Below the pieces are notes generated by a model. It worked only from the letters and a program-made list of their open reading frames with translations, was not told where the DNA came from and searched no databases. 64,000 nt of DNA, taken from positions 248,001-312,000 of the forward strand of contig JAIBBN010000001.1 of assembly GCA_019694655.1 (NCBI GenBank), in the 5' to 3' direction. This document shows, piece by piece, positions 1 through 64,000 of this stretch. Source of the DNA: Leptospirales bacterium (lineage in GTDB: Bacteria > Spirochaetota > Leptospiria > Leptospirales > Leptonemataceae). Numbering within the stretch: position 1 is the first letter of the stretch; every line of letters begins with the position of its first letter. The position numbers and the translations under genes were made by a program.

Positions 1-60
1 GGCGCTGAAATGCCATGCCAGGGTGAGGATGATGGGCAACGACAGTGCAGGGCGAGACAT
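1..60 (-). CDS. Partial secreted protein, N-terminal signal peptide only
   Basis: Only the first 20 codons lie in the window; the gene runs off the left edge. Reading leftwards from the ATG at 60, the residues MSRPALSLPIILTLAWHFSA form a short charged start followed by a hydrophobic core, as in a Sec signal peptide. An in-frame TAA lies two codons upstream, so this ATG is the first possible one. It sits 80 bp downstream of the phosphofructokinase stop on the same strand and could be cotranscribed. The function cannot be seen. Confidence 0.45.
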   Translation of the reverse strand, partial: MSRPALSLPIILTLAWHFSA

Positions 61-140
61 GGCCGCTTATCGTCCGCCACGCGCTGCGCGTCGCATACTT
101 TTTCCGCTGGCCATTGTAACGGCCAGATTCGCGACCTGAC

Positions 141-1412
141 TCAGCGCATTTCCGGCTGGCCGGTGCTTTCACGCACAATCGACCAGAGGTAGCCATCGCT
201 GGCCACGCGCTTGCGCTGGCCATGGATGGCCTCCAAGGGCACATACGTGAAGTACGAGTTCCAGTAGCCGGCAAGAAAGCCGCTGCGGCCGCTCATGGCG
301 CCATGAACCGCGTTTTGAGCCAGCATGATGCAGTAAACAGCGTCTTCGGCGCCAGCCGGCATGCTGCGTATACTGTAGCTTGGATCGATGTATTTGAGCG
401 CAATCGGGACGTGCGCGCTGCGAAAGTGTTCGGCGATTTCCTCGCACAATAGTTTTCCAATATCGCCGTAGCGCTTGTTGCCGGAAGCATCGGCGCCCTG
501 ATCGCTGAAGTGTTCCTGCCCGGCGCCCTCGGCGACGACTACCAGGGCATGGCCCTTGCGTTGCATGCGCGCTTCCAGAGCTTCCAGCAAACCGCCGGCG
601 CCGTGCAGTCGAAAGGGCGCTTCGGGAATCAGACAGAAATTCACTTCCGTCGATGCAATGGCGGCATAGCTGGCAATGAAACCCGAATCGCGACCCATTA
701 CCTTGACTACCACGATTCCATTGGGAGCGCCCTTTGCTTCGGCATGGGCGCCGCCCAGCACCTGTGCGGCCAATGTGACTGCCGTAGAAAATCCAAAGGT
801 GCGACTGACAAAGGCGATGTCATTGTCGATGGTCTTGGGTACGGCGGCGACGGCAATCGACGAGCCGCGACGCCGCAGTTCTTCATCGAGCAGGTGAGCG
901 CCGCGCAGCGTTCCATCGCCGCCGACCGTAAAAAGAATATTGATGCCGTTTTTCTCCAGAGTATCCGCCATGATACTCACATCCTGATGGCCGCGCGAGG
1001 ATCCCAGAATGGTGCCGCCTTGATTGTGGATGTTTTCCACATCGTGCAGCGTCAGCTCGCCTGGCGGATGCTTGCTGTCCGGAACCAGACCGGCGTAGCC
1101 GTAGCGGATGCCAAGAACCGACGGCAACCCGTATTGCAGGCGCAGCATGCGCACCATGCTTTGAATTACGTTGTTCAGTCCGGGGCACAAGCCGCCGCAG
1201 GTCACGATAGCGGCGCGCGTTCTGGCCGGATCGAAGTAAAGCTTGCGGCGCGGCCCGGCGTTTTCGAAGTACAGGGGACCTGGCTTGCGATCCGGACCGA
1301 GGGCGACTTCCAGCATGACGCCTTCCGCTTCGTCGATGAATTTTTCGATTTCCAGCGGAGAATCATAGCGGCATTCGCCAAGTCTTCGGACAGCCAGTTC
1401 GCTTTGCTCCAT
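141..1412 (-). CDS. pfkA: 6-phosphofructokinase, ATP-type by motif
   Basis: Phosphorylates fructose 6-phosphate to fructose 1,6-bisphosphate in glycolysis. The 423-residue protein has a family N-terminal extension, then TCGGLCPGLN near residue 71, GGDGT at 164-168 and PKTIDND at 192-198. The Gly in GGDGT is the residue that favours ATP over pyrophosphate in the PFK family (PPi enzymes have Asp there); the Lys in PKTIDND is common in plant, trypanosome and spirochaete-type ATP-PFKs. Assignment to ATP is therefore an inference from one residue. The upstream 184 bp are shared with the divergent RND pump gene. Confidence 0.92.
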   Translation of the reverse strand: MEQSELAVRRLGECRYDSPLEIEKFIDEAEGVMLEVALGPDRKPGPLYFENAGPRRKLYFDPARTRAAIVTCGGLCPGLNNVIQSMVRMLRLQYGLPSVLGIRYGYAGLVPDSKHPPGELTLHDVENIHNQGGTILGSSRGHQDVSIMADTLEKNGINILFTVGGDGTLRGAHLLDEELRRRGSSIAVAAVPKTIDNDIAFVSRTFGFSTAVTLAAQVLGGAHAEAKGAPNGIVVVKVMGRDSGFIASYAAIASTEVNFCLIPEAPFRLHGAGGLLEALEARMQRKGHALVVVAEGAGQEHFSDQGADASGNKRYGDIGKLLCEEIAEHFRSAHVPIALKYIDPSYSIRSMPAGAEDAVYCIMLAQNAVHGAMSGRSGFLAGYWNSYFTYVPLEAIHGQRKRVASDGYLWSIVRESTGQPEMR

Positions 1413-1596
1413 GGTTCATTCTTGTCTTCGGCCTGAGCGGCAGGCAAGCGACATTAGCTGAGAGCTCTCAAGGTTCATAGCGGAAGATCGTCCGGAGCTA
1501 GTAGTTACGCGGACATTCAGCCGTAGGAATTGACAGGCCAAACAAGATAGCTGAACTGGCGCAGTTCAAGCGTTCCATGCGACGCCCCGGCAAGTC

Positions 1597-4500
1597 ATGA
1601 GCTTCATCATAGAGTATTTTTTGCAGCGCAGCATCTTTGTTAACCTGTGCACTTTTTTGATCATTGTGGTCGGAGGTTGGGTGGCCGTTGCCATGAACCG
1701 CGAGGCCTTTCCCAATGTGGACTTCGATCTGGTTACGGTCGCCACCATTTACCCCGGGGCGTCGCCAGAAGAAGTGGAAAAGCTGGTTACCAACGAGCTG
1801 GAAGACAGCATCAAAGAAGTCGATGGCATCGAAGAGTACCGATCCTACTCGGTGGAAAATCGCAGTACGCTGGTCATCAAGATCGATCCCGACGTCAGCG
1901 ATTCGCAAAAAGTCATTGATGACATACGCAGCGCCGTCGACCGCAGCGACGATTTGCCTGCCGATGCTGAGAAGCCGATCATTACCGAGATCACCACGGC
2001 GCGTTCGCCGGTTATTGAGTACGCGATGTGGAGTGAGGCCGGCGCCGGTCAGCGCGAGTTGAGCTATGATGAATTGCGCGATCTGGCCAAGAAGCTGGAG
2101 GATCGATTGCGTCTGCACCCCGGCGTGGCTCGCATTGAGCGCAAAGGCTACCTGGATCGCGAGATCCAGGTGCAGCTCAATCCAGACGCTTTAAATCGAA
2201 ACTACCTGGCGCCGCTGCAGGTGGTTCGCGCCCTTGCTGAGCGCAATGTCAACCTTCCCGGCGGCGATTTGCAGCTGGCCGACTCCGAGCTGGTCGTGCG
2301 CACCGTCGGCGAGTTTGAGACGGCGCAGGAGGTTGCGCAAACGCCAGTGCGCGGCAATGATATCGGTCAGCTGGTGCGTGTTGCCGATATTGCGCGGGTG
2401 CTGCCAGGCTACGCCGATCCTGACTATCTGGAAAGCTCGATGAGCCAGCGCGCCATCAATCTGGTCGTCATCAAGCGACAGTCGGCGGATATCGTTAAGC
2501 TGGTGAACGATACCAACGCAATCGTCGCCGAGTTCCGGCGCTCCGCGCCGCCGCAGCTGGCAATGACCGAAATCAACGATTTCTCCTTCTTTGTGAAGCG
2601 TCGCCTGGGCGTGCTGGTAACCAATGGACTGATCGGACTGGTTCTGGTCGTGCTCTCGCTCTTTTTCTTCATGGGCTGGCGCACGGCCTTGATGGTCGCC
2701 CTTGGCATCCCCGTAGCAATGGGCATGACCTTTTTGATCATGCGATCGATGGGCATCACGCTGAACTTGATTTCGATGTTTGGCCTGATCATCGTCGTGG
2801 GAATCCTGGTGGACGATGCCATCGTAGTCAGCGAGAACTTTTATTCCTATCTGGAGCGGGGAATGCCGGCCTATGAGGCTGCCATCAAAGGCACTGCTGA
2901 GGTCATCTCGCCGGTCATGGCGACGGTTACCACAACCATCGCCGCCTTTGCGCCCTTGATGTTCATGTCCGGTATTATGGGCAAGTTCATCTATACCATC
3001 CCGCTGGTAGTCATCCTCGCCCTGACTTCCTCCTTGCTCGAGTGCATATTCTTTTTACCTTCGCACCTCTATGACGTGAACAAGTACTCGCAACGCAGCG
3101 GCGAGGTGAAAGGGGAAGGCGATTGGTTTTTGCGCTTCAGGGAGCGCTTCTATGAGCCGGTTCTGGGGAAGTTGTTGCGGCACAGGTACAAGGCGGTGCT
3201 GGCGCTGATCGGCGTCTTTTTCCTCTCGCTTTTTATATCGTATGCTTTTGGAAAATTTAAGCTCTTCCCTGGCGCCATCGATGCGCTTCATGTCAAGATC
3301 ACAGCGCCCAACGGCCTTTCCAAAGAGGCTACGGAGCGATTCGTTCGAGCCGTCGAATATGAGATCCGTAAGCTATCGGATCGAGACCTCAAGAACTACG
3401 TAGCTCGCGCCGGTATCACCCAGAAGGACGCCAACGATCCTTTTACCAGGCGCGGTTCAAACTACGCCGATATCAAGATCTATCTGCAACCCCAGGACGA
3501 CCGCCTGACCGAACAGTCTCGCGCGGTCGTTGCCATATTGCGACGCCGCACACAATGGCTGTTGAATCCTGAAGCCCTGGCGCGTTGGCGCGAACAGCAG
3601 CAGTCCGACCAACGAGAACTCCAGCGCCTGGGCGTGGACTACCGGCAAATTGCCAGTATTCAGGAGACGCCGCCGGCCGAGTTCGCCGATCTGGCCGGGC
3701 GCCTCGAGTCTCTGGAATTTGACGAGTTTGCCGGCGGGCCTCCGGTAGGCAAGCCGGTGGCCATCGAATTGAGCGGCGACGACTTCGATACGCTGCAGCG
3801 TATGGCGGATGAGTACAAAGAGGCCCTGCACCAGATTCCGGGCGTGATCGATATCGATGATGATTACCTGCAGGGTAAACAGGAGATTCGACTTCATGCC
3901 AACGATCGATTGCTGGCGCAGACCGGAATTTCGCTGCAGCAGCTGGCGCTGACGGTTAACACCGCTTTTGCCGGCGCCGTGGCTACAACACTGCGCAAAG
4001 CTGATGAAGAAATTGATATTCGGGTGCGCTTCGACCAGAGCTATCGGCAATCGCTGGCGTCCATTTTGAAAATCAATATTGTCAACAGCGGCGGTCATTT
4101 GATTCCGCTTTCCCAAATTGCCAGCTCGACGCGCGGCCTTGGCGTTCGTTCGATCAACCACAAGGAAGGTCGACGTCTGGTCACGGTTGGCGCCAATCTC
4201 AGCGACAATCGATTGAATCCGGCCTCCGTCGCTCAGCGCGTGCAAGTATTGGCAGCCGGCGTCCCTGCGCGTTTTCCCGGGGTGGAAGTCGCCTTTGCCG
4301 GGGAGAACAAGGATACCGAGGAATCGATGGCCAGTCTTGGACGGGCGATGGCCATCGCTCTGGTTGTCATTTACATGATCCTGGCTTCAACCTTCAAGTC
4401 GCTGGTGCAGCCGCTGATTATCATTGCCGCCATTCCATTTTCTTTTATTGGCGTGGGTCTGGCGTTTGTGGCGCATCAGGAACCCTTCAGTTTCCTGGCC

Positions 4501-4998
4501 TTCCTGGGCGTAGTCGGGTTGTCGGGCGTTGTTGTGAATGACTCGATTGTACTCATTGATTTTGCAAACCGGCTCAAGTTTGAAAATCCGGAAATGAGCA
4601 ATACGGATATTGCGCTGCGCGCCGGCAGCCTTCGCCTGCGCGCCGTGCTCTTGACTACTCTAACTACGGTGCTTGGACTCCTGCCGACGGCCTATGGCAT
4701 AGGCGGCAAGGACCCATTTATTGTGCCAATGGCTCTGTCCTTTGCTTATGGTTTGATCTTTGCAACTATCTTGACGCTTGGTTTTGTGCCCTTGCTCTAC
4801 GTATTTGTTGAGAATCGGAAGGATCGCTTCAAGATCTGGCTGGATCATCGCTTTGCCCATCGCAAAAGCGCTGCTGCCATCCCCAGACCATGGGAAGCCT
4901 CGCTCAGTCCGGAGCAGGCGGGATCCAGCCTGTATCCATTGGAGAACGAGGAGGGCGCGGGGCAGTCCGCTGCCGTGCGCCGCCGCCGGACAAAGTAG
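1597..4998 (+). CDS. RND-family efflux transporter (HAE1/AcrB type)
   Basis: Inner-membrane proton-driven exporter, trimeric in the family, working with a periplasmic adaptor and outer-membrane channel. The 1,133-residue length, a TM helix right after the start (about residues 12-30), two large periplasmic loops and two blocks of TM helices are standard. VDDAIVVSEN at 405-414 is the TM4 proton-relay motif of the hydrophobe exporters; metal exporters (CzcA) usually have VDGAVVV here. No adaptor or TolC-like gene is adjacent, so partners must be elsewhere. The C-terminus ends in a soluble, basic tail. The start at 1597 has no clear Shine-Dalgarno sequence, but the N-terminus matches the family. 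Confidence 0.93.
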   Translation: MSFIIEYFLQRSIFVNLCTFLIIVVGGWVAVAMNREAFPNVDFDLVTVATIYPGASPEEVEKLVTNELEDSIKEVDGIEEYRSYSVENRSTLVIKIDPDVSDSQKVIDDIRSAVDRSDDLPADAEKPIITEITTARSPVIEYAMWSEAGAGQRELSYDELRDLAKKLEDRLRLHPGVARIERKGYLDREIQVQLNPDALNRNYLAPLQVVRALAERNVNLPGGDLQLADSELVVRTVGEFETAQEVAQTPVRGNDIGQLVRVADIARVLPGYADPDYLESSMSQRAINLVVIKRQSADIVKLVNDTNAIVAEFRRSAPPQLAMTEINDFSFFVKRRLGVLVTNGLIGLVLVVLSLFFFMGWRTALMVALGIPVAMGMTFLIMRSMGITLNLISMFGLIIVVGILVDDAIVVSENFYSYLERGMPAYEAAIKGTAEVISPVMATVTTTIAAFAPLMFMSGIMGKFIYTIPLVVILALTSSLLECIFFLPSHLYDVNKYSQRSGEVKGEGDWFLRFRERFYEPVLGKLLRHRYKAVLALIGVFFLSLFISYAFGKFKLFPGAIDALHVKITAPNGLSKEATERFVRAVEYEIRKLSDRDLKNYVARAGITQKDANDPFTRRGSNYADIKIYLQPQDDRLTEQSRAVVAILRRRTQWLLNPEALARWREQQQSDQRELQRLGVDYRQIASIQETPPAEFADLAGRLESLEFDEFAGGPPVGKPVAIELSGDDFDTLQRMADEYKEALHQIPGVIDIDDDYLQGKQEIRLHANDRLLAQTGISLQQLALTVNTAFAGAVATTLRKADEEIDIRVRFDQSYRQSLASILKINIVNSGGHLIPLSQIASSTRGLGVRSINHKEGRRLVTVGANLSDNRLNPASVAQRVQVLAAGVPARFPGVEVAFAGENKDTEESMASLGRAMAIALVVIYMILASTFKSLVQPLIIIAAIPFSFIGVGLAFVAHQEPFSFLAFLGVVGLSGVVVNDSIVLIDFANRLKFENPEMSNTDIALRAGSLRLRAVLLTTLTTVLGLLPTAYGIGGKDPFIVPMALSFAYGLIFATILTLGFVPLLYVFVENRKDRFKIWLDHRFAHRKSAAAIPRPWEASLSPEQAGSSLYPLENEEGAGQSAAVRRRRTK

Positions 4999-5056
4999 GG
5001 TAAATTTCAACTATCCTGATTGCACTGGATGCGGTCGCCTCGCCGATACTGTCGCC

Positions 5057-5635
5057 ATGGAGACCTCCGCTGCTATCGCCCTCAGCGGCGGCCTGGCCCT
5101 GGCCGGTTCGTTGACGGCGACCGTAGTGGCCTTGCTGCGCGATCGCCAGGAACGTCTTCGGCATCGGCTGCAGTTAGCCCTGGAGCGTCGGCGCTTTCAG
5201 CACGAGCAGCGGCGCTGGCGCATTGAGTTTACCCGCGATCGCGAACTGGCGCTCTTTCAGGAACGCCTGCGCAGCTATCCGGCGCTGCTCAAGAGTCTGG
5301 GTGCGCTTGGCGAGCAACGTTCGCGCCGTATTGCGCCGGCCCGATTGCGCCGCCTGGCCGGCGAGTTGAATGAACTTGGCTATGGACCAGCCGCGCTGGC
5401 GATGCTGGCCGATACGCGGCGGGCGCTCTTTATCTTGCGCGATCGCTGTCGCCGCAATGGACGCACACCCGCCGAAATGGAGAAACTGCTAAAAGCGCGC
5501 ACCGATTTGATCGAATTGCTGCGTCGCGACCTGAATCACAGCAGTCTCTGGCGCAGCGCGCGGCCCTTGCTCGACTGGAATGAACGTGCACTGAACTCCG
5601 AAGTCCTACTTCATTCTAGAACGCTTACGCGCTGA
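5057..5635 (+). CDS. Hypothetical protein, N-terminal TM helix plus basic helical domain
   Basis: Start chosen at the ATG at 5057, which places METSAAIALSGGLALAGSL at the N-terminus. This gives a single hydrophobic helix (about residues 5-28) followed by a long Arg/Glu/Gln-rich helical region that looks like a coiled coil, then a second helical region to residue 192. An in-frame upstream extension overlaps the RND gene and has no protein-like character. No family was recognised. It sits 58 bp after the RND pump gene and may be cotranscribed. The likely role of a membrane-anchored cytoplasmic helical protein is an inference from topology only. Confidence 0.65.
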   Translation: METSAAIALSGGLALAGSLTATVVALLRDRQERLRHRLQLALERRRFQHEQRRWRIEFTRDRELALFQERLRSYPALLKSLGALGEQRSRRIAPARLRRLAGELNELGYGPAALAMLADTRRALFILRDRCRRNGRTPAEMEKLLKARTDLIELLRRDLNHSSLWRSARPLLDWNERALNSEVLLHSRTLTR

Positions 5636-5712
5636 TCGGTCGTCGGGCTGGCGCTGCACGCCAGGCCTCCGGCGCAGGGCAGCTATCGGATTGTAAAAAT
5701 AGGTAACTTCAG

Positions 5713-5741
5713 TTGTCACTTTAAGTCTTTACCGCTATCTT
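5713..5741 (+). promoter_or_regulatory. Sigma70-type promoter, possibly leaderless
   Basis: TTGTCA at 5713-5718 and TATCTT at 5736-5741 are separated by exactly 17 bp in an AT-rich patch of a GC-rich window. The expected transcription start (about 5748) falls at the ATG of the glycosyltransferase gene (5749), so the transcript may have almost no leader. Read from the sequence only. Confidence 0.5.
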
Positions 5742-5748
5742 AAGAGAC

Positions 5749-7479
5749 ATGCGCAGCTGGCAATTCCTGTCGGAGGGCCGGGCAACGGGGGACATTCTCC
5801 GTCTGCTGGCGCTGCTATCATTTGGCGTACTCTGGCTATTGCCGGGCATCGGCGGAACAGCGCTGTTGCAACAGGGCGATGAGGCCATGCACATTGCCAT
5901 CATCGAGGAAAGCCTCGAAGACGGCGCCTGGCTTGCGCCACAGCTTTATGGCGTTCCAAATCCCTTCAAGCCGCCATTGCTTTACTGGGCCGGCATGATT
6001 AGCAGTGCGATCTTTGGACCAGGTCTGGCCGCGGCTCGGCTGCCCTCTGTCCTGGCTGGCGCGCTAACCGCCGCACTGATCTACATCATGCTACGGCGCG
6101 CCCGAGTGTCTGCATTGCGTTCTACGCTTTTTTCAGCGCTCTACCTGATCTCGCTGGCGGCCGTTAAGTTTTCCCGCCTGGCGCTGATGGAGGCGATGCT
6201 GACGTTGTTGCTGACAGCCGGCGTCGCCGCCCTGCTTGAGTACTGGCGTCATGGCCATTCCTTCTGGCTATTGCTTGCCGGGCTGCTGAGCGGTGTTGCC
6301 GCGTTGCTCAAAGGTCCGCTGGCCCTTGTCTATCTGGACCTGGCGCTGCTGGCCTGGACTTCATTGCATTTGCTCCGATTTCAGATCAAGAACGGACGTC
6401 TCTACTGGCGCGGCCGATCGGCATGGATCGAGACGCTGCGCGTCTGGACGCTGGTCAATGGCGCAGCGCTGTTCGTTTTTGGACTGTGGATGGCGGCGCT
6501 GGCCGCTGGTAATCAGCACGGCGCGGATTTGCTGCGCTTCTTTCTGGTAGTAGAAAACGCAGGGAAATTCTCCGGCGCCGCACAGGGCGAATGGCGCATT
6601 GCACTGGGGCTTCTTCTCTACACCATGCCCTGGACGCCCTGGCTGGCTTACCTGCTGTGGAAGAGCGCCTCCGGTCGCGTTCTTCATCCGCGTCAACGCG
6701 ACGGCCGTATCCTGCTGCTGGCGGCGGCGCTGATGGTACTCTTGCATCTGATTCCGGAGCGCAAGGGCGATTACTACGTCGCTCCCTTTTTGCCGCTGGT
6801 CTGGATAGGCGCCGCCTTAAGCACCAACGAGGCCCTGGTCGGGCGGGGGGCCTGGGCGCTGCAGGCAACCAGAGCGCTGGCTTTCCTCCTCTGGCTTGTG
6901 TCGCTGGTTGCGGCCCTATGGGCCGGCCTTAGCGTACAATCCTCAATCGTTTTTGCTCTATCGCTCTTCGCCCTGGTCCTGGCCCGGACCCTTGTGCGCT
7001 ATCACAAAAGCGAGCGTGCGCCAGTGTGGTCGGCGCTGCTTGCGGGGCTGGCAGCCACGCTTGCATTTCAGTTTGGTACGCTTTCGGCGCTGGAGCGTCC
7101 GCTGATTGGCCACAACCGCCTTGCACGACAGGGCGCCTACTGTGTTGCCTCGCAAAACCCGCACGACATCCAGAAGATTGCTATCGCCCTGCCCGAAGCG
7201 GAAATCATCGCCTACTCGCCGGTAACCGAACAAGATTGCCTGAGCGGCGGACGTCTCTTGCTGATCTTGCGAGAGGCAACGCAACCTCCGGCGGGTTGGC
7301 GGAAACGCAGCGAATGGCCAATCTATCGCGAACAATTCAATGAGCCGGTCTGGCCGCGATTGATACGCGATCGGTCGGCAGTGATGGACTCTGCCGTTCT
7401 CTATCAGCCGGCTTCATCCGTCTGGCAGGATAGTCGCGCTGAGCCGCACCGCGTTGCCGCAGGAGAGGCCAATCCATGA
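5749..7479 (+). CDS. Membrane glycosyltransferase, GT39/ArnT-like
   Basis: Polytopic protein of 576 residues resembling the GT39/ArnT/PMT superfamily. These enzymes move a sugar from a lipid-phosphate donor to lipid A, glycan or protein on the periplasmic face. The first periplasmic loop has QQGDEAMH near residues 41-48, where GT-C enzymes carry their acidic catalytic residue, followed by NPFKPPLLYWAGM, the usual loop-1 sequence. At least ten hydrophobic segments follow, then a soluble C-terminal domain from about residue 440. The acceptor cannot be told. It overlaps the next gene by ATGA, so the two are translated together. Confidence 0.85.
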   Translation: MRSWQFLSEGRATGDILRLLALLSFGVLWLLPGIGGTALLQQGDEAMHIAIIEESLEDGAWLAPQLYGVPNPFKPPLLYWAGMISSAIFGPGLAAARLPSVLAGALTAALIYIMLRRARVSALRSTLFSALYLISLAAVKFSRLALMEAMLTLLLTAGVAALLEYWRHGHSFWLLLAGLLSGVAALLKGPLALVYLDLALLAWTSLHLLRFQIKNGRLYWRGRSAWIETLRVWTLVNGAALFVFGLWMAALAAGNQHGADLLRFFLVVENAGKFSGAAQGEWRIALGLLLYTMPWTPWLAYLLWKSASGRVLHPRQRDGRILLLAAALMVLLHLIPERKGDYYVAPFLPLVWIGAALSTNEALVGRGAWALQATRALAFLLWLVSLVAALWAGLSVQSSIVFALSLFALVLARTLVRYHKSERAPVWSALLAGLAATLAFQFGTLSALERPLIGHNRLARQGAYCVASQNPHDIQKIAIALPEAEIIAYSPVTEQDCLSGGRLLLILREATQPPAGWRKRSEWPIYREQFNEPVWPRLIRDRSAVMDSAVLYQPASSVWQDSRAEPHRVAAGEANP

Positions 7480-7850
7480 CCCTTCAGAGAATGAGGCGAA
7501 TCCGTCGCTGGTCGGTTCGCTTACCCTATCTGGCGCCCTTGCTCTTACTGGGAACTGCGGCTTTGTTTCAGTCGGTTCAGGCGCGAATAGCGCCGCAGTC
7601 TCAGGCGGCGGCCCCCGCGCAGCACTGCGCAGTGATCTGCGGCGAGATGAGCTCCTGTCTGCGTGAGGCGTATCCCACGGAGTACGAGCAGCAAAGCAGC
7701 GTGATCTGGCCGGCCTGCCAGAAGGCCTGCGAACGCTATGGCGATGCAATGGAACTCTGTCGCCCGGCCAGGGCCGGAAGCTGTCAGAGTTCCTTGCTTT
7801 GCCTGCTGAGCAAGGTGCAAAGCGTGAACGCCGGAACGGGCGGTCAGTGA
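7476..7850 (+). CDS. Small secreted Cys-rich protein coupled to the GT39 gene
   Basis: The 124-residue protein begins with an Arg-rich n-region and a hydrophobic stretch (about residues 17-35), consistent with a signal peptide or membrane anchor. The mature part has eight cysteines in short helical motifs: CAVIC, SSCL, CQKAC, MELC, GSC and LLC. This suggests four disulfides in the periplasm. Its ATG overlaps the TGA of the glycosyltransferase, the kind of coupling seen between subunits. No family was recognised; small Cys-rich helical exported proteins are common in Leptospira. A role as a partner or accessory of the transferase is inferred from coupling alone. Confidence 0.7.
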   Translation: MTLQRMRRIRRWSVRLPYLAPLLLLGTAALFQSVQARIAPQSQAAAPAQHCAVICGEMSSCLREAYPTEYEQQSSVIWPACQKACERYGDAMELCRPARAGSCQSSLLCLLSKVQSVNAGTGGQ

Positions 7851-7901
7851 AGCGTAGCGCCTGCTAAGAGCGCGTCCAAAAACCCCATCCGTGGAGCGGC
7901 T

Positions 7902-8756
7902 CTAAGCGTCGCGATTGCGCCGCGAATTCATCGCCGCGTGTAGTTGCTCGACGCTTGGCATAGCGCGCAACGGACTGATTGCCTCGCCGCCGTCAAAGGG
8001 AACATTCGTCCCCGTCATCCAGCTGGCTGCTGGCGAACACATAAACACGGCCAGATCGCCGACTTCCTCGGCCAGTCCGGTGCGCTGCAGGGGCACGGCT
8101 TTCTTCCAGGTTTCCTCGCTGAAGTCCGTGCCCATCTCAAAGGCCTTGGAGACGCCCTCTGTAACAATCGGACCTGGCGCAATGGCGTTGACGCGGATGT
8201 TATGCGGCGCCCATTCCAGAGCCAGGGTCTTGGTCAATGCGTCAATGCCGCCCTTGGCCGAAGTAGCCGGGGCCATGCCGATCCAACCATCCTTCTGCAA
8301 ATTGGAACTGATGCTGATGATCGATCCGCCGCCGCGGGCCTTCAAATACTTGAAAGCGGCGCGCGAACAATAGAAGGTCCCGTGCAGATCGATTTCCAGG
8401 ACCGCCAGCCACAGTTTGTCGCGCAGCTTTTCGGCAGGCCAGTAGAAGTTGCCGGCGGCGTTGTTGATCAGGATATCAATGCCGCCCATCTTTGCAGCCG
8501 CATCTTTGAAGGCCTCGTTTACCTGCGCCGAGTGACGCACATCCAGACCCAGCCCCAGACTGCGTACGCCAAATTCCTTCTGCAGCACATCCGCTGCCGC
8601 GACGCATTTCTCGGCGGTCCGACTGGCGACGACGACATCGGCGCCGGCGCGAGCCAGACGCCGCGCAATGCCATTGCCGATGCCCGTCGCGCCGCCAGTT
8701 ACCAGCGCGACCTTGCCCTTCAGAATTCCGTCGCGGAAGATCCAGTCAGGTCCCAT
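7902..8756 (-). CDS. SDR oxidoreductase, 2,4-dienoyl-CoA reductase-like
   Basis: Short-chain dehydrogenase of 284 residues with the NAD(P) motif TGGATGIG at 20-27 and NNAAG at 98-102. In place of the usual YxxxK catalytic pair it has ATSAK at 164-168: the Lys is kept and the Tyr position is Ala. This substitution, together with the ALEWAP segment, is typical of the mammalian-type 2,4-dienoyl-CoA reductases (DECR), which reduce dienoyl-CoA intermediates in unsaturated fatty acid beta-oxidation. The function is inferred from that signature. It is divergent from the GH13 gene, with 103 bp between starts. Confidence 0.85.
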   Translation of the reverse strand: MGPDWIFRDGILKGKVALVTGGATGIGNGIARRLARAGADVVVASRTAEKCVAAADVLQKEFGVRSLGLGLDVRHSAQVNEAFKDAAAKMGGIDILINNAAGNFYWPAEKLRDKLWLAVLEIDLHGTFYCSRAAFKYLKARGGGSIISISSNLQKDGWIGMAPATSAKGGIDALTKTLALEWAPHNIRVNAIAPGPIVTEGVSKAFEMGTDFSEETWKKAVPLQRTGLAEEVGDLAVFMCSPAASWMTGTNVPFDGGEAISPLRAMPSVEQLHAAMNSRRNRDA

Positions 8757-8859
8757 CGCGTCCAGTTGCCGGCGATGCGGGCCACTGGCAAGCGAGTTGC
8801 CAGAGTGGAGCTCGCTATTTCCCGATTGACGATCTACAGGGAGCTTCTGCGCTCCAGTC

Positions 8860-10374
8860 GTGCTTCGTCAGAATGATGTCATTTACTTCCTGCTCACCGA
8901 TCGCTTTTTCAATGGCGACCCGGATAACAATCGAGATGTAGATCTGGCCAATCCGCAGGCCTATCATGGCGGCGATTTTGCGGGAATCATCCAGAAGATC
9001 CCGTATTTGAAAAATCTGGGAGTCAGCACTCTATGGATCACGCCGGTCTATGAGAACATTCATCTGCCAGAGTCAAAATCCTTTGGCTATCATGGCTACT
9101 GGCCGCTGCACTTTGATCGCGTCGATCCGCACCTTTACCGGCCAACGGCCGGTCGGGCGCCCGGCGATAAGGCCTACCTCAAAGACCTGGTCGATGTGCT
9201 GCATCGCAACGATCTGAAACTGATGCTGGATATGGTCGTGAACCATACCGGCTACAACCATCCGGCGTTGCGCAATGAACCAGGGACGCCGATGCGCGCT
9301 GATTGGTTCAATGCCGAAAGTTTGCAGTCCGATGAAGAGGGCCGCATGTGGGGACTGCCTGACATCGACCAGGATCGGGCCGAGGTTGCCGACTACTTCG
9401 TGAACGATATTCTGGACTGGATTGATCGGACCGATCTGGACGCAATTCGGATGGATACGGTCAAGCACGTAGAGCGCACCTTCTGGCAGCTTTACAAGCA
9501 GTACGTTCGAGGAAAGTATCCGGAAGTGTCGCTCTTGGGAGAAGTGCTTTCGGGCGACGTTGGCCTGCTGTCGCTCTACCAGAAATTCTTTGCGTTTGAC
9601 TCCGTATTCGATTTCCCGCTACAGTTTACGCTCTCCGACGTATTTGTACGCGACATGTCGCCGCGTCTGCTGGCGCGACCCAACCTGCATCCCTTTGAAC
9701 CGCCCGGTGCGCTGGATCGCGACAGCGAGTACACCAATGCCAATCGTCTGGTCACGCTGCTGGACAATCACGACCTTCCGCAGCGTTTCTTTACAACCTG
9801 CCTGGATCGTTGCGGCGGGCACGAAGTCTCGGCGCTGCGCATCATGAAGCTGGCGCTTTGTTTTCAATTGACCACTCGCGGCATTCCGCAGCTCTACTAC
9901 GGAACGGAGATCGCGATGCAGGGCCGCGGCGATCCAGACAATCGCCGCGACATGCCGTGGGCGATCTTTGGCGGCGGATTGCAACCATTGCCGGAGCATC
10001 TGCTGGAAGGCGAGGTCTTCGCCTGGACAAAGTCGCTGCTGCAATTGCGCCGACAAAACGAAGCGCTCAGCTTTGGATCGCTGCACACGCTCTATGTGGA
10101 CGACTTTGTCTATGTCTACTTGCGCGAGTTCCAGGGCGAAACGGCTATTGTCATTTTGAACAACGGCTGGGAAGCAATGAGCTTGCCGCTGCGCGTAGCA
10201 GTGGCGGGCAACAGCGCAATACCGCCGCGAACGGTGCGGATACTGGAAAAGATGGAGCTGATCGACTATCTCGATCCGCAGGCGCCGCCAGTACATTTGC
10301 AGCAGGGCGATCTCTGGCTTGCGGCGCCGGGCAAAGGCGCCCGCGTCTACGTGCAACGCGGGCTTTACTCCTGA
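8860..10374 (+). CDS. GH13 alpha-amylase family glycosidase
   Basis: Cytoplasmic-type (no signal peptide) 504-residue GH13 enzyme acting on alpha-glucans or maltooligosaccharides. The four conserved regions are present: DMVVNH, RMDTVKH with nucleophile Asp199, GEV with acid/base Glu228, and DNHD with Asp305. The (beta/alpha)8 barrel is followed by a beta-sandwich C domain from about residue 410. The start is GTG at 8860, with AGGGAG about 20 bp upstream; the protein opens directly with the first strand (VIYFLLTDRF), so no upstream start is needed. The subfamily (cyclomaltodextrinase, neopullulanase or alpha-amylase) was not resolved. Confidence 0.9.
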   Translation: MLRQNDVIYFLLTDRFFNGDPDNNRDVDLANPQAYHGGDFAGIIQKIPYLKNLGVSTLWITPVYENIHLPESKSFGYHGYWPLHFDRVDPHLYRPTAGRAPGDKAYLKDLVDVLHRNDLKLMLDMVVNHTGYNHPALRNEPGTPMRADWFNAESLQSDEEGRMWGLPDIDQDRAEVADYFVNDILDWIDRTDLDAIRMDTVKHVERTFWQLYKQYVRGKYPEVSLLGEVLSGDVGLLSLYQKFFAFDSVFDFPLQFTLSDVFVRDMSPRLLARPNLHPFEPPGALDRDSEYTNANRLVTLLDNHDLPQRFFTTCLDRCGGHEVSALRIMKLALCFQLTTRGIPQLYYGTEIAMQGRGDPDNRRDMPWAIFGGGLQPLPEHLLEGEVFAWTKSLLQLRRQNEALSFGSLHTLYVDDFVYVYLREFQGETAIVILNNGWEAMSLPLRVAVAGNSAIPPRTVRILEKMELIDYLDPQAPPVHLQQGDLWLAAPGKGARVYVQRGLYS

Positions 10375-10465
10375 GGCTGGCGCTGAACAGCTGCGCAGGC
10401 GGCGGCCTTCGATTTTGTGTGCTAAGCAATAGTACGCTTCCGTTGGGAAGCAACCGTCGCCGCTC

Positions 10466-10699
10466 TCACGCTGCGCCGCCGCCAACGATCAGGCGCAACA
10501 CGGGTAGTATTGCTACAACGCCGTTGAGGATCAGTCCGCTCTTCTTATCCGAAAAGCCGCCCAGTAACATTCCTATGACCGCAATCACCAGCGGAAACCA
10601 GTTCATCCACCCAAGCAGGGGAATGATGCTCACCAGGAAGACCGCCATCATAAAAACCGAGTTTAAGGCGGCGATAAGAATAGATAGTATATTCAGCAC
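10466..10699 (-). CDS. Small two-helix membrane protein
   Basis: A 77-residue protein read from a GTG start at 10699. GGAG lies about 6 bp upstream, which supports this start over a longer in-frame extension of low-quality sequence. It is almost wholly hydrophobic, with helices at about residues 5-28 and 34-48, a short polar turn (SDKKSG), and a third hydrophobic stretch at 56-74. The pattern resembles small superinfection-immunity or DUF-type inner-membrane proteins, but no family is claimed. It sits convergent to the GH13 gene and divergent from citrate synthase. Confidence 0.6.
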   Translation of the reverse strand: MLNILSILIAALNSVFMMAVFLVSIIPLLGWMNWFPLVIAVIGMLLGGFSDKKSGLILNGVVAILPVLRLIVGGGAA

Positions 10700-10950
10700 G
10701 GAAGACTCCGGGGCATTTGCGGCCAGGACCGCAGCCACATTTTGATACGGCAGAACATTCCTGGCGCGCCGCTGGCGGCAAGCATCACTTTTTCGACCCT
10801 CCAGGGGCCGCCGGTATTGGGGGCCGGACAAGCGGACCATTCGCTTTTTCCTTGTCGTCGCAGGGGGCGTTTGCCATTGCTGGGGTCGCCGCCTGAAACC
10901 GCCCGCTGCCGGCGTCGGCTGCAAATACAAACAAGACTGGGGAAAGACGA

Positions 10951-12237
10951 ATGTCTGAAAGCGCAAAACTGGTATTCCAGGACAAAGAATATGAGCTGCC
11001 TGTTCTACGCGGCAGCGAGGACGAAGTCGCAGTTGATATCACCAAGTTGCGCGGCCAATCGGGCATAGTAACCATCGACGAGGGTTACATGAATACCGGG
11101 GGCACCACCAGCGGCGTAACCTTTCTGGATGGCGAAAAGGGGATTCTGCGTTACCGGGGCTACCCGATCGAGCAGCTGGCTGAAAAGTCCAGCTTTCTGG
11201 AGGTGTCCTATCTGCTGATCTACGGCGAGCTGCCAACCAAGCAGCAATTTGAGGATTTCCGCACCCGCGTGACCATGCACACGATGATCCACGAGGATCT
11301 GAAGCGACTTTACGACGGATTTCCCAAGGATTCGCACCCGATGGCAATCCTGTCTTCCATGATTTGCACCCTCTCTGGATATTACACCGATTCTAGCGAT
11401 CCGCTCGATCCAAAGCATCGTGAAATCTCCATAACGCGTCTGCTGGCAAAAACGCCTACCATCGCTGCCTACTCGCATAAGAAGTCGATCGGCCAGCCCA
11501 TGGTCTATCCGCGCAACGCCCTCAGCTACGTAGGCAATTTTCTGAACATGATGTTCTCGGTGCCGGCTACTTCCTATGAGGTGGACCCGATTGTCGAGCG
11601 CGCCCTTGATTTGCTGTTGATTCTGCACGCCGACCACGAGCAAAACTGTTCTACCTCGACGGTGCGTCTGGTAGGTTCCAGTCGCGCCAATCTCTATGCC
11701 ACGATAGCCAGCGGCGTCTGCGCCCTGTGGGGGCCGTTGCACGGCGGCGCCAACCAGGCGGTGATCGAGATGCTGGAGCGGATTCATTCCGACGGCGGCG
11801 ATGTGTCCAAGTATCTGGGACTGGCCAAGGACAAGAATTCGACTTTTCGGTTGATGGGTTTCGGTCACCGCGTTTACAAGAACTTTGATCCCCGCGCTCG
11901 AATCATCAAGAAGGCCTGCGACGATGTGCTCAACCGTCTTGGCGTGCATGATCCATTGCTGGAAATCGCCAAGAAATTGGAAGAGGCGGCATTGAACGAT
12001 CCCTACTTCGTTGAGCGTAAACTCTACCCCAACGTCGACTTCTACTCTGGAATCATCTACCGGGCCATTGGCATCCCTACGGAGATGTTCACCGTCATGT
12101 TTGCACTGGGCCGCATGCCCGGGTGGCTGGCGCAATGGAAAGAGATGATTGAAAATCCGCAGACCAAGATCGGTCGTCCGCGGCAGATCTACACCGGCGC
12201 AACCTCGCGCGACTATGTCCAGCTGGAGAAGCGCTGA
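10951..12237 (+). CDS. gltA: Citrate synthase
   Basis: Condenses oxaloacetate and acetyl-CoA to citrate at the head of the TCA cycle. The 428 residues match the hexameric type II bacterial enzymes. Visible landmarks are the N-terminal beta domain (KLVFQDKEYELPVL), ADHEQNCST, the active-site segment GFGHRVYKNFDPRA with catalytic His, and PNVDFYSG with catalytic Asp. GGGGAAAG just upstream of the ATG serves as ribosome-binding site. The stop overlaps the start of the ParB-like gene (TGATG), so the two are coupled. Confidence 0.97.
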   Translation: MSESAKLVFQDKEYELPVLRGSEDEVAVDITKLRGQSGIVTIDEGYMNTGGTTSGVTFLDGEKGILRYRGYPIEQLAEKSSFLEVSYLLIYGELPTKQQFEDFRTRVTMHTMIHEDLKRLYDGFPKDSHPMAILSSMICTLSGYYTDSSDPLDPKHREISITRLLAKTPTIAAYSHKKSIGQPMVYPRNALSYVGNFLNMMFSVPATSYEVDPIVERALDLLLILHADHEQNCSTSTVRLVGSSRANLYATIASGVCALWGPLHGGANQAVIEMLERIHSDGGDVSKYLGLAKDKNSTFRLMGFGHRVYKNFDPRARIIKKACDDVLNRLGVHDPLLEIAKKLEEAALNDPYFVERKLYPNVDFYSGIIYRAIGIPTEMFTVMFALGRMPGWLAQWKEMIENPQTKIGRPRQIYTGATSRDYVQLEKR

Positions 12238-12623
12238 TGCGGGTTCGCGTCGTCGACATTAAAATCGGAAATCGGGTGCGCCGCGATGCCGGCGACCTTT
12301 CCGAGCTGGTGGAGTCGATGCGGCGGCTGGGCTTGCTGCAACCGGTGGTCATCGATGCAGACAACCGCTTGATAGCCGGGTTTCGCCGTCTGCAGGCGGC
12401 GCGTGAGTTGGGCTGGGAATCAATCGAGGCCCGTCTGGTCGATGTACAGGATCAAAAAGAGCGCATTCTCATGGAGGTGGATGAGAATGTTGTACGCCGC
12501 GAGTTTTCACCGGACGAGATGGATCGGGTGGATCGGCTGCTTCATCGTTATTCGCGTAGCGGAATTTTCTGGCGCCTGGTAAATTGGTTTCTGGATCTTC
12601 TCGATCGAATCTTTGGCAGGTGA
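12237..12623 (+). CDS. Orphan ParB/Srx-fold protein
   Basis: The 128-residue protein carries the N-terminal half of the ParB/sulfiredoxin domain: ELVESMRRLGLLQPVVI followed by LIAGFRRLQAARELGW, then IEARLVDV. The GFRRLQAA segment corresponds to the GERRxRA nucleotide-binding box of ParB, with F in place of E. There is no helix-turn-helix and no ParA partner nearby. The last 25 residues (FWRLVNWFLDLLDRIFGR and flank) form an amphipathic aromatic helix that could contact membrane or a partner. It is coupled to gltA by TGATG. A role in chromosome segregation is unlikely; the function is unknown. Confidence 0.8.
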   Translation: MRVRVVDIKIGNRVRRDAGDLSELVESMRRLGLLQPVVIDADNRLIAGFRRLQAARELGWESIEARLVDVQDQKERILMEVDENVVRREFSPDEMDRVDRLLHRYSRSGIFWRLVNWFLDLLDRIFGR

Positions 12624-12630
12624 GTTCAGC

Positions 12631-13644
12631 ATGCGTCGATTAGCGGTGTTTCAGGCGGGAGTTTTACTGACACTGGCAATTGCGGCCGGCAGTCTGCAGG
12701 CTGCGCCGCAACGAAGCAATGAGGAGCTGCGCATTCATTTTGGATTTGGCGGCAGCCAGCACAGCCCGGATCTGGAAGAGAAGGCCTACAATGATCGGCT
12801 CTATGGTTCGCTTCTGGCTGGCGGCGTTGGCTTCAATACGGATTGGCAGGAGACCTACGGCGGCGGAGTCGACTTCTTGCTGGAGTATCTGCGCGGTCCG
12901 TGGCGCTTTTCATTTTTCAATGAAGGCGCCGGATCCAGACCAAAGTACCTTGGCTTTAGCGCTGTGCAAAGCAGCAGCCTGAGCTTCACGCAGTTGGAGT
13001 CGGTAGAGGTCGATTCGCTGGGTCGCCTGAACACGCGGGCCGAAGCAGGCTACGACCTGCTGCGCGGGTCAGAAAGCAATCAACTCTTCCTGGTATTCGG
13101 GATAGCCGCCATGGCTCAGCGCGCTGAGTACAATCGGCTGACGGTCAATACGGCCAGCGCGGGCGGCCTCAGTGCATCGGCGATTGGCCTCGGTCTTTCC
13201 GACTATACTCAGGAATCTGCAGTCGGGCCGGCGCTTGGCCTTGATTACCGCTATCAGGCCACAGAAACTCTGGAACTGCAGGCCGCCTTGCGTCTGCTGG
13301 CGATGGGCGGCGACTGGGAGATGGAGCGCATATCGCTGTTCAGCAATGGCGCCGTGGATTTGCGCACCGAAAGCGGGGACCTATCAGCAGCCGGCTTCAA
13401 CTTGCTCCTTGGACTGCATTGGGCTTTTGCCGAGAACTGGCTGCTGGACTATACGATCTCAGTTACGTCGCTGCAGATTGGCGACGAAAATGTTACTCCG
13501 ATTGCATTGAACAGCTCTACGAGTTTCGACGCTTCGCGCTACTTGCTGGACTACGCTCTGACCTACCCGGGAAGCAGCCACAATGATACGATTTCTGTCG
13601 TTTCGCTTGGAGTTAGCTATCGACTTTCGCTGAGCGAGGAATAA
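12631..13644 (+). CDS. Predicted outer-membrane beta-barrel protein
   Basis: Start taken at the ATG at 12631 (MRRLAVFQAGVLLTLAIAA), which gives a clean signal peptide cleaved near LQA-AP at about residue 24 and lies about 8 bp after GGCAGGTGAG. The mature 310 residues alternate polar and hydrophobic positions, with many Gly/Tyr/Phe-bounded strands (GLDYRYQATETLELQAALRL), and end in SLGVSYRLSLSEE, close to a C-terminal barrel strand. No enzymatic motif is visible. The function (porin, transporter or structural OMP) cannot be decided. It starts 7 bp after the ParB-like stop. Confidence 0.7.
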   Translation: MRRLAVFQAGVLLTLAIAAGSLQAAPQRSNEELRIHFGFGGSQHSPDLEEKAYNDRLYGSLLAGGVGFNTDWQETYGGGVDFLLEYLRGPWRFSFFNEGAGSRPKYLGFSAVQSSSLSFTQLESVEVDSLGRLNTRAEAGYDLLRGSESNQLFLVFGIAAMAQRAEYNRLTVNTASAGGLSASAIGLGLSDYTQESAVGPALGLDYRYQATETLELQAALRLLAMGGDWEMERISLFSNGAVDLRTESGDLSAAGFNLLLGLHWAFAENWLLDYTISVTSLQIGDENVTPIALNSSTSFDASRYLLDYALTYPGSSHNDTISVVSLGVSYRLSLSEE

Positions 13645-13676
13645 CCGCTCGCCGCGCCTGCGTTGATCGATGGCTT

Positions 13677-14726
13677 TCAGCTGGCGCTTTTTAGGGCCAG
13701 CATGCCGCAGGCGCCATTGATGCTGCGGCCAGGCGATCCGCGATTGAAGGCCATCACGCCGGCATCGAGCAGCGCGCTGTAGAAACTGCTGCTCTCCTCT
13801 TCCGTTGGCCGCCGCCAGCCATGCAGATCCGTATTCAGCGGGATTAGATTCACTTTGCAACGCACGGAGCGCGCAATCTTTATTAGCTGCCTCAATTCCG
13901 ACGGGCCCATGTTGACTCCGGGGATCATGACATATTCAAAAGTAAGGCGTCGGTCCAGTTCGCGTGTGAAGCGCCGCGCTACAATCAGCAATTCACGCAG
14001 CGGATACTTTCGATCAATGTCCATAATTTCACCGCGCTGTTCCGGGTCGGGGTGATTCAATGATATGGCCAGATTGAAAGGCTCACGATTCTGGATAAAA
14101 CGTTCGATGCCGGGAATGACCCCCGCCGTACTGATCGTAATATGGCGCGCGCCAAGGTTCATGCCATCGGGATGATGCAGGATGCGCGCGGCGCGCAGAA
14201 CATTTTCGTAGTTGTGGAAGGGCTCGCCCATGCCCATAAATACCACATTGCTGATTGTTTCCTTTCGTCGGCGAATCAGTTCGTACACCTGATCTACAAT
14301 TTGCCAGGTCTCCAGATTTCCTCGAAATTCCAGAGTTCCTGTGGCGCAGAAGCTGCAGTTCAATGTGCAGCCAAGTTGCGAAGAAATGCAAATCGTTCGC
14401 CGGTTTTCTGAAACCAGCCAGACTGCCTCGAAACGGCGAGCGCGACCGGCGCGATCATCAGGCAGCGCGAAGAGCGCCTTTTCAACGCCGCTGGCCTCGC
14501 GCTGGCTCTGCAGCCACTGCAGTTCTGGAAAGGCGCCAATCTCTGCCAGGCTCTGGCGCAGGGAGATGGGAAACTCGCTGAAATCATCGAGCGAAGCAGA
14601 CAGATGCTTGTTGATGCGCTGGAAGGCCTGCCTGGCGCGGTAGCGCGGCTGCTCGATGCCCAGAAAAAACTCCTCGAGTTCGCTCTGGCTCTTGCCTTTG
14701 AGAATGAAATCGCCGCCGGTCTTCAT
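13677..14726 (-). CDS. rlmN: Dual-specificity RNA methyltransferase RlmN
   Basis: Radical SAM enzyme that methylates C2 of A2503 in 23S rRNA (and A37 of some tRNAs). The 4Fe-4S site is CTLNCSFC with Cys120, Cys124 and Cys127. The resolving/transfer Cys lies in NGACGML near the C-terminus (Cys340). The 349-residue length is typical. Its ATG overlaps the purM stop (TGATG), so it is the last gene of a minus-strand run from the GH1 gene. Confidence 0.96.
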   Translation of the reverse strand: MKTGGDFILKGKSQSELEEFFLGIEQPRYRARQAFQRINKHLSASLDDFSEFPISLRQSLAEIGAFPELQWLQSQREASGVEKALFALPDDRAGRARRFEAVWLVSENRRTICISSQLGCTLNCSFCATGTLEFRGNLETWQIVDQVYELIRRRKETISNVVFMGMGEPFHNYENVLRAARILHHPDGMNLGARHITISTAGVIPGIERFIQNREPFNLAISLNHPDPEQRGEIMDIDRKYPLRELLIVARRFTRELDRRLTFEYVMIPGVNMGPSELRQLIKIARSVRCKVNLIPLNTDLHGWRRPTEEESSSFYSALLDAGVMAFNRGSPGRSINGACGMLALKSAS

Positions 14727-15799
14727 CAGAAGCGGACCTCGACTGCAGATTCTTGCCGTGGAACGACCCGGCCAATGCGTCGTACTGCACCCAGCGCTGG
14801 CGTTGGCGCAGCGGCCATCGTCTCTTTCAGGCGAGCCAGTGTTGCGTCTGCTTCGCTTTCCGGAACATAGAGCAACAAGCCCATGCCCATATTGAAAACC
14901 GAAAACATCTCCTGGCGCAAGACTGGACCGCGATCTGCAATTTGTAGAAATAGTTCAGGCGGCGTCCAGGACCCGGCGTCAATTTGTGCTGTCAGAGTGT
15001 CGCCGAGCATGCGCGCCGCATTTTCGTAGAATCCGCCGCCGGTAATGTGCGCCATGGCGCGAATCGGAGCGCCCTCTTCCAGCAGCGGTCGAACTACAGG
15101 TTCATAGATCAATGTGGGGCGCAGCAAGATCTCATCGCGCAAGAAGCGTTGATCCGCTGCGTTCGCTGGCAGTTGCAGCCCCTCTTTCAAAAAGATTCTA
15201 CGTACCAGTGACATGCCATTGGAGTGAATGCCGCTCGAAGGCAGGCCAAGAATTACATCGCCCGCTGCGACACGGCTGCCGTCGATGAGTCGATCTGCTT
15301 CCACAGCGCCGACCACGAATCCGCCGAGGTCGTAGTCTTCGGCGGCCATCGTGTCGGGATGTTCGGCCGTTTCTCCGCCCAGCAGCGTGCATCCTGCCTG
15401 CCGGCAGCCGGCAGCAATGGATTCCACCACGCACGCCAGTCGCTCCGCGGAGAGCTTGCCGGTAGCAATGTAGTCCAGAAAGAAGAGCGGGTTGGCGCCG
15501 CTTACCAGCAGATCATTGACACACATGGCCACGAGGTCGATGCCAATGGTTTCGTGTCGATCAAAGAGCTGCGCGAGGCGCAGCTTGGTTCCCACGCCGT
15601 CCGTGGAGCTTACCAGCAGCGGCTGCCGATAGGATTTCAGAAAGCTGACATCAAACAGTCCGGCAAAGCCTCCGCGATCTCGAAGCCATTCCGGTCGCGC
15701 AGTACTCTGCACGGCGCTTTGAATGCGCCGTACGAAGGCCTGCCCGGCGTGGGTGTCAACGCCGGCATCGCGGTAACTCAAGGATTGCTCGCTAGCCAT
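14726..15799 (-). CDS. purM: Phosphoribosylformylglycinamidine cyclo-ligase
   Basis: AIR synthetase, the fifth step of de novo purine synthesis (FGAM to AIR, ATP-dependent). The start MASEQSLSYRDAGVD at 15799 gives the standard PurM N-terminus; an upstream in-frame extension would overlap the preceding gene. Landmarks: SYRDAGVD, STDGVGTKLRLA, GGETAEHPD, GLPSSGIHSNG and ITGGGFYENA. The 357 residues are full length. It starts 16 bp after the OmpL47-like gene and is coupled to rlmN. Confidence 0.96.
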   Translation of the reverse strand: MASEQSLSYRDAGVDTHAGQAFVRRIQSAVQSTARPEWLRDRGGFAGLFDVSFLKSYRQPLLVSSTDGVGTKLRLAQLFDRHETIGIDLVAMCVNDLLVSGANPLFFLDYIATGKLSAERLACVVESIAAGCRQAGCTLLGGETAEHPDTMAAEDYDLGGFVVGAVEADRLIDGSRVAAGDVILGLPSSGIHSNGMSLVRRIFLKEGLQLPANAADQRFLRDEILLRPTLIYEPVVRPLLEEGAPIRAMAHITGGGFYENAARMLGDTLTAQIDAGSWTPPELFLQIADRGPVLRQEMFSVFNMGMGLLLYVPESEADATLARLKETMAAAPTPALGAVRRIGRVVPRQESAVEVRF

Positions 15800-15815
15800 G
15801 GCGCCAGAAACCCCC

Positions 15816-16811
15816 TCAGGGCTCAGTGCGTATCTCCGTTTCAGGCGATCGAAGATCGATATTGAGCGTGAAGCTGCGCTGCTGACTGTTGCCAACGGCA
15901 TCGGTAACCCGAATGGTTAGCGTCGCCGGGCCTTCTCTGTCCAGAATCAAGGGCTGTTCCTGTGGAGCAATGCTGAAGCTTTCGTCATTCAAACGATATT
16001 CCAGCGTAGCGCCCTTTTCCACCGCCGGAAAGCGGATGCCCTGGCGATTGATCAAGACGCTTTCGCCTGGCGCCGCATCGCCAAACATGCGAGGAAGCGC
16101 CGGAGGAGTCAGATCCAGCAGATACTGAAAACTTTCGATTGGCGTTTCATTTTGCAATCGATCAGTGGCGCGGTACTCAATCAGTCCGCGTCCGCCTTCA
16201 AAGGCCAGGTCGCGCAATGGCAAGGGCGATACATAAGGCTGCCAGGCTTCCTGCGCGCCGCGCCGCCACTGCAGCGACTCGACGCCGCACCCTTCATCGC
16301 TGGCGCTCAATGCCAGCGTGGCGCCGCCGCCAACTTCCAGCATGGGTCCAGTTCTGGTTCCGGAGAGCGCAAATTGCAATTTGGGAGGAGTGCTGTCGAT
16401 CCTGATGGCGCGCACCTGCTCAGCGCTGCGATTCCCCGCACGATCGACGCTGTACCAGCGAACGACATAGAATCCGTCGGCGCGCAGCTCCAGCCGTCGG
16501 TTGGCGCTGCGATTGTAGGGTCCTTCGTTCAGCTGTACGTAGACATCATCCACGCCCGAAAGCGCATCCTGGCTGACGAAGTTGAGGGTCAGACTCTTGC
16601 CCGTCGGCAGCGAGAACTGCTCCGCCGGGCCGGTGAGCTGCGGCGACGAACCCGTCGCGTTGCTGGCGCCATTTGCACCCTGCTCGATACGCAGCGGCGG
16701 AAGGGCCTGGTCGGGGCCGGCGCTGGCCGCGCTGGCAAATAGCAGCAGTCCGGGACCCAGGCTGCCCATCAGGGCAGCGAACATCGTGGCTCGCTTCACC
16801 CCTCCATGCAC
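15816..16811 (-). CDS. Secreted OmpL47-like protein with Ig-type repeats
   Basis: The 331-residue protein has a signal peptide (MFAALMGSLGPGLLLFASAASA region, residues 10-32) and two to three beta-sandwich repeats. Each repeat carries the pattern GVDxVYVQLNxGPY ... YxVRWYSVDRAGNRS ... IDSTPP. That pattern is typical of the OmpL47/Ig-like surface modules of Leptospira, where the Leptospira interrogans OmpL47 protein gives the name. It is probably exported to the periplasm or cell surface. The gene lies between a zf-HC2 gene and purM on the same strand; no functional link to purine synthesis is apparent. Confidence 0.72.
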   Translation of the reverse strand: MHGGVKRATMFAALMGSLGPGLLLFASAASAGPDQALPPLRIEQGANGASNATGSSPQLTGPAEQFSLPTGKSLTLNFVSQDALSGVDDVYVQLNEGPYNRSANRRLELRADGFYVVRWYSVDRAGNRSAEQVRAIRIDSTPPKLQFALSGTRTGPMLEVGGGATLALSASDEGCGVESLQWRRGAQEAWQPYVSPLPLRDLAFEGGRGLIEYRATDRLQNETPIESFQYLLDLTPPALPRMFGDAAPGESVLINRQGIRFPAVEKGATLEYRLNDESFSIAPQEQPLILDREGPATLTIRVTDAVGNSQQRSFTLNIDLRSPETEIRTEP

Positions 16812-16838
16812 GGCGTAGCCGCCTGGCAGGGCAAGTCT

Positions 16839-17054
16839 TTAGACGGCGTCGCGCTGGCCAGCCTGCCGTCGACTTTGAAAAGGATAGCTGGCCTGACCCT
16901 TGAATTCCACGCCCTCGGAGAGCAGTCCTTCTTCCAATTTGTGCAGGCGGTCCTGGCAACGCCGGCAGTGGGCAAGATGCAAGCGCAGCTCGCCTGGCGT
17001 GGACCGGCCCAGGCTGTGGTCCATCAACTGGTTGTCTTCCGGGCAGGTCGACAT
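16839..17054 (-). CDS. Small zf-HC2 (anti-sigma-like) zinc finger protein
   Basis: The 71-residue protein has HLAHCRRC at about residues 26-33, the H-x3-C-x2-C site of anti-sigma zinc fingers, with an upstream Cys4 in MSTCPED as a likely fourth ligand. It has no transmembrane helix and there is no sigma factor gene next to it, unlike the sigma/anti-sigma pair at 58.3-59.3 kb. It begins 6 bp after the GH1 stop, with AAGAG upstream of the ATG, so it belongs to that transcript. It may be a soluble ZAS-type redox sensor or a free-standing domain. Confidence 0.7.
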   Translation of the reverse strand: MSTCPEDNQLMDHSLGRSTPGELRLHLAHCRRCQDRLHKLEEGLLSEGVEFKGQASYPFQSRRQAGQRDAV

Positions 17055-17059
17055 TGCTC

Positions 17060-18499
17060 TTAACTCATCGACGGGAGCGGCGAGCGTCCCGATCGAATTA
17101 TCTGCGACAGAGCCGTCGCTGACGGGCGCAGACTGCGCTTCAGAGTTGCATAGTCTATGGCGACCAGCCCAAAGCGAGGCTCGTATCCCTCAGCCCATTC
17201 GAAATTGTCCATCAAGGACCAATGAAAGTAGGCCTCCACACGAGCCCCTTCGCGCATGGCGCGCGCCGTCTGTGCCAGATGCTGGCGAATAAAATCGGCG
17301 CGCATCTGATCCGTGGCGTCAGCGATCCCGTTTTCGGTAATCCAGATTGGACGATCGGGATAGCGGTCGCGTACTTCAAGCAGCAGCTGGTAGAGGCCTT
17401 CGGGATAGATCTCCCATCCCAGATCGGTTTTTTGCGCCGACTGCACGGGCTGGATGGCAATGCCAAAGCGACCAAGGGCCTTCCAGGAAAAGGCAATGCG
17501 ATCACGGCTGTAATAGTTGATGCCAATGAAATCCCAGGCGGCGCCATCGTGCAGCTTCTCACCGCGCCCCAGCGGTCGCCGCAATTCGCCGGACTCCAGG
17601 CAATCCATAAAACTCCAGTTGAAGCGATAGGCGGCCGACTGGCAGCGGTCGCGGTCCAATGCGCTTTCCGGATCAGCGGGCGCCATATAGCGCAGATGCT
17701 TGGCGATGGAAATACGCGGAGCGGCAAATCCCTTACGCGCATGGATCTCGCGAATCCGATCGTAAAGATGGAAGTGGGTGCGCACCAGATTGCGCTGGAC
17801 GCGCAGCGATTCCAGGTATCCGACCGGACCGCTGCGACCAGGCGGCCAGCGTCCGTCAACGTAGGACAACAAGGCGTAGACGTTTGGTTCGTTGATCGTT
17901 GTGTAGTCGCTGACCAGATCGCCGACATGTTCGACGATCCATTCGGCAAAGCGCCAGAAGTCGGGCAGGTTTTCCTCGCGGACAAAGCCGCCGCGCTCGG
18001 CCCACCACTGCGGCAATGTAAAATGGAAGAGGGTAAGCAACGGCCGGGCGCCAACCAGTTGCAGTTCGTAGAGCATCTTGCGCAGGTGATCCAGGGCGCG
18101 GCGGTCCAGCGGCGCGTCGGCCGTCGGCTGGAATCGCGACCAATCGACGCCAAAACGATAGGCGTTCAAACCAATGCGCCGCAAGTACTGGTAGTCTTCC
18201 GCATAGCGGTTCCAGTGATCGCAGGCCGTTTCCGGACCTTGACCCCCGGCAATGCGCCCTGGAATACGAGAAAAGGCGTACCAGTCCGAAGAAAGATCTC
18301 CGCCATCGATTTGCGTGGCAGCAGTTGCTGCGCCCCAGAGAAAGGAGGAAGGAAAGTTTCGCCCGGCATCAGCGTCGCGCCTGGCGCCTTTCCTGGGACT
18401 TGCGGAAGTAGCTGCGCTGCGACGTTTCGCGCTTGCCTTGCCAGCCGCAGCGGTCGATTTCTTACTGACTTTCCTGTTGACTTTCTTGCTGGCGCCCAT
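17060..18499 (-). CDS. GH1 beta-glucosidase with Lys/Ala-rich N-terminal tail
   Basis: Glycoside hydrolase family 1 enzyme. FLWGAATAATQIDGG starts the barrel, TINEPN carries the acid/base Glu, and WITENGIAD carries the nucleophile Glu. The C-terminal HWSLMDNFEWAEGY segment is also canonical. The catalytic part is full length (about 430 residues), but it is preceded by about 48 residues very rich in Lys, Arg, Ala and Ser, resembling a histone H1-like tail. No signal peptide. The start ATG is 25 bp from the divergent ATG of the Cys-module protein. The substrate is a beta-glycoside; the exact sugar is unknown. Confidence 0.92.
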   Translation of the reverse strand: MGASKKVNRKVSKKSTAAAGKASAKRRSAATSASPRKGARRDADAGRNFPSSFLWGAATAATQIDGGDLSSDWYAFSRIPGRIAGGQGPETACDHWNRYAEDYQYLRRIGLNAYRFGVDWSRFQPTADAPLDRRALDHLRKMLYELQLVGARPLLTLFHFTLPQWWAERGGFVREENLPDFWRFAEWIVEHVGDLVSDYTTINEPNVYALLSYVDGRWPPGRSGPVGYLESLRVQRNLVRTHFHLYDRIREIHARKGFAAPRISIAKHLRYMAPADPESALDRDRCQSAAYRFNWSFMDCLESGELRRPLGRGEKLHDGAAWDFIGINYYSRDRIAFSWKALGRFGIAIQPVQSAQKTDLGWEIYPEGLYQLLLEVRDRYPDRPIWITENGIADATDQMRADFIRQHLAQTARAMREGARVEAYFHWSLMDNFEWAEGYEPRFGLVAIDYATLKRSLRPSATALSQIIRSGRSPLPSMS

Positions 18500-18524
18500 C
18501 GGCCATCCAGGACTTCCTCGAATT

Positions 18525-19286
18525 ATGCAGCGTCAATCGCGATTGAAGCTACCTCTGCCCCGGCCGCTGTTCGCCGCGAGCCTGCTGTTTGGCGCCGTCC
18601 TTGCCCTTGGCATTTTGCACGCAGAGGATGCTGATCGTCCAACGGGTCCTGCGCCTGCAGCTTCGCCAGGCCCGCTCAGTGAGACGGAATGCAATGCACT
18701 CATGGAACGGGAGCTGGAGAGCCTGACCGCCATGATTGATGGACCGCTCTCGCCGGCGCTGCGCGCCGCAAGAATGCAAATTCTCAGCGAGCCAGGACGT
18801 AGCGAGTACCTCCGACAGTGTCGCCTGCAATATACGCGTCATTTCTACGAATGTCGCATGGCCGCCTCAGGATTGGCGGCCATGCTCAGTTGCCAGCAAA
18901 TCGATCAAGCGGAGGCCGCAAATGGCGACGCAGGCGCCGCCGCAGCCGGAGGCGATATGTCTGCCGGCAGCCAGAACGGAGGTTCGTCCGCGCCGCTGCC
19001 CGGCGTCGAGGCGGTGGAGAGCGTCTCGGTTCCCGTGACCGATGCCAGTTGTGCGCGGGCCTACGAGCATATGCTGCAGGTCGCACTGCAGTCGCCTGGT
19101 TTTGCCAGCCGCGAGGACCAGCAGAGCTTGCGCCAGAGCTGGGAATCAGCTCCGGCGCGAGAATCGTTTCGCCGGCGCTGTCGCGCTCGCTTTCAACCGG
19201 CAGATCTTGGATGTATTCTTCATAACAGCGATCCGGACGTAGTCCAGGCCTGTTTGCTGGTTATCCCGGCGGACGAACCAGGCTGA
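18525..19286 (+). CDS. Secreted protein with duplicated four-Cys helical module
   Basis: Start at the ATG at 18525 (MQRQSRLKLPLPRPLFAASL), giving a signal peptide ending near LHAED. The mature chain holds eight Cys in two tandem modules with identical spacing: C-x42-C-x10-C-x12-C (from TEC to LSC, and from ASC to QAC). A Gly/Ala/Ser-rich linker of 52 residues joins them. Both modules are predicted alpha-helical. This is clearly an internal duplication although sequence identity outside the Cys is low. No family was confidently recognised; Cys-bearing helical exported proteins are frequent in Leptospirales. Divergent from GH1. Confidence 0.75.
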   Translation: MQRQSRLKLPLPRPLFAASLLFGAVLALGILHAEDADRPTGPAPAASPGPLSETECNALMERELESLTAMIDGPLSPALRAARMQILSEPGRSEYLRQCRLQYTRHFYECRMAASGLAAMLSCQQIDQAEAANGDAGAAAAGGDMSAGSQNGGSSAPLPGVEAVESVSVPVTDASCARAYEHMLQVALQSPGFASREDQQSLRQSWESAPARESFRRRCRARFQPADLGCILHNSDPDVVQACLLVIPADEPG

Positions 19287-19360
19287 CGGAACTCTAAGCC
19301 CTCAGCGGCCGTGCAGGCGATGAGGGCCGCACGCCGCGCGGCTGAATTGGGCTACAGCCA

Positions 19361-19978
19361 TCAATGAGCAAATATGTCCTCGTAGCCCAGCTGATCGAGC
19401 TGTCGGCGCACGCTGAGGAACTGGAAGCAAGCCTCGGCAAGGTGCATGCGCTTTTCGCGCACAAGAATCTCGCTCAGCTTGCGGCGCAGCTCGAACAGAT
19501 AGCGAACATCGTCCGCAGCATAGACAACTTGATCTTCGCTGAGCGTTTCGCGACCCCAGTCGGAAGATTGACTGGTCTTGTCCATCACTTCGCCGCAAAG
19601 CTCGCGCACTACATCCTTTAGACCGTGGCGGTCGGTGTAGGTGCGCGCCAGGCGCGACGCCAGTTTGGTGCAAAACACGCCGCGTACATCAATCTGGATG
19701 CGCTGTTTGAGAAAGAGCAGGTCCATGCGCGCAAAATGGAATATCTTGATCACGCCAGCATTCTCTAGGACCTGCTGCAGCAAGGGCGCGCCGTCCGCTT
19801 CATTGATCTGCACCACAGCGCAGTCGCCGCGTTCGGCGCCAATCTGGACGGTACACAGTCGATCCCGGAAGGGATTGAGACCCATCATTTCACAGTCGAC
19901 TCCCAGTTCCGGGCGCGACTGAAAGTCAGCGGCAAGTTCGCGGCTCAAATCGCCTTTGAGAACAATAGGCTTTGCCAT
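19361..19978 (-). CDS. Ribonuclease D-like 3'-5' exonuclease
   Basis: DEDDy-type exonuclease domain. VDCEMMGLNPFRDRLCTVQIG holds the Exo I Asp/Glu (DxE as DCE), FHFARMDLLFLK holds the Exo II Asp, and SEDQVVYAADDVRYLFEL holds the Exo III Tyr/Asp. At 205 residues from MAKPIVLKG it is only the nuclease domain, without the HRDC domain of full-length RNase D. It is probably a tRNA or small-RNA trimming enzyme; the substrate is inferred. It is the gene following the M14 peptidase on the minus strand. Confidence 0.9.
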   Translation of the reverse strand: MAKPIVLKGDLSRELAADFQSRPELGVDCEMMGLNPFRDRLCTVQIGAERGDCAVVQINEADGAPLLQQVLENAGVIKIFHFARMDLLFLKQRIQIDVRGVFCTKLASRLARTYTDRHGLKDVVRELCGEVMDKTSQSSDWGRETLSEDQVVYAADDVRYLFELRRKLSEILVREKRMHLAEACFQFLSVRRQLDQLGYEDIFAH

Positions 19979-19991
19979 AGCAACGCAGCTT

Positions 19992-21611
19992 TCAATGCGC
20001 CGCAAGCGGGGTCAATTGTAAACGAAGCGGGCAGATCCCACTCTGGCAGTCGACCTTCGCCTCCGCTGACTGGTAGCCATCTCGACTGGCGCGGATCTGA
20101 AGCTCTGCCGGAAACTCCAGAAAGTAGTTATAACGCCCGTTACGCGGCGAAGTATACAGGGCTTCGTTGTGAAAGTAGTAGTGTTGTGGCGTACGCAATC
20201 GCGCCTCGAGCGGCCTGTCGTTCTGATCCACAACCTGCACCTGCACCACGGGCCCTTCCTCGATTAGCTGTAGGGCGCGAAGCGAGAGCGATCGCATCCC
20301 CTGAATGGTCAGTCGGCCGGCCGGCTCAAAAGGAGGATGCAGCTGGGCGCCTTCTACTATGAAGGCCATGACGCCATAGGCCTGAAACATCCAATCCTGA
20401 TCGGTGCCATCAACCGCATAGAGGTTGTGGGCGACTTCATAGGCCTTTTCCGGCCTGTAGCTCTGACCGGCGCGGGCCAGCTCCTCGCCCATGCGCCAGG
20501 AAGCGCTGGGCACGGGAGTGTGTGCGCCTTCAATGGTGTAGGGCGCCAGTACCCGCGTGGCAAAGCAATGGTAGGAGAGGGCGATGGCAAAGCGAACGCG
20601 GCTCGTAAGCGCCATGATGGCTTGCGTTTCCGGTTCTGACGCCGGCGATGGACCGCGATAGAAGATGCTGCGCGGTTCGCCGCTGGAGGCGCGCTCTATG
20701 CCAGAGTTCCAGAAGAACGGATAGTTGCGATTGAGATCGACGCCATCATCCGAATTCCAGCCTCTGGGTTCGGTATTGTCACGGCCATTCTTGCGGCCTG
20801 ACCAAACATTCTTTTCCCAGAAGGCATGTACGCCGTCCGGATTGGCCACCGGAACAATCCAGAGTTCATAGTCGCGCAAGAACTTCTGTAATTGCAGGCT
20901 GCGACGACTGAGCACGCCGCGGCTGCTGGTCTGCTCAAGTATCGGCGAGGAACATGCGTCTTCGACTTGCGCATCACAGCCGTAGAGAACGTAGTACGCC
21001 AGATCGAGCGGGAAATTCACGGCCAGCGGCTCATTGCCGTGCTGTGCGCCGAGGTAGAGTACGGCAGGCTTGTAGCCATGATTGCCAGGGTCGTCGCTGA
21101 TGCGCAGGGCCAGGATTGGACGTCCCTGATGGCTGCGTCCTAGCTCCTGTAAGCGTGTAAGTTCCGGGAAATCTGCCGCCATGCGTCGCAGGCTGCGCCA
21201 GGCAAGCTCTTCATCCATGTAGCCGCGCTGCCAGTCTGCCGGTCGCGAACTGCTGCGTCGCAATTCAATCAGAGGATCAATATAACGAAAGGGAGGACTA
21301 TTTTCAAAGGCAAAGCCGAGAGCTTCCAGGTCGGCGCGTCGGTCCGCAGGAATGCGCACGGAGAGAATGCCGGCGGTGCTATCGACGATGATCGCTTCGT
21401 TGGCTGCCACCTGACCGAGCCGCAGGGCCTCGCCGAAGCGCGCCGCCGGAACCCTCAGGATCGCATACGAACCCTGCCACATCAATCGGGCAATATCATT
21501 GCGGTCCGGCAATTCCCCCTCTATCGGCGGGAGCTGACAATTTGAATGCCACGCCACAACCGCGCAGACCAGAATTCGAAGCGTCGCTCGCCGCGACGGA
21601 GAAAAAGTCAG
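19992..21611 (-). CDS. Zinc carboxypeptidase, peptidase family M14
   Basis: M14-like metallopeptidase of about 539 residues. LGAQHGNEPLAVN carries the HxxE zinc ligands, VNPDG-type sequence (VANPDGVHAF) and DLNRNYPF carry substrate-binding residues, and IALSYHCF supplies the third zinc His. A beta-sandwich follows at the C-terminus. The 5' end overlaps the transglycosylase gene; the likely start is a CTG at 21611 overlapping that gene's stop as CTGA, which puts RRATLRILVCAVVAWHSNC at the N-terminus as a signal or lipoprotein signal. A GTG further in is the alternative. Next to a muramidase, a role in peptidoglycan peptide trimming is possible but inferred. Confidence 0.8.
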   Translation of the reverse strand: MTFSPSRRATLRILVCAVVAWHSNCQLPPIEGELPDRNDIARLMWQGSYAILRVPAARFGEALRLGQVAANEAIIVDSTAGILSVRIPADRRADLEALGFAFENSPPFRYIDPLIELRRSSSRPADWQRGYMDEELAWRSLRRMAADFPELTRLQELGRSHQGRPILALRISDDPGNHGYKPAVLYLGAQHGNEPLAVNFPLDLAYYVLYGCDAQVEDACSSPILEQTSSRGVLSRRSLQLQKFLRDYELWIVPVANPDGVHAFWEKNVWSGRKNGRDNTEPRGWNSDDGVDLNRNYPFFWNSGIERASSGEPRSIFYRGPSPASEPETQAIMALTSRVRFAIALSYHCFATRVLAPYTIEGAHTPVPSASWRMGEELARAGQSYRPEKAYEVAHNLYAVDGTDQDWMFQAYGVMAFIVEGAQLHPPFEPAGRLTIQGMRSLSLRALQLIEEGPVVQVQVVDQNDRPLEARLRTPQHYYFHNEALYTSPRNGRYNYFLEFPAELQIRASRDGYQSAEAKVDCQSGICPLRLQLTPLAAH

Positions 21612-22342
21612 AGGCTGCGCAGATTGCTGGCCTGGTAGCGCCCGCTTGCGATTTCGCGGTAGGATTGCAGCACTTTGATCCAGTAACGTTCGTCCCACAG
21701 GCCGCGCGCCACGGAGGCCGGGCCGGCATTGTATGCAAGGCACACCATGCGGATATCGGGGTGGCCATCAATGAGAAAATTCAAATAAGCAACGCCGCGT
21801 CGCAGGTTGTCGCGCGCCGTGAAAAGCTCGCGGCGCAAACGGGGATCGGCGGCCGGTCGCAACGTAACGCTGGCAAATGCCAACCGGGTAGCCGCAACAT
21901 CTTGTGGAAGCAGACGGCCTTCTTCGTCCAGGCGTCGGTCGAGCCACGCGGCTGTATCCGGCTTGAGTTGCATGTAGCCGCGTGCATCCGAGCGTGAAAC
22001 AGCCTGTCGATCAAAGGAGGACTCCACAGCAATCAGCGCCGCCAGAAAATAAACGGGATTGATGGCCTTTCCCTCGATATTGAAATGGCCTGGAATGCGC
22101 AGCCGTCCGGCCTCGCTCAAAAGTGTGTCCACGAGGACCCGTCGCTCCTCCTCCGCTTTGGAAGGATTACGATAATGGACATAGGCGCTCATACGAAGGC
22201 GTGTCAGACGCTCCTGTCGCTGCTCGTTTCTGGTTCCATTTCCGGCCTGCAGGGCCGCGCTGGCAGCGAGGAGCATGACCGCCAGACCGGTCAGCGCAAG
22301 GGCCGCATTCCGCAGCTGTGTTCTCTTCGATACGCGCTTCAT
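21608..22342 (-). CDS. Lytic transglycosylase (SLT domain)
   Basis: Periplasmic or membrane-anchored murein lyase. MKRVSKRTQLRNAALALTGL at the N-terminus is a signal anchor. The SLT domain shows ALIAVESSFD with the catalytic Glu, SRSDARGYMQLKP matching the family's second motif, and LAYNAGP near the C-terminus. Full length is 244 residues from the ATG at 22342. The M14 peptidase follows with a short overlap, which suggests a cell-wall remodelling pair. Confidence 0.92.
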   Translation of the reverse strand: MKRVSKRTQLRNAALALTGLAVMLLAASAALQAGNGTRNEQRQERLTRLRMSAYVHYRNPSKAEEERRVLVDTLLSEAGRLRIPGHFNIEGKAINPVYFLAALIAVESSFDRQAVSRSDARGYMQLKPDTAAWLDRRLDEEGRLLPQDVAATRLAFASVTLRPAADPRLRRELFTARDNLRRGVAYLNFLIDGHPDIRMVCLAYNAGPASVARGLWDERYWIKVLQSYREIASGRYQASNLRSL

Positions 22343-22396
22343 CCCCGGCCTCTCTTCTGGCAAATTTCAGACTCTATTAGTGCAACGCACAAGATA

Positions 22397-24232
22397 CTGA
22401 ACGACTTTTTTTGCGCCGCACTACAAGGCAATCCATTTCGGTGGGGCCGAGTCGGTTTGCTGGCCGCTTGCCTGCTCACTTTTTCAGCCTGGTCAGCTGT
22501 CTGGGCTCAGGCGATAGAGCCGGAACCTGGTTCTGATCAGGTTGCGCCGCTCGGTGGCGCTGCTCCCGCCACAGTTCAGGGAAGGCCTGAGACCAGGGAA
22601 GGCGATCCGCAGCCGGAGGGGGGCGCCCGGGACGATGCTGCAGCAAGCTGGCGTCCCTGGTTAAGACCATCCATCGGGCTGCTGCTTGGTGCGGCCTCAG
22701 AACATGGCGGCGTGGCCCAGGAAAAGAGGGTCCAGGACCACGGGTTGATCCAGCTGCAGGGCGGGGGCGAGGCTGGCCTGCGCCGCGCCGAACTGGAGCT
22801 TGGCGCTCGGTTCATTGCCCGGGTCGAATGGGACTATCTGCGTTGGAATCGAAGCCAGCTCAACTGGGCCTTTGACTCTGAGGTTGCTGAAGCTGCGCTC
22901 CTGCTGCGTTATGCGCGCCGGCCCTTTGTGGTACGTACCACAGAGTCCTCGGAGGAGGATGAGGGCCTATTTGGCGGACCCGACTACGGGCGCGCCGGCG
23001 AGGTCTTTGTCGTAGATCGCCGCCTTGGAGCGCCTTACCGTGGCTTTCAGGCCTTACTTGGCAGACATCTGGCAATCTCCGATCCGGATGGTTTCCTGTT
23101 TGTTGGCGAAGCGCCCGGTGTTAGCGCCGACTGGGGATTAGGTCGTAGCTTCCTGGTCAACCTGGGCGCCGGGGCCTGGCAATTGCAGCGTGAACGACTG
23201 CTCCGGAGCCGCAGCGATGGGCGCGACAACGTGGCGGCCTTCTACCTGGCGCGCGCCTCGCTAGCCGGCCGCCTCTTTGCAATCAACGGCTACTATGGCT
23301 TTCTCCGCTTTCCCGGACGTGCCACTATTCCAGATCTTTATCTGCCTGGCGCTTTCGGGCAGTCGGTCGCTGTTCCTCTTGGCCAGTCGGCGCTGCCCGA
23401 CCTGGACGTACACTACTGGGGACTTTACTTTTCACGTACCTCGCGCGCGATCAGCTGGCGCGCCGGCGGCATTTACAACCACGGGCGCGAGATGGCGGTG
23501 GATAGCGGCGGCGTTCGACTGCGGCAGAGTCGACGTGCGATTCGGGGCGGGATGGCTTACGGATCGCTGGTCTTTCATCTGGGCCTCGGACAGGAAGGAC
23601 CTGGTTGCGAGCAACGAATTCCAGAGCGCTACGCTTGCGTGCGCGCATTGCCGATTCATCGCGGCCCGGAACTGGAGATGGCGGGCCTCTGGAGCTCCCG
23701 CGACCGCAACGACAGCGACGATGACCTGCGCGGATTTGGCGCGGTGCGCCCAAGCCCGCTCTTCCTTGGCGGGCCGGCATCGATTCTCGTACAGGGACCT
23801 CCGCCCGGCGCCGAGCGTACTGCTTTACGCAATCTACAGCCGGGTCGCACCCTGATTCCAACGCCGGGACTCTCGCGCTTTGAATTGTTGCCCGACCGGA
23901 TTCGCGACAATGTAGACCCTGCAACTCCGAACTATGAGAATGGCGGCGCTGCGCTGGGTGGTCTGCGCCTTGGCGCGGCGCCAGGCTCAAAATTCAGCGC
24001 CGACGTATATCTGAACTATGCGCGCTTTGATCGCGGTCAGGGCGCCGAGGGAATTCTGGCGCTCTCCTGGCCCTATGCCGCTGGCGATGTGCGCGGCGCG
24101 CTCAGTCTGGCTGCCTCGGGGGCCCGCTATCGATCTTCCGTACGCGAAATCGATCCCTGGAGCGGCCTCAGCAAGCGACCGGCGGCCCGCTACTACAGCC
24201 GTTACATCTTTGCACTTGCTTTGCGTTACTGA
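22397..24232 (+). CDS. Predicted large outer-membrane beta-barrel protein, start uncertain
   Basis: About 600 residues: a signal peptide (RWGRVG, then hydrophobic, ending WAQA), a Pro/Gly/Glu-rich linker, then a long series of amphipathic strands rich in Arg, Tyr and Gly. It ends with [11 protein letters not shown], a typical C-terminal barrel strand with terminal aromatic. The frame is open well upstream, but no ATG or GTG lies near the signal peptide. CTG at 22397 and TTG at 22457 (with GGTGGGG about 10 bp upstream) are the candidates; the basic n-region favours a start before 22440. No known porin family was recognised. Divergent from the transglycosylase gene. Confidence 0.65.
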
Positions 24233-24291
24233 GCCCGGCCAGTCTCCGGCACTTACTTGACCGCTTGCTTCCCTGCTTGAGCATCGGACGC

Positions 24292-24741
24292 ATGATAGCA
24301 TTGAGCAAGGATATCATTGGCAAGAAGCTCGATCCCTACGCCTTCACGGTCGAGCGCGGCAAGATTCGCGAATTCTGCCAGGCGATCGGGGAGACCAATC
24401 CGATCTACCTCGACGCGGCAGCAGCAAAGGCTGCCGGCTACCTGGATACGCCAGCGCCGCCCACCTTTCAAACGACCTTTATGTTCTGGGGCTATCCAAA
24501 GATCTGGGACGATATGCGCTCTGTTGGCATCGATACGGCGCGCCTGCTACATATGAAGGAAGAATACACGTATCACAAGCCAGTCTATCCGGGAACCACC
24601 GTGCACGCTCAACCGGAAATCGTCGATGTGAAGGTTGGCAAAATGGACATGGTCACCTTTCGCTCTGTCTATAAGGACGAAAAGGGAGAAACGCTGATCG
24701 AAGCGGAAATGGCCATTGTCATACGTCCCGAGGGCAGCTGA
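24292..24741 (+). CDS. MaoC-type hotdog protein, FAS1-like dehydratase subunit
   Basis: The 149-residue single hotdog domain is of the N-terminal MaoC dehydratase type: [24 protein letters not shown], followed by a hydrophobic central helix region and [12 protein letters not shown]. These domains usually lack the catalytic Asp/His and form the acyl-chain-binding half of a heterodimer. The catalytic-type hotdog gene follows 20 bp later, so the pair probably forms an (R)-specific enoyl-CoA/3-hydroxyacyl dehydratase, as in HadAB and two-gene steroid or fatty acid hydratases. The ATG at 24292 was chosen over an upstream TTG because it starts at the conserved strand. Confidence 0.85.
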
Positions 24742-24761
24742 GACGGCGCAGGAGCTATAGA

Positions 24762-25181
24762 ATGAAACGCATTGCATTTAACGACTACGAAGTCGGCGCA
24801 GAGATTCCAGAATTGAAGAGCGGCGTCATCCAGCATATGGATCTGGTGCGCTACGCCGGCGCTTCCGGCGATTTCAATCCCATTCATACCGATCCCGCTT
24901 TTGCCAATCAGGTCGGGCTTGGCGGGACGATCGCCCATGGCATGTACATCATGGCGATGCTCGGTCGTCTGGCGACCAACTGGGCGCCGGCCGCGCAGAT
25001 TGATTTTTTTGGCGTGAAATTTAAGGGAATGAGCCGACCGGGGCAGACGATCCGCTGTAAGGGCGTGGTCAAAAAGAAGAAAGAAGAAAACGGTAAGAAG
25101 ATCTTGCAGGTAAATATTGAAGCCGTCGCCGATGACGGCGAGACGAAAGTTTCCGGCGAATTGCAGATCGCCGCCGACTGA
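24762..25181 (+). CDS. MaoC-family (R)-enoyl-CoA hydratase/dehydratase, catalytic subunit
   Basis: The 139-residue hotdog protein has the hydratase 2 motif: DFNPIHTDPAFA with catalytic Asp and His, then GLGGTIAHGMY. Reaction: reversible hydration of trans-2-enoyl-CoA (or ACP) to the (R)-3-hydroxyacyl thioester. It follows the non-catalytic hotdog partner by 20 bp and precedes an NTF2-like gene by 36 bp, with AGGAGC upstream of its ATG. The physiological acyl chain is unknown. Confidence 0.9.
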   Translation: MKRIAFNDYEVGAEIPELKSGVIQHMDLVRYAGASGDFNPIHTDPAFANQVGLGGTIAHGMYIMAMLGRLATNWAPAAQIDFFGVKFKGMSRPGQTIRCKGVVKKKKEENGKKILQVNIEAVADDGETKVSGELQIAAD

Positions 25182-25217
25182 GCGCAGGACAGCGCAGTAA
25201 TTTCAGGAGCGAGAAAG

Positions 25218-25703
25218 ATGCATCCCAATGAAGAACTGATTCAAAAATTCTATAGCGCCTTTCAAAAACTGGACGGGGCCACTATGGCCGATTGCTATAC
25301 GGATGATGCCACCTTTGGCGATCCAGCCTTTCCCGATTTGAAGGGTTGGCGGATTGGCGCGATGTGGAAGATGCTCGCGGAGCGGGCGCAGAACTTCTCG
25401 CTGACTTTCAGCGATGTACACGCCGACGATGCAAGCGGCGGTGCAAAGTGGATTGCCAGCTACGATTTTTCTAAGACCGGACGGCGAATCGAGAACCACA
25501 TCACAGCCTCCTTTGAATTTAAGAACGGCAAGATCCAGAAGCATCGCGACAGTTTCAACTTCTGGCGCTGGGCGCGCATGGCCCTTGGCCCAACCGGACT
25601 GTTCCTGGGCTGGCTGCCTTCCGTAAAAGCAAAGGTTCAGAAGGAAGCGGGAACCGGTCTGGAAATGTATATCAAACGCAAGCGCCTCGGACCGCCGGCC
25701 TGA
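25218..25703 (+). CDS. NTF2-like (SnoaL-type) protein
   Basis: The 161-residue protein has a cone-shaped NTF2/SnoaL fold signature: MHPNEELIQKFYSAFQKLDG, CYTDDATFGDPAF, and a C-terminal strand pair with ITASFEFKNGKIQKHRD and FWRWARMALG. Proteins of this type are often annotated as ketosteroid isomerase-like or limonene epoxide hydrolase-like, but no catalytic set can be named. It is the third gene of the hotdog operon, with AGGAGCGAGAAAG before the ATG. Its stop lies 1 bp from the convergent lipoprotein stop. Confidence 0.85.
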   Translation: MHPNEELIQKFYSAFQKLDGATMADCYTDDATFGDPAFPDLKGWRIGAMWKMLAERAQNFSLTFSDVHADDASGGAKWIASYDFSKTGRRIENHITASFEFKNGKIQKHRDSFNFWRWARMALGPTGLFLGWLPSVKAKVQKEAGTGLEMYIKRKRLGPPA

Positions 25704-25704
25704 T

Positions 25705-26580
25705 TCAGCGCGTCGCAACGCTGGCGGCGATGGCCCCGTCGATGTCGGGGCCATTGAAGGCGCCCGGGTCGCGCAAGAAGGGCGCGGCAGTCGCGGGATT
25801 GTTCAGCGACGATGCGGCGCGAATGCGCAAATAGACAAATCCGCTTGCCTTCAAATTTGTAACCAGCGCTGGCGAACAGCCGTTGGCAAAGGAAGCGGAA
25901 TCGTCTACCAGGTTAGCCAGATCGAAGCGGTCGCCGCCGCCAACGCCATTGAACAGGTTCGCCGAGGTCATCGGATTTTGATCCTGGTTGTAGTACACTG
26001 GATTGATGCCGGCAAAACGCGACCACTTTGTCGGGTCCTGCGAATAGCTGGTCTCCGGGGCGTTTGTATAGTCCGGGTTGAAACCGCAATAGCTGATATT
26101 GTCTTCGCTAACCTCGATGATCGCCGCTTCCATGAAGCGCTGGCTGCTGTTGCCGCTTTGAAAAAAGGCATTCTCATAGACCACAAAGTCGACGCCGCCG
26201 CCGTTGAGCACGCGCCGGCCGCTCCACTCCAGGACCATGGACGCTGTCAGTCCGCTTTCGTTTAAACTGAAAACATCGGTTGATCCGCTGGCATCGCCGG
26301 CCCCGCGCACGCCATTGACGGCGCAGCGAACGTCATAAAAAACGCCGCCAGTGTTGCCGGGTGCGCTGGCGGCGACGTCGGCCACGAAGGCGCCTGCCGG
26401 CGGCGCCGCTGTTTGCTGGCAACTTGCGCCACTGGATGGCGCTACGGCTGCCAGCAGGAGCGCCGCGGCCGCGCTATCATCGCCGCCAGGCTGGGCGCAG
26501 GTCGAAAGCAATGCGGCACAGAAGGCCGCAGCGGCCGCCGAGTAGCGCAGCGGCCTTGTTTGCGTTTTAGCGGCGATCAT
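25705..26580 (-). CDS. Lipoprotein in a cobalamin-riboswitch operon, LIC_13355-like
   Basis: The 291-residue exported protein has signal peptide and lipobox LLSTC with Cys28, then a Gly/Ala-rich spacer. The folded region shows VDFVVYENAFF, AAIIEVSEDNISY, KWSRFAGINP, GGDRFDLANL, VYLRIRAAS and DGAIA near the end. The set VFEN ... VEVSxD ... AG ... GDxFDL ... YVRI is shared by a group of bacterial cell-surface proteins and resembles the Leptospira LIC_13355 lipoproteins; I recall this from memory and it needs a search. It overlaps the preceding lipoprotein gene by 14 bp, so both depend on the riboswitch at 27.2-27.4 kb. A role in B12 capture is an inference. Confidence 0.75.
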   Translation of the reverse strand: MIAAKTQTRPLRYSAAAAAFCAALLSTCAQPGGDDSAAAALLLAAVAPSSGASCQQTAAPPAGAFVADVAASAPGNTGGVFYDVRCAVNGVRGAGDASGSTDVFSLNESGLTASMVLEWSGRRVLNGGGVDFVVYENAFFQSGNSSQRFMEAAIIEVSEDNISYCGFNPDYTNAPETSYSQDPTKWSRFAGINPVYYNQDQNPMTSANLFNGVGGGDRFDLANLVDDSASFANGCSPALVTNLKASGFVYLRIRAASSLNNPATAAPFLRDPGAFNGPDIDGAIAASVATR

Positions 26581-27082
26581 AGCGCGTCCATGAAAAGCCC
26601 GCACAACCGCTGGAAAGGTTCGAGGCGTTGGCGCTGGAGGCGCTGGCCGCTTTGGCGGCAGCCAGACTGCTCTGGCTGAAGGAATACTCGCACCAGTAGA
26701 AACTGCTGCCATCCGGCTGCGTCCAGGCGACGGCGCCAAATTGACCGACAGTACAGCCCCCGCCAGTCTGTGCTGTACACTCGTAGTAGAAACGGTTCAA
26801 GCTGTTATCGAATTCTCTTAGCGCATAGGTGAAGGAGTAGCCCGTTCCCGTGCCGGCGGCCGTCCAGATGCTATTCACCGGACTGACCGTCAGGTCCGTA
26901 TTGAATCCGTTGTCGTGCCAGCGCCCGGCGATCTCTGGCGTTGTCAGTATTAGCCCGGCCAGCAGCAGCGCTGCGTTTTGGCCCTGCTCGTCGGAGTCGT
27001 CCTCCGATCCGGCGCCCAGTGGACAGTAACTCATGTTCAATATGAGCGCCATCGCGCCCGCGATTTGAATCTTTCTTTTCAT
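26567..27082 (-). CDS. Lipoprotein, first gene behind the cobalamin riboswitch
   Basis: The 171-residue protein starts MKRKIQIAGAMALILNMSYC with a lipoprotein signal and lipidation Cys20. The mature part has an acidic spacer (SEDDSDEQ), a hydrophobic patch, and then a beta-rich domain with four Cys (YEC, GGGC, FYWC, SGC) and many Trp/Tyr. A strong ribosome-binding site (AGGAGAAGG on the minus strand, 27086-27094) precedes the ATG. No family was recognised. The long leader upstream holds the cobalamin riboswitch, so expression should fall when B12 is plentiful. Confidence 0.75.
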   Translation of the reverse strand: MKRKIQIAGAMALILNMSYCPLGAGSEDDSDEQGQNAALLLAGLILTTPEIAGRWHDNGFNTDLTVSPVNSIWTAAGTGTGYSFTYALREFDNSLNRFYYECTAQTGGGCTVGQFGAVAWTQPDGSSFYWCEYSFSQSSLAAAKAASASSANASNLSSGCAGFSWTRYDRR

Positions 27083-27229
27083 TAGCCTTCTCCTGGATGT
27101 TGAGAAAGCCGGAGGCCGCGCAATGCGAAGCAATGGATACTCAGGTTATTCCTGGCGCGCATAGCAGAGCCCCTGGACTCTCTTTCGTCTCCGGGGCCCC
27201 CTCGCGCGCCTGCGGCGTGTGAGAATGCG

Positions 27230-27427
27230 ATGGACTCTATCCTCGAAGTCCGTTCGCGGGGAAGATCTGGCTTACAGGGCAGGCTTTGGGACTGCCATGA
27301 TTACAGTTGCGGGACAGCGCGGGAATCTCACCCGAAGCGACGAATCAATCGGCGCTCCCCGTCGCAAAGGACGGCAACTTCCTCCCTGAAGACTATTCTG
27401 CCAGCGCTGCGGGCAGCTCCGCTGGCG
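27230..27427 (-). promoter_or_regulatory. Cobalamin (AdoCbl) riboswitch
   Basis: Read on the minus strand, 27333 to 27301 contains GGTGAGATTCCCGC followed by GCTGTCCCGCAACTGTAA, the hallmark core of the cobalamin riboswitch (consensus GGTGxxAATCC...CCCGCxACTGT). Further downstream, CTGTAAGCCAGATCTTCCCC (27277-27258) matches the B12-box region (AGYCAGGATAC type). The upstream part holds paired GC-rich arms as expected for P2-P3. The element ends about 150 nt before the lipoprotein ATG, which leaves room for an expression platform. It fills the 345 bp between the DUF1289 stop (27428) and the lipoprotein start (27082). Exact 5' and 3' limits are approximate. Confidence 0.88.
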
Positions 27428-27625
27428 TCAAGAGTTATCCGTTTCCACCTGGCGCAGACGTTGGGGAAGTTCGCCCATGATACGCTTGCGCTCGTCTGTC
27501 GTCAGCTTGGACCACGTCGCAATCTCGTCGAGGGTGCGCGCACAGTCGACACAGCGACGCCCAGCGAGATCAAGTCGGCAGAGTCTTCGACAGGGAGAAA
27601 GATTTTCAGAAACTGCGTCGGGCAT
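27428..27625 (-). CDS. DUF1289 small Cys-rich protein
   Basis: The 65-residue protein shows the DUF1289 pattern: CRRLCRLDLAGRRCVDCART gives C-x3-C-x8-C-x2-C, followed by LDEIATWSKLTTDERKRIM. These are small, probably metal-binding proteins of unknown function, found in many proteobacteria and other Gram-negatives. The ATG at 27625 lies 14 bp after the MBOAT stop, so it is probably the second gene of that transcript. An in-frame upstream extension overlaps MBOAT and is not needed. Confidence 0.82.
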   Translation of the reverse strand: MPDAVSENLSPCRRLCRLDLAGRRCVDCARTLDEIATWSKLTTDERKRIMGELPQRLRQVETDNS

Positions 27626-27639
27626 CACTGGCTGGAGTC

Positions 27640-29205
27640 TCAGAATACAAAATAGATAAAGGGCGAAGCGTCGCTGGCGCCAATCTGGATACAGATTAGA
27701 GCAAAGACAGGCCACAGCGCAGTTTCCGCCCAGGCCGGCAGCAGATTCTGGAAGCGTCCCCGTTCAAAGATCTGCCAGCCGATGATCTGCCCGGCGATCA
27801 TCACAAAAGCTGCCAGCCACACCATGTTTGAATCCAGGGCCGCCAGCCCGGCGCTGGCGTCGGCCGCTGCACCGAAGCCAAGCATCGCCGTCATCATCGA
27901 CCACGCTGTCTGAATCTCGGGCGCTCGAAATAGCGTTCCAAAGTAAATGGTAACAAAGCTGGTCGCCGCCAGCTTCAGCAAATCAAGCGGCCACTTGCGG
28001 CTGAAATAATTGCTGGGCGGCGCAGCATGATGCAGGCGCGCCGCATCTTGCGCTCGCTCTTCTGTGGTATGCAGGTTCTGTCTGTTGCGCAGCATCTGGC
28101 GCAGACCGCTTTCCAGCGCCAGCAGCGTTCCATGAATGCCGCCCCACAGAACGTAGGTCCAGTTGGCGCCGTGCCAGACGCCGGCCACAAACATTGTGAA
28201 AAATATGTTGAACTTCTGACGCCAGTAGCCAACGCGATTTCCGCCCAGCGGAATGTAGAGATAATCGCGGTTCCAGCGAATCAACGAGGTGTGCCATCGC
28301 TGCCAGTGTTCGGTTATTGAGCGGCTCAAGTAAGGCAGACGAAAATTCTCCGGCAGTTCGTAGCCCAGAAAGATTGCCGCGCCCCAGGCCATGTCCGAGT
28401 ATCCGGAAAAGTCGCAATAGACCTGCACCCAGAAGCCAATGGCGCCGACCCACAATGCTATGGCCCCTAGACCGTGGGGCGCGCCAAATATCTGGTCGAC
28501 GACCGGCGCCACGTTGTCGGCCAGAACGACCTTCTTAAAATAGCCCAGCGCAAACCAGCGCGCAGCAAGCCGCATCCGTTCCAGATTGAACTGTGGCATG
28601 CGCTGCAGTTGGGGCAGAAACTCTTTGGCCGTTACAATCGGTCCGGCCACCAGCTGCGGAAAAAAAGCGATAAACAGGGCGAAGCGCAGCAGGTCGCGCT
28701 CTACCGGAATGACTTTTCGATAAACGTCAATGGTATAGCTCATCGATTGAAAAGTAAAAAAGGAAATGCCAACCGGTAGAATCAAATGGAGCAGCAGCGA
28801 ATAGCGACTGCTTTCGCTGACTGCGCCGGGCGAAACGCTGTTCAGCAGGGCGATCACACTTTCACTGAAAAAATCCGTGTACTTAAAGTATCCCAGGATC
28901 CCTAGATTCATGCTCAAGCTGATCAACAAGCACAGCGCTCGCGCCCGGCGTGAACGCGGAGAATCTGGAGCATTTTCATGATAGTAGCCAAGCGTAAGCC
29001 CGGCGACGTAGTCGATCAGCGTGGTGATGGCAATCAACAGGCCATACTGCCAGACGGAAAAAGTATAAAAGAAGTAGGAGGCCAGCAGCAGAAAGTAGTG
29101 CAGCGCCCGCAGGCGCATGCGCTCCGGCAGAAGCGCAATGCCGTACCACTGAAATACAAATACAAAGGCGAAGAACAGCAGGAAAGTGATGCTGGAGAAT
29201 ACCAC
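27640..29205 (-). CDS. MBOAT-family O-acyltransferase (AlgI-like)
   Basis: Polytopic inner-membrane protein of 521 residues. MVFSSITFLLFFAFVFVFQW is the classic AlgI/DltB N-terminus. The conserved MBOAT segments are present: PYLSRSITEHWQRWH and GVWHGANWTYVLWG with the catalytic His. In the family it passes acyl (often acetyl) groups across the membrane to a periplasmic transferase that modifies polysaccharide or teichoic acid. No partner of the AlgJ/AlgX or SGNH type lies nearby. Divergent from flbD with 195 bp between starts. Confidence 0.93.
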   Translation of the reverse strand: MVFSSITFLLFFAFVFVFQWYGIALLPERMRLRALHYFLLLASYFFYTFSVWQYGLLIAITTLIDYVAGLTLGYYHENAPDSPRSRRARALCLLISLSMNLGILGYFKYTDFFSESVIALLNSVSPGAVSESSRYSLLLHLILPVGISFFTFQSMSYTIDVYRKVIPVERDLLRFALFIAFFPQLVAGPIVTAKEFLPQLQRMPQFNLERMRLAARWFALGYFKKVVLADNVAPVVDQIFGAPHGLGAIALWVGAIGFWVQVYCDFSGYSDMAWGAAIFLGYELPENFRLPYLSRSITEHWQRWHTSLIRWNRDYLYIPLGGNRVGYWRQKFNIFFTMFVAGVWHGANWTYVLWGGIHGTLLALESGLRQMLRNRQNLHTTEERAQDAARLHHAAPPSNYFSRKWPLDLLKLAATSFVTIYFGTLFRAPEIQTAWSMMTAMLGFGAAADASAGLAALDSNMVWLAAFVMIAGQIIGWQIFERGRFQNLLPAWAETALWPVFALICIQIGASDASPFIYFVF

Positions 29206-29400
29206 TGCGCCGGCAACCCATGGCCGAAGCGCCGCCGGAGCGCGGGCCTCAGCTCCTGATCAAGACCGGCAAAGTGCGGCGGGCGGGAAGGGCGTAAATG
29301 AAAAACTGTCCACGCGCTCTGGCCGGCGCTGGCGGAGTGCAAGCGCCGCCCGATTTATTGCGGACGGCCAGGCAGGCCCTGGCAGCTTGGGGTTCTGGTC

Positions 29401-29637
29401 ATGATCGAGCTGCATCGCTTGAAGGGCGAACCCTTTGTCCTGAATCACCGCTTGATCGAGCTGATTGAAAATCGGCCGGATACGGTCATAACTTTGACCA
29501 ATGAGCGGCGCTACGTCGTTACTGAAAGTCCCCAGGATATCGTCCGCTTGATCCAGGAGTTTGAGCGAAAAATTTTCCAGGGCGGTCCGCGCCTGTCCGA
29601 CGATACTCAAAGCAGCGCCTCCGCCGGGACAGGCTAA
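29401..29637 (+). CDS. flbD: Flagellar FlbD family protein
   Basis: The 78-residue protein opens MIELHRLKGEPFVLNHRLIE and contains ENRPDTVITLTN and a C-terminal IRLIQEF-type helix, which matches the short FlbD protein found upstream of motA in spirochaetes and Firmicutes. Its biochemical role is not settled. It precedes motA by 24 bp and heads the motor cluster. Confidence 0.92.
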   Translation: MIELHRLKGEPFVLNHRLIELIENRPDTVITLTNERRYVVTESPQDIVRLIQEFERKIFQGGPRLSDDTQSSASAGTG

Positions 29638-29661
29638 TCGAAGGGCAGGAGCACGGGTTCC

Positions 29662-30450
29662 ATGGATATTGCGACAATTGCAGGCGTAGTCGGCGGTTTT
29701 GGTCTGGTTATGTTCGGGACCTTTTACGCCGGCCTGGGACTGGGCGACATCTTCGACATCCCCTCCTTGTTCATCACCTTTGGCGGCGGAACAGCATCGG
29801 CCATTGCCCAGGCGCCGCTTTCGCGCCTGCTTCAGATTCCCACCTACACTCGTTTTGCTTTCACGCCGCGGACCACGGACACGGCCAATTTGATTTTGAC
29901 CCTGGTGAACTTTGCCGAACGGGCGCGCCGCGAGGGCTTGCTTTCGCTGGAAGACGACCTGGTCAATCTCGACGAGCCCTTCTTGCGCAAGGGCATTCAG
30001 CTGGTTGTCGATGGCACGGACCCGGAGCTGGTACGCAACATCCTGGAAACGGACATTGAAAACTTGAAGGGTCGCCACTCTGAGGGCATCAAATTCTGGA
30101 ACGATACCGGCTTTTACTTTCCGGCCTTTGGCATGCTTGGCACGCTGGTGGGCCTGGTGCAGATGCTCAAGAACCTTGGCGCCGGAGACCCGGCGGCCAT
30201 CGGCGCCGGTATGGCGGCGGCCCTGATTACCACGCTTTATGGATCGATGGGCGCCAATATTGTCGCCCTGCCGCTGTCCAAGAAGCTGGCCCTGCGCAGC
30301 GATGAGGAGGTTGCCACCAAGACGATTATGATTGAGGGCATTCTCTCCATTCAGTCCGGCGACAACCCGCGCATTGTAAAAGACAAACTGGCCTCTTTCC
30401 TGGCCCCCTCCGAGCGTACCGCGCTGGAAGAAGGCGCCGGAGACAAGTAA
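29662..30450 (+). CDS. motA: Flagellar motor stator protein MotA
   Basis: Inner-membrane proton-channel stator subunit of 262 residues with four TM helices: about residues 2-22, 29-49, and a pair near 150-170 and 183-205. The cytoplasmic loop between TM2 and TM3 holds the charged residues (RARREG region) that contact FliG. PAFGMLGTLVGLVQML and GAGMAAALITTLYGSMGAN are the conserved TM3/TM4 segments. Works with MotB, 32 bp downstream. Confidence 0.96.
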   Translation: MDIATIAGVVGGFGLVMFGTFYAGLGLGDIFDIPSLFITFGGGTASAIAQAPLSRLLQIPTYTRFAFTPRTTDTANLILTLVNFAERARREGLLSLEDDLVNLDEPFLRKGIQLVVDGTDPELVRNILETDIENLKGRHSEGIKFWNDTGFYFPAFGMLGTLVGLVQMLKNLGAGDPAAIGAGMAAALITTLYGSMGANIVALPLSKKLALRSDEEVATKTIMIEGILSIQSGDNPRIVKDKLASFLAPSERTALEEGAGDK

Positions 30451-30482
30451 GGCCAGCGGCCCTTGCTGCAATCGAAACGATC

Positions 30483-31319
30483 ATGGCCAAGAAGGTAAAG
30501 TGTCCGCCCTGCGAAGAAGGCGCGCCGCTCTGGCTGCAGACCTACGGCGACATGGTGACGCTGATGCTCTGCCTCTTTGTAATGATTTTTGCCACGGGCA
30601 AGGCCACGCCGCAGGAGATCCAGCTGATTCTTTCAGCTTTCAACAACAGTATGGGATTCTTTACTGGCGGCCAGACGCTTTCTGCCGGACGTCTGGAAGA
30701 AATGGGCATGAATCTGGAATCCTTGCCATCGATGACGCGCGGTCGCTCGCTCTCGCGTTCCAAGCAGGAAGCGGTCAGCGTCTTTCAACCGGAGATCCGG
30801 GCGCGCAAGGTGCGCATTTCGGAAGACGAACGAGGTTTGGTGATCTCTCTGATCAGCGCCGACTTTTTTCGACCCGGCAGCGCCCAATTGACGGCCTCCG
30901 CTGAGGAAGTGCTGCAGAAAGCGGCGGTGGTCTGCAAGAACCTGGAGCGCTATGTCCGCGTGGAAGGATATTCTTCCTCCGGCGAGGATGAGAGCCTGGC
31001 CGGCCAGAGCAACCAGGGCGTTCGCGACGAACGCAACTACAGTAACAGCTGGGATCTGGCCGGAGCTCGCGCCATCAATGCTACCGCCTTCATGTCATCG
31101 CAGGGAGTGCCCGCACAATGGATGCAAGCAGTCAGCTATGGCGCCTTTCGACCGCTGGCCAGCGAGGGCGACGCCGGCACGCCGGAGGCGTCGGCGCACA
31201 ATCGACGCATCGACATTGTCATTTTGACCAACAAGGACTCCGTGCGCGGCGCCAGCTCTTCTGGTTTTCGACTGCCAGAAACGCCCTTGCCCGGCGCCGA
31301 GTCGCTGCTGCCCGATTGA
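30483..31319 (+). CDS. motB: Flagellar motor stator protein MotB
   Basis: The 278-residue protein has a cytoplasmic N-terminus and a single TM helix with the proton-carrying Asp in TYGDMVTLMLCLFVMIF (Asp near residue 23). A linker follows, then an OmpA-like peptidoglycan-binding domain: DFFRPGSAQLTASAEEVL, VEGYSS, WDLAGARA and NRRIDIVI. It forms the stator with MotA and anchors it to the cell wall. The 174 bp to fliL are longer than other gaps in the cluster and hold no gene. Confidence 0.95.
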   Translation: MAKKVKCPPCEEGAPLWLQTYGDMVTLMLCLFVMIFATGKATPQEIQLILSAFNNSMGFFTGGQTLSAGRLEEMGMNLESLPSMTRGRSLSRSKQEAVSVFQPEIRARKVRISEDERGLVISLISADFFRPGSAQLTASAEEVLQKAAVVCKNLERYVRVEGYSSSGEDESLAGQSNQGVRDERNYSNSWDLAGARAINATAFMSSQGVPAQWMQAVSYGAFRPLASEGDAGTPEASAHNRRIDIVILTNKDSVRGASSSGFRLPETPLPGAESLLPD

Positions 31320-31493
31320 TTGACTCCGTTATCTGGAAAGCGGCTGCCGGCGGTAAATTTCTCTGCCAAATCTGGAAATGGCACGATATTGTCTGTAGCA
31401 GAAGCAACCCTTCTGTGCGGCGCCAGCGTCCCCGCCGACCGGGGCTCAAGCGGCGCTGGCGTCGAATGCGACCGACGGCGGTCGAGGTGAGCT

Positions 31494-32027
31494 ATGGCTG
31501 GTGCAGACGAAGAAGAACAGGAGAGCGGGGAACAGGCGGGCTACGAGCCCACAGCCTCCTCCGGTCTCTCGAAAATCGTCAAGATTTTGATCTATGTCGC
31601 CCTTGGCGTGCTTGGCGTGGTGCTGATGTCGGTGATCGCCTTTTTTGTAGCCCAACAGGCGGCGGCGCAGCAATTCAAAGAAGTGCAGTCCATCGCCGTG
31701 GTCAAGCCGCCGCCGCCGACGGAGAACTTCAACTTCCAGGACGATTTCCGCGTCAACACGGCGGACCAGGGCGAACCGCACTTTATCAAGATGCGACTGT
31801 CGCTTGGCTTTGATGCCAACAATCCGGCGCTGGGCGCAGAACTGGCGCAGCGTATGCCGCAGATGCGCCACATCATCAACCTGATCTTGCGCGGCAAAAC
31901 CAAGGATGAACTATCCACGACCCATGCCAGTCTCGAACTGGCCGAAGAAATCAAGGCCAGCGTGAATCACGTCCTCTCCGAAGGCAAAGTCTCGGATGTC
32001 TGGGTCATGGAGCTGATCGTAAACTAG
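31494..32027 (+). CDS. fliL: Flagellar basal body-associated protein FliL
   Basis: The 177-residue protein has an acidic cytoplasmic N-terminus, one TM helix (about residues 33-58), and a periplasmic stomatin-like domain with HFIKMRLSLGFDANNPALG and a terminal VSDVWVMELIVN strand, typical of FliL. FliL surrounds and supports the MotAB stators. It is the last gene of the cluster; the next gene is convergent. Confidence 0.9.
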   Translation: MAGADEEEQESGEQAGYEPTASSGLSKIVKILIYVALGVLGVVLMSVIAFFVAQQAAAQQFKEVQSIAVVKPPPPTENFNFQDDFRVNTADQGEPHFIKMRLSLGFDANNPALGAELAQRMPQMRHIINLILRGKTKDELSTTHASLELAEEIKASVNHVLSEGKVSDVWVMELIVN

Positions 32028-32060
32028 TGCGTCGCTTTTGATCGACGGGCTGCAATTGGT

Positions 32061-33476
32061 TTAAGGCCTGGGCGTCGGGACCAGCGGCGCCAGTCTGCCC
32101 TCCGGCAGCGGCGCAGGCTGGGCCCCAAAATAGCGCAGCACGGCCGGCGCTACGTCTTCCAGCCCAATCGATAGATCCTCGGCGATCGCCGGCGCTCCGG
32201 CGCCGGAAAGTATCCAGCCGCTTAACATCGCTGGATGATCCGGAAAATAGCCGTGCATGCCAACGCTGCGCGGCAGACGCACGGAGCTGCGGCGTCCGGA
32301 GAGCTGGCTGAAGAAGTAGTCCGGCTTCAATACGACAACAAAGTCGCCGACGCGCGGATTGCTCAAAGGGTCCGGCAGGCCGACGATTCCATAGTCCGCT
32401 GGCAAAAGTAAGCGCTGCAAGCCGGGCGTCCGGCGCAGCGCGCGCTGCAGCTGTCCGCGACGCGCCGGATTGAGCGCGTAGGCATAGGCGCTGTGACCAT
32501 TGGTTACCGCCCAGACCTCTTCGCCGCTCTGTTCGCGCGCTCCGGCGTTGCGGACCAAACGCTGGGCCTGCAATTCTCGGTTCAGGTCCACGGCATGATT
32601 CACCTGCAAAAAGCCGTGATCTGAAACCAGCAGCGTCAAAGTGCGATCGCGTAAATCGGCCGCATCCAGTGCGCGAAAAATATCGCCAATGCAATCATCG
32701 ATAAAAGCCAGCGCACTTCGGGCATAGGCGGTATCCGGGCCGCTGCGATGTTGTCGCGTATCGTAGGAAACAAAATGGACCATCAGCACGTCCGGGGGAT
32801 CGTGCGCGATCAAGTGAACGGCGGCATCGCGCACCAGTGCATCAAGTTCGACGTCTTCGCCGTAGCTGCGCTCCGCCCAGTCATTGATATTCTGTCCGGC
32901 GCTCTGCAGTTCCCGACGCGTTGCGTCGTCCAGCGTCGCGGCAAAGCCTTCCTCGCCGTATACTTCGGGCACATTGTAGACCAGATCGGGGCTGTGCGAA
33001 CTGCCAGGCCACAGCAGGGCCGCGCTTTGCAGCCCAAATTCCTCGCGCAGACGACTGTAGAAGGTTCGCGTTCGAATCAACTCCGTTTCATCCAGCTGCC
33101 AGGCGCGCACCAGTCGGCGTGCATCGCGATCCAGGAAGTAGTTGCCAACCACGCCGTGCAGCGCCGGGCCAACGCCGGTGCTGATCGTTGCATGCGCCGG
33201 CCAGGTAACGCTGGGAAAAACGCCGCGCGCGCTGCCGCCGGCGCCGCGCAAGCGCAGTTGCGCCAGATTGGGCGTCGCGGACTGCGAGAGCGCGCGAAGC
33301 TGAAAGCCATCAATAGAAATCAGTAGCAGCACGCGCTGCGGTCTGGACCACGGCAATGCAGCAAGATCGTCCGAAAAGCAGCGAGCCGCTGGCAACAAAG
33401 CAAAGCTCAAGAGCACAGCCAGTCCGGCCGTTTTGCGTCCGCTGGCCCAGAGGGCGTTCTTAGCAGAGCGTTTCAA
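32061..33476 (-). CDS. NPP-type phosphodiesterase/alkaline phosphatase superfamily protein
   Basis: Exported 471-residue protein (signal peptide at about residues 1-35). The metal and catalytic residues of nucleotide pyrophosphatase/phosphodiesterases are all visible: SIDGF (Asp), FPSVTWPAHATIST with nucleophile Thr, SYDTRQHRSGP (Asp and His) and SDHGF (Asp, His). Family members cleave phosphodiesters of nucleotides or lipids; the substrate here is unknown. Its ATG overlaps the Kdo transferase stop (ATGA), so it is cotranscribed with an LPS gene. Confidence 0.88.
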   Translation of the reverse strand: MKRSAKNALWASGRKTAGLAVLLSFALLPAARCFSDDLAALPWSRPQRVLLLISIDGFQLRALSQSATPNLAQLRLRGAGGSARGVFPSVTWPAHATISTGVGPALHGVVGNYFLDRDARRLVRAWQLDETELIRTRTFYSRLREEFGLQSAALLWPGSSHSPDLVYNVPEVYGEEGFAATLDDATRRELQSAGQNINDWAERSYGEDVELDALVRDAAVHLIAHDPPDVLMVHFVSYDTRQHRSGPDTAYARSALAFIDDCIGDIFRALDAADLRDRTLTLLVSDHGFLQVNHAVDLNRELQAQRLVRNAGAREQSGEEVWAVTNGHSAYAYALNPARRGQLQRALRRTPGLQRLLLPADYGIVGLPDPLSNPRVGDFVVVLKPDYFFSQLSGRRSSVRLPRSVGMHGYFPDHPAMLSGWILSGAGAPAIAEDLSIGLEDVAPAVLRYFGAQPAPLPEGRLAPLVPTPRP

Positions 33477-34804
33477 AGGCGTCTCTTCCCTGCCGTAGCG
33501 CTGGGGCGTCCCGGCAGCAGGGGCTGTAACTCGGCAGTAACAAAGCGCGCGGCGCTGCCGCGTTCGGCCTCCAGAAAGGCTTTGCCGCGTGCGCCGGCCA
33601 GCTTCGCCTCGCGCGGTTGCTTCATCCAGCGCTCCGCCGCTTGCAGCAGCTGATGGCCGTCATCACAGGCCAGCAGCGCCCCGGCGCGGGCCAGATCTTG
33701 CGCAATCGGCGAATAGTCGATGCGCGGACCGCTGAGTACAGGGATAGCGCAGGCCGCCGGTTCAGCGGTGTTGTGTACGCGCTGGTGGAAGCCGCCGCCC
33801 ACGTAGCAAAAACAGGCGAAGCGATAGGCGGCGGCCAGCAAGCCGAGGCGGTCCATCAGGACGACCCGCGGCTTGCGGGGCGGACGCCTTCCCTGCAGGA
33901 GTGCGCTGAGACTTTGATATGGAATATGCAACTGTTCGAGTCTGAGTGAAATTTCCGCGAGGCGAGGCTCGTCCACTTTATGTGGAAATATCCAGACCTG
34001 AAAGCGCCGATGGCGCTCCAGCAGGTCTGGCAATCCTGGCAAGATGCGCTCTTCGCAGGGCGCATAGGTGGAGGCCAGAATCCACGGCGGAGTTCCGCGG
34101 GCGAGCCAGCGCAGCGTTTGTTCCAGATCGCGCTTCAAGCTGGCGTTTTCAATCTTGAAGAGCACCTGGTCGTAGCGCGCATCGCCGCTTACCTGGACGC
34201 GCGCGGCGTCGGTCAGCAGGCGAAAATGAGCGGCATGCTGTTCATTGACGGCGTGGATTTTCTGAAAGCCTGCATAAAAAGGACGAAACAAGGGGCGCAT
34301 CGTGGGGCGCAGCCGCCAGTTATCTGCATTCAGCGCGGCCGAAGCCAGAAAAGCGGGCCGGCGCTGGGCCTTCATCGCGCGCAGCAGATTGGGAAAAAGA
34401 TCCCAGGTCATCGTAACAAAAGCCAGCGGTCTCATCCGCCGCACCAGCGCCGACCAGCGCCAGGGCAGGTCGAGCGGCATATAGAAGACCAGAGCAATGC
34501 CAGGCTGTGACGCCGTTCGCGCACTCAAACTGAAAACGGAAATGATTACAGGATGCTCTGGCGCCTTTCGCGAAAACTCGCGCGCCACAGCCAGGGCCTG
34601 ATCCAATTCGCCCACCGAAGCGGCATGCAGCCAGAGCGGCCGAGGAGCGTCAGCCGCATAGCTCGCCAACCACTGCTGCAAGGACGCCAGTCCTTGCTGT
34701 CGCGACTTCAGGAAGGAACGAGCGCGCCCTGAAAAGAGTGCAACCAAACGAAAGATGGCGTATGCTAACAGCAATAGAGTATTATAGAGCAGCGTCGCGA
34801 CCAT
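33473..34804 (-). CDS. waaA: 3-deoxy-D-manno-octulosonic acid transferase
   Basis: GT30 enzyme that adds Kdo to the lipid A precursor at the inner membrane. It has an N-terminal membrane-anchor helix (residues 5-27), then LHAASVGELDQA with catalytic Glu66, and a Kdo-transferase C-terminal GT-B half (KPRVVLMDRLGLLAAAYRFACFCYVGGGF). The 443 residues are in the family range. Followed by the NPP-type phosphatase in the same transcript. Symbol by family; mono- versus bifunctional transfer cannot be told. Confidence 0.9.
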   Translation of the reverse strand: MVATLLYNTLLLLAYAIFRLVALFSGRARSFLKSRQQGLASLQQWLASYAADAPRPLWLHAASVGELDQALAVAREFSRKAPEHPVIISVFSLSARTASQPGIALVFYMPLDLPWRWSALVRRMRPLAFVTMTWDLFPNLLRAMKAQRRPAFLASAALNADNWRLRPTMRPLFRPFYAGFQKIHAVNEQHAAHFRLLTDAARVQVSGDARYDQVLFKIENASLKRDLEQTLRWLARGTPPWILASTYAPCEERILPGLPDLLERHRRFQVWIFPHKVDEPRLAEISLRLEQLHIPYQSLSALLQGRRPPRKPRVVLMDRLGLLAAAYRFACFCYVGGGFHQRVHNTAEPAACAIPVLSGPRIDYSPIAQDLARAGALLACDDGHQLLQAAERWMKQPREAKLAGARGKAFLEAERGSAARFVTAELQPLLPGRPSATAGKRRL

Positions 34805-35088
34805 TGCAGGCTCCGCCTCAGGCAGCCCGGCTTCTCAACCGGGCGCCTGGAAAAGCTTATTCGGACTTTTCAGCCATTGTTACGCAGAACGGAATTTGCC
34901 TCTGACTGCACAACCGGCGTATCAGGCTGTTTGGCGGGACTCCGCGTGCGGTGCAAGCTCCTGTTGCACATCGACCGCTGCTTTTTGTCTATTCTGCCGG
35001 CGACGCCAGCTCGGGACCACTGGAAATTCCAGAGCCCCGATTTGGGCTGCGCTTGACCGCTCTCACGCTGCATCGATCGGCTGGACCG

Positions 35089-35730
35089 GTGCGTGTATTG
35101 CTCTTCGATATGATGGACACGCTGATCGATGAACCCTTCTATCCGGCCATCCAGCGTCTGCTGCCGCAAGCCGAACAACTGCGCCGATTTTCCGCAGCGC
35201 GTCGCCGCGAAGCATTTCTGGAATTTGAGCTGGGTCGCATTTCAGAGCGGGAGTACTTCCGCAGCTTCTATCGCAGCGAGGATTGGAAGGAGCAAGGGCT
35301 GCCGCGACCGGAGAAACTCAAGAAGGCCTTGATGCGCGAGCTGCGCTTTCGTCAGGGCATGGCCGAGCTGCTGGCGGAGTTGGGTCGGCAGCCGGGCCTG
35401 CGCAGCGGCATTGCTTCCAATTACGGCGAGTGGTACCAGGAAATTTTCAAACGCCTGCCAGCGCTGGAGGGCGCGCACTTCCTGTTCTTTTCCTGCGAAA
35501 TGGGTCGCCGCAAGCCTGATCCAGAATACTTTGCAATCATAGAGCAATCTCTCTGCCGCGCCCTGCCCGGACTTTTGCCGGGCGCGATATTCTTTGCCGA
35601 CGACCGGCAGGAGAATCTGTCGCCGGCGGCCGATCGCGGCTGGACGACGATGCTGGCCACCGCCGATAGCGAAGCACTGGCCGCCGCAGCGCGTCAGTTT
35701 GCCGCCGGCGCGGACTCCGGCGCGGGGTGA
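35089..35730 (+). CDS. HAD-superfamily hydrolase
   Basis: Start taken at GTG 35089, directly before the first strand (VRVLLFDMMDTLI). The 213-residue HAD protein has motif I FDMMDTL, motif II IASN, motif III RRKPDPEYF and motif IV FADDR. In motif I the second Asp of DxDxT is shifted (DMMDT), so the general acid may be missing or displaced; it could still be a phosphatase or a haloacid dehalogenase-like enzyme of altered chemistry. The 284 bp upstream hold no gene; no clear Shine-Dalgarno sequence is seen, so the start could be further upstream. Confidence 0.82.
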   Translation: MRVLLFDMMDTLIDEPFYPAIQRLLPQAEQLRRFSAARRREAFLEFELGRISEREYFRSFYRSEDWKEQGLPRPEKLKKALMRELRFRQGMAELLAELGRQPGLRSGIASNYGEWYQEIFKRLPALEGAHFLFFSCEMGRRKPDPEYFAIIEQSLCRALPGLLPGAIFFADDRQENLSPAADRGWTTMLATADSEALAAAARQFAAGADSGAG

Positions 35731-35791
35731 GCCGCCGCCAACGCGGCGCCTGGAATCTGGCGCCGTTTGCGCGGGGCTACGGGCGGGGAGT

Positions 35792-35820
35792 AAAAAAAAC
35801 CCCGGGGGGGAATCCGGGGC
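35792..35820 (-). terminator. Rho-independent terminator after the AAA+ gene
   Basis: On the minus strand the order is CCCCGG, a C-rich loop, CGGGG, then a run of eight T. The GC stem followed by the T tract is a textbook intrinsic terminator for the AAA+ gene that ends at 35910. The plus-strand HAD gene ends at 35730, just on the other side. Confidence 0.7.
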
Positions 35821-35909
35821 CAGGAAGAGTGTTCATGCGAAAAGCGTTGGGCTGTGGAAATCCACGACCCAAGCAACGTAAGCTGAGCGCGCCCCCTGGG
35901 CCTGTCAAT

Positions 35910-37220
35910 TCAGAAAGACTCGTGCTGGGCCTCTTTCGCCAGGGTGATTTCGCGATACAGCTCGGCCGGCGGCGGGCAGATCGCACGGCCTTCCTGGATC
36001 AAAGCGCGCGCCCAGCGGCGCTCGGCAAATTCGCAGATGTCCTGTATGTTGCGGCCGGAGAGCTTTTCCGAGGATCGAGCCAGCGGTTCGATTTCTTCGG
36101 CGGCCAGATGACCGGCATAGCGCCGGAAGATCGTGGCGCGCTCATTGAGATCCGGCAGCGGAAAGCTGATGATCGTGTCAAAGCGCGAGAGCAGGGCGCG
36201 ATCCAGATCGCTGGCGCGGTTGGTGGCGCCTATGGTAATGACGCCATCGCGACTGTCGAAGCCGTCGATCTTGCGCAGCAGCACCGAGAGAATGCGTCGC
36301 GTCGCCTCGAACATGCCCTCTTCGCGAGAGCCAGCCAGCGAGTCGATCTCATCCAGAAAGAGGATGACCTGATCGTAGAGCGCTGCGGCATCAAAGATCG
36401 CCGCCATATTTTGCGCCGATTCGCCGTAATATTTGCTCAAAATATTCTCGATGGGCACATAGACCAGCGGTATGCCGGTTTCCGCTGCGACGATGCGCGC
36501 CATGGTAGTCTTGCCTACGCCCGGCGGCCCCTCGAAGAGAGCTGCACGGGGAATGCTTCCCTCCTCGGTGCCGCGCGTGGCCCTGGCAACGCCGCGAAAT
36601 ACCTCCGGATGCTTCAGCGGCAGAATCACTGCTTCCAGAATTTCCTGCTTGGTCCGTTTGTAGCCGGCGAAACCATAGCGTTTGCCGATGTTGATCGCGC
36701 CCTCTCGTTCGCCCTCGGCGCGCGCCGTATTCTCCGCCCGGTAGACCTTGACGCCCAGTTCTGCCAGGCGCTGTCCAGGATCGGAGCTTTTTTCCAGCGG
36801 ATGAAACAGGCGGAACAAATTGACCGCGGCCTGCAGCTCATCCTGACTCAGATTGCCGCGTCGCGAAACCTCGACTCTGCTGGCCGAAGTAATCGAAACG
36901 AACTTGAAACGAATTCCCTCGAAAGCGCTGCGGTTGCTGGCATACAGATTGGGACCAAGATCCTGAAAGACGATGTATCCGGGCTCCAGGGTGTGAATGC
37001 GCAGGTTTTCAATATGGTTCTTAATCACCGCCATGGCGTCGAAGATCAGGCCGCGATCGATGCCGCCTGTGGGAAACACAAGGCGCGTTTCGCCTTTTTC
37101 ATAGGTAAAGGCCGGCCGCTGGCTGATGCCGCGTTCCGAAAGAATCGGATCCAGTTCGGCTTCCAGTTGGGCTCGCGCCTGGGGGAACTCCAGTTCGTTC
37201 TTTCGCGCCTCTTCGCTCAT
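35910..37220 (-). CDS. AAA+ ATPase with unrecognised N-terminal domain
   Basis: The 436-residue protein has a C-terminal classical AAA module: Walker A GPPGVGKTT at 231-239, Walker B VILFLDEID with Asp290/Glu291, sensor 1 GATNRAS, Arg finger LLSRFD, and a lid helix GRNIQDICEFAERR. It is closest in style to 26S-regulatory/FtsH/ClpX-adjacent AAA ATPases, but there is no HExxH protease domain. The first 225 residues form an alpha/beta domain with TGGIDRGLIFDAMAVIKNHI that I do not recognise. It may be a substrate remodeller; partner unknown. Divergent from the DUF4416 gene. Confidence 0.82.
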   Translation of the reverse strand: MSEEARKNELEFPQARAQLEAELDPILSERGISQRPAFTYEKGETRLVFPTGGIDRGLIFDAMAVIKNHIENLRIHTLEPGYIVFQDLGPNLYASNRSAFEGIRFKFVSITSASRVEVSRRGNLSQDELQAAVNLFRLFHPLEKSSDPGQRLAELGVKVYRAENTARAEGEREGAINIGKRYGFAGYKRTKQEILEAVILPLKHPEVFRGVARATRGTEEGSIPRAALFEGPPGVGKTTMARIVAAETGIPLVYVPIENILSKYYGESAQNMAAIFDAAALYDQVILFLDEIDSLAGSREEGMFEATRRILSVLLRKIDGFDSRDGVITIGATNRASDLDRALLSRFDTIISFPLPDLNERATIFRRYAGHLAAEEIEPLARSSEKLSGRNIQDICEFAERRWARALIQEGRAICPPPAELYREITLAKEAQHESF

Positions 37221-37276
37221 TGCGCGGAAGAAAAATGCTATTGCGGCGGAATTTCAATACTATTCCTTGTCCTGCG

Positions 37277-37810
37277 ATGGCGCGAGCCTGGAAAGCACCG
37301 CTTAGCGAGCCGCCGGCCGCCAGGGCCTTTGTCATAGCGGCTTTTGACGATCTGGCGCTTTTCCAGCAGGCCCGCGCCCAGGCGGAGCGACGCCTGGGCA
37401 AGATCGACTACGAAACCGGAAACCTTCCGGCCGAGTTGCGACATAGTCAGTACGGGCTTCCCAATCGCCGTCTGGCCCGGCTGCTCAGCTTCCGGCGTCC
37501 GGTGGGCCGCGAGGAACTGGTCGACCTGTGCCGCCGCAGCGTGGCGCTTGAAGCGCGCTTGCAAAGCAACGGCGCTCCGCTGGTGGAGCTGGACTGCGGC
37601 TATGTGACGCTCTACCAGACGGTGCGCGCTGCAACCAGCGAGGACTTTCACCGCGTCTATCTATATGACGGCATCTACGCCGAGGCCGCGCTCTACTTTG
37701 AAAAACTCTCCTTTCGGCCCTTCCTTTATACCAGCGCCTTTTTCCGACAGCAAGAGCTGATCGCTGCCTTCAACGATGTGCGACTGATTATCATGGCGGC
37801 AGGCAAATGA
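37277..37810 (+). CDS. DUF4416 family protein
   Basis: The 177-residue protein is read from ATG 37277 (MARAWKAPLSEPP). It shows the DUF4416 pattern: LDCGYVTLYQTVRAATSEDFHRVYLYDGIYAEAALYF (positions about 108-145), with RPFLYTSAFF near the end, equivalent to the family's NIDPGY, KLVLATTK and WTYPDY segments. The function of the family is unknown. An upstream TTG in frame would overlap the divergent AAA+ start and is not needed. The stop overlaps the next ATG (ATGA). Confidence 0.75.
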   Translation: MARAWKAPLSEPPAARAFVIAAFDDLALFQQARAQAERRLGKIDYETGNLPAELRHSQYGLPNRRLARLLSFRRPVGREELVDLCRRSVALEARLQSNGAPLVELDCGYVTLYQTVRAATSEDFHRVYLYDGIYAEAALYFEKLSFRPFLYTSAFFRQQELIAAFNDVRLIIMAAGK

Positions 37811-38406
37811 CGCGTCGACGCTGGCAATGGTTGGCAGGCTTTGCTGGCATTGTGCTGGCAGCGGCGACGGCGTTCTGGCTCTGGCTTCGATTGCAGCCGC
37901 CGCATATCGTCCGGGCCAGCTTCTGCGATGACGCCACGGCCGAGGGCGAATGCTTGAAGCCGTGGTCCGGGGTCGATCGCGTCTACCGGCCAGAGGTCCC
38001 GGCGCGTTCGCTGCGCAGCTGGCGAGAACTGGGCTACTTCATGTACTTTCATTCCCGTGAAACGCCGGGCCTGCACCTGGCGTTTCAGCGCACGCTGAGC
38101 GCATCCGAAAAAGAGAATCTGCATCGCTCCCTGAGCTGCAGCTGGAGGCTGCAACTGCGCAACGGCGCAAGCGGCGAGGGACACTTTGAAGGCCTGCGCA
38201 TCGATAGCGATGGCGGCGGCGCCTGGTGCTTTGATTACCTGGGCGCAATGCTCAATGCCGTGCAGAAAAAGGCCGGCCAGCTGGATCGGCCGCCGGACGC
38301 GCGACTCTTTCCGGCCGAGCTGCACGTCGCCGTGCACAGCGACCTGCCGGGAATTGCCGCCGAAATGGACGGCCAGGTTGTGGTTGAATGGTCGGAGGCA
38401 AGGTAG
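37807..38406 (+). CDS. Hypothetical single-pass membrane protein
   Basis: The 199-residue protein begins MTRRRWQWLAGFAGIVLAAATAFWLWL, an N-terminal anchor helix with the rest outside the cytoplasm by the positive-inside rule. The soluble part has four Cys (FCDD, GECL, LSCSW and WCFD) and mixed alpha/beta character. No family was recognised. It is coupled to DUF4416 (ATGA overlap) and lies 45 bp before the bifunctional-nuclease gene. Confidence 0.7.
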   Translation: MTRRRWQWLAGFAGIVLAAATAFWLWLRLQPPHIVRASFCDDATAEGECLKPWSGVDRVYRPEVPARSLRSWRELGYFMYFHSRETPGLHLAFQRTLSASEKENLHRSLSCSWRLQLRNGASGEGHFEGLRIDSDGGGAWCFDYLGAMLNAVQKKAGQLDRPPDARLFPAELHVAVHSDLPGIAAEMDGQVVVEWSEAR

Positions 38407-38451
38407 AAACTGGCCCCAGCCGGCGAGCGCCGATCGGCGCACGGAGTTTGC

Positions 38452-39057
38452 ATGTTGCCTGAGAATCTGCTGGAAGTGACCATCTCCGATGTTTCCATCA
38501 CCAACGTCGGCTTTGCCATCTTTCTCAAACCGCTGGAGGCGCAGTCGGGCAAAGTCGTGCCGATTTTCATCGGCCCCCTGGAAACCTATTCCATCTCCAG
38601 CGCACTCGATGGAGTTACGCCTCCGCGCCCCAATACTCACGACCTGATTGTCAATATGCTGCAGGAGATGGAAGCGCGCGTCCTGCATATTATCATCAAT
38701 GATATCATCGGCAGCATCTTCTATGCGCGCATCGTGATCCAGACCAACGAAGGCGTGGTTGAACTTGATGCGCGCCCGTCGGACTCCGTGGCCGTCGCCA
38801 TTCGTGTGCGTTGCCCGATGTACATGCACGAGAAGGTCTATCGTGAGGCGGCGGTGGTGATTGGCGAAGAGAGCCAGAGTTCGCCGGAGGCGGCGGAGGA
38901 AGGCGAAGCCCCCGCGGCGGCGCCTGCTGCTGCCAGCGAATCGCGTTCCGAGCTGGAACAGCTGAAGGCCGATTTACAGAAGGCGGTCGATTCAGAGAAT
39001 TTTGAACGAGCCGCAGAGCTGCGTGATCGCATCAAGAAGCTGCTGCACGAAAATTGA
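38452..39057 (+). CDS. Bifunctional nuclease (BFN/DUF151) domain plus UVR domain
   Basis: The 201-residue protein has an N-terminal BFN domain (DUF151): VGFAIFLKPLE, PIFIGPLETYSISSAL and ARPSDSVAVAIRV are conserved segments. A Glu/Ala-rich linker (about residues 140-163) leads to a UVR helical hairpin at the C-terminus (LEQLKADLQKAVDSENFERA). Plant BFN1-type proteins with this order have been linked to nuclease activity; the bacterial role is unproven. A C-terminal UVR motif may mediate binding to UvrB-like partners or McsA-type proteins. Confidence 0.88.
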   Translation: MLPENLLEVTISDVSITNVGFAIFLKPLEAQSGKVVPIFIGPLETYSISSALDGVTPPRPNTHDLIVNMLQEMEARVLHIIINDIIGSIFYARIVIQTNEGVVELDARPSDSVAVAIRVRCPMYMHEKVYREAAVVIGEESQSSPEAAEEGEAPAAAPAAASESRSELEQLKADLQKAVDSENFERAAELRDRIKKLLHEN

Positions 39058-39066
39058 GCGGAGCTG

Positions 39067-39100
39067 TTCGCTGCCGCCGCCGATGGCCGACGGCAGCGAA
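39067..39100. terminator. Bidirectional terminator-like hairpin
   Basis: TTCGCTGCCG (39067-39076) and CGGCAGCGAA (39091-39100) form a perfect 10-bp stem with a 14-nt loop, between the convergent BFN/UVR gene (stop 39057) and the GlsB gene (stop at 39106). There is no long T run on either side, so termination strength is uncertain. Confidence 0.55.
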
Positions 39101-39105
39101 ATAGT

Positions 39106-39354
39106 TTAGCGACGACGAATAAAGCGGAAAGCCAGTACCAGCACTACTGCGCCGGCGGTGGCGGCCACGTAGGACCACAGGCCCGAAATCGGCAGACCAA
39201 GTCGGGGAAAAACAAATCCTCCCAGCAACGCGCCGCCAATGCCCAGCAATATAGTCCAGATGATGCCCATCTTATCGTCGCCGGGCACCAGAAAGCGTCC
39301 GAGAACGCCGGCGATCAGTCCGATAAAAATCCAGCCAAATATGCCAAAATCCAT
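39106..39354 (-). CDS. GlsB/YeaQ/YmgE family small membrane protein
   Basis: The 82-residue protein with three hydrophobic helices starts MDFGIFGWIFIGLIAGVLGRF and has the family's LVPGDDKMGIIWTILLGIGGALLGG. This family is often called transglycosylase-associated or stress-response; the biochemical role is not known. AAGGAGAAGC precedes the start on the minus strand. Confidence 0.9.
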   Translation of the reverse strand: MDFGIFGWIFIGLIAGVLGRFLVPGDDKMGIIWTILLGIGGALLGGFVFPRLGLPISGLWSYVAATAGAVVLVLAFRFIRRR

Positions 39355-39406
39355 TGCTTCTCCTTTCCGTTATTTTCTTCTCTGATCAGAAAAATAAGGA
39401 CTGCGG

Positions 39407-40030
39407 CTAGCTCGTTGCCGGCGGTAGAGGAGGCGTCTCTTTTTCATCGCCTTGCCGCGACCTGGCGCGTGAGCGCCATTGCACATCTTCAATTCCCTCA
39501 AGGTGGTTAGCAAATCTTGCCGCTGTAAACAAATAATCGGACAGGCGATTGATGAATCGCAGGTTTGTGTCGCTGACCACTTTGCGCCGCTGTTCATCCT
39601 GATTGCCCTCGGCGATCAGGCGGGTCATAGAACGTTCCAGTCGTCGACAGAAGGTGCGCGCCAGATGCAGCGCTGCTGCTGCAGCTCCGCCGCCGGGCAG
39701 TACAAAATGGCGCATCGGCGGCAGCGCGGCGCTCATTCTGTCGATCGACTGCTCCAGCGCCAGAATATCGTCCGGGAATACAGCGCCATCTTCCGTCGCC
39801 CGAAATCCGGCCAGCTCGGAACCCAGTTCAAAGAGCAGGCGTTGCAGTTCTTTGAGACCCAGCGCAAGCTCCTCTGCCGATGGGGGCAGAGCCGCGCCGG
39901 CCATGCCCAGCGCGGAATTGAGTTCATCAACCTCGCCGTAGAGGTCGACGCGACGACTGTGCTTCCAGACGCGCTCGCCGCTGGCCAGTTGTGTACGGCC
40001 GTCATCGCCTTTGCGCGTGTAAATCTTCAT
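39407..40030 (-). CDS. ATP:cob(I)alamin adenosyltransferase, PduO type
   Basis: Makes adenosylcobalamin from reduced cobalamin and ATP. The 207-residue protein has the N-terminal ATP-binding motif MKIYTRKGDDGRTQLASGERV, YGEVDELNSALG, and the second motif FVLPGGGAAAAALHLARTFCRRLER. The C-terminal segment NQDEQRRKVVSDTNLRFINRLSDYLF is complete. It shows that the cell uses AdoCbl, relevant to the cobalamin riboswitch at 27.3 kb. It lies 23 bp after tmk. Confidence 0.94.
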   Translation of the reverse strand: MKIYTRKGDDGRTQLASGERVWKHSRRVDLYGEVDELNSALGMAGAALPPSAEELALGLKELQRLLFELGSELAGFRATEDGAVFPDDILALEQSIDRMSAALPPMRHFVLPGGGAAAAALHLARTFCRRLERSMTRLIAEGNQDEQRRKVVSDTNLRFINRLSDYLFTAARFANHLEGIEDVQWRSRARSRQGDEKETPPLPPATS

Positions 40031-40053
40031 AACTGAACAAGGCGGCCAGGGCC

Positions 40054-40662
40054 TCAGGGCCCTCGTGCGGCGCGGCGTCGCAGCAATTCGTCCAGCGCCT
40101 GCTTCTGCAATTCCTCGGCGGAGCGGCGGCCGTCCAGACGAAACGCATCCGCGGGCAGGATTTCCGCATAGTTGGCGGCGATACGCTGGAGTTGGGCAAG
40201 GCTTTCAAAGCTTTCCTGCTTTTTTCCGCGTTCGGAGATGCGCTGCAGCGCATCCTCCGGACTGAGTTCCAGAAACAGGAGCAAATCCGGCGCCGGAAAA
40301 CCGCGCTGCCGATTCATCTCCAGAATCTCAGGCGCCGTAGGCGGACGCAGCGGCTGCCCCTGGTAGGCGGCGGTGGAGTAGTAGTAGCGATCCTGCAGCA
40401 CCAGCATTCCGCGCTGCAAAGCGGGCAGGATACGCTCGGCTACATTGGCCGCCCGGTCTTCCAGAAACAACTGCAGCCATGCTTCTGGCGAAAGCTGGTC
40501 GGCATTGCGCAATCGCTGGCGGATCAGTTCGCCGCTGGGCAGGTCGCTGGGTTCGCGCAGCAAACAGAGCGGCGCAGATCGGAGCTGGGCGGCCAGGCCC
40601 TGCCAGAGGGTGCTCTTGCCGGCGCCGTCAATCCCTTCAATTACGCAGAAAAATCCGGACAC
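40054..40662 (-). CDS. tmk: Thymidylate kinase
   Basis: Phosphorylates dTMP to dTDP. The 202-residue protein has P-loop EGIDGAGKSTLW at the N-terminus, the REPSDLPSGELIRQRL segment, and LQDRYYYSTAAYQG (DRY motif). The usual REPGGT segment is replaced by REPSDLP, still carrying the conserved Arg and Pro. Same strand as the adenosyltransferase gene, 23 bp apart. Confidence 0.93.
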   Translation of the reverse strand: MSGFFCVIEGIDGAGKSTLWQGLAAQLRSAPLCLLREPSDLPSGELIRQRLRNADQLSPEAWLQLFLEDRAANVAERILPALQRGMLVLQDRYYYSTAAYQGQPLRPPTAPEILEMNRQRGFPAPDLLLFLELSPEDALQRISERGKKQESFESLAQLQRIAANYAEILPADAFRLDGRRSAEELQKQALDELLRRRAARGP

Positions 40663-40754
40663 TGCCGGTCTACTGACTCGGTTGCCCTCGCATCGTCAAG
40701 CGCGCCGAGAAATTATTGCTGGCCGGATTGTCTGCGCTGAGAGGAGTTTCGCCT

Positions 40755-42212
40755 GTGAGCTCCCAGGAAAAGCTGGAAATGGAGATGCTGATGCAAAAAC
40801 AGGCCCGCCCGCGCCGCAGCCTGCTGCGCCGCATGTACGAACTTCTTTACTGCGCTATCTTGCTGATCAATCTGACACTGGTCTTTTTCGACGCCAGCTA
40901 TCTGATGCGCGTTCCCTATACGCACCTCACCGTGCGCGATTTGTATCTACAGTATTTCCCCATTGAGCTGCACTACCGCTACGACAGCGAAGACTACCAG
41001 CGTAATCCGCAGCTTCGGCTCAGCGGTCAGGAATACGATCCGCTACTGCTGTTTTACGATCCGATCAAGGGCATTGAGCGCCATCGCAGTACCGACGAAT
41101 ACCTGGAAGCCTATGAACATCTGCGGCGCTTCTTGAGCGATGGTCGCAGTCTGGAGTCGGAGGAGGGCCAGGCTCTGCTTTTGCAACTGAGCGACCGGAG
41201 CGTCGCCATGATTGAATCCGATCCCTTTGTCACGGCGCACAAGAGCGGATCGCTGGAGTTGATCAAGAATCGAATGCGCGAACACTTTGCTCTCGATTCT
41301 GGCAAACAATCCTTCCGCCGCTTCTTCAGCCTGGAAAATCTGAGCGTTGAGCGGCGCGAAGCAGAGCTGGACTACTTTGATCGCGCCATTCTGCCCACCA
41401 TCCGCTCCAACTACTTTCGCTGGATTGACGAAGATGGAGAACCCAAGGATCACTTCCACCGCTTCGATCTCTACTTTGTGGCCTTTTTCTGGCTGGATTT
41501 TCTGGGGCGCTGGATTCTGGCCCTCTGGCGGCGCGAACATCGCCGCTGGTTCCTGTTTCCGGTGCGACAGTGGCACGAAGTCTTTCTATTGTTTCCGCCT
41601 GATCATGCCGCCATCTTTCGATTGCTGCGAATCATTCCCTTCTTTTCGCGAATGCGCGAGAATAACTTCCTGCCTGATTCAGGCCTCGCGCCGGAAATCA
41701 TCCATGATAACGCGGCAGTGATTGCCGAAGAGATTTCCGGCATGGTGCTGGTCAACATTCTGGCGCAAATCCAGACCATTGTCCGTGAGCGCGGTTTGAA
41801 GGAATTGGTATCTCTGAATGACGAAGGCGCCCTGGATGAATTGCAGGACCTGCTGGAGACCCAGGCGACGCTGATCAGCAAGCGTGTGGTGCCGGAGATT
41901 CAGCCCAAAATTACCGAACTGGTGCAGTATTCGCTGCGGCGAGCAATGGACCGCTGGATTGCCTCGCCGATTGGCCCCGGCGTGCGTCTGGCACTGGCCA
42001 ATGTCAACAGCCATGTGGCGCGCGGACTGGAATCGGCGCTGGCGGAAGAGGCCGGACAGGAGCGCATGGCTGAGATTACGCGGAGCTTCATTCATACCCT
42101 GCTCCAGGAAATCAGCAAAGAAGAAAACGTGCGGGTGCTGGAGACGCAGATTGCACAACTGCTGGAGGGCGTTAAGAGTCAGGTGCAAATCGCTACGCGC
42201 CAATCGCGGTGA
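40755..42212 (+). CDS. Large hypothetical membrane protein upstream of rarA
   Basis: Start chosen at GTG 40755, with GAGGAG about 9 bp upstream. The 485-residue protein has a basic N-terminus, TM helix at about residues 30-50 (YCAILLINLTLVFFDASYL), a long polar loop, a second TM segment near 240-260 (FVAFFWLDFLGRWILALW), and a helical C-terminal half. I do not recognise the family. The overlap GTGA with rarA means coupled translation. It may be a membrane-associated scaffold; no function is assigned. Confidence 0.72.
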   Translation: MSSQEKLEMEMLMQKQARPRRSLLRRMYELLYCAILLINLTLVFFDASYLMRVPYTHLTVRDLYLQYFPIELHYRYDSEDYQRNPQLRLSGQEYDPLLLFYDPIKGIERHRSTDEYLEAYEHLRRFLSDGRSLESEEGQALLLQLSDRSVAMIESDPFVTAHKSGSLELIKNRMREHFALDSGKQSFRRFFSLENLSVERREAELDYFDRAILPTIRSNYFRWIDEDGEPKDHFHRFDLYFVAFFWLDFLGRWILALWRREHRRWFLFPVRQWHEVFLLFPPDHAAIFRLLRIIPFFSRMRENNFLPDSGLAPEIIHDNAAVIAEEISGMVLVNILAQIQTIVRERGLKELVSLNDEGALDELQDLLETQATLISKRVVPEIQPKITELVQYSLRRAMDRWIASPIGPGVRLALANVNSHVARGLESALAEEAGQERMAEITRSFIHTLLQEISKEENVRVLETQIAQLLEGVKSQVQIATRQSR

Positions 42213-43519
42213 GCGACCTCTTTTCCGCCACGAACGCGGGCCATGCGCCGCTGGCGGCGCGCTTGCGTCCAGAGGCCTGGCCTGAATTTGCCGGTCAGCA
42301 GGAACTCGCGGCGCGTCTGCGCGGTCGGCCGCTACACTCGATGATCCTCTACGGTCCGCCTGGATGTGGGAAGACTACGCTGGCGCGCATACTGGCCGCC
42401 GAATCGGGCCGAGCCTTCCGCCATCTTTCAGCCGTATCCAGCGGGGTCAAAGAAGTGCGTGAAGCAATCGACGAAGGCAAACGCAGCTTCCAGAGCGGCG
42501 GCGGCGGTTTGGCGCTCTTTCTGGATGAGATCCATCGCTTCTCCAAATCGCAGCAGGATGCCATGCTGGAGGCCGTGGAAAATGGATGGATCATTCTGAT
42601 TGGCGCCACTACCGAAAATCCCTCTTTTGAGGTGATTGGTCCTTTGCTTTCACGCGCTCAGGCATACCGTCTGCTGCCCCTCGGCGAACAGGAGTTGCTG
42701 AGCATTTTGCAACGGGCCATGAGCGCCGACCTGGCCATGCAGAGCTTTCGACTGGCCGAGGACGCCGCCGGATTGCTGGTAGAAAGCGCCGGCGGCGATG
42801 CGCGGCGGATGCTTTCTGCTCTAGAACAGGCTGCGGAAGCGGCGCGCCAGCGCGCGCCGGCCGGCGCCACCGGCATACCGATCGAAGCGCAGCAGGTGCG
42901 CGCTGCCGCCGCCGGTCGGCTGCGTCGCTACGATCGCGCCGGCGAAAATCACTACGACTTTGTCAGCGCCTTGATCAAGAGCCTGCGCGGCTCCGATCCG
43001 GATGCGGCTTTGCTCTATCTGGCCTGCATGCTGGAGGGCGGCGAGGACCCCTTGTTCATTGCCAGGCGGCTGATCATTTTTTCTTCCGAGGATATTGGCA
43101 ACGCCTATCCACAGGCCTTATCCACCGCCGTAGCTGCCTTTGCTGCACTGGAACGTATTGGCCTGCCGGAGGGGCGCATTGTTTTGGCTCAGGCTGTTAC
43201 ATTGCTGGCCAGCGCTCCCAAAAGCAACGCCAGCTATCTGGCGATAGACGCTGCATTGCAGGCGGTGCGCGGTCGGACAGTGACTATCCCTGATCATCTG
43301 CGCAATGCCCCCACGGAGCTCCATCGTCGGGAGGGTGCAAGCTCAGGCTATCGGTACCCCCACGACTTTCCAGGCGCATTTGTGGAAGAAAACTATTTGC
43401 CTCCCGCATTTACGCAGGCGCAGTTCTACCGACCGGTCAATCGTGGTCAGGAAGCCCGGCTCGGCGAGCGATTGCGCGCCCTCTGGCCGCTGCGCGATTA
43501 CCACCAGGAAACAGAATGA
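42209..43519 (+). CDS. rarA: Replication-associated recombination protein A (RarA/MgsA)
   Basis: AAA+ ATPase related to clamp-loader subunits that acts at stalled replication forks. The 436-residue protein opens LAARLRPEAWPEFAGQQEL, has Walker A GPPGCGKTTLA, Walker B LALFLDEIHRFSKSQQDAML, sensor 1 IGATTENPSFEV, and the C-terminal SEDIGNA and YRYPHDF segments of the MgsA family. Translation starts at GTG 42209, overlapping the preceding stop, and its own stop overlaps the next gene (ATGA). Confidence 0.95.
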   Translation: MSDLFSATNAGHAPLAARLRPEAWPEFAGQQELAARLRGRPLHSMILYGPPGCGKTTLARILAAESGRAFRHLSAVSSGVKEVREAIDEGKRSFQSGGGGLALFLDEIHRFSKSQQDAMLEAVENGWIILIGATTENPSFEVIGPLLSRAQAYRLLPLGEQELLSILQRAMSADLAMQSFRLAEDAAGLLVESAGGDARRMLSALEQAAEAARQRAPAGATGIPIEAQQVRAAAAGRLRRYDRAGENHYDFVSALIKSLRGSDPDAALLYLACMLEGGEDPLFIARRLIIFSSEDIGNAYPQALSTAVAAFAALERIGLPEGRIVLAQAVTLLASAPKSNASYLAIDAALQAVRGRTVTIPDHLRNAPTELHRREGASSGYRYPHDFPGAFVEENYLPPAFTQAQFYRPVNRGQEARLGERLRALWPLRDYHQETE

Positions 43520-43725
43520 CCACGCAAGCCCTGCCTACCTGTCGCTGCGGACACGATCGCAATCACCCGCTGGTTGAAACCATGAATCGTTACGGGATTT
43601 TCGGATGGCTGGCGATGATCAATGGCGTTACAGCGAAGCCAAAAGAAGTCGTTTTTGTATGTCGGCGTTGCCGCCAATCCTTTGATCGAACGCGCGATCC
43701 GGAAGAGCTTTCCAAACACGCCTGA
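43516..43725 (+). CDS. Mini zinc-ribbon-like protein
   Basis: The 69-residue protein starts ATGACC, overlapping the rarA stop. It has two Cys pairs, CRCG near residue 9-11 and CRRC near residue 50-53, separated by about 38 residues, as in a zinc ribbon. The middle part is hydrophobic ([13 protein letters not shown]). No family was recognised. Coupling to rarA hints at cotranscription; a DNA-linked role is inference. Confidence 0.65.
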
Positions 43726-43891
43726 AGGCGTCGGCTGGCGCCCTCGCGTTTGTTGCGGCGCAACATACAGTGGCGCCTGGATTTTTCCAGCGTCGGCCTT
43801 TTTTTTGTCTGGCCTGAGATTCAAGGGCCGTCTATCTGTTTGGTCGGGCAAGGCCGCGCTGACCGGCCGGTCTTGTTCGAGCGGGGGGACC

Positions 43892-44629
43892 ATGTCGCCT
43901 GCAATCAGTCGATCAAGATTTGACTATCTCAAGACCAACCTTTCCAACATGGCCGAGATCATTCTTGAGCAGACGCTCACTCTCGGCGATGCGCTGGAAA
44001 AAGACGACTATGCTCTGGCCGAAAAGGTGATCCATTTCGATGATCGCATTGATGACCTCGAAAAGGAGAACGACAATATTTCGCAGAATGCAATCCTTGA
44101 GGCCGTCGCATCGCGCAAGGCGATGGGTCTTGACGGCTATTCTGGCGAGACGGTGCTGAAAAAGGATCCGCTGCGCTTTGCGCTCTCCGCGATTCGCATT
44201 ACCCGCAATCTGGAGCGCATCGGCGACAATATCGTCAACGCCGCACGCGTTTTCAAGAATGGACAGGTAGCGCGCGGTATCTTTGAACGCGACGAACTGT
44301 TTTCGCTGATGCTGCAGCGCGTAATCACAATCATTGGCATGGCGGTGGAATCGCTGGTGGAAGAAAAGAACCGATTTTTTGGCTCCATCCAGCAGGTGGA
44401 CGCCGAGCTGGATCGTCTCTGCCAGCGCGCCTTTGAAGCGGCCGTAGCCGATGATAAGATGGAGCGCATGGCCTTTGCCGACCTTTATCGGATCATCTTG
44501 AGCCTGGAGCGCATGGGCGATCTGGCCGTCAATATTGGCGAAGAGCTGGTGCGTCTGCAGACCGGTCAGGACATTCGCCACCTGGATAATTTGCAACGGC
44601 CGCCGGCGCCGCATCCCTCCGCCAACTGA
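43892..44629 (+). CDS. PhoU-domain protein
   Basis: The 245-residue helical protein starts at ATG 43892 with GGGG just upstream. It has two PhoU three-helix repeats: [27 protein letters not shown] and [16 protein letters not shown], then [13 protein letters not shown] and [17 protein letters not shown], the repeated ERxGD signature that binds metal clusters. PhoU proteins regulate the Pst phosphate transporter and PhoR signalling; no pst or phoR gene is adjacent, so the partner is unknown. It lies 166 bp after the zinc-ribbon gene, with no gene between. Confidence 0.9.
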
Positions 44630-44659
44630 GGACTGCCGATGGCGTCGGTCCGGCTGACC

Positions 44660-45511
44660 TCAGGACAGATAGCGGATTAACTCGTCGATCAAATCATCGG
44701 GAAGATCGAGGCCGCGCGACAGAATGCGCTCGTTGTACTTGCGAAAGGAGTGCCGATGGTCGCTGGTCTTGAGATAAAGCGAAAGCGCCTCGGCGGCGTA
44801 ATCCTGAAAGCCGCGCATCAGATCGGCATTTTGTTCCAGGACTTCGAATAACGGGATGAAGAGCGGGCGATTCACCGGACGTCCAATCATCCGGTAAAAC
44901 ATAAAACGATACAATGCGCCCTCGTCCGGTTTGCCTCCCTGGTCCACAGCTCGCTGCAAGTACTCCAGATTGATACAATCAAGGATTTCCATCTTGCAGG
45001 AGTCATTCTGCAGCTGCCGGGCAATGGAGCGCGCAATCTCCTCTTTCTCAAATTGCAGGTTGGGACAGTTCAGCGGGCACTCGCCGGACTCTGCGTGAAG
45101 ATCGCAATAGTGTAATATGATGCAGTCAGCGTCGGAATAGGGTTCTACCAGGCCAAAGTTGATGCTGCCCAGAATTTCCAGCGCTGTGGGATAGCCCTTT
45201 TGCTCCAGTTGCTGCACTGCGCGGCGAAAAGCCTGCATTCTGCGCAGAGCGTGCTTGGTGTCGTAGTTGCGATACTTATTCTTCAGCTGCTGGTAGGCCG
45301 CAAAGAGATGCGGCGAAGTTTCCTCTCCGCTTGCAGCAGAATCTTGCTCGCTGGTCGACATGGGCTTTGCGAACCAATCTTTGGCGGTCGCTTCGTCAGT
45401 CAATGGTTCGGCCTGCTTCTTTTTCGCGGACCGCTTGACAGGTCCTGCGCGGGGGACGCGCAATTGATGCGCAGCCCGGGTCTGTTGGTCCCGGCGCGGG
45501 GCTTTGTTCAT
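44660..45511 (-). CDS. Nucleotidyltransferase-fold-like protein with Cys cluster
   Basis: The 283-residue reading ends with a stop at 44660. The middle shows LGSINFGLVEPYSDADCIILHYC, where GS ... DAD resembles the GS-x(n)-DxD motif of the pol-beta nucleotidyltransferases, followed by CDLHAESGECPLNC, a likely zinc or disulfide cluster. The C-terminal third is helical. A substrate-binding or template-independent transferase role is an inference; the family was not named. The N-terminal 50 residues are basic and low-complexity. A second in-frame ATG at 45361 would omit them; the upstream ATG at 45511 shares bases with the divergent phosphatase ATG. Confidence 0.6.
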   Translation of the reverse strand: MNKAPRRDQQTRAAHQLRVPRAGPVKRSAKKKQAEPLTDEATAKDWFAKPMSTSEQDSAASGEETSPHLFAAYQQLKNKYRNYDTKHALRRMQAFRRAVQQLEQKGYPTALEILGSINFGLVEPYSDADCIILHYCDLHAESGECPLNCPNLQFEKEEIARSIARQLQNDSCKMEILDCINLEYLQRAVDQGGKPDEGALYRFMFYRMIGRPVNRPLFIPLFEVLEQNADLMRGFQDYAAEALSLYLKTSDHRHSFRKYNERILSRGLDLPDDLIDELIRYLS

Positions 45512-48236
45512 GTTCGAATCGGTCTACTTCAATTTCTATTCTGTAGGCGCGATGATTGCCGCCATCATGTCGCTGGCCGTATCGCTTTCACTGGTCAGTC
45601 TGCCGGGTCGCTCGCGGGCCACATTGAATCTCGGCCTGGCGCTGCTCTTGAATTCGACGCTCAATCTTGGTTATGTAGTCTGCAGCAGTTGGTATGCTCC
45701 GGAGGCCGCCTTGCATCGCTGGTTTACCGTCTTCGGCGGAATCACGCAGAGCGTATTTCTAACGCAGTTCTTTTTCCTTTTTCCGCAGCCGATCTATCCG
45801 CGTCTACGTCGCAGCTTGCTGGTCATGCAGCTGCTGGTCGTCGTCGCCGTCATGGTTTACTGGATCCTGCACACATTGCAGGCGCCGCGCATCTATCAAA
45901 TCAATGCTCACCTCTGGAATTTTGACGCCGATCAATATGGCACCAACACGGCCAATGTAATTGGCGTGTTTGCGCTGTTCCAAAGCGTGCTGGGCGTCTG
46001 GCGCGGCATCGTATCGCGCGGCCGCGGCCGGCTGGCCTGCTTTTTGATAGGTCTGGTTTTGTTTGTGGTCGGCGTCGGCCAATCCATTGCCAGCAAGCTA
46101 ACGCAAGAGGGTCGCATCGATCGCAGTCTGTACCAGATTCTGTATACCTTGAGCGTGATTCTGGCGCTCTTTTCCATCGCCATCGTTTATCTTAACGGCA
46201 CTGCAGATCGCAGCAGCTTTATGATCAAAGTCGTCGGCGTTAGCCTGTTGACCATACTGCTCATTTTCATGGGCATCAGCTACTTTGAATTGCGCGACCG
46301 CGAAGCCGCCTACGATACGCTCCGGCGCGACCGCATTGCCCTGGCGCTTGGCCTGGGGCAGCGTTTCGATGATCTGGAATACATCCGTCCGCTGGCGCCG
46401 CCAGGTCCGGCGCTCTATCAGCGCGACGCGTCGCTGCAACTGGATACCCTGCAGGCCGCGCCCGGCTACGATCCATCGCGCAGCGCCGCTTCCAACAGCA
46501 GAGGTTACCGGCTCTCGGCCGACGGTCTGGTTCACTATGTCAGCTATGGTTTTCGTAATCCCGCCGATGGCGCCTTGCTAGAAGCTGGCTTCAATTATCG
46601 TAAGTATCGAGCAGCGATGCACGAAGCAGCGCGTCGTTTTGTGGCGATCCTCTCTGTGTCGATGCTGGTGATTGTCGCCGGCTATCCCTTCTTTTTTCGC
46701 AATGTGCTGATCATTCCGCTGCGCCGTTTGATTGCCGCCGTCCGCCGCGTCAACGAGGGCGATCTGACGGCGCAGACGCCGGTGCAAATTGAAGACGAGA
46801 TTGGCTACTTGAGCCGTTCCTTCAATGGCATGGTGGCTTCGATCCGCGAGGCGCGCCAGGGATTGCAGGACTACGCCGATCAACTGGAACAGAAGGTGCA
46901 CGAGCGAACCGCCGAGCTGGAGCAGTCGCTGCACAAGGTGCAAGAGTTGAAGTCGCAGCAGGATGGCGACTACTTCCTGACCTCGCTCTTGCTGCGACCG
47001 TTGAGCGCCAATCGCTCCAGGAACGAAAACGTGGCGGTCGAATTTCTGGTCCGCCAGATGAAGAAGTTTTCCTTTCGCCATTGGTCGGAGGAAATTGGCG
47101 GAGACCTTTGTATGGCGCACAGCGTTCGATTGCGCGAACGCAACTACGCTGTCTTCATGAATGCGGATGCAATGGGCAAATCGATGCAGGGCGCGGGCGG
47201 CGCGCTGGTGTTGGGCGCCGTCTTTGAGGCGCTCATCGAGCGAACCCAGCTGGCGCCGGACGCTCGCAGCCAGCATCCGGAGCGGTGGTTGAAAAACGCC
47301 TTTGTGGAATTGCATAAAGTCTTTGAAGTTTTTGACGGAAGCATGCTGGTTTCGCTGGTACTGGGTCTGGTGGATGATGAAACGGGGCTGCTTTACTATA
47401 TAAATGCGGAGCATCCGTACTCGGTATTGTACCGGGATGGGAAGGCGGCCTTCGTCGAGGAGAGTCTAATATTTCGCAAGTTAGGCACCCTGGGTCTCGA
47501 TGGACGCATATCGATTCGCACCCTGCAATTGGAGCCAGGCGATATCATCATCTGCGGATCTGATGGCCGCGATGATCTGCGCATTACCGGCGCCGATGGC
47601 GCGCCCATGATTCAAGAGGACGAAACGGCATTTCTCCGTCATGTCGAGAAAGGAGATGGGCTCCTGCCAAAAATCTATAGCGCCGTTCTCGATTTTGGAC
47701 AGCAGACGGACGACCTGTCTTTGATCCGTATCGCTTTCAAGGAAGACCACGCCCTCGGAAGGGATGCCGCCAGCGAGGAGACGCAACGCAATTTGAACGG
47801 GGCCCGCGAGCTGCTGGCCGCGGGCGATGCCAACGGAGCTGTTCGCTTGCTGGAGGCGGTTATTGCGCGCGACGCCGAAAACCGCAAGGCCTTGCGCTTG
47901 CTGGCTACCGCCTACTTCCGATTGAAGCGCTATGATCGCGCTGCACAGATAGCCGAAGACTACACGCTGCTCCGTCCGGCCGATACAGATTTCCTGTTTC
48001 TAACCTCATACTGCAATAAGAAGGTTGGCCGCTATGACCTCGCTGCGGATTTTGGAGAGCGAGTGCGCCTGCGCGAGCCTGATCATGTCCAAAACCTTAC
48101 GCTTCTGGCCGAGGTGCATCTGCGTCTGGGAAATATGAGTCGCGCCAGATTGCTTGCGGAACACGCTCTGCAACGGGAACCAGAAAATCAGAGAGCGCTC
48201 ACGCTATTGAACCAATTGCCGGTTGCTGCTGAATGA
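45510..48236 (+). CDS. Membrane-bound PP2C (SpoIIE/RsbU-type) phosphatase with HAMP and TPR
   Basis: The 908-residue protein: N-terminal membrane region with seven hydrophobic segments (residues 1-225), a further TM-delimited extracytoplasmic part (to about 395), HAMP (about 395-450) and a coiled coil (450-480). PP2C domain (about 485-750): GGDLCMA and NADAMGKSM carry metal-binding Asp, GSDGRDD near 683 and QTDDLSLI near 733 carry the rest of the site, so it looks active. C-terminal TPR array from about 755. It probably dephosphorylates an anti-anti-sigma factor or other Ser/Thr target in response to an external signal. Stop overlaps the ClC start (ATGA). Confidence 0.85.
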   Translation: MFESVYFNFYSVGAMIAAIMSLAVSLSLVSLPGRSRATLNLGLALLLNSTLNLGYVVCSSWYAPEAALHRWFTVFGGITQSVFLTQFFFLFPQPIYPRLRRSLLVMQLLVVVAVMVYWILHTLQAPRIYQINAHLWNFDADQYGTNTANVIGVFALFQSVLGVWRGIVSRGRGRLACFLIGLVLFVVGVGQSIASKLTQEGRIDRSLYQILYTLSVILALFSIAIVYLNGTADRSSFMIKVVGVSLLTILLIFMGISYFELRDREAAYDTLRRDRIALALGLGQRFDDLEYIRPLAPPGPALYQRDASLQLDTLQAAPGYDPSRSAASNSRGYRLSADGLVHYVSYGFRNPADGALLEAGFNYRKYRAAMHEAARRFVAILSVSMLVIVAGYPFFFRNVLIIPLRRLIAAVRRVNEGDLTAQTPVQIEDEIGYLSRSFNGMVASIREARQGLQDYADQLEQKVHERTAELEQSLHKVQELKSQQDGDYFLTSLLLRPLSANRSRNENVAVEFLVRQMKKFSFRHWSEEIGGDLCMAHSVRLRERNYAVFMNADAMGKSMQGAGGALVLGAVFEALIERTQLAPDARSQHPERWLKNAFVELHKVFEVFDGSMLVSLVLGLVDDETGLLYYINAEHPYSVLYRDGKAAFVEESLIFRKLGTLGLDGRISIRTLQLEPGDIIICGSDGRDDLRITGADGAPMIQEDETAFLRHVEKGDGLLPKIYSAVLDFGQQTDDLSLIRIAFKEDHALGRDAASEETQRNLNGARELLAAGDANGAVRLLEAVIARDAENRKALRLLATAYFRLKRYDRAAQIAEDYTLLRPADTDFLFLTSYCNKKVGRYDLAADFGERVRLREPDHVQNLTLLAEVHLRLGNMSRARLLAEHALQREPENQRALTLLNQLPVAAE

Positions 48237-50065
48237 AGCTGATTCGTCTGCGCGAATTCTTGCGCATCAAAGGACAGCGCCAGGTCTTCCTTTATTCGGT
48301 GCTGATTGGCGTCTTCGCCGGCCTGGGCGCAGCCGCTCTGGCCTACATCATTGCGCTTGGCGAGGCGCTTCTGCTGGAGGGTCTCGCTGGCGTAACTATG
48401 GCGCATCCGGCCGGAGCGGTGCATGCAGCGGTTACGGAACTCGCCGCCGGCGCGCGCAACCAGTGGCTGGTGGTTCTCTTGCCGGCGGCCGGCGGCCTGG
48501 CTGTTGGACTGCTGATCCGGACCATCGGTCCAGTGGTTGGCGGCGCCGGCACCGACGACATGATTCGCGCTTTCCATCATAACGAAGGCAAAATTCCGCC
48601 AGCAGCGCCGCTGGCAAAATCGGTGGGCACAGCCATCACACTATCGACTGGCGGTTCCGGAGGTTCGGAAGCCCCAATTTCGCTGATTGGCGCCGGTTTT
48701 GGTTCGTGGTTTGCCCAGCTGCTTGGCGCCGGCGCCAGAGCAAGGCGTACGCTGTTGATTGCTGGCGCCGCCGGAGGACTGGGCGCTATTTTTCGGGCGC
48801 CTCTCGGCGGCGCCATGGTAGCCACTGAGGTTCTTTACTCGGAGGATATCGAAAGCGATTCACTGGTGCCGGCGATTCTCTCTTCGGCCACCGCCTATCT
48901 GACTTTTTCAGCCATCCACGGCGCGGGCTCCCTGTTTCAAGTCGCCGATCTGGGCGAGTTCCACTACCGGGATTTGCTGGTGTACGGCGCCCTTGGACTT
49001 CTTTGTTATGCCGGCGGCTACGTATATGTTCGACTCTACCACGGTCTGCGCGCTCTGTTTCGCAAAGCGCCGCTTCCAGTCTGGATCAAGCCGGCAATAG
49101 GCGGACTGGGCGTTGGCTTGATTGCGCTTTTTTTCCCGGAGACCTTTGGCGAGGGCCTGGGCGTACTGCAGCAGCTGATTCTCGGTCAAAGCAGCCTGGG
49201 CCAGGAAGCCTCGCCGCTCGATTTCCTGCGTTTCTTTGCCTTGATGGCGGCGATGAAAATGCTTAGCTCCTCGCTCACCGTGGCTTCCGGCGGCGCCGCA
49301 GGCATGTTTGCCCCCTCGATGTTCATCGGGGCAATGCTTGGCGGACTTGCCGCCTGTCTGGCGCATCTCTTGATCCCAGGTTGGAACTTGCATATTACGC
49401 CCTTCATGCTGGTCGGTATGGGTTCATTCTTTGCCGGCGTGGCGCGTGCGCCCTTTGCGTCGATGATAATGGTCTGCGACGCGATTGGCACTTACGCTCT
49501 CTTGCCGCAATTGATGCTGGTCTCCGTAATCGCCTTTATGCTTTCGCATCGTTGGTCCATATATACGGAACAACTACCGACGCGCTTTAAGTCGCCGGCG
49601 CACTACTGGGACATGCAACAGGATATTCTGGACCGCATGGTGATTGGCCTGGAATTTCCAGAATTGCGACGGCTGGCAATTGTCGATCGCAGCGCGACTC
49701 TGGCCAGCGTGGAGGAGGCTGCCGTCGCGCTACAGGCTACAGACTTCGTCGTACGCGATGGCGAGGCTTACTACGGCATGCTTTCGCTCAAAAAAACGCG
49801 CATGTACGGCCAGGAGATGATTCAACTCCGCGGTCTGGTGCTTGCCGAGGATATCACCGATAGCGCCTGTCCGGCGGTATCGCCGCGCGATACGCTATCC
49901 AGGGCATTGGCCATAGTTTCCGAGTCGGAAATGGACAAGGTGGCGGTTGTCGATCAGGAGCGGTTGATGGGCTATGTTCGTATTTCGGAAATCTTCGCCC
50001 GCTACTATGGGAAGCTAAGCCAGAATCCGCGGAAATCCGGGCCGCCGACGCCGGCTGCTTCATGA
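48233..50065 (+). CDS. ClC-family chloride channel/transporter with CBS domains
   Basis: The 610-residue inner-membrane protein of the ClC family. The selectivity-filter segments are GSGGSEAP near residue 142 (equivalent of GSGIP/GREGP, with a Glu kept at the gating position) and GGAAGMFAPSMFIGAMLGG. Two CBS domains (about residues 460-600) end the protein. Whether it is a channel or Cl-/H+ exchanger cannot be said; the kept Glu favours an exchanger. Translationally coupled to the PP2C-TPR phosphatase. The convergent AMP-binding gene overlaps its last 6 bp. Confidence 0.93.
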   Translation: MKLIRLREFLRIKGQRQVFLYSVLIGVFAGLGAAALAYIIALGEALLLEGLAGVTMAHPAGAVHAAVTELAAGARNQWLVVLLPAAGGLAVGLLIRTIGPVVGGAGTDDMIRAFHHNEGKIPPAAPLAKSVGTAITLSTGGSGGSEAPISLIGAGFGSWFAQLLGAGARARRTLLIAGAAGGLGAIFRAPLGGAMVATEVLYSEDIESDSLVPAILSSATAYLTFSAIHGAGSLFQVADLGEFHYRDLLVYGALGLLCYAGGYVYVRLYHGLRALFRKAPLPVWIKPAIGGLGVGLIALFFPETFGEGLGVLQQLILGQSSLGQEASPLDFLRFFALMAAMKMLSSSLTVASGGAAGMFAPSMFIGAMLGGLAACLAHLLIPGWNLHITPFMLVGMGSFFAGVARAPFASMIMVCDAIGTYALLPQLMLVSVIAFMLSHRWSIYTEQLPTRFKSPAHYWDMQQDILDRMVIGLEFPELRRLAIVDRSATLASVEEAAVALQATDFVVRDGEAYYGMLSLKKTRMYGQEMIQLRGLVLAEDITDSACPAVSPRDTLSRALAIVSESEMDKVAVVDQERLMGYVRISEIFARYYGKLSQNPRKSGPPTPAAS

Positions 50066-51559
50066 TACCAGAGTGCGCCGGCCGAGCAGTTGCAGGTCGC
50101 CATGGTTCGTAATGCGTCCGATGTCCTCGGTGGATAGCCAGCCTTCGGAATCCAGGCAGGCCGCGCTGCGTTCCGGCTCTTCGATATAATTTAACATTAA
50201 ACTTTCGCCGCGCAGGTAGATGCGTCCGGAACGCCAGGGCTGGACGGATACATCTTCGCCGCGCGCATCGATCAGTTTCAGCTCGATGCCTGGCAGCGTA
50301 GGACCGACGGTGCCTGGCGCCAGCCGCCGGCGCTGGCCCGTAAACTCCAGCGTGCGGCAGGCGCAAATCATGCCGGCCTCGGCCAGCCAGTAACCCTCCA
50401 GCAGCGCAATGTCCAGGGCATGGAACAAATCCTCGAGCTGCGCCGGCAGCCGTTGCCCGCCGGTGAATACGGCGCGTAAACGACCGCCGAGGCGGGGTCG
50501 AAGGCTTCGGCGCAGGTAAAAATCGGACAGCAAGTTGAAGGGCAGGAGCGCCGTAGCGCCGCTGATTGCCGAAAGCAAGCTGGCCAGTTCGAGTCGCCGC
50601 GAGGGCGGCGGCGGCGAGTCGCCAGAGATGCGATTCCAGGCGCGTCGACTCAGGCTGGCAATCAGCAATGCCATGCGGCGCACGATCAGGAGCGCCGGCG
50701 ATTCGGACAGCTCTCCTTCCCGTGCGCTGCGCGCCAGACGTAGCAGGACATCCGGCGTAGCAAAAGCAAGGCTCGGACGGAAGCGGCGCGAATCGCGAAA
50801 GAAAGCAGAGGGCGACGACACTGCCAGCGGCGCGCCGGAATGCAAAGCAAAAAGCAGCGCCAGCCGACCGGCGCCGCGGCTGAAGGCTACGCCGCTGAGG
50901 ATCAGGTCGCCTTCCTGTATGGGCGCGGCCGAAGCGAAGCCCTGGATGCTCTGTAGAATGGCGCCATGGCTGAGCGTGGCCCCTGGCGGCAAGCCCTCAA
51001 TCTCTGGCGCCTGTCGTTTGAAGATGACGGAAGCCGGCGAGTTGCGGCCGGCCAGCGAAGGCCACGCCATAAAGCGTGCAAAGGCGCGCAGCGCCTCGCC
51101 GCGCCCGCGTAGATCGGCGAGGGTGAGCGGCTTTCGTTTGCGCTGCGACCAGGAGAGCAAACAGTACTGCGCGCGGTCGCCCAGCACGCGCTGCACAGCT
51201 TCCAGCAAATCTTGACGATCGGAAAAGAGCCAACGGGCATCGCAGCGTTTCATGGCGGCGATGCATAACGCGGCATCGCTGTTTTCTTCAAGCGATGCAT
51301 CCACGCCGCCAGCCAGCTGGACGGCGGCAAAGGCCAGCGCCCATTCCGGGCTGCTGCTGCCAACGATCAAAGCCCTTTGCGTGGGACGAAAACCGCGACG
51401 CCAGAGGCCGGCCCCAATCTGCCGCGCCAGCTGAAAGTATTTGCCGTAGCTGATCTCTTGCGCTCGACCGTCGCGCACAAAACGCAGGGCGCAGAGCTCT
51501 TCGTAGAGATGACATTGCCGGCGCAAGTACTGGCCAAGGGTCTGGATGCGCGCGGGCAT
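50060..51559 (-). CDS. Degenerate AMP-binding (acyl-CoA synthetase-like) protein
   Basis: The 499-residue protein is recognisable as an ANL-superfamily adenylation domain by ISYGKYFQLARQIGAGLWRRG, PEWALAFAAVQLAGGV, LEGYWLAEAG (degenerate A5 motif), PGTVGPTLPG and STEDIGRI (A7 with Asp kept). The A3 loop (YTSGTTGxPKG) is replaced by FKRQAPEIEGLPPG at about residues 180-193. The chain ends right after the A8 hinge (GRR...), so the C-terminal lid with the catalytic Lys is missing. It is probably not a working synthetase; a binding or regulatory role, or a decaying gene, are options. ATG at 51559 chosen. Confidence 0.75.
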   Translation of the reverse strand: MPARIQTLGQYLRRQCHLYEELCALRFVRDGRAQEISYGKYFQLARQIGAGLWRRGFRPTQRALIVGSSSPEWALAFAAVQLAGGVDASLEENSDAALCIAAMKRCDARWLFSDRQDLLEAVQRVLGDRAQYCLLSWSQRKRKPLTLADLRGRGEALRAFARFMAWPSLAGRNSPASVIFKRQAPEIEGLPPGATLSHGAILQSIQGFASAAPIQEGDLILSGVAFSRGAGRLALLFALHSGAPLAVSSPSAFFRDSRRFRPSLAFATPDVLLRLARSAREGELSESPALLIVRRMALLIASLSRRAWNRISGDSPPPPSRRLELASLLSAISGATALLPFNLLSDFYLRRSLRPRLGGRLRAVFTGGQRLPAQLEDLFHALDIALLEGYWLAEAGMICACRTLEFTGQRRRLAPGTVGPTLPGIELKLIDARGEDVSVQPWRSGRIYLRGESLMLNYIEEPERSAACLDSEGWLSTEDIGRITNHGDLQLLGRRTLVS

Positions 51560-51632
51560 TGTCGGGAGGGCGCAGTGTTTCGTCCTGGACGGCAATTAGA
51601 TTTTGACGCCATCCTGTGCGCCTTTCAGATGG

Positions 51633-52655
51633 ATGTCTGTGAGTACGCCCGCTGCCAGACCCGCGCCCGACTTTTGCGCCGCCGAGCAAGCGCCATTCTT
51701 GATCGCTGAAATTGGTCTCAATCACAACGGCGATTTCGATCTGGCCAGACGTATGGCGGATTCCGCCCGCGCCTCCGGCGCAGATGCCGCCAAGTTCCAG
51801 ATCTACGATGCCGATGCATTCTTGCATTCGGCAGCGCGCCTTGGCGATGGCGCACCTGGATCGCTGCGCGAATTCTTTCGCGGCTTTCAGTTGAGTGCGG
51901 CGCACTGGCGGGCGCTGGCCGAACATGTGCGTTCACTGGGCATGGAGTTTTTTGCTTCGGTCTTCGACGAGCCCTCGCTGCAGCTTTACCGCGAGCTACA
52001 ATGCAAGCTGATCAAGATCGCTTCCGCTGACCTGAACAACTTCATGCTCTTCGAGCGATTGCTGGAGGGACCGTGGCAGATCCTGCTTGCGACCGGGGCC
52101 AGCAACGAGGACGAGGTCTACGACGCACTGGAAGAAATTCCAGCAGAGCGGCAGCTGCTGCTGATGGAGTGCGTTTCACAATATCCAGCGCGTCCCGAAA
52201 GCTACAATCTCTCCGCGCTACAACGCTGGTCGCATTTCTGTGCTACGGGTCTGTCCGATCATAGCGAGGACAACAGTCTGGCCGCCGCAGCAACAGCGCT
52301 TGGAGCCCGCGCAATTGAGAAGCATTTTACGCTGGATCGAAATCTGGCAGGTCCCGACCAGTCCATCTCCCAGGACCCGAAAATGTTTGCGGCAATGGCG
52401 CGCAGCGTTCGGGCCATTCACCAGGCAATGCTCCAGCGACCGAAACGGGCGCTGCCGGATGAAGAGGGCGTGCGTCGTTATGGTCGTCGCGGACTCTACG
52501 CTCGTCGCGATGTGAACAGCGACGATGTATTTGACCGGCAAACAGCAATCGACCTGCGCCCGGCAGAGGGCGCCTGGAGTGCGCATAGCTGGCCGCAGTT
52601 TTCCGGCGCCAGCGTGGCCCGCAGTCAAAAGGCAGGCGAGGCGCTGGAGCCGTGA
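51633..52655 (+). CDS. NeuB-family sialic acid/pseudaminic acid synthase
   Basis: Condenses a hexosamine with phosphoenolpyruvate to a nonulosonic acid. The 340-residue protein has PFLIAEIGLNHNGDFDLA, AAKFQIYDA, LIKIASADLNNFML, and FCATGLSDHSEDNSLAAAATALGARAIEKHFTLDRNLAGPDQ split over the barrel, then a C-terminal SAF-like domain (about 275-335). The start ATG at 51633 places ten residues before the core. The substrate, sialic or pseudaminic or another nonulosonic acid, was not decided. Other pathway genes (neuA, neuC) are absent. Coupled by GTGA to the NusG paralogue. Confidence 0.88.
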   Translation: MSVSTPAARPAPDFCAAEQAPFLIAEIGLNHNGDFDLARRMADSARASGADAAKFQIYDADAFLHSAARLGDGAPGSLREFFRGFQLSAAHWRALAEHVRSLGMEFFASVFDEPSLQLYRELQCKLIKIASADLNNFMLFERLLEGPWQILLATGASNEDEVYDALEEIPAERQLLLMECVSQYPARPESYNLSALQRWSHFCATGLSDHSEDNSLAAAATALGARAIEKHFTLDRNLAGPDQSISQDPKMFAAMARSVRAIHQAMLQRPKRALPDEEGVRRYGRRGLYARRDVNSDDVFDRQTAIDLRPAEGAWSAHSWPQFSGASVARSQKAGEALEP

Positions 52656-53191
52656 GCGCCGACCATGTTGCAGCTCCGCGCGAAGAACTGCAAAGCGTCT
52701 GGTATGTTCTGCGCAGTATGCCGCAACATGAGCGTCGTCTGGCGCGCTATTTCGACCGGCGAGGCCTTGAGTATTTTTTGCCGCAGGTTCGCCGTCGCCG
52801 CCGCTGGTCCGATCGCATTCGGATGGTCGATTTTCCGCTGTTTCCCGGCTACATTTTCGTTCACATTGATTTGAGCAAGCAGCGCGTGGCTGCCCTTTCC
52901 GGCCCGGGCGCCCTCGATTTTGTGCGCGGCGAGGGCGGCCCGGCGATGATGAGCGCGGAAGAAATCGAGAATATACGATTGTTGAGCAACGGCGCACAGG
53001 AGCTGGAGAATCAACCGGATCAGCAATTTCCCGAGGGCGCGGCAGTATTGGTCGCCAGCGGTTCGCTCAAAGGCGTGCACGGCGTTGTGGTCAAGAGCGC
53101 TGGCAAAGCGCGCATCTATGTACGAGTACCGCTCCTCGGTCGTATGGTTTCAGCCGAAATCGACGCTGCCGATCTGCGCATCGAGGCCTAA
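52652..53191 (+). CDS. NusG/RfaH-like transcription antiterminator paralogue
   Basis: The 179-residue protein has an NGN domain with SVWYVLRSMPQHERRLARYF and FPLFPGYIFVHIDL, followed by a KOW domain with GAAVLVASGSLKGVHGVVVK near residue 130. The divergent sequence and context are those of specialised NusG paralogues (RfaH, LoaP, UpxY), which help transcription through long surface-polysaccharide operons. The start is GTG 52652 overlapping the neuB-like stop. It is followed by a TetR gene and not by a polysaccharide operon, so its target may lie elsewhere. Confidence 0.88.
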   Translation: MSADHVAAPREELQSVWYVLRSMPQHERRLARYFDRRGLEYFLPQVRRRRRWSDRIRMVDFPLFPGYIFVHIDLSKQRVAALSGPGALDFVRGEGGPAMMSAEEIENIRLLSNGAQELENQPDQQFPEGAAVLVASGSLKGVHGVVVKSAGKARIYVRVPLLGRMVSAEIDAADLRIEA

Positions 53192-53233
53192 CGGTGCGAT
53201 GAAAATCGACCTGCCGTCGCAACGAACAGAACG

Positions 53234-53920
53234 ATGGAACTCTTTGGCCGCTATGGACCCGCCTCGCTGGAAGGACTTGCACTGCGCGATATCAAGTATG
53301 CCCGTGCAAGGTTGAGCGTATTGTCCGCCTTTGCGCAGGCGCTGCGCAAGACTGAGTTCGCGCAAATTCGCATCAAGGATATTTGCCGACAATGCGAGAT
53401 ATCAGATCCCTCCTTCTACAATTATTTTCCGCAAAAGAACGATGTCTTGCTCTACTTCATAGGACTGTGGAGCATCGATCTTCGCTTACATGTGCGCAGT
53501 GCGCAGCCAGGACTGCCGGCCATCTACGAAATCTTCGACTACACAGCCCAGCGTGTTGAAAAAAACCCGGCGTTGCTGCGCGAGATCATTGCCTACCAGG
53601 CGCACACCTCCGCGCTGCGCGCCGCCAGGAGGTTTCCGCCGATCACCGTTGCGGAGCGGCAATTGCTCTTTGGCGCGGTGGAAGGCGCCGGGAGTCTGCC
53701 GGCGCAGGGCCTGGGCCCCGTACTTCGCGAGCAACTGCTGGCAGCGCAGCGCTGTCGGCAGATTCCAGCGCTGGCAAATGTTGACTCCTTGCAGCTTGCT
53801 ATTGCAGCGATCTTTTTTGGCGTCGCACTCCAGCGCTTGCACGAGCGGCCGCCTGGGCTTGCCAGACACTATCGAAAAGCTTTGCAAACGCTGTTGCCGT
53901 CGGTTGGAAGTAGCGCTTAG
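53234..53920 (+). CDS. TetR-family transcriptional regulator
   Basis: The 228-residue protein has a TetR-type HTH near residues 25-65: VLSAFAQALRKTEFAQIRIKDICRQCEISDPSFYNYFPQKNDVLLYF, with the helix 3 SDPSFYNYF typical. The ligand-binding C-terminal domain is variable. The target genes cannot be told. It lies 42 bp after the NusG-like gene and its stop overlaps the broken serine hydrolase by 4 bp on the opposite strand. Confidence 0.88.
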   Translation: MELFGRYGPASLEGLALRDIKYARARLSVLSAFAQALRKTEFAQIRIKDICRQCEISDPSFYNYFPQKNDVLLYFIGLWSIDLRLHVRSAQPGLPAIYEIFDYTAQRVEKNPALLREIIAYQAHTSALRAARRFPPITVAERQLLFGAVEGAGSLPAQGLGPVLREQLLAAQRCRQIPALANVDSLQLAIAAIFFGVALQRLHERPPGLARHYRKALQTLLPSVGSSA

Positions 53921-54893
53921 GGCGAAGGGAGGCTGGCCAGCAGCTCTGCGTCCAATTGGTTCAGGATTTGTTCGTCGCTTATGGCGCTGCGATTGCTCAA
54001 CAGCAAGGATGCCCGGCGCAGTCGGGGATAGAGGCGAATCTCGCAATAGTAGCCGCCGCCGCCGCCGGAATGGTGCAACCAGGCATGGCCCGCCAGACGG
54101 CCGCGAAACCAGCCCAGGGCGGACGGCAGATTGCGTTCCTCGGGCCGCAGCTCTTGCAAAAGGGCCAGCTCTGCGGTAAAGGGACCATCCTTCGCCAGCA
54201 GCGTCTGCAGCAATCGCGAAAGGCCGCGCGCATTGCCAATCAAGCCGCCGTAGGCTGCGCCATTCACGTAGAAGCGCCGAAAGTAACTCCAGCGCCAGCC
54301 GTGGTTGCCGCCAACGAAGCGCGACCGATCCAGCAGCAGCCCCAGCGCCAGATTGATCCAGCTCCAGCGCCGCAGATAGCCAGTCGCCATGGTTTCTGGC
54401 GGCGCCAGCTGGAAGCCCAGACGTTCGCCATGCGCAAGACGCAGCGGCGCCAGAATGTTGCTTTCCACATAGGATTCGTAGCTCTGGCCGCTGCGGCGGG
54501 CGATCGCCTCCCCCAGCAGCAAATAGCCGATGTTGGAATAGGCAAAACGAGAACCGGGCGGCGATTCAAGTCGACTGTATTTGCTCAGGACATTCTGCAC
54601 AAATACAGAGCGATCAAATTCGGGCCGCTGCTCTTCCAGATGGATCCAGGCTATCGGTATCGGATTGGGAAATCCGCCGCTGTGATTGAGCGTCTGCCGA
54701 AGCGAAGGACCATCGTCGCCATAGGGCCAATGTTCCACAAAGTTGCGCAGCGGTTCATCGAGCGACCAGCGACCTCGCTGTGCAAGCTGCAAGACCGCCA
54801 GCGCCGCGACTCTCGGCGTGAACTGGCGAGAGCCCTGAGGCGCACGCCGTCAAAGCAAGCCCTCCGGCCAATCGATACCGCCCCATGCATCAT
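53917..54893 (-). pseudogene. Broken serine hydrolase (class C beta-lactamase/PBP-like family)
   Basis: From TTG 54792 leftwards the frame reads LQLAQRGRWSLDEPL, then YSN at FAYSNIGYLL and HHSGGGGGYY, the second and third motifs of serine beta-lactamase-like hydrolases. The first motif (SxxK) is absent: the same frame upstream reads PQGSRQFTPRVAALAV, where the family expects S-x-S/T-K-QFT, and an in-frame TGA lies at 54852-54850. A signal peptide-like segment (MGRYRLAGGLALTACASGL) lies in another frame from 54886. I infer a deletion plus frameshift that removed the catalytic Ser/Lys. Confidence 0.7.
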
Positions 54894-54956
54894 GGGGCCC
54901 ATGGCATCTTACTCTGCAGTCCGTGAAATGGCGGTACTCTGCGGTCAAACATAAAA

Positions 54957-54972
54957 TTATAGCTGACTATAA
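54957..54972. promoter_or_regulatory. 16-bp inverted repeat, candidate operator
   Basis: TTATAG, CTGA, CTATAA form a perfect 6-bp inverted repeat with a 4-bp spacer, in an AT-rich patch between the divergent broken hydrolase and the Kef-type antiporter. A binding site for a dimeric regulator is possible; this is a pattern only. Confidence 0.3.
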
Positions 54973-55057
54973 CTATTCCAGGCGTTGTGGCCGGGTGCAG
55001 CGAAGAGCGCCTGTGGAGCCAGTAATGGAAACGAGTGGATCTGCTCAAACATTACGG

Positions 55058-55085
55058 TTGACAGCGCGCCGAAGGCCTCTACAAA
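55058..55085 (+). promoter_or_regulatory. Candidate sigma70 promoter for the Kef-type antiporter
   Basis: TTGACA at 55058-55063 and TACAAA at 55080-55085 with a 16-bp spacer. The predicted start near 55092 leaves a leader with GGAGG at 55110-55114 before the TTG start at 55121. Confidence 0.4.
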
Positions 55086-55120
55086 CAGTTGGCACAGTCC
55101 GGCTGCCACGGAGGAAAGAT

Positions 55121-56776
55121 TTGCACGGCGGATTTTTAGCAGATGTGGGTATCGCCCTGATCGTCGCAACGATCGTCGGCATAGTGTTCCATCGGTTGAA
55201 GCAGCCCATGATCGTCGGCTATCTTCTGGCCGGAGTTATTATCGGTCCCGAAATTGGCCCGCCGCTGATCCACAACGCCGAGAATATCCACCTGATGTCG
55301 GAGATCGGCCTCATCTTTCTGCTGTTCATCATCGGTCTGGAGATGAATCCGCACAGCCTTCTAAAGGCTGGCCGCCAGCTATTTGTAACCGGACTGGCCC
55401 AGTTCCCAATTTCCTTTCTCGTGGGAACCGGCTTTTTCGCGCTGATTGCCGCCACTCTTCTGCCTTTCGACCGCATGACTGTAGTTTATCTCGCGGCGGC
55501 TACATCACTCTCCAGTACGGCAATCGTAGTCAAATCGCTCTATGACCAGGTTGAATCAGATACCTACCATGGTCGTGCGGCTATTGGCATACTCATATTT
55601 CAGGATATCTGGGCCATTTTGCTGTTGGTCGTACAACCCTCATTGCAAAATCCGGAATTTCTGCCGATAGCAATCGCGCTGGCGAAAAGCATACTGCTTT
55701 TGGTTGTTGGATTTCTTTTTTCTAACTTTGCATTGCGCCATATCTTTCAGTGGGTGTCGAAGAACACTGAGCTGGTGGTCGCCGTTTCCATCGGGTGGTG
55801 TGCCGCGCTGGGAGGCCTGGCCGGGGCCTTGGGCCTTTCCATCGAGATGGGCGCTTTGATAGCCGGTATTTCAATCTCAACCTTTCCCTACAGTCTGTTT
55901 GTTACCTCTCGCGTGCTGCCCTTGCGCGATGTGTTTCTGACGATTTTCTTTGTGGCGCTGGGAATGCAGATTCCCTGGCCGAATCCATCGATTCTATGGC
56001 TGGCGCCGCTGATTGCAGTTTTTGTCATTGCTTCGCGCTTCCTGGTGGTCCTGCCGCTGATTCGGATAACTGGAGGGAGCGCTCGCACCGGCTTTATGAG
56101 CAGTCTGGATCTTGGACAGATCAGCGAGTTCTCATTGGTGATTGGTTCCATCGGCATAGGTCTGGGTCACATCGGTAAGGATACCTTTTCGATTCTGCTT
56201 TATTCCATGGCTATCGTATCGATTGTATCGATTTACGGAATCAAATACAATGCCGTGCTATTTGCGCCCTTCCACCGACTTGTTGGCGCCGGCCAGGCGC
56301 GCGCAGAGGAAACGCGGACGCGCAGCGACACGCGGCCAATAGTAATTCTTGGCTATCACCGCGGGGCGCAGGCGGTCATTGAAAACCTGGCAGTCATCAA
56401 ACCGGACGTGCTCGGGAAGATTGTGGTTGTTGATTTCAATATGGAGGCGCTTCGTCAATTGCAGAGTTCGGATGCCCTTGGCATCTTTGGCGACGTAACC
56501 GACATCGAGAATCTCGAACACATTGATTGGCAATCGACGCGATATATCCTGTCGACGATCCCGGACATGCTCCTGCGCGGAACGAATAATATGGCTTTGC
56601 TCAGGAAGTGCCGCAATCTGGCCCCGGACGCCAGGATCATTGTTACTGCCGATACTCAGGAGGACGCTCAAAGGCTGCGTGCGGCCGGCGCTGACGAGGC
56701 GATCATTCCCTACGCGTTTACTGGCGACTATCTGGCGATGAAGCTGATCGAGGCTTCGATTCGCGAAGCAGGCTGA
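55121..56776 (+). CDS. Kef-type K+/H+ antiporter with RCK (TrkA-N) domain
   Basis: The 551-residue CPA2-family cation:proton antiporter is read from TTG 55121. GGAGG at 55110-55114 (5 bp away) and the first residues LHGGFLADVGIALIVATIVG support this; a longer in-frame extension adds 66 residues of non-family sequence. Typical segments: LKQPMIVGYLLAGVIIGPEIGP and AAATSLSSTAIVVKSLYD. The cytoplasmic RCK domain starts near 405 (PIVILGYHRGAQAVIENL), with the GxGxxG loop altered to GYHRGA. It should regulate potassium or pH homeostasis. Confidence 0.9.
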   Translation: MHGGFLADVGIALIVATIVGIVFHRLKQPMIVGYLLAGVIIGPEIGPPLIHNAENIHLMSEIGLIFLLFIIGLEMNPHSLLKAGRQLFVTGLAQFPISFLVGTGFFALIAATLLPFDRMTVVYLAAATSLSSTAIVVKSLYDQVESDTYHGRAAIGILIFQDIWAILLLVVQPSLQNPEFLPIAIALAKSILLLVVGFLFSNFALRHIFQWVSKNTELVVAVSIGWCAALGGLAGALGLSIEMGALIAGISISTFPYSLFVTSRVLPLRDVFLTIFFVALGMQIPWPNPSILWLAPLIAVFVIASRFLVVLPLIRITGGSARTGFMSSLDLGQISEFSLVIGSIGIGLGHIGKDTFSILLYSMAIVSIVSIYGIKYNAVLFAPFHRLVGAGQARAEETRTRSDTRPIVILGYHRGAQAVIENLAVIKPDVLGKIVVVDFNMEALRQLQSSDALGIFGDVTDIENLEHIDWQSTRYILSTIPDMLLRGTNNMALLRKCRNLAPDARIIVTADTQEDAQRLRAAGADEAIIPYAFTGDYLAMKLIEASIREAG

Positions 56777-56842
56777 GCGGCGACATCCAATCTGTAGAAA
56801 AAAACCCTTTGACGCCTTTGGCGTTTGCAGAAAGAAGGAAAC

Positions 56843-57799
56843 ATGCATCAGCAGAACGCTCTTCGGCGCCTCTGCATGGCGCTTCTAGTGTCTGCGGTCG
56901 CCTTCTCCAGCGCAGGGCGCTGTGTCGACTACGACTGCCAGGATAGCGATCCTTCGTGTAGTCCTTTGCTACTGCCCTTGCTCTACGCCGGCAGCCGCAT
57001 CTATGTCAGCGCGGGTACACAAAATGCAATTCTGGGTCTGTCCTCGCTGCAAGGCGGCGTGGAGCAGAGCTATGCTCCCGGCGTCGGAACCTTGAGCAAT
57101 CCGGTGGGAATAGCGCGTGATTCGCTGGGACGTTTCTACCTGGCCTCGAATACTGGCGCTTCTGTACTGCGCGTAGACGATCTCAGCGGCGCGAACCCCA
57201 TGATCTACGCACCAGGCGCTACGCTCAACCAGCCAACCGGACTGGCAGTCGATTCGCAAAATCGCATCTACATCTCTTCCAGCAGCACCAATAGCATCCT
57301 GCGCATTGATGACATCAGCGGCGCCGGATTGGTTCAGTATAGCCCGGGCGTCGGCACGCTTGCCGCTCCCAATGAACTGGCTGTGGATTCGACAGGCCGC
57401 ATCTACATTGCGTCCGGTACAACCAATTCGATATTGCGAATCAACGACATGACTGGCGCCGGACTGGTCCAGTATACTCCCGGCATTGGGACTTTGAGCA
57501 ACCCGACCGGTCTGGCGGTGGATAGCGTCGGTCGTATCTACATCGGCTCTTTTCTCACCGATGCCGTGCTGCGCATCGATGACATGAGCGGCGCCGGCCT
57601 GCGCATCTACCAGCCGGGGGCCGCGATTCTTGACGGGCCTCTGGGCATGGATGTCGACCGCTTCGGTCGATTGTTTGTTGCTTCTTCCAATACCAATTCG
57701 GTGCTGCAGATCGCCAGCATCGACGGCGCCGGGCTGCGAGTTTTCACGCCCGGCAGCGCAGTGCTGGCCCAGGCCAATTTTGTAGCCCTTGGCCCGTAA
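56843..57799 (+). CDS. NHL-repeat beta-propeller lipoprotein
   Basis: The 318-residue exported protein has a signal peptide with a possible lipobox (SAGRC, Cys27) and then six to seven 45-residue repeats of the type PTGLAVDSxGRIYIxS, TNSILRIDDxSGAG. At DNA level the repeats recur every 135 bp (for example near 57242, 57377 and 57512). These form a beta-propeller of the NHL/Vgb family, used for ligand or protein binding. The ATG at 56843 follows AAGAAGGAA. The ligand is unknown. Confidence 0.85.
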   Translation: MHQQNALRRLCMALLVSAVAFSSAGRCVDYDCQDSDPSCSPLLLPLLYAGSRIYVSAGTQNAILGLSSLQGGVEQSYAPGVGTLSNPVGIARDSLGRFYLASNTGASVLRVDDLSGANPMIYAPGATLNQPTGLAVDSQNRIYISSSSTNSILRIDDISGAGLVQYSPGVGTLAAPNELAVDSTGRIYIASGTTNSILRINDMTGAGLVQYTPGIGTLSNPTGLAVDSVGRIYIGSFLTDAVLRIDDMSGAGLRIYQPGAAILDGPLGMDVDRFGRLFVASSNTNSVLQIASIDGAGLRVFTPGSAVLAQANFVALGP

Positions 57800-57874
57800 T
57801 CGGCGCCTTGCAACCCGCAGGCGTGTCAAAAAATCTTGCAACTGGCAGGCGGCGCTGCGGTTCCTACTGATTGG

Positions 57875-58300
57875 ATGCAAGAAAGCGAACAGATCGCGCG
57901 GCTGACGCAGGCCATTGAGCGCTTGAGCCAGCTGCTGGAAAAGCAGGGCGGCGGTCACAGCTCGGAGGCCGGTCAGGTTCTGCTGGCGCTGGTGCCATTG
58001 CTGGGCGTGGTTTTCGGCTGCACGCTGATCTTTTTCTTTTTTCTCTGGCAGTATCGCATTCGTCGCGAGCTGATCCGCAGCGGCCAGTATGCGCCGGTAT
58101 TTGTTTCTAATATCCGCGTGCTGAGCCTCTTGATCGGTCTTCTGGCGGTATTCTGCGGTTTGCCCATGACGATTCTCTTTTTTCTCATCGAAGGAGTCAG
58201 CTACGCGTTGCTGGGAGGGGTGTTGCCGCTTTTCGCTGGAATCGGCTTCATGCTCTTCTACTATCTGAGCTTCCACAAGGCAAGTCCGCGTTCCGAGTGA
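57875..58300 (+). CDS. Hypothetical membrane protein upstream of the ECF sigma gene
   Basis: The 141-residue protein has an N-terminal coiled coil (about residues 3-25, ESEQIARLTQAIERLSQLL) and three TM helices (about 34-55, 78-100, 108-128). The pattern resembles the DUF6249 type, but this was not verified. ATG 57875 was chosen; an upstream ATG 39 bp before is possible. It precedes the sigma factor by 27 bp and may be part of the same transcript. Confidence 0.65.
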   Translation: MQESEQIARLTQAIERLSQLLEKQGGGHSSEAGQVLLALVPLLGVVFGCTLIFFFFLWQYRIRRELIRSGQYAPVFVSNIRVLSLLIGLLAVFCGLPMTILFFLIEGVSYALLGGVLPLFAGIGFMLFYYLSFHKASPRSE

Positions 58301-58327
58301 GCGCTGGGACCAGGCCCGGAGGCCGAG

Positions 58328-58873
58328 TTGGCGGAATCGCCGGAGGAGAGAGAGGCGCGCTTCGAGGCGATCTTTGATCAAACCTCGAGCATGATCTACA
58401 ACCTTGGTTTGCGCTTGTTCCGCAACGAGGAGGATGCCCTGGATTTTGCGCAGGATGTTTATCTGCGCGCTTACGACCGTCTGGATTCGTTTCGCGGCGA
58501 GTCCAGACCGTCGACCTGGCTCTATTCGCTGGCTTTGAACCTGGGTCTCAATCGTCTGCGCAGCGAACGCCGCCTGCAATTCGACGCGCAGGCTGGCGAA
58601 CAGGAGCAGATTGAGTCGCTCTCCGGCGAAGGCGATCTGGTTGATCCGCTGGAGCGTCTGACTCGAACGGAAATCGAGATTGCAGTGCGCGAATCTCTGC
58701 AAGAGATGCCGGACGTCTACCGGGTGCCTTTGCTATTACTGTATTTTGAACAACTATCTTACGGAGAAATTGCCGCCACTTTGAAATTGAAGGAGGGAAC
58801 CTTGAAATCGTACATCCATCGCGGACGTTTGATTTTGCGCTCCCGCCTGGCCGAAAGGGGCATTGAGCCATGA
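58328..58873 (+). CDS. ECF-type RNA polymerase sigma factor
   Basis: The 181-residue protein has sigma region 2 (ARFEAIFDQTSSMIYNLGLRLFRNEEDALDFAQDVYLRAYDRL spread over residues 7-50, with the WLYSLALNLGLNRLR helix) and region 4 (LPEMPDVYR-type helix with LSYGEIAATLKLKEGTLKSYIHRGR). Translation starts at TTG 58328 after GGAGGC. It controls an extracytoplasmic stress regulon. The stop overlaps the anti-sigma ATG (ATGA). Confidence 0.92.
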   Translation: MAESPEEREARFEAIFDQTSSMIYNLGLRLFRNEEDALDFAQDVYLRAYDRLDSFRGESRPSTWLYSLALNLGLNRLRSERRLQFDAQAGEQEQIESLSGEGDLVDPLERLTRTEIEIAVRESLQEMPDVYRVPLLLLYFEQLSYGEIAATLKLKEGTLKSYIHRGRLILRSRLAERGIEP

Positions 58874-59337
58874 AGCACTACCTTGTAGAAATTCGCCGCA
58901 ACCACCCGGCGCTCTCGGCGGAGATTCGCCAGCATGCCCTGGGTTGTGCGCTTTGCCGTCGCGAGATCGAGCTTTACGATGCGGTGGCTGCAGGCGTGGC
59001 TTCGCTGCCGCGTCGCGCCGTTCCCGCGCGCCTCAAAGAGTTGGTCTTCGAACGCCTGGCCCGACCGGCCTATCGCGCCTGGCATCTGGCTGCGGCCCTG
59101 GTATTTGCCTGGGCGGCGCCGCTGCTTTTTCAGCAACTGGGCGCAACGCGCGGCATCGCCGCCAATTGGCTGCCGGCGCTCTATGCCAGTTTTGGCCTGC
59201 TGAATCTTCTCCTGATTTTTGCCGTGGCTTTTCATCTCTTCAGCATGCACCGCCGCGGCGTAATCGACGTTGAGAAGCGATTGCTCGATGCCCTGGAGGC
59301 GCCGGGCCGCTTCTGGTCGCGTTTGCGTCGTCCCTGA
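58870..59337 (+). CDS. Anti-sigma factor with zf-HC2 and two TM helices
   Basis: The 155-residue protein has HALGCALC at about residues 22-29, the zinc-binding H-x3-C-x2-C of ZAS-type anti-sigma factors, and two TM helices (about 72-92 and 96-120). The cytoplasmic zinc domain should bind and hold the partner sigma factor, the gene just upstream. Translational coupling (ATGA) fits a fixed sigma/anti-sigma ratio. A C-terminal cytoplasmic tail (EAPGRFWSRLRRP) follows the last helix. Confidence 0.88.
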   Translation: MKHYLVEIRRNHPALSAEIRQHALGCALCRREIELYDAVAAGVASLPRRAVPARLKELVFERLARPAYRAWHLAAALVFAWAAPLLFQQLGATRGIAANWLPALYASFGLLNLLLIFAVAFHLFSMHRRGVIDVEKRLLDALEAPGRFWSRLRRP

Positions 59338-59404
59338 GCCTGCTTGACATTGCGCCGGCAATTGGCGGCGCTTCCCGCTGACCGGCCAGGAGCGCCGGCG
59401 GCGC

Positions 59405-60385
59405 ATGTCCCATCCCGGCGATCCTTACGAACTCTTTATTCGAAGCTACAGCATGCAAATCGACGAGCTGCGCGACAACGAGACGCGCATTGACGCCGAT
59501 GCCGTGCGCCGTGCAGCGCATATGATCCGGGAGTGCCGCGGCAAATTGACGCTGACCGGCATGGGCAAATCGGGACTGATCGCCCAAAAACTGGCGGCCA
59601 CCTTCTCTTCCACCGGTACGCCGGCTTTCTTTCTCCATCCGGGCGAATCGTTGCATGGCGACCTGGGCGCGCTTCAAAAAGATGATATTCTGATGGTGCT
59701 GGCCAAGAGCGGCGAATCAGAAGAGGTCATCAGTATGCTGCAGGTGGTGCAGAAGCTGGGCAATCCGATCATTGCCATCCTGGGCAATCCAGATTCCGCC
59801 GCCGGTCGCATGGCCAATGTCATCATCCGCGCTACGGTCAGCCGCGAGGCTGATCCGCTTGATCTGGCGCCCACTGCCTCTACCACGGTTTCGCTGGTGG
59901 TGGGCGATGCTTTGGCCAGCGCCGTCAGCGAGATGCGCGGCTTTCGCCACGAGCAGTTTGCACTCTATCATCCAGCCGGTCAGCTTGGGCGTCGCCTGCT
60001 GCTGAACGTCGAGGATTTGCTGATCACCGATCGCGGCATTCCAGTTGTGGGCGAGAGCGCCAGCATGCGCGAATTGCTGGAAGCAGAGAGTAAGCCTAAC
60101 CTGGGCGGCGTGATGGTGGTCGACGGCGAGGGCCGTCTGGCTGGCCTTGTGACCGATGGCGACATTCGTCGCGCTATCATTCGATTGGGCAATGTGCTGG
60201 AATGTCCGATTGATCAAATCATGACGCGCAATCCGATGTTTGTGCGCAAGGGCGTCCGCGCTATTGAAGCCCTGCGCCTGATGCAGGAGCGACCCTCGCA
60301 GATCAATGTGCTGCCGGTGCTGGACGATGAGCGTCGGCCCGCGGGTCTGTTGCGCTTGCATGATCTGGTGCGCGCCGGTCTCTAA
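59405..60385 (+). CDS. kdsD: D-arabinose 5-phosphate isomerase (KdsD/KpsF)
   Basis: Converts ribulose 5-phosphate to arabinose 5-phosphate, the first step of Kdo synthesis for LPS. The 326-residue protein has an SIS domain with GMGKSGLIAQKLAATFSSTGT and FFLHPGESLHGDLG, then two CBS domains from about residue 205. The downstream 39-residue reading frame starts at its stop (TAATG). Works in the same pathway as the Kdo transferase gene at 33.5-34.8 kb. Confidence 0.94.
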   Translation: MSHPGDPYELFIRSYSMQIDELRDNETRIDADAVRRAAHMIRECRGKLTLTGMGKSGLIAQKLAATFSSTGTPAFFLHPGESLHGDLGALQKDDILMVLAKSGESEEVISMLQVVQKLGNPIIAILGNPDSAAGRMANVIIRATVSREADPLDLAPTASTTVSLVVGDALASAVSEMRGFRHEQFALYHPAGQLGRRLLLNVEDLLITDRGIPVVGESASMRELLEAESKPNLGGVMVVDGEGRLAGLVTDGDIRRAIIRLGNVLECPIDQIMTRNPMFVRKGVRAIEALRLMQERPSQINVLPVLDDERRPAGLLRLHDLVRAGL

Positions 60386-60504
60386 TGGAGATTGCACTGA
60401 CCGTATCCAGTATGCTATCGCTGCTCTCGCTGGCAGCGGCTGCCGTCGGCATTGCCTTTGTCGCCTGGCGACAGTCGCTCCGAAACCTGGAGGGCGCGTC
60501 CTGA
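60385..60504 (+). CDS. 39-residue membrane peptide coupled to kdsD
   Basis: ATG 60385 overlaps the kdsD stop (TAATG). The peptide has a short N-terminal segment, a single hydrophobic helix (about residues 4-29), then RQSLRNLEGAS. The length and helix look like a small membrane protein. Its coupling and the intact reading frame support reality, but no family is known. It ends 58 bp before the DUF1569 start. Confidence 0.5.
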   Translation: MEIALTVSSMLSLLSLAAAAVGIAFVAWRQSLRNLEGAS

Positions 60505-60562
60505 ACAGCGCCGGGCGCTTCTTTCCGCTTGCCTTCCGCCGGGAGCGTCCTGCGATACGGCT

Positions 60563-61147
60563 ATGTCGGACCGCGCCATTCAATCGGAAACGATCTCCCG
60601 CGCCGAGCTGCTGCAGCGCGCGGCCTTAGCCGGCGCGGCCATCGCTCTGGCTGGCGGCGCGACAAATGCTTGCAGCGCAGGAGAGGTCCCGCTGGTTCAG
60701 GATATGAAACTGACCGCCCTGGATGCCGCCGTGCAGGAACTGCAAAAGCTGCGAGCAGCGCCGGCGGTGCAGCTGGGCGGCGACTGGAGCGTGCGCAAGG
60801 TCATGCTGCATTGCGCCCAGAGCATTGATCTATCGATCGACGGCTTTCCGCAGATGAAGTCCGGACTGTTTCGGGCCACAATAGGCCGCATCGCGCGCAG
60901 CAAGTTTTTGAGCGATGGCAAGATGTCGCACAACTTGACGGATGCGATTCCGGGCGCCCCGGAGTTCGCCAACGCGGGCGACTGGAAGGATGGAATCGAT
61001 GTTTTACTGACGGCTATTCGGCGCTTTCAAGCCCACAATGGCGTAATGCAGCCGCACTTTGCTTACGGCGAAACCAATAAGTCAGAATACGAGCAGCTGC
61101 ATGCTATGCACATCGCCAATCATCTCTCGGCCATGCAGTACAGCTGA
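60563..61147 (+). CDS. DUF1569 family protein with lipoprotein-like or Tat-like N-terminus
   Basis: The 194-residue protein: N-terminal hydrophobic AALAGAAIALAGGATNAC (Cys37 may be lipidated), then GDWSVRKVMLHCAQSIDLSIDGFP, GKMSHNLTDAIPGAPEF, and LHAMHIANHLSAMQY, the DUF1569/DinB-like four-helix bundle with metal-binding His residues. Function unknown; DinB-like proteins are often thiol-dependent transferases. The ATG at 60563 is chosen as the start of the signal-like region. Confidence 0.82.
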   Translation: MSDRAIQSETISRAELLQRAALAGAAIALAGGATNACSAGEVPLVQDMKLTALDAAVQELQKLRAAPAVQLGGDWSVRKVMLHCAQSIDLSIDGFPQMKSGLFRATIGRIARSKFLSDGKMSHNLTDAIPGAPEFANAGDWKDGIDVLLTAIRRFQAHNGVMQPHFAYGETNKSEYEQLHAMHIANHLSAMQYS

Positions 61148-61234
61148 GCAAGCGCGACAGCCCTGTTATTTGTAGCATACAATTTACATTTTACTCTGAA
61201 AGTATCTGGACAGAACGTCTGACCGCACGGCGGC

Positions 61235-61678
61235 ATGGCGACCATGGCAAAGCAAATTCTTGTTCCGCCGGGCGGCGGACTGACTTACGATTGGACCCAG
61301 GATCACGTCTGCGTAAAATGCGGCGCAAATCTCACCGAAGGCCGTACCACGGTAGTTGAAGACACATTGAAGCCAGGCTTTCATCTGGCGCGCCATCATC
61401 ACCGCCAGATGACGGAGATCTTCTACATACTAAAAGGCAGCGTTACCTTTCGATTCGACGATGAAACAATTGAGGCGACGCCGGGCGCCACGGTGAACAT
61501 TCCGCCCACGGTCTGGCATGAAGTCATGTGCAAAGACGGCGGCCAGTTGATTACCGTCTTTTCGCCAGGCGGATTTGACCAGTACCTTGCGGAACTGGCG
61601 GCGATGAGCTCCGATCAGTTGAACAATGAGCAGTTGGTCAACGAGCTTGGCGAGCGCTACGATATCTGGCTGCACTGA
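61235..61678 (+). CDS. Cupin-domain protein
   Basis: The 147-residue single-domain cupin has the metal motif HHHRQMTEIFYILKGSVTF and GATVNIPPTVWHEV. Two Cys (VCVKC) lie in the N-terminal part. A small-molecule or sugar-binding or isomerase role is typical for this type; no specific substrate can be named. Two ATGs (61235, 61244) are possible. A short AT-rich stretch with promoter-like character lies just upstream (61170-61215). Confidence 0.88.
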   Translation: MATMAKQILVPPGGGLTYDWTQDHVCVKCGANLTEGRTTVVEDTLKPGFHLARHHHRQMTEIFYILKGSVTFRFDDETIEATPGATVNIPPTVWHEVMCKDGGQLITVFSPGGFDQYLAELAAMSSDQLNNEQLVNELGERYDIWLH

Positions 61679-61712
61679 TCTGCAGCCCATCACGCTGTGC
61701 GGCGCCTCCGAC

Positions 61713-62336
61713 TCAGGGTTGTGCTGAAGGCGGCGGCTCAAGTTCGGGCGTCGCGCCTCCGGCTTCGCTTTGCGGCGCTGGCGACTCCGCTTGCGGCGCT
61801 GTCGGCTCGACTGTAGGCCCTGGCGGCGCCTCTTCGGCAGACGATGGATTGGTGAGGCTGGCGTCAGTATCAGCGTCGGCAGGTGCGGACTCAGCCGGTC
61901 TGGACTCAGCGGGCGCCGTGGTTGCCGGCGTTGTTTCGCTGGCCGGAGTTTCGGCAGGCGCTGGCCCGGGGAGCGGCGCGATAAATCGATAGATGCTGGC
62001 CACGCGCAACTCAAGGCGTTCGTAGCTGCTGATGCGACAGCCAACGGAACGCTGCAGGCTTTCGCGAGCGCGCAACTCAACAAAGACCGGACACTCCAGC
62101 GTTTCTACGCCGGCGCCGCTCAGAACCAGCATCAGATGAACAGATCGCGGCGCAGGCATTCGGTTCGCCACGCTGACGCGAAACGCGCTGTAACCATTCG
62201 CCGCGCTCTGCTCAGGGCTAACGCTGATATGGATTCCGCCTTCGCGCACGCTCCTCCCGACCGGCAGGGATAGCAGGGGCGGCGTCGCTATCAAAGCGAT
62301 GCCGGCGACCAGAAAAAACGCGCTGCGAATTGCCAT
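61713..62336 (-). CDS. Secreted protein with Pro/Ala/Glu-rich tail
   Basis: The 207-residue protein has a signal peptide from ATG 62336 (MAIRSAFFLVAGIALIATPPLLSL), a beta-rich domain (VREGGIHISVSPEQSAANGYSAF, RSVHLMLVLSGAG, RISSYERLELRVASIYRF), and from about residue 127 a long low-complexity tail of Pro, Ala, Glu, Ser and Thr. The tail resembles a cell-wall-spanning or glycosylated linker, though no anchor motif follows. Function unknown. Divergent from gltB. Confidence 0.65.
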   Translation of the reverse strand: MAIRSAFFLVAGIALIATPPLLSLPVGRSVREGGIHISVSPEQSAANGYSAFRVSVANRMPAPRSVHLMLVLSGAGVETLECPVFVELRARESLQRSVGCRISSYERLELRVASIYRFIAPLPGPAPAETPASETTPATTAPAESRPAESAPADADTDASLTNPSSAEEAPPGPTVEPTAPQAESPAPQSEAGGATPELEPPPSAQP

Positions 62337-62561
62337 CGATACGAATCGGTCCTCGTTGCAGGCACTTCGCAATCACAAATCTATCCTGCGGCGCCTGTTT
62401 TTTGGGCGCCATGCGCTGCCTTCTGCAGAAGTCGCAAGGCTTCGGGCAAGGAGTCGCTATTTGCGGCGCCAACTCTATATTTACATAGCGGGGCCGCTTG
62501 CAGATCGTGGCCTGTACGGCTGCCGCGCACAGCAGACGGCGGCCGTAAGGGTGCGCAGCTC

Positions 62562-64000
62562 ATGGAACAGCCTAATACGCAGCCAGACTACGTAGCGCCG
62601 GGCCTGCCACGGTCCCAGGGCATGTACGATCCAGCACAGGAGAAAGACTCCTGCGGCGTTGGCTTTGTCGTCGATATCACCGGTAAAAAATCGCGGCGCA
62701 CCATCGACATGGGGCTGACCTCGATCATCAATCTCGAACATCGCGGCGCAGTTGGCGCCGATCCGGAGACCGGCGACGGTTCGGGCATTCTGATCCAGCT
62801 TCCGGACGTTTTTTTTCGGCGGGTCTGCGGCGAGCAATCGCTCAAGTTGCCGGCGGCCGGACGCTACGCCGTCGGATTTATCTATCTGCCGCAAAATCCC
62901 ACGACGCGTAAGGCGCTGGAGACGCTTATCGAAAAAGTCGTGGTCGATGAGAATCAAAACTTCCTGGGCTGGCGCGACGTTCCGGTAGACCCGCGCGTGC
63001 CCGGCGAAGGCGCCCGCAAGACAGCGCCCTATTTGCGGCAATGCTTTGTGGGCGCCTCCGAGGATATTGCCAGCATCGACGAATTTGAGCGGCGACTGTA
63101 CTTGATCCGCCGCATCATCGACCGCCGCGTGCGCGCTGAGTACAAGCTCGATCGTTCTAAGTACTACGTAGCATCTTTCAGCTGTCGCACAATCATCTAC
63201 AAGGGCATGCTCATGGCCCAACAGTTGATCGACTTTTATAAGGATCTCAGCGCCCCGGATATGGAGTCGGCGCTGGCGCTGATCCACCAGCGCTATTCCA
63301 CCAATACCTTTCCTACCTGGGATCTGGCGCAGCCCTTCCGTCAGATTGCGCACAACGGAGAGATCAATACCGTCCGCGGCAACAAGAACTGGATGGAAGC
63401 GCGGCAGATGGCCATGGAGTCTTCGATCTATGGCAAGGATCTGCGGCGGATGCTGCCAATCATTATGGAAGGCCAGAGCGATTCGGCGACCTTTGATTCC
63501 GTTCTGGAATTGCTGGTAATGGGCGGACGCACCATCCCGCACGCCATCATGATGATGATTCCCGAGGCCTGGTCCAAGAATCAGGCGATGGACCCTGACC
63601 GTCGCAATTTCTACGAATACCATGCCACGATGATGGAGCCCTGGGACGGTCCGGCGGCGGTGGCCTTTACCGATGGAGAGATCATCGGCGCAACCCTGGA
63701 TCGCAATGGCCTGCGCCCGGCGCGCTACATTATTACTCGCGACAACCTGGTGCTGATGGCCTCCGAGGTTGGCGCCGTCGACGTTGATCCGGCGAACATC
63801 GCCTACAATGGCAAGCTGCAGCCGGGCAAGATGCTATTGATTGATCTTCGCGAACAACGCATTGTTGCTGACGAAGAAATCAAGCAACGGATCTGCACGC
63901 AGCAGCCCTACGGCGAGTGGGTGCAGCAGAATCTGGTGCGACTCAATGAGTTGCCGGATCCGCCCTTTGTGCATCTTCCCGACCATGAGACGGTGCTGGA
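62562..64000 (+). CDS. gltB: Glutamate synthase large subunit, N-terminal part (runs off the edge)
   Basis: ATG 62562 opens a frame that continues past the right edge. The 30-residue propeptide MEQPNTQPDY... ends at KDSCGVGF, where Cys31 becomes the N-terminal catalytic nucleophile of the class II glutaminase (Ntn) domain. HRGAVGADPETGDGSGI, RYSTNTFPTW, LAQPFRQIAHNGEINT and the ASEVGAVD region are conserved. The enzyme makes glutamate from glutamine and 2-oxoglutarate. About 479 codons are visible of roughly 1,500. The 225 bp upstream contain no gene. Confidence 0.95.
   Translation, partial: MEQPNTQPDYVAPGLPRSQGMYDPAQEKDSCGVGFVVDITGKKSRRTIDMGLTSIINLEHRGAVGADPETGDGSGILIQLPDVFFRRVCGEQSLKLPAAGRYAVGFIYLPQNPTTRKALETLIEKVVVDENQNFLGWRDVPVDPRVPGEGARKTAPYLRQCFVGASEDIASIDEFERRLYLIRRIIDRRVRAEYKLDRSKYYVASFSCRTIIYKGMLMAQQLIDFYKDLSAPDMESALALIHQRYSTNTFPTWDLAQPFRQIAHNGEINTVRGNKNWMEARQMAMESSIYGKDLRRMLPIIMEGQSDSATFDSVLELLVMGGRTIPHAIMMMIPEAWSKNQAMDPDRRNFYEYHATMMEPWDGPAAVAFTDGEIIGATLDRNGLRPARYIITRDNLVLMASEVGAVDVDPANIAYNGKLQPGKMLLIDLREQRIVADEEIKQRICTQQPYGEWVQQNLVRLNELPDPPFVHLPDHETVL

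Follow-up and report, generated by a model that had tools for sequence, protein, structure and literature searches.

A compact cobalamin riboswitch precedes two overlapping genes for an ORF2 lipoprotein and its probable lipoprotein partner, ORF1, in a Leptospirales bacterium, and the two genes are likely to form a B12-repressed operon whose products would bind cobalamin at the outer membrane or on vesicles and feed it to a BtuB-type receptor. The genes lie in a 64,000-nt stretch of DNA, here called the window (assembly GCA_019694655.1, contig JAIBBN010000001.1, positions 248,001-312,000 of the forward strand), and their relatives recur behind cobalamin riboswitches across the class Leptospirae, often together with TonB-dependent receptors and β-propeller lipoproteins.

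The locus and its riboswitch

Along the minus strand the order is a DUF1289 gene, a leader, ORF1 (27082-26567, 171 aa) and ORF2 (26583-25705, 292 aa), with a 17-nt overlap between the last two. Beyond ORF2 no gene runs in the same direction; its neighbour there is convergent and SnoaL-like (25218-25703). The initial annotation had described this arrangement, with the DUF1289 gene upstream, an overlapping lipoprotein pair with nothing else behind it and a PduO-type adenosyltransferase elsewhere in the window (located at 39509-40024, minus strand), and all of these features stand. Promoter and terminator scans of the locus returned background levels only. Neither protein has a Pfam match, and the NCBIfam matches of both are to Leptospira-derived families, LIC13354 for ORF1 and LIC_13355 for ORF2.

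The riboswitch aptamer occupies 27259-27386 on the minus strand, as placed by RF00174, a leave-out covariance model (R1) and RNA folding. RF00174 (clan CL00101) is the sole Rfam match in the interval 27050-27500 (27266-27335, minus strand, 23.4 bits, E 5e-4), and its score lies below the gathering cut-off of 31.5 bits, leaving zero matches in the window at Rfam gathering thresholds; the initial annotation had named a sub-threshold RF00174 score as grounds for rejecting its proposal, and by that criterion the proposal formally fails. Other evidence shows the element to be real, however: no site in the whole 3.9 Mb genome matches RF00174 better, and a covariance model trained on 11 riboswitches from other Leptospirae, with the window excluded, scores it at 42.2 bits (E 6e-10), such that the conserved core, P1 and the junction are all recovered by a model built from independent relatives. 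Elements at the same position in related genomes also reach the Rfam cut-offs. In the predicted fold, P1 is closed by GGGAGGA/UCUUCCC (27386-27380 paired with 27265-27259) and encloses a GGGTG...TTCCC hairpin, the core CCCGCAACTGTAA (27313-27301, minus strand) and the adjacent AGCCAGA. Between the GGAAG of P1 and GGGTG lies an insert of ~44 nt that forms two hairpins and that most relatives lack; the low Rfam score is probably due to the element being a compact variant that carries this insert behind the 5' arm of P1. When the specific core pattern was searched across the whole genome, it was found only at the window site and at a btuB-like site, with 1 match in a reversed control.

A candidate expression platform is located at 27084-27110 (minus strand), where a 9-bp hairpin, GGCUUUCUC/GAGAAGGCU, masks most of an AGGAG Shine-Dalgarno sequence (27094-27090) just 5' of the ORF1 start codon. 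This hairpin is present in the minimum free energy fold with a pair probability of ~0.95, and its z-score of -0.45 means that its stability does not exceed that of shuffled sequences. The folding energy of the leader is likewise no better than that of shuffles, so the stability of both was left out as evidence, and a regulatory role for the hairpin is a tentative suggestion. B12-dependent repression is the usual mode of action of cobalamin riboswitches.

Recurrence and operon partners in Leptospirae

A search with NF033170, the LIC_13355 family model, across 296 genomes of the phylum found matches in 41, of which 37 belong to the same class as the window's genome. In a covariance-model scan with wider flanks, 31 of 33 Leptospirae loci of LIC_13355 had a same-strand riboswitch upstream, and 11 of the scanned riboswitches had also served to train the model. 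With three further riboswitch-bearing loci added (L026, L034 and the window) and two set aside because their contigs end inside the gene (G196 and G115), a riboswitch is found upstream at 34 of the 35 assessable loci in the class, genome G029 being the only real absence. Rfam independently assigns RF00174, RF01482 or RF01689 at most of the Leptospirae loci. The expectation that homologues would recur behind cobalamin riboswitches was thus borne out, often with a BtuB-like TonB receptor nearby.

Besides this receptor, the products of recurrent downstream genes are a β-propeller lipoprotein and proteins with DUF4430 and DUF6580 domains, the latter a membrane protein; CobT, CobS and a CobC-like phosphatase join them in some Leptospirae genomes. 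In Turneriella-type genomes, the riboswitch is followed directly by LIC_13355, without LIC13354, and then by the receptor and propeller genes; one locus of this group (L068, G156:C126) carries a 376-aa ORF that fuses LIC13354-like and LIC_13355 domains, with a separate LIC13354 gene upstream.

Several other observations were made at these loci. The DUF4430 lipoprotein and the DUF6580 membrane protein occur regularly in these operons (L045, L057, L060 and others), suggesting B12 roles for both in Leptospirae; DUF4430 also occurs in transcobalamin-type proteins. In two genomes (L042 in G172 and L065 in G141), two closely spaced, divergent cobalamin riboswitches face a LIC13354 gene on one side and a TonB receptor and propeller on the other. 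A TPP riboswitch (RF00059, 68.6 bits, 660-767, minus strand) adjoins the LIC_13355 locus L027, and a contig titled as a Klebsiella pneumoniae MAG (L137), whose species label is probably wrong, contains a LIC13354-LIC13355 pair behind a 98-bit cobalamin riboswitch.

Relatives beyond Leptospirae

Across GTDB genomes, proteins related to LIC_13355 turned up in Myxococcota, Desulfobacterota-type bacteria, CSSED10-310, KSB1, Sumerlaeota, Planctomycetota and Thermoplasmatota. Among 60 non-Leptospirae loci, a receptor was nearby at 24, a propeller at 16 and an upstream riboswitch core at 23, compared with a core frequency of 0.75% in antisense control windows; at least one B12 mark was present at 35 of the 60, and the remaining 25 had none of the tested marks. 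When 16 loci chosen for carrying the core were submitted to Rfam, all 16 scored above the gathering threshold (50 to 118 bits). KSB1 proteins join a LIC_13355-like domain to a propeller with a BtuG match at E 3e-8, which is the arrangement of BtuGH. Two archaeal MAG contigs assigned to Thermoplasmatota (L150 and L160) place LIC_13355-like domains beside DUF4430-like proteins, and L160 also has a propeller; transfer or mis-binning is possible in these cases.

ORF2 and its likeness to BtuH

By its sequence, ORF2 is a LIC_13355-family lipoprotein, scoring 263.4 bits against NF033170 over residues 25-289 (curated cut-off 120) and having a readable lipobox-like LLSTC. Its AlphaFold2 model is mainly β, a β-sandwich with a mean pLDDT of 84.7. 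In a Foldseek comparison of this model with 350,542 PDB chains, BtuG1, which is a BtuGH fusion, ranked first (E 2e-3, probability 0.94) and BtuH2 third (E 0.025), and the superposition of ORF2 on BtuH is partial (TM 0.37, rmsd 14 Å). A direct ORF2 profile searched against PDB returned irrelevant weak matches only and did not reach BtuH, so an expanded profile was needed. The profile of ORF2 relatives (A1) aligned with that of distant relatives (A3) at 99.9% in hhalign, and A3, when compared with 177,635 PDB sequences, had its best match in residues 430-499 of BtuG1 (E 7.6e-4), with BtuH2 next (E 0.3); a broader profile (A5) ranked BtuH2 at the top in PDB at an E of 0.12.

The alignments also place residues of known function. 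ORF2 contains the motif D-F-V-V-Y-E-N-A-F, and the Glu-Asn-x-Phe signature of the family aligns with Asn399 and Phe401 of BtuH2, which are described as B12 contacts (PMC8941943); the chain positions are 299 and 301 for these residues and 233 for Gln333, given a numbering offset of 100 that was deduced from the construct. Asn110 of the mature ORF2 protein is invariant in the LIC_13355 family and Phe112 shows at least 90% conservation, and of the BtuH2 contacts it is Asn399 and Phe401 that could be placed. Sequence profiles and structural models together suggest that ORF2 is very distantly homologous to the BtuH domain and carries a putative BtuH-like B12-binding domain.

BtuH (BtuH1, BtuH2 and the C-terminal domain of BtuG1) is, like ORF2, an exported lipoprotein encoded in B12 loci under riboswitch control, alongside BtuB and BtuG, and propeller fusions exist in both families. 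BtuH1 and BtuH2 differ from ORF2 in having N-terminal PKD (Ig-like) domains, whereas in ORF2 there is just a short disordered linker, and BtuGH lacks PKD domains as well. The two families are too distant in sequence for direct detection, the ORF2 family is paired with a lipocalin-like LIC13354 protein, unlike BtuH of Bacteroides thetaiotaomicron, and it is distributed across Leptospirae, Myxococcota, KSB1 and others, whereas BtuH is found in gut Bacteroidetes. The proposal that the pair differs in sequence from the Bacteroides binders therefore holds at the level of direct profiles, which miss BtuH, and gives way at the level of remote homology.

Other known B12 binders were considered for ORF2. 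A BtuG propeller is ruled out by the β-sandwich model. The DUF4465 or BtuJ jelly-roll binders resemble ORF2 in being riboswitch-regulated, exported β-sandwich lipoproteins, and their family includes Spirochaetota members (PMC13398666, PMC12751083); ORF2 has no match to it in Pfam up to E 1, and BtuJ structures are absent among its top Foldseek hits.

ORF1, a relative of LIC13354

ORF1 scores 40.5 bits (E 3e-10) against NF047669, below the curated cut-off of 130, so it is termed a divergent relative of the LIC13354 exoprotein family and not a formal member, an assignment that synteny supports. It is a probable lipoprotein, and its AF2 model is a lipocalin-like barrel (pLDDT 84.5) whose nearest folds in Foldseek are Tp0751, at the top, followed by nitrophorins. 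No B12-binder homologue of ORF1 was detectable.

Other B12 genes of the genome

Outside the window, a second cobalamin riboswitch with its genes spans 633649-637079 of contig C1. The riboswitch lies directly upstream of a BtuB-like receptor gene; the leave-out model gives it 64.9 bits, compared with only 13.5 bits by RF00174 alone. The receptor and propeller genes occupy 634031-637079, the propeller starting 11 bases after the receptor, and their products are 38% (E 6e-123) and 41% (E 1e-81) identical to respective family members. BtuG is a surface lipoprotein that works with BtuB, and a propeller lipoprotein is encoded both here and in many related operons. The Leptospirae propeller on its own has no sequence match to BtuG, so the label 'BtuG-like' rests on its context and on the KSB1 fusion. 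The initial annotation had likened the window pair to BtuG-type lipoproteins; this analogy is displaced, since neither ORF1 nor ORF2 is a propeller, ORF2 is closer to BtuH, and the BtuG-like protein is encoded by the separate gene behind the second riboswitch. The wider idea of an exported pair for B12 capture is well supported by the riboswitch recurrence, the receptor and propeller neighbours and the remote BtuH homology.

Four B12-binding enzymes were assigned in this genome by reading their sequences, one MetH-like and three mutase-type. One of the four (C3:231323-231601) binds B12, is fused to a GTPase-like domain and reads as IcmF-like. A DUF6580 gene is present, a DUF4430 protein was sought in this genome and not found, and CobS has no match in the assembly, which is ~96% complete. 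The presence of B12 enzymes without a CobS match makes a need for imported cobalamin likely, subject to the gaps in the assembly.

A model for cobalamin capture and its alternatives

When cobalamin is scarce, the riboswitch would leave the operon on, as predicted for an OFF switch, and the two lipoproteins would be made, exported and anchored, presumably at the cell surface in this organism. ORF2, with its diverged BtuH-type domain, would catch B12 there, and the lipocalin-like barrel of ORF1 would act as its partner, either as a second binder or as a docking subunit. The TonB receptor and the propeller encoded behind the second riboswitch, BtuB-like and BtuG-like respectively, would then take over the captured B12, and imported B12 would supply MetH and the mutase-type enzymes. 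A bolder version is more tentative, and we consider it a good deal less probable than the capture operon itself: that Leptospirae and several other phyla share an undescribed two-lipoprotein capture module in which the BtuH-like protein acts together with the LIC13354 protein, the latter a new cobalamin-binding fold, and that the two, perhaps secreted or carried on vesicles, deliver B12 to a complex of the BtuB-BtuG type.

The sub-threshold RF00174 score and the ordinary folding energy would suit a decayed or chance riboswitch-like match in front of constitutive lipoproteins of unrelated function, an explanation made highly improbable by the leave-out E value, the presence of the element at nearly every assessable Leptospirae locus and a genome-wide core pattern confined to this site and the btuB-like one against the single reversed-control match. 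A more serious alternative, though still an unlikely one, is that the pair acts in B12 metabolism without binding cobalamin, either by assembling or anchoring the BtuB complex or by handling cobalt, cobinamide or another corrinoid precursor. The association with cobTSC in some genomes and in Leptospira fits precursor salvage, and ORF1 has no detectable B12-binder homologue, but ORF2 shows remote BtuH homology with two conserved B12-contact residues, the propeller fusion is as in BtuGH, and the missing CobS match makes cobinamide salvage unlikely in the window's genome.

Published work on the Leptospira orthologues bears on a further alternative, in which the proteins are host-tissue adhesins or virulence lipoproteins and the riboswitch reads B12 as a mere niche signal. 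Recombinant LIC_13355 is surface-exposed and binds laminin, plasminogen and endothelial cells, in a study that does not mention B12 (PMC11891782), both genes rise ~3.7-fold in host-implanted L. interrogans (PMC3953431), and Tp0751, the closest fold to ORF1, is a Treponema pallidum lipoprotein. The laminin and plasminogen binding was obtained with refolded insoluble protein, however, and the family is found in all 20 Leptospira species of one survey, saprophytes included (PMC4758666). It also occurs in free-living Myxococcota, Thermodesulfobacteriota, KSB1 and even Thermoplasmatota, where TonB receptors, propellers and cobalamin riboswitches often accompany it. An adhesin function as the primary role is therefore very unlikely in our assessment, and the published adhesin role looks secondary: the distant kinship with BtuH, together with the riboswitch, makes the LIC_13355 family more likely to be part of the B12 uptake machinery than a host-adhesion factor, the one capacity in which it has been examined in Leptospira.

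The Leptospira pair resembles that of the window in its gene order, 13354-13355, which was taken from papers, and ORF2 belongs to the same family by curated score; the Leptospira proteins differ in having been published as an adhesin or exoprotein. The initial annotation saw no recognised B12 function in the window genes, which is true of their database names, but LA_4202 (LIC13354) and LA_4203 (LIC_13355) had already been listed in the cobII cluster with cobTSC, with no function proposed (PMC4758666). In L. interrogans, cobalamin riboswitches are reported at btuB and the cobI/III operon and not at this pair (PMC3493377, PMC3953431); the pair of pathogenic Leptospira adjoins cobTSC with no reported riboswitch, whereas the window pair has one.

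Implications

Riboswitch-controlled surface lipoproteins for B12 capture are already known from Bacteroides (PMC6143338, PMC8941943, PMC12751083, PMC13398666); the partner protein, the LIC13354 relative, is possibly new. A literature search with most subscription papers outside its reach found none that ties LIC_13355 or LIC13354 to BtuH or to B12 capture. The analysis provides a testable function for a lipoprotein family that is universal in surveyed Leptospira species, featured in a vaccine-antigen screen and has recently been given an adhesin label. If the proposal is correct, LIC_13355 would serve to capture a nutrient, with its binding of host proteins a secondary trait, and B12 capture of the BtuH type would extend past the gut Bacteroidetes to spirochaetes, myxobacteria and other phyla. 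In bacteria whose B12 acquisition was previously known mainly from btuB, the riboswitches, capture lipoproteins, receptor, propeller, DUF6580 and DUF4430 proteins together would make up a nearly complete predicted route of uptake.
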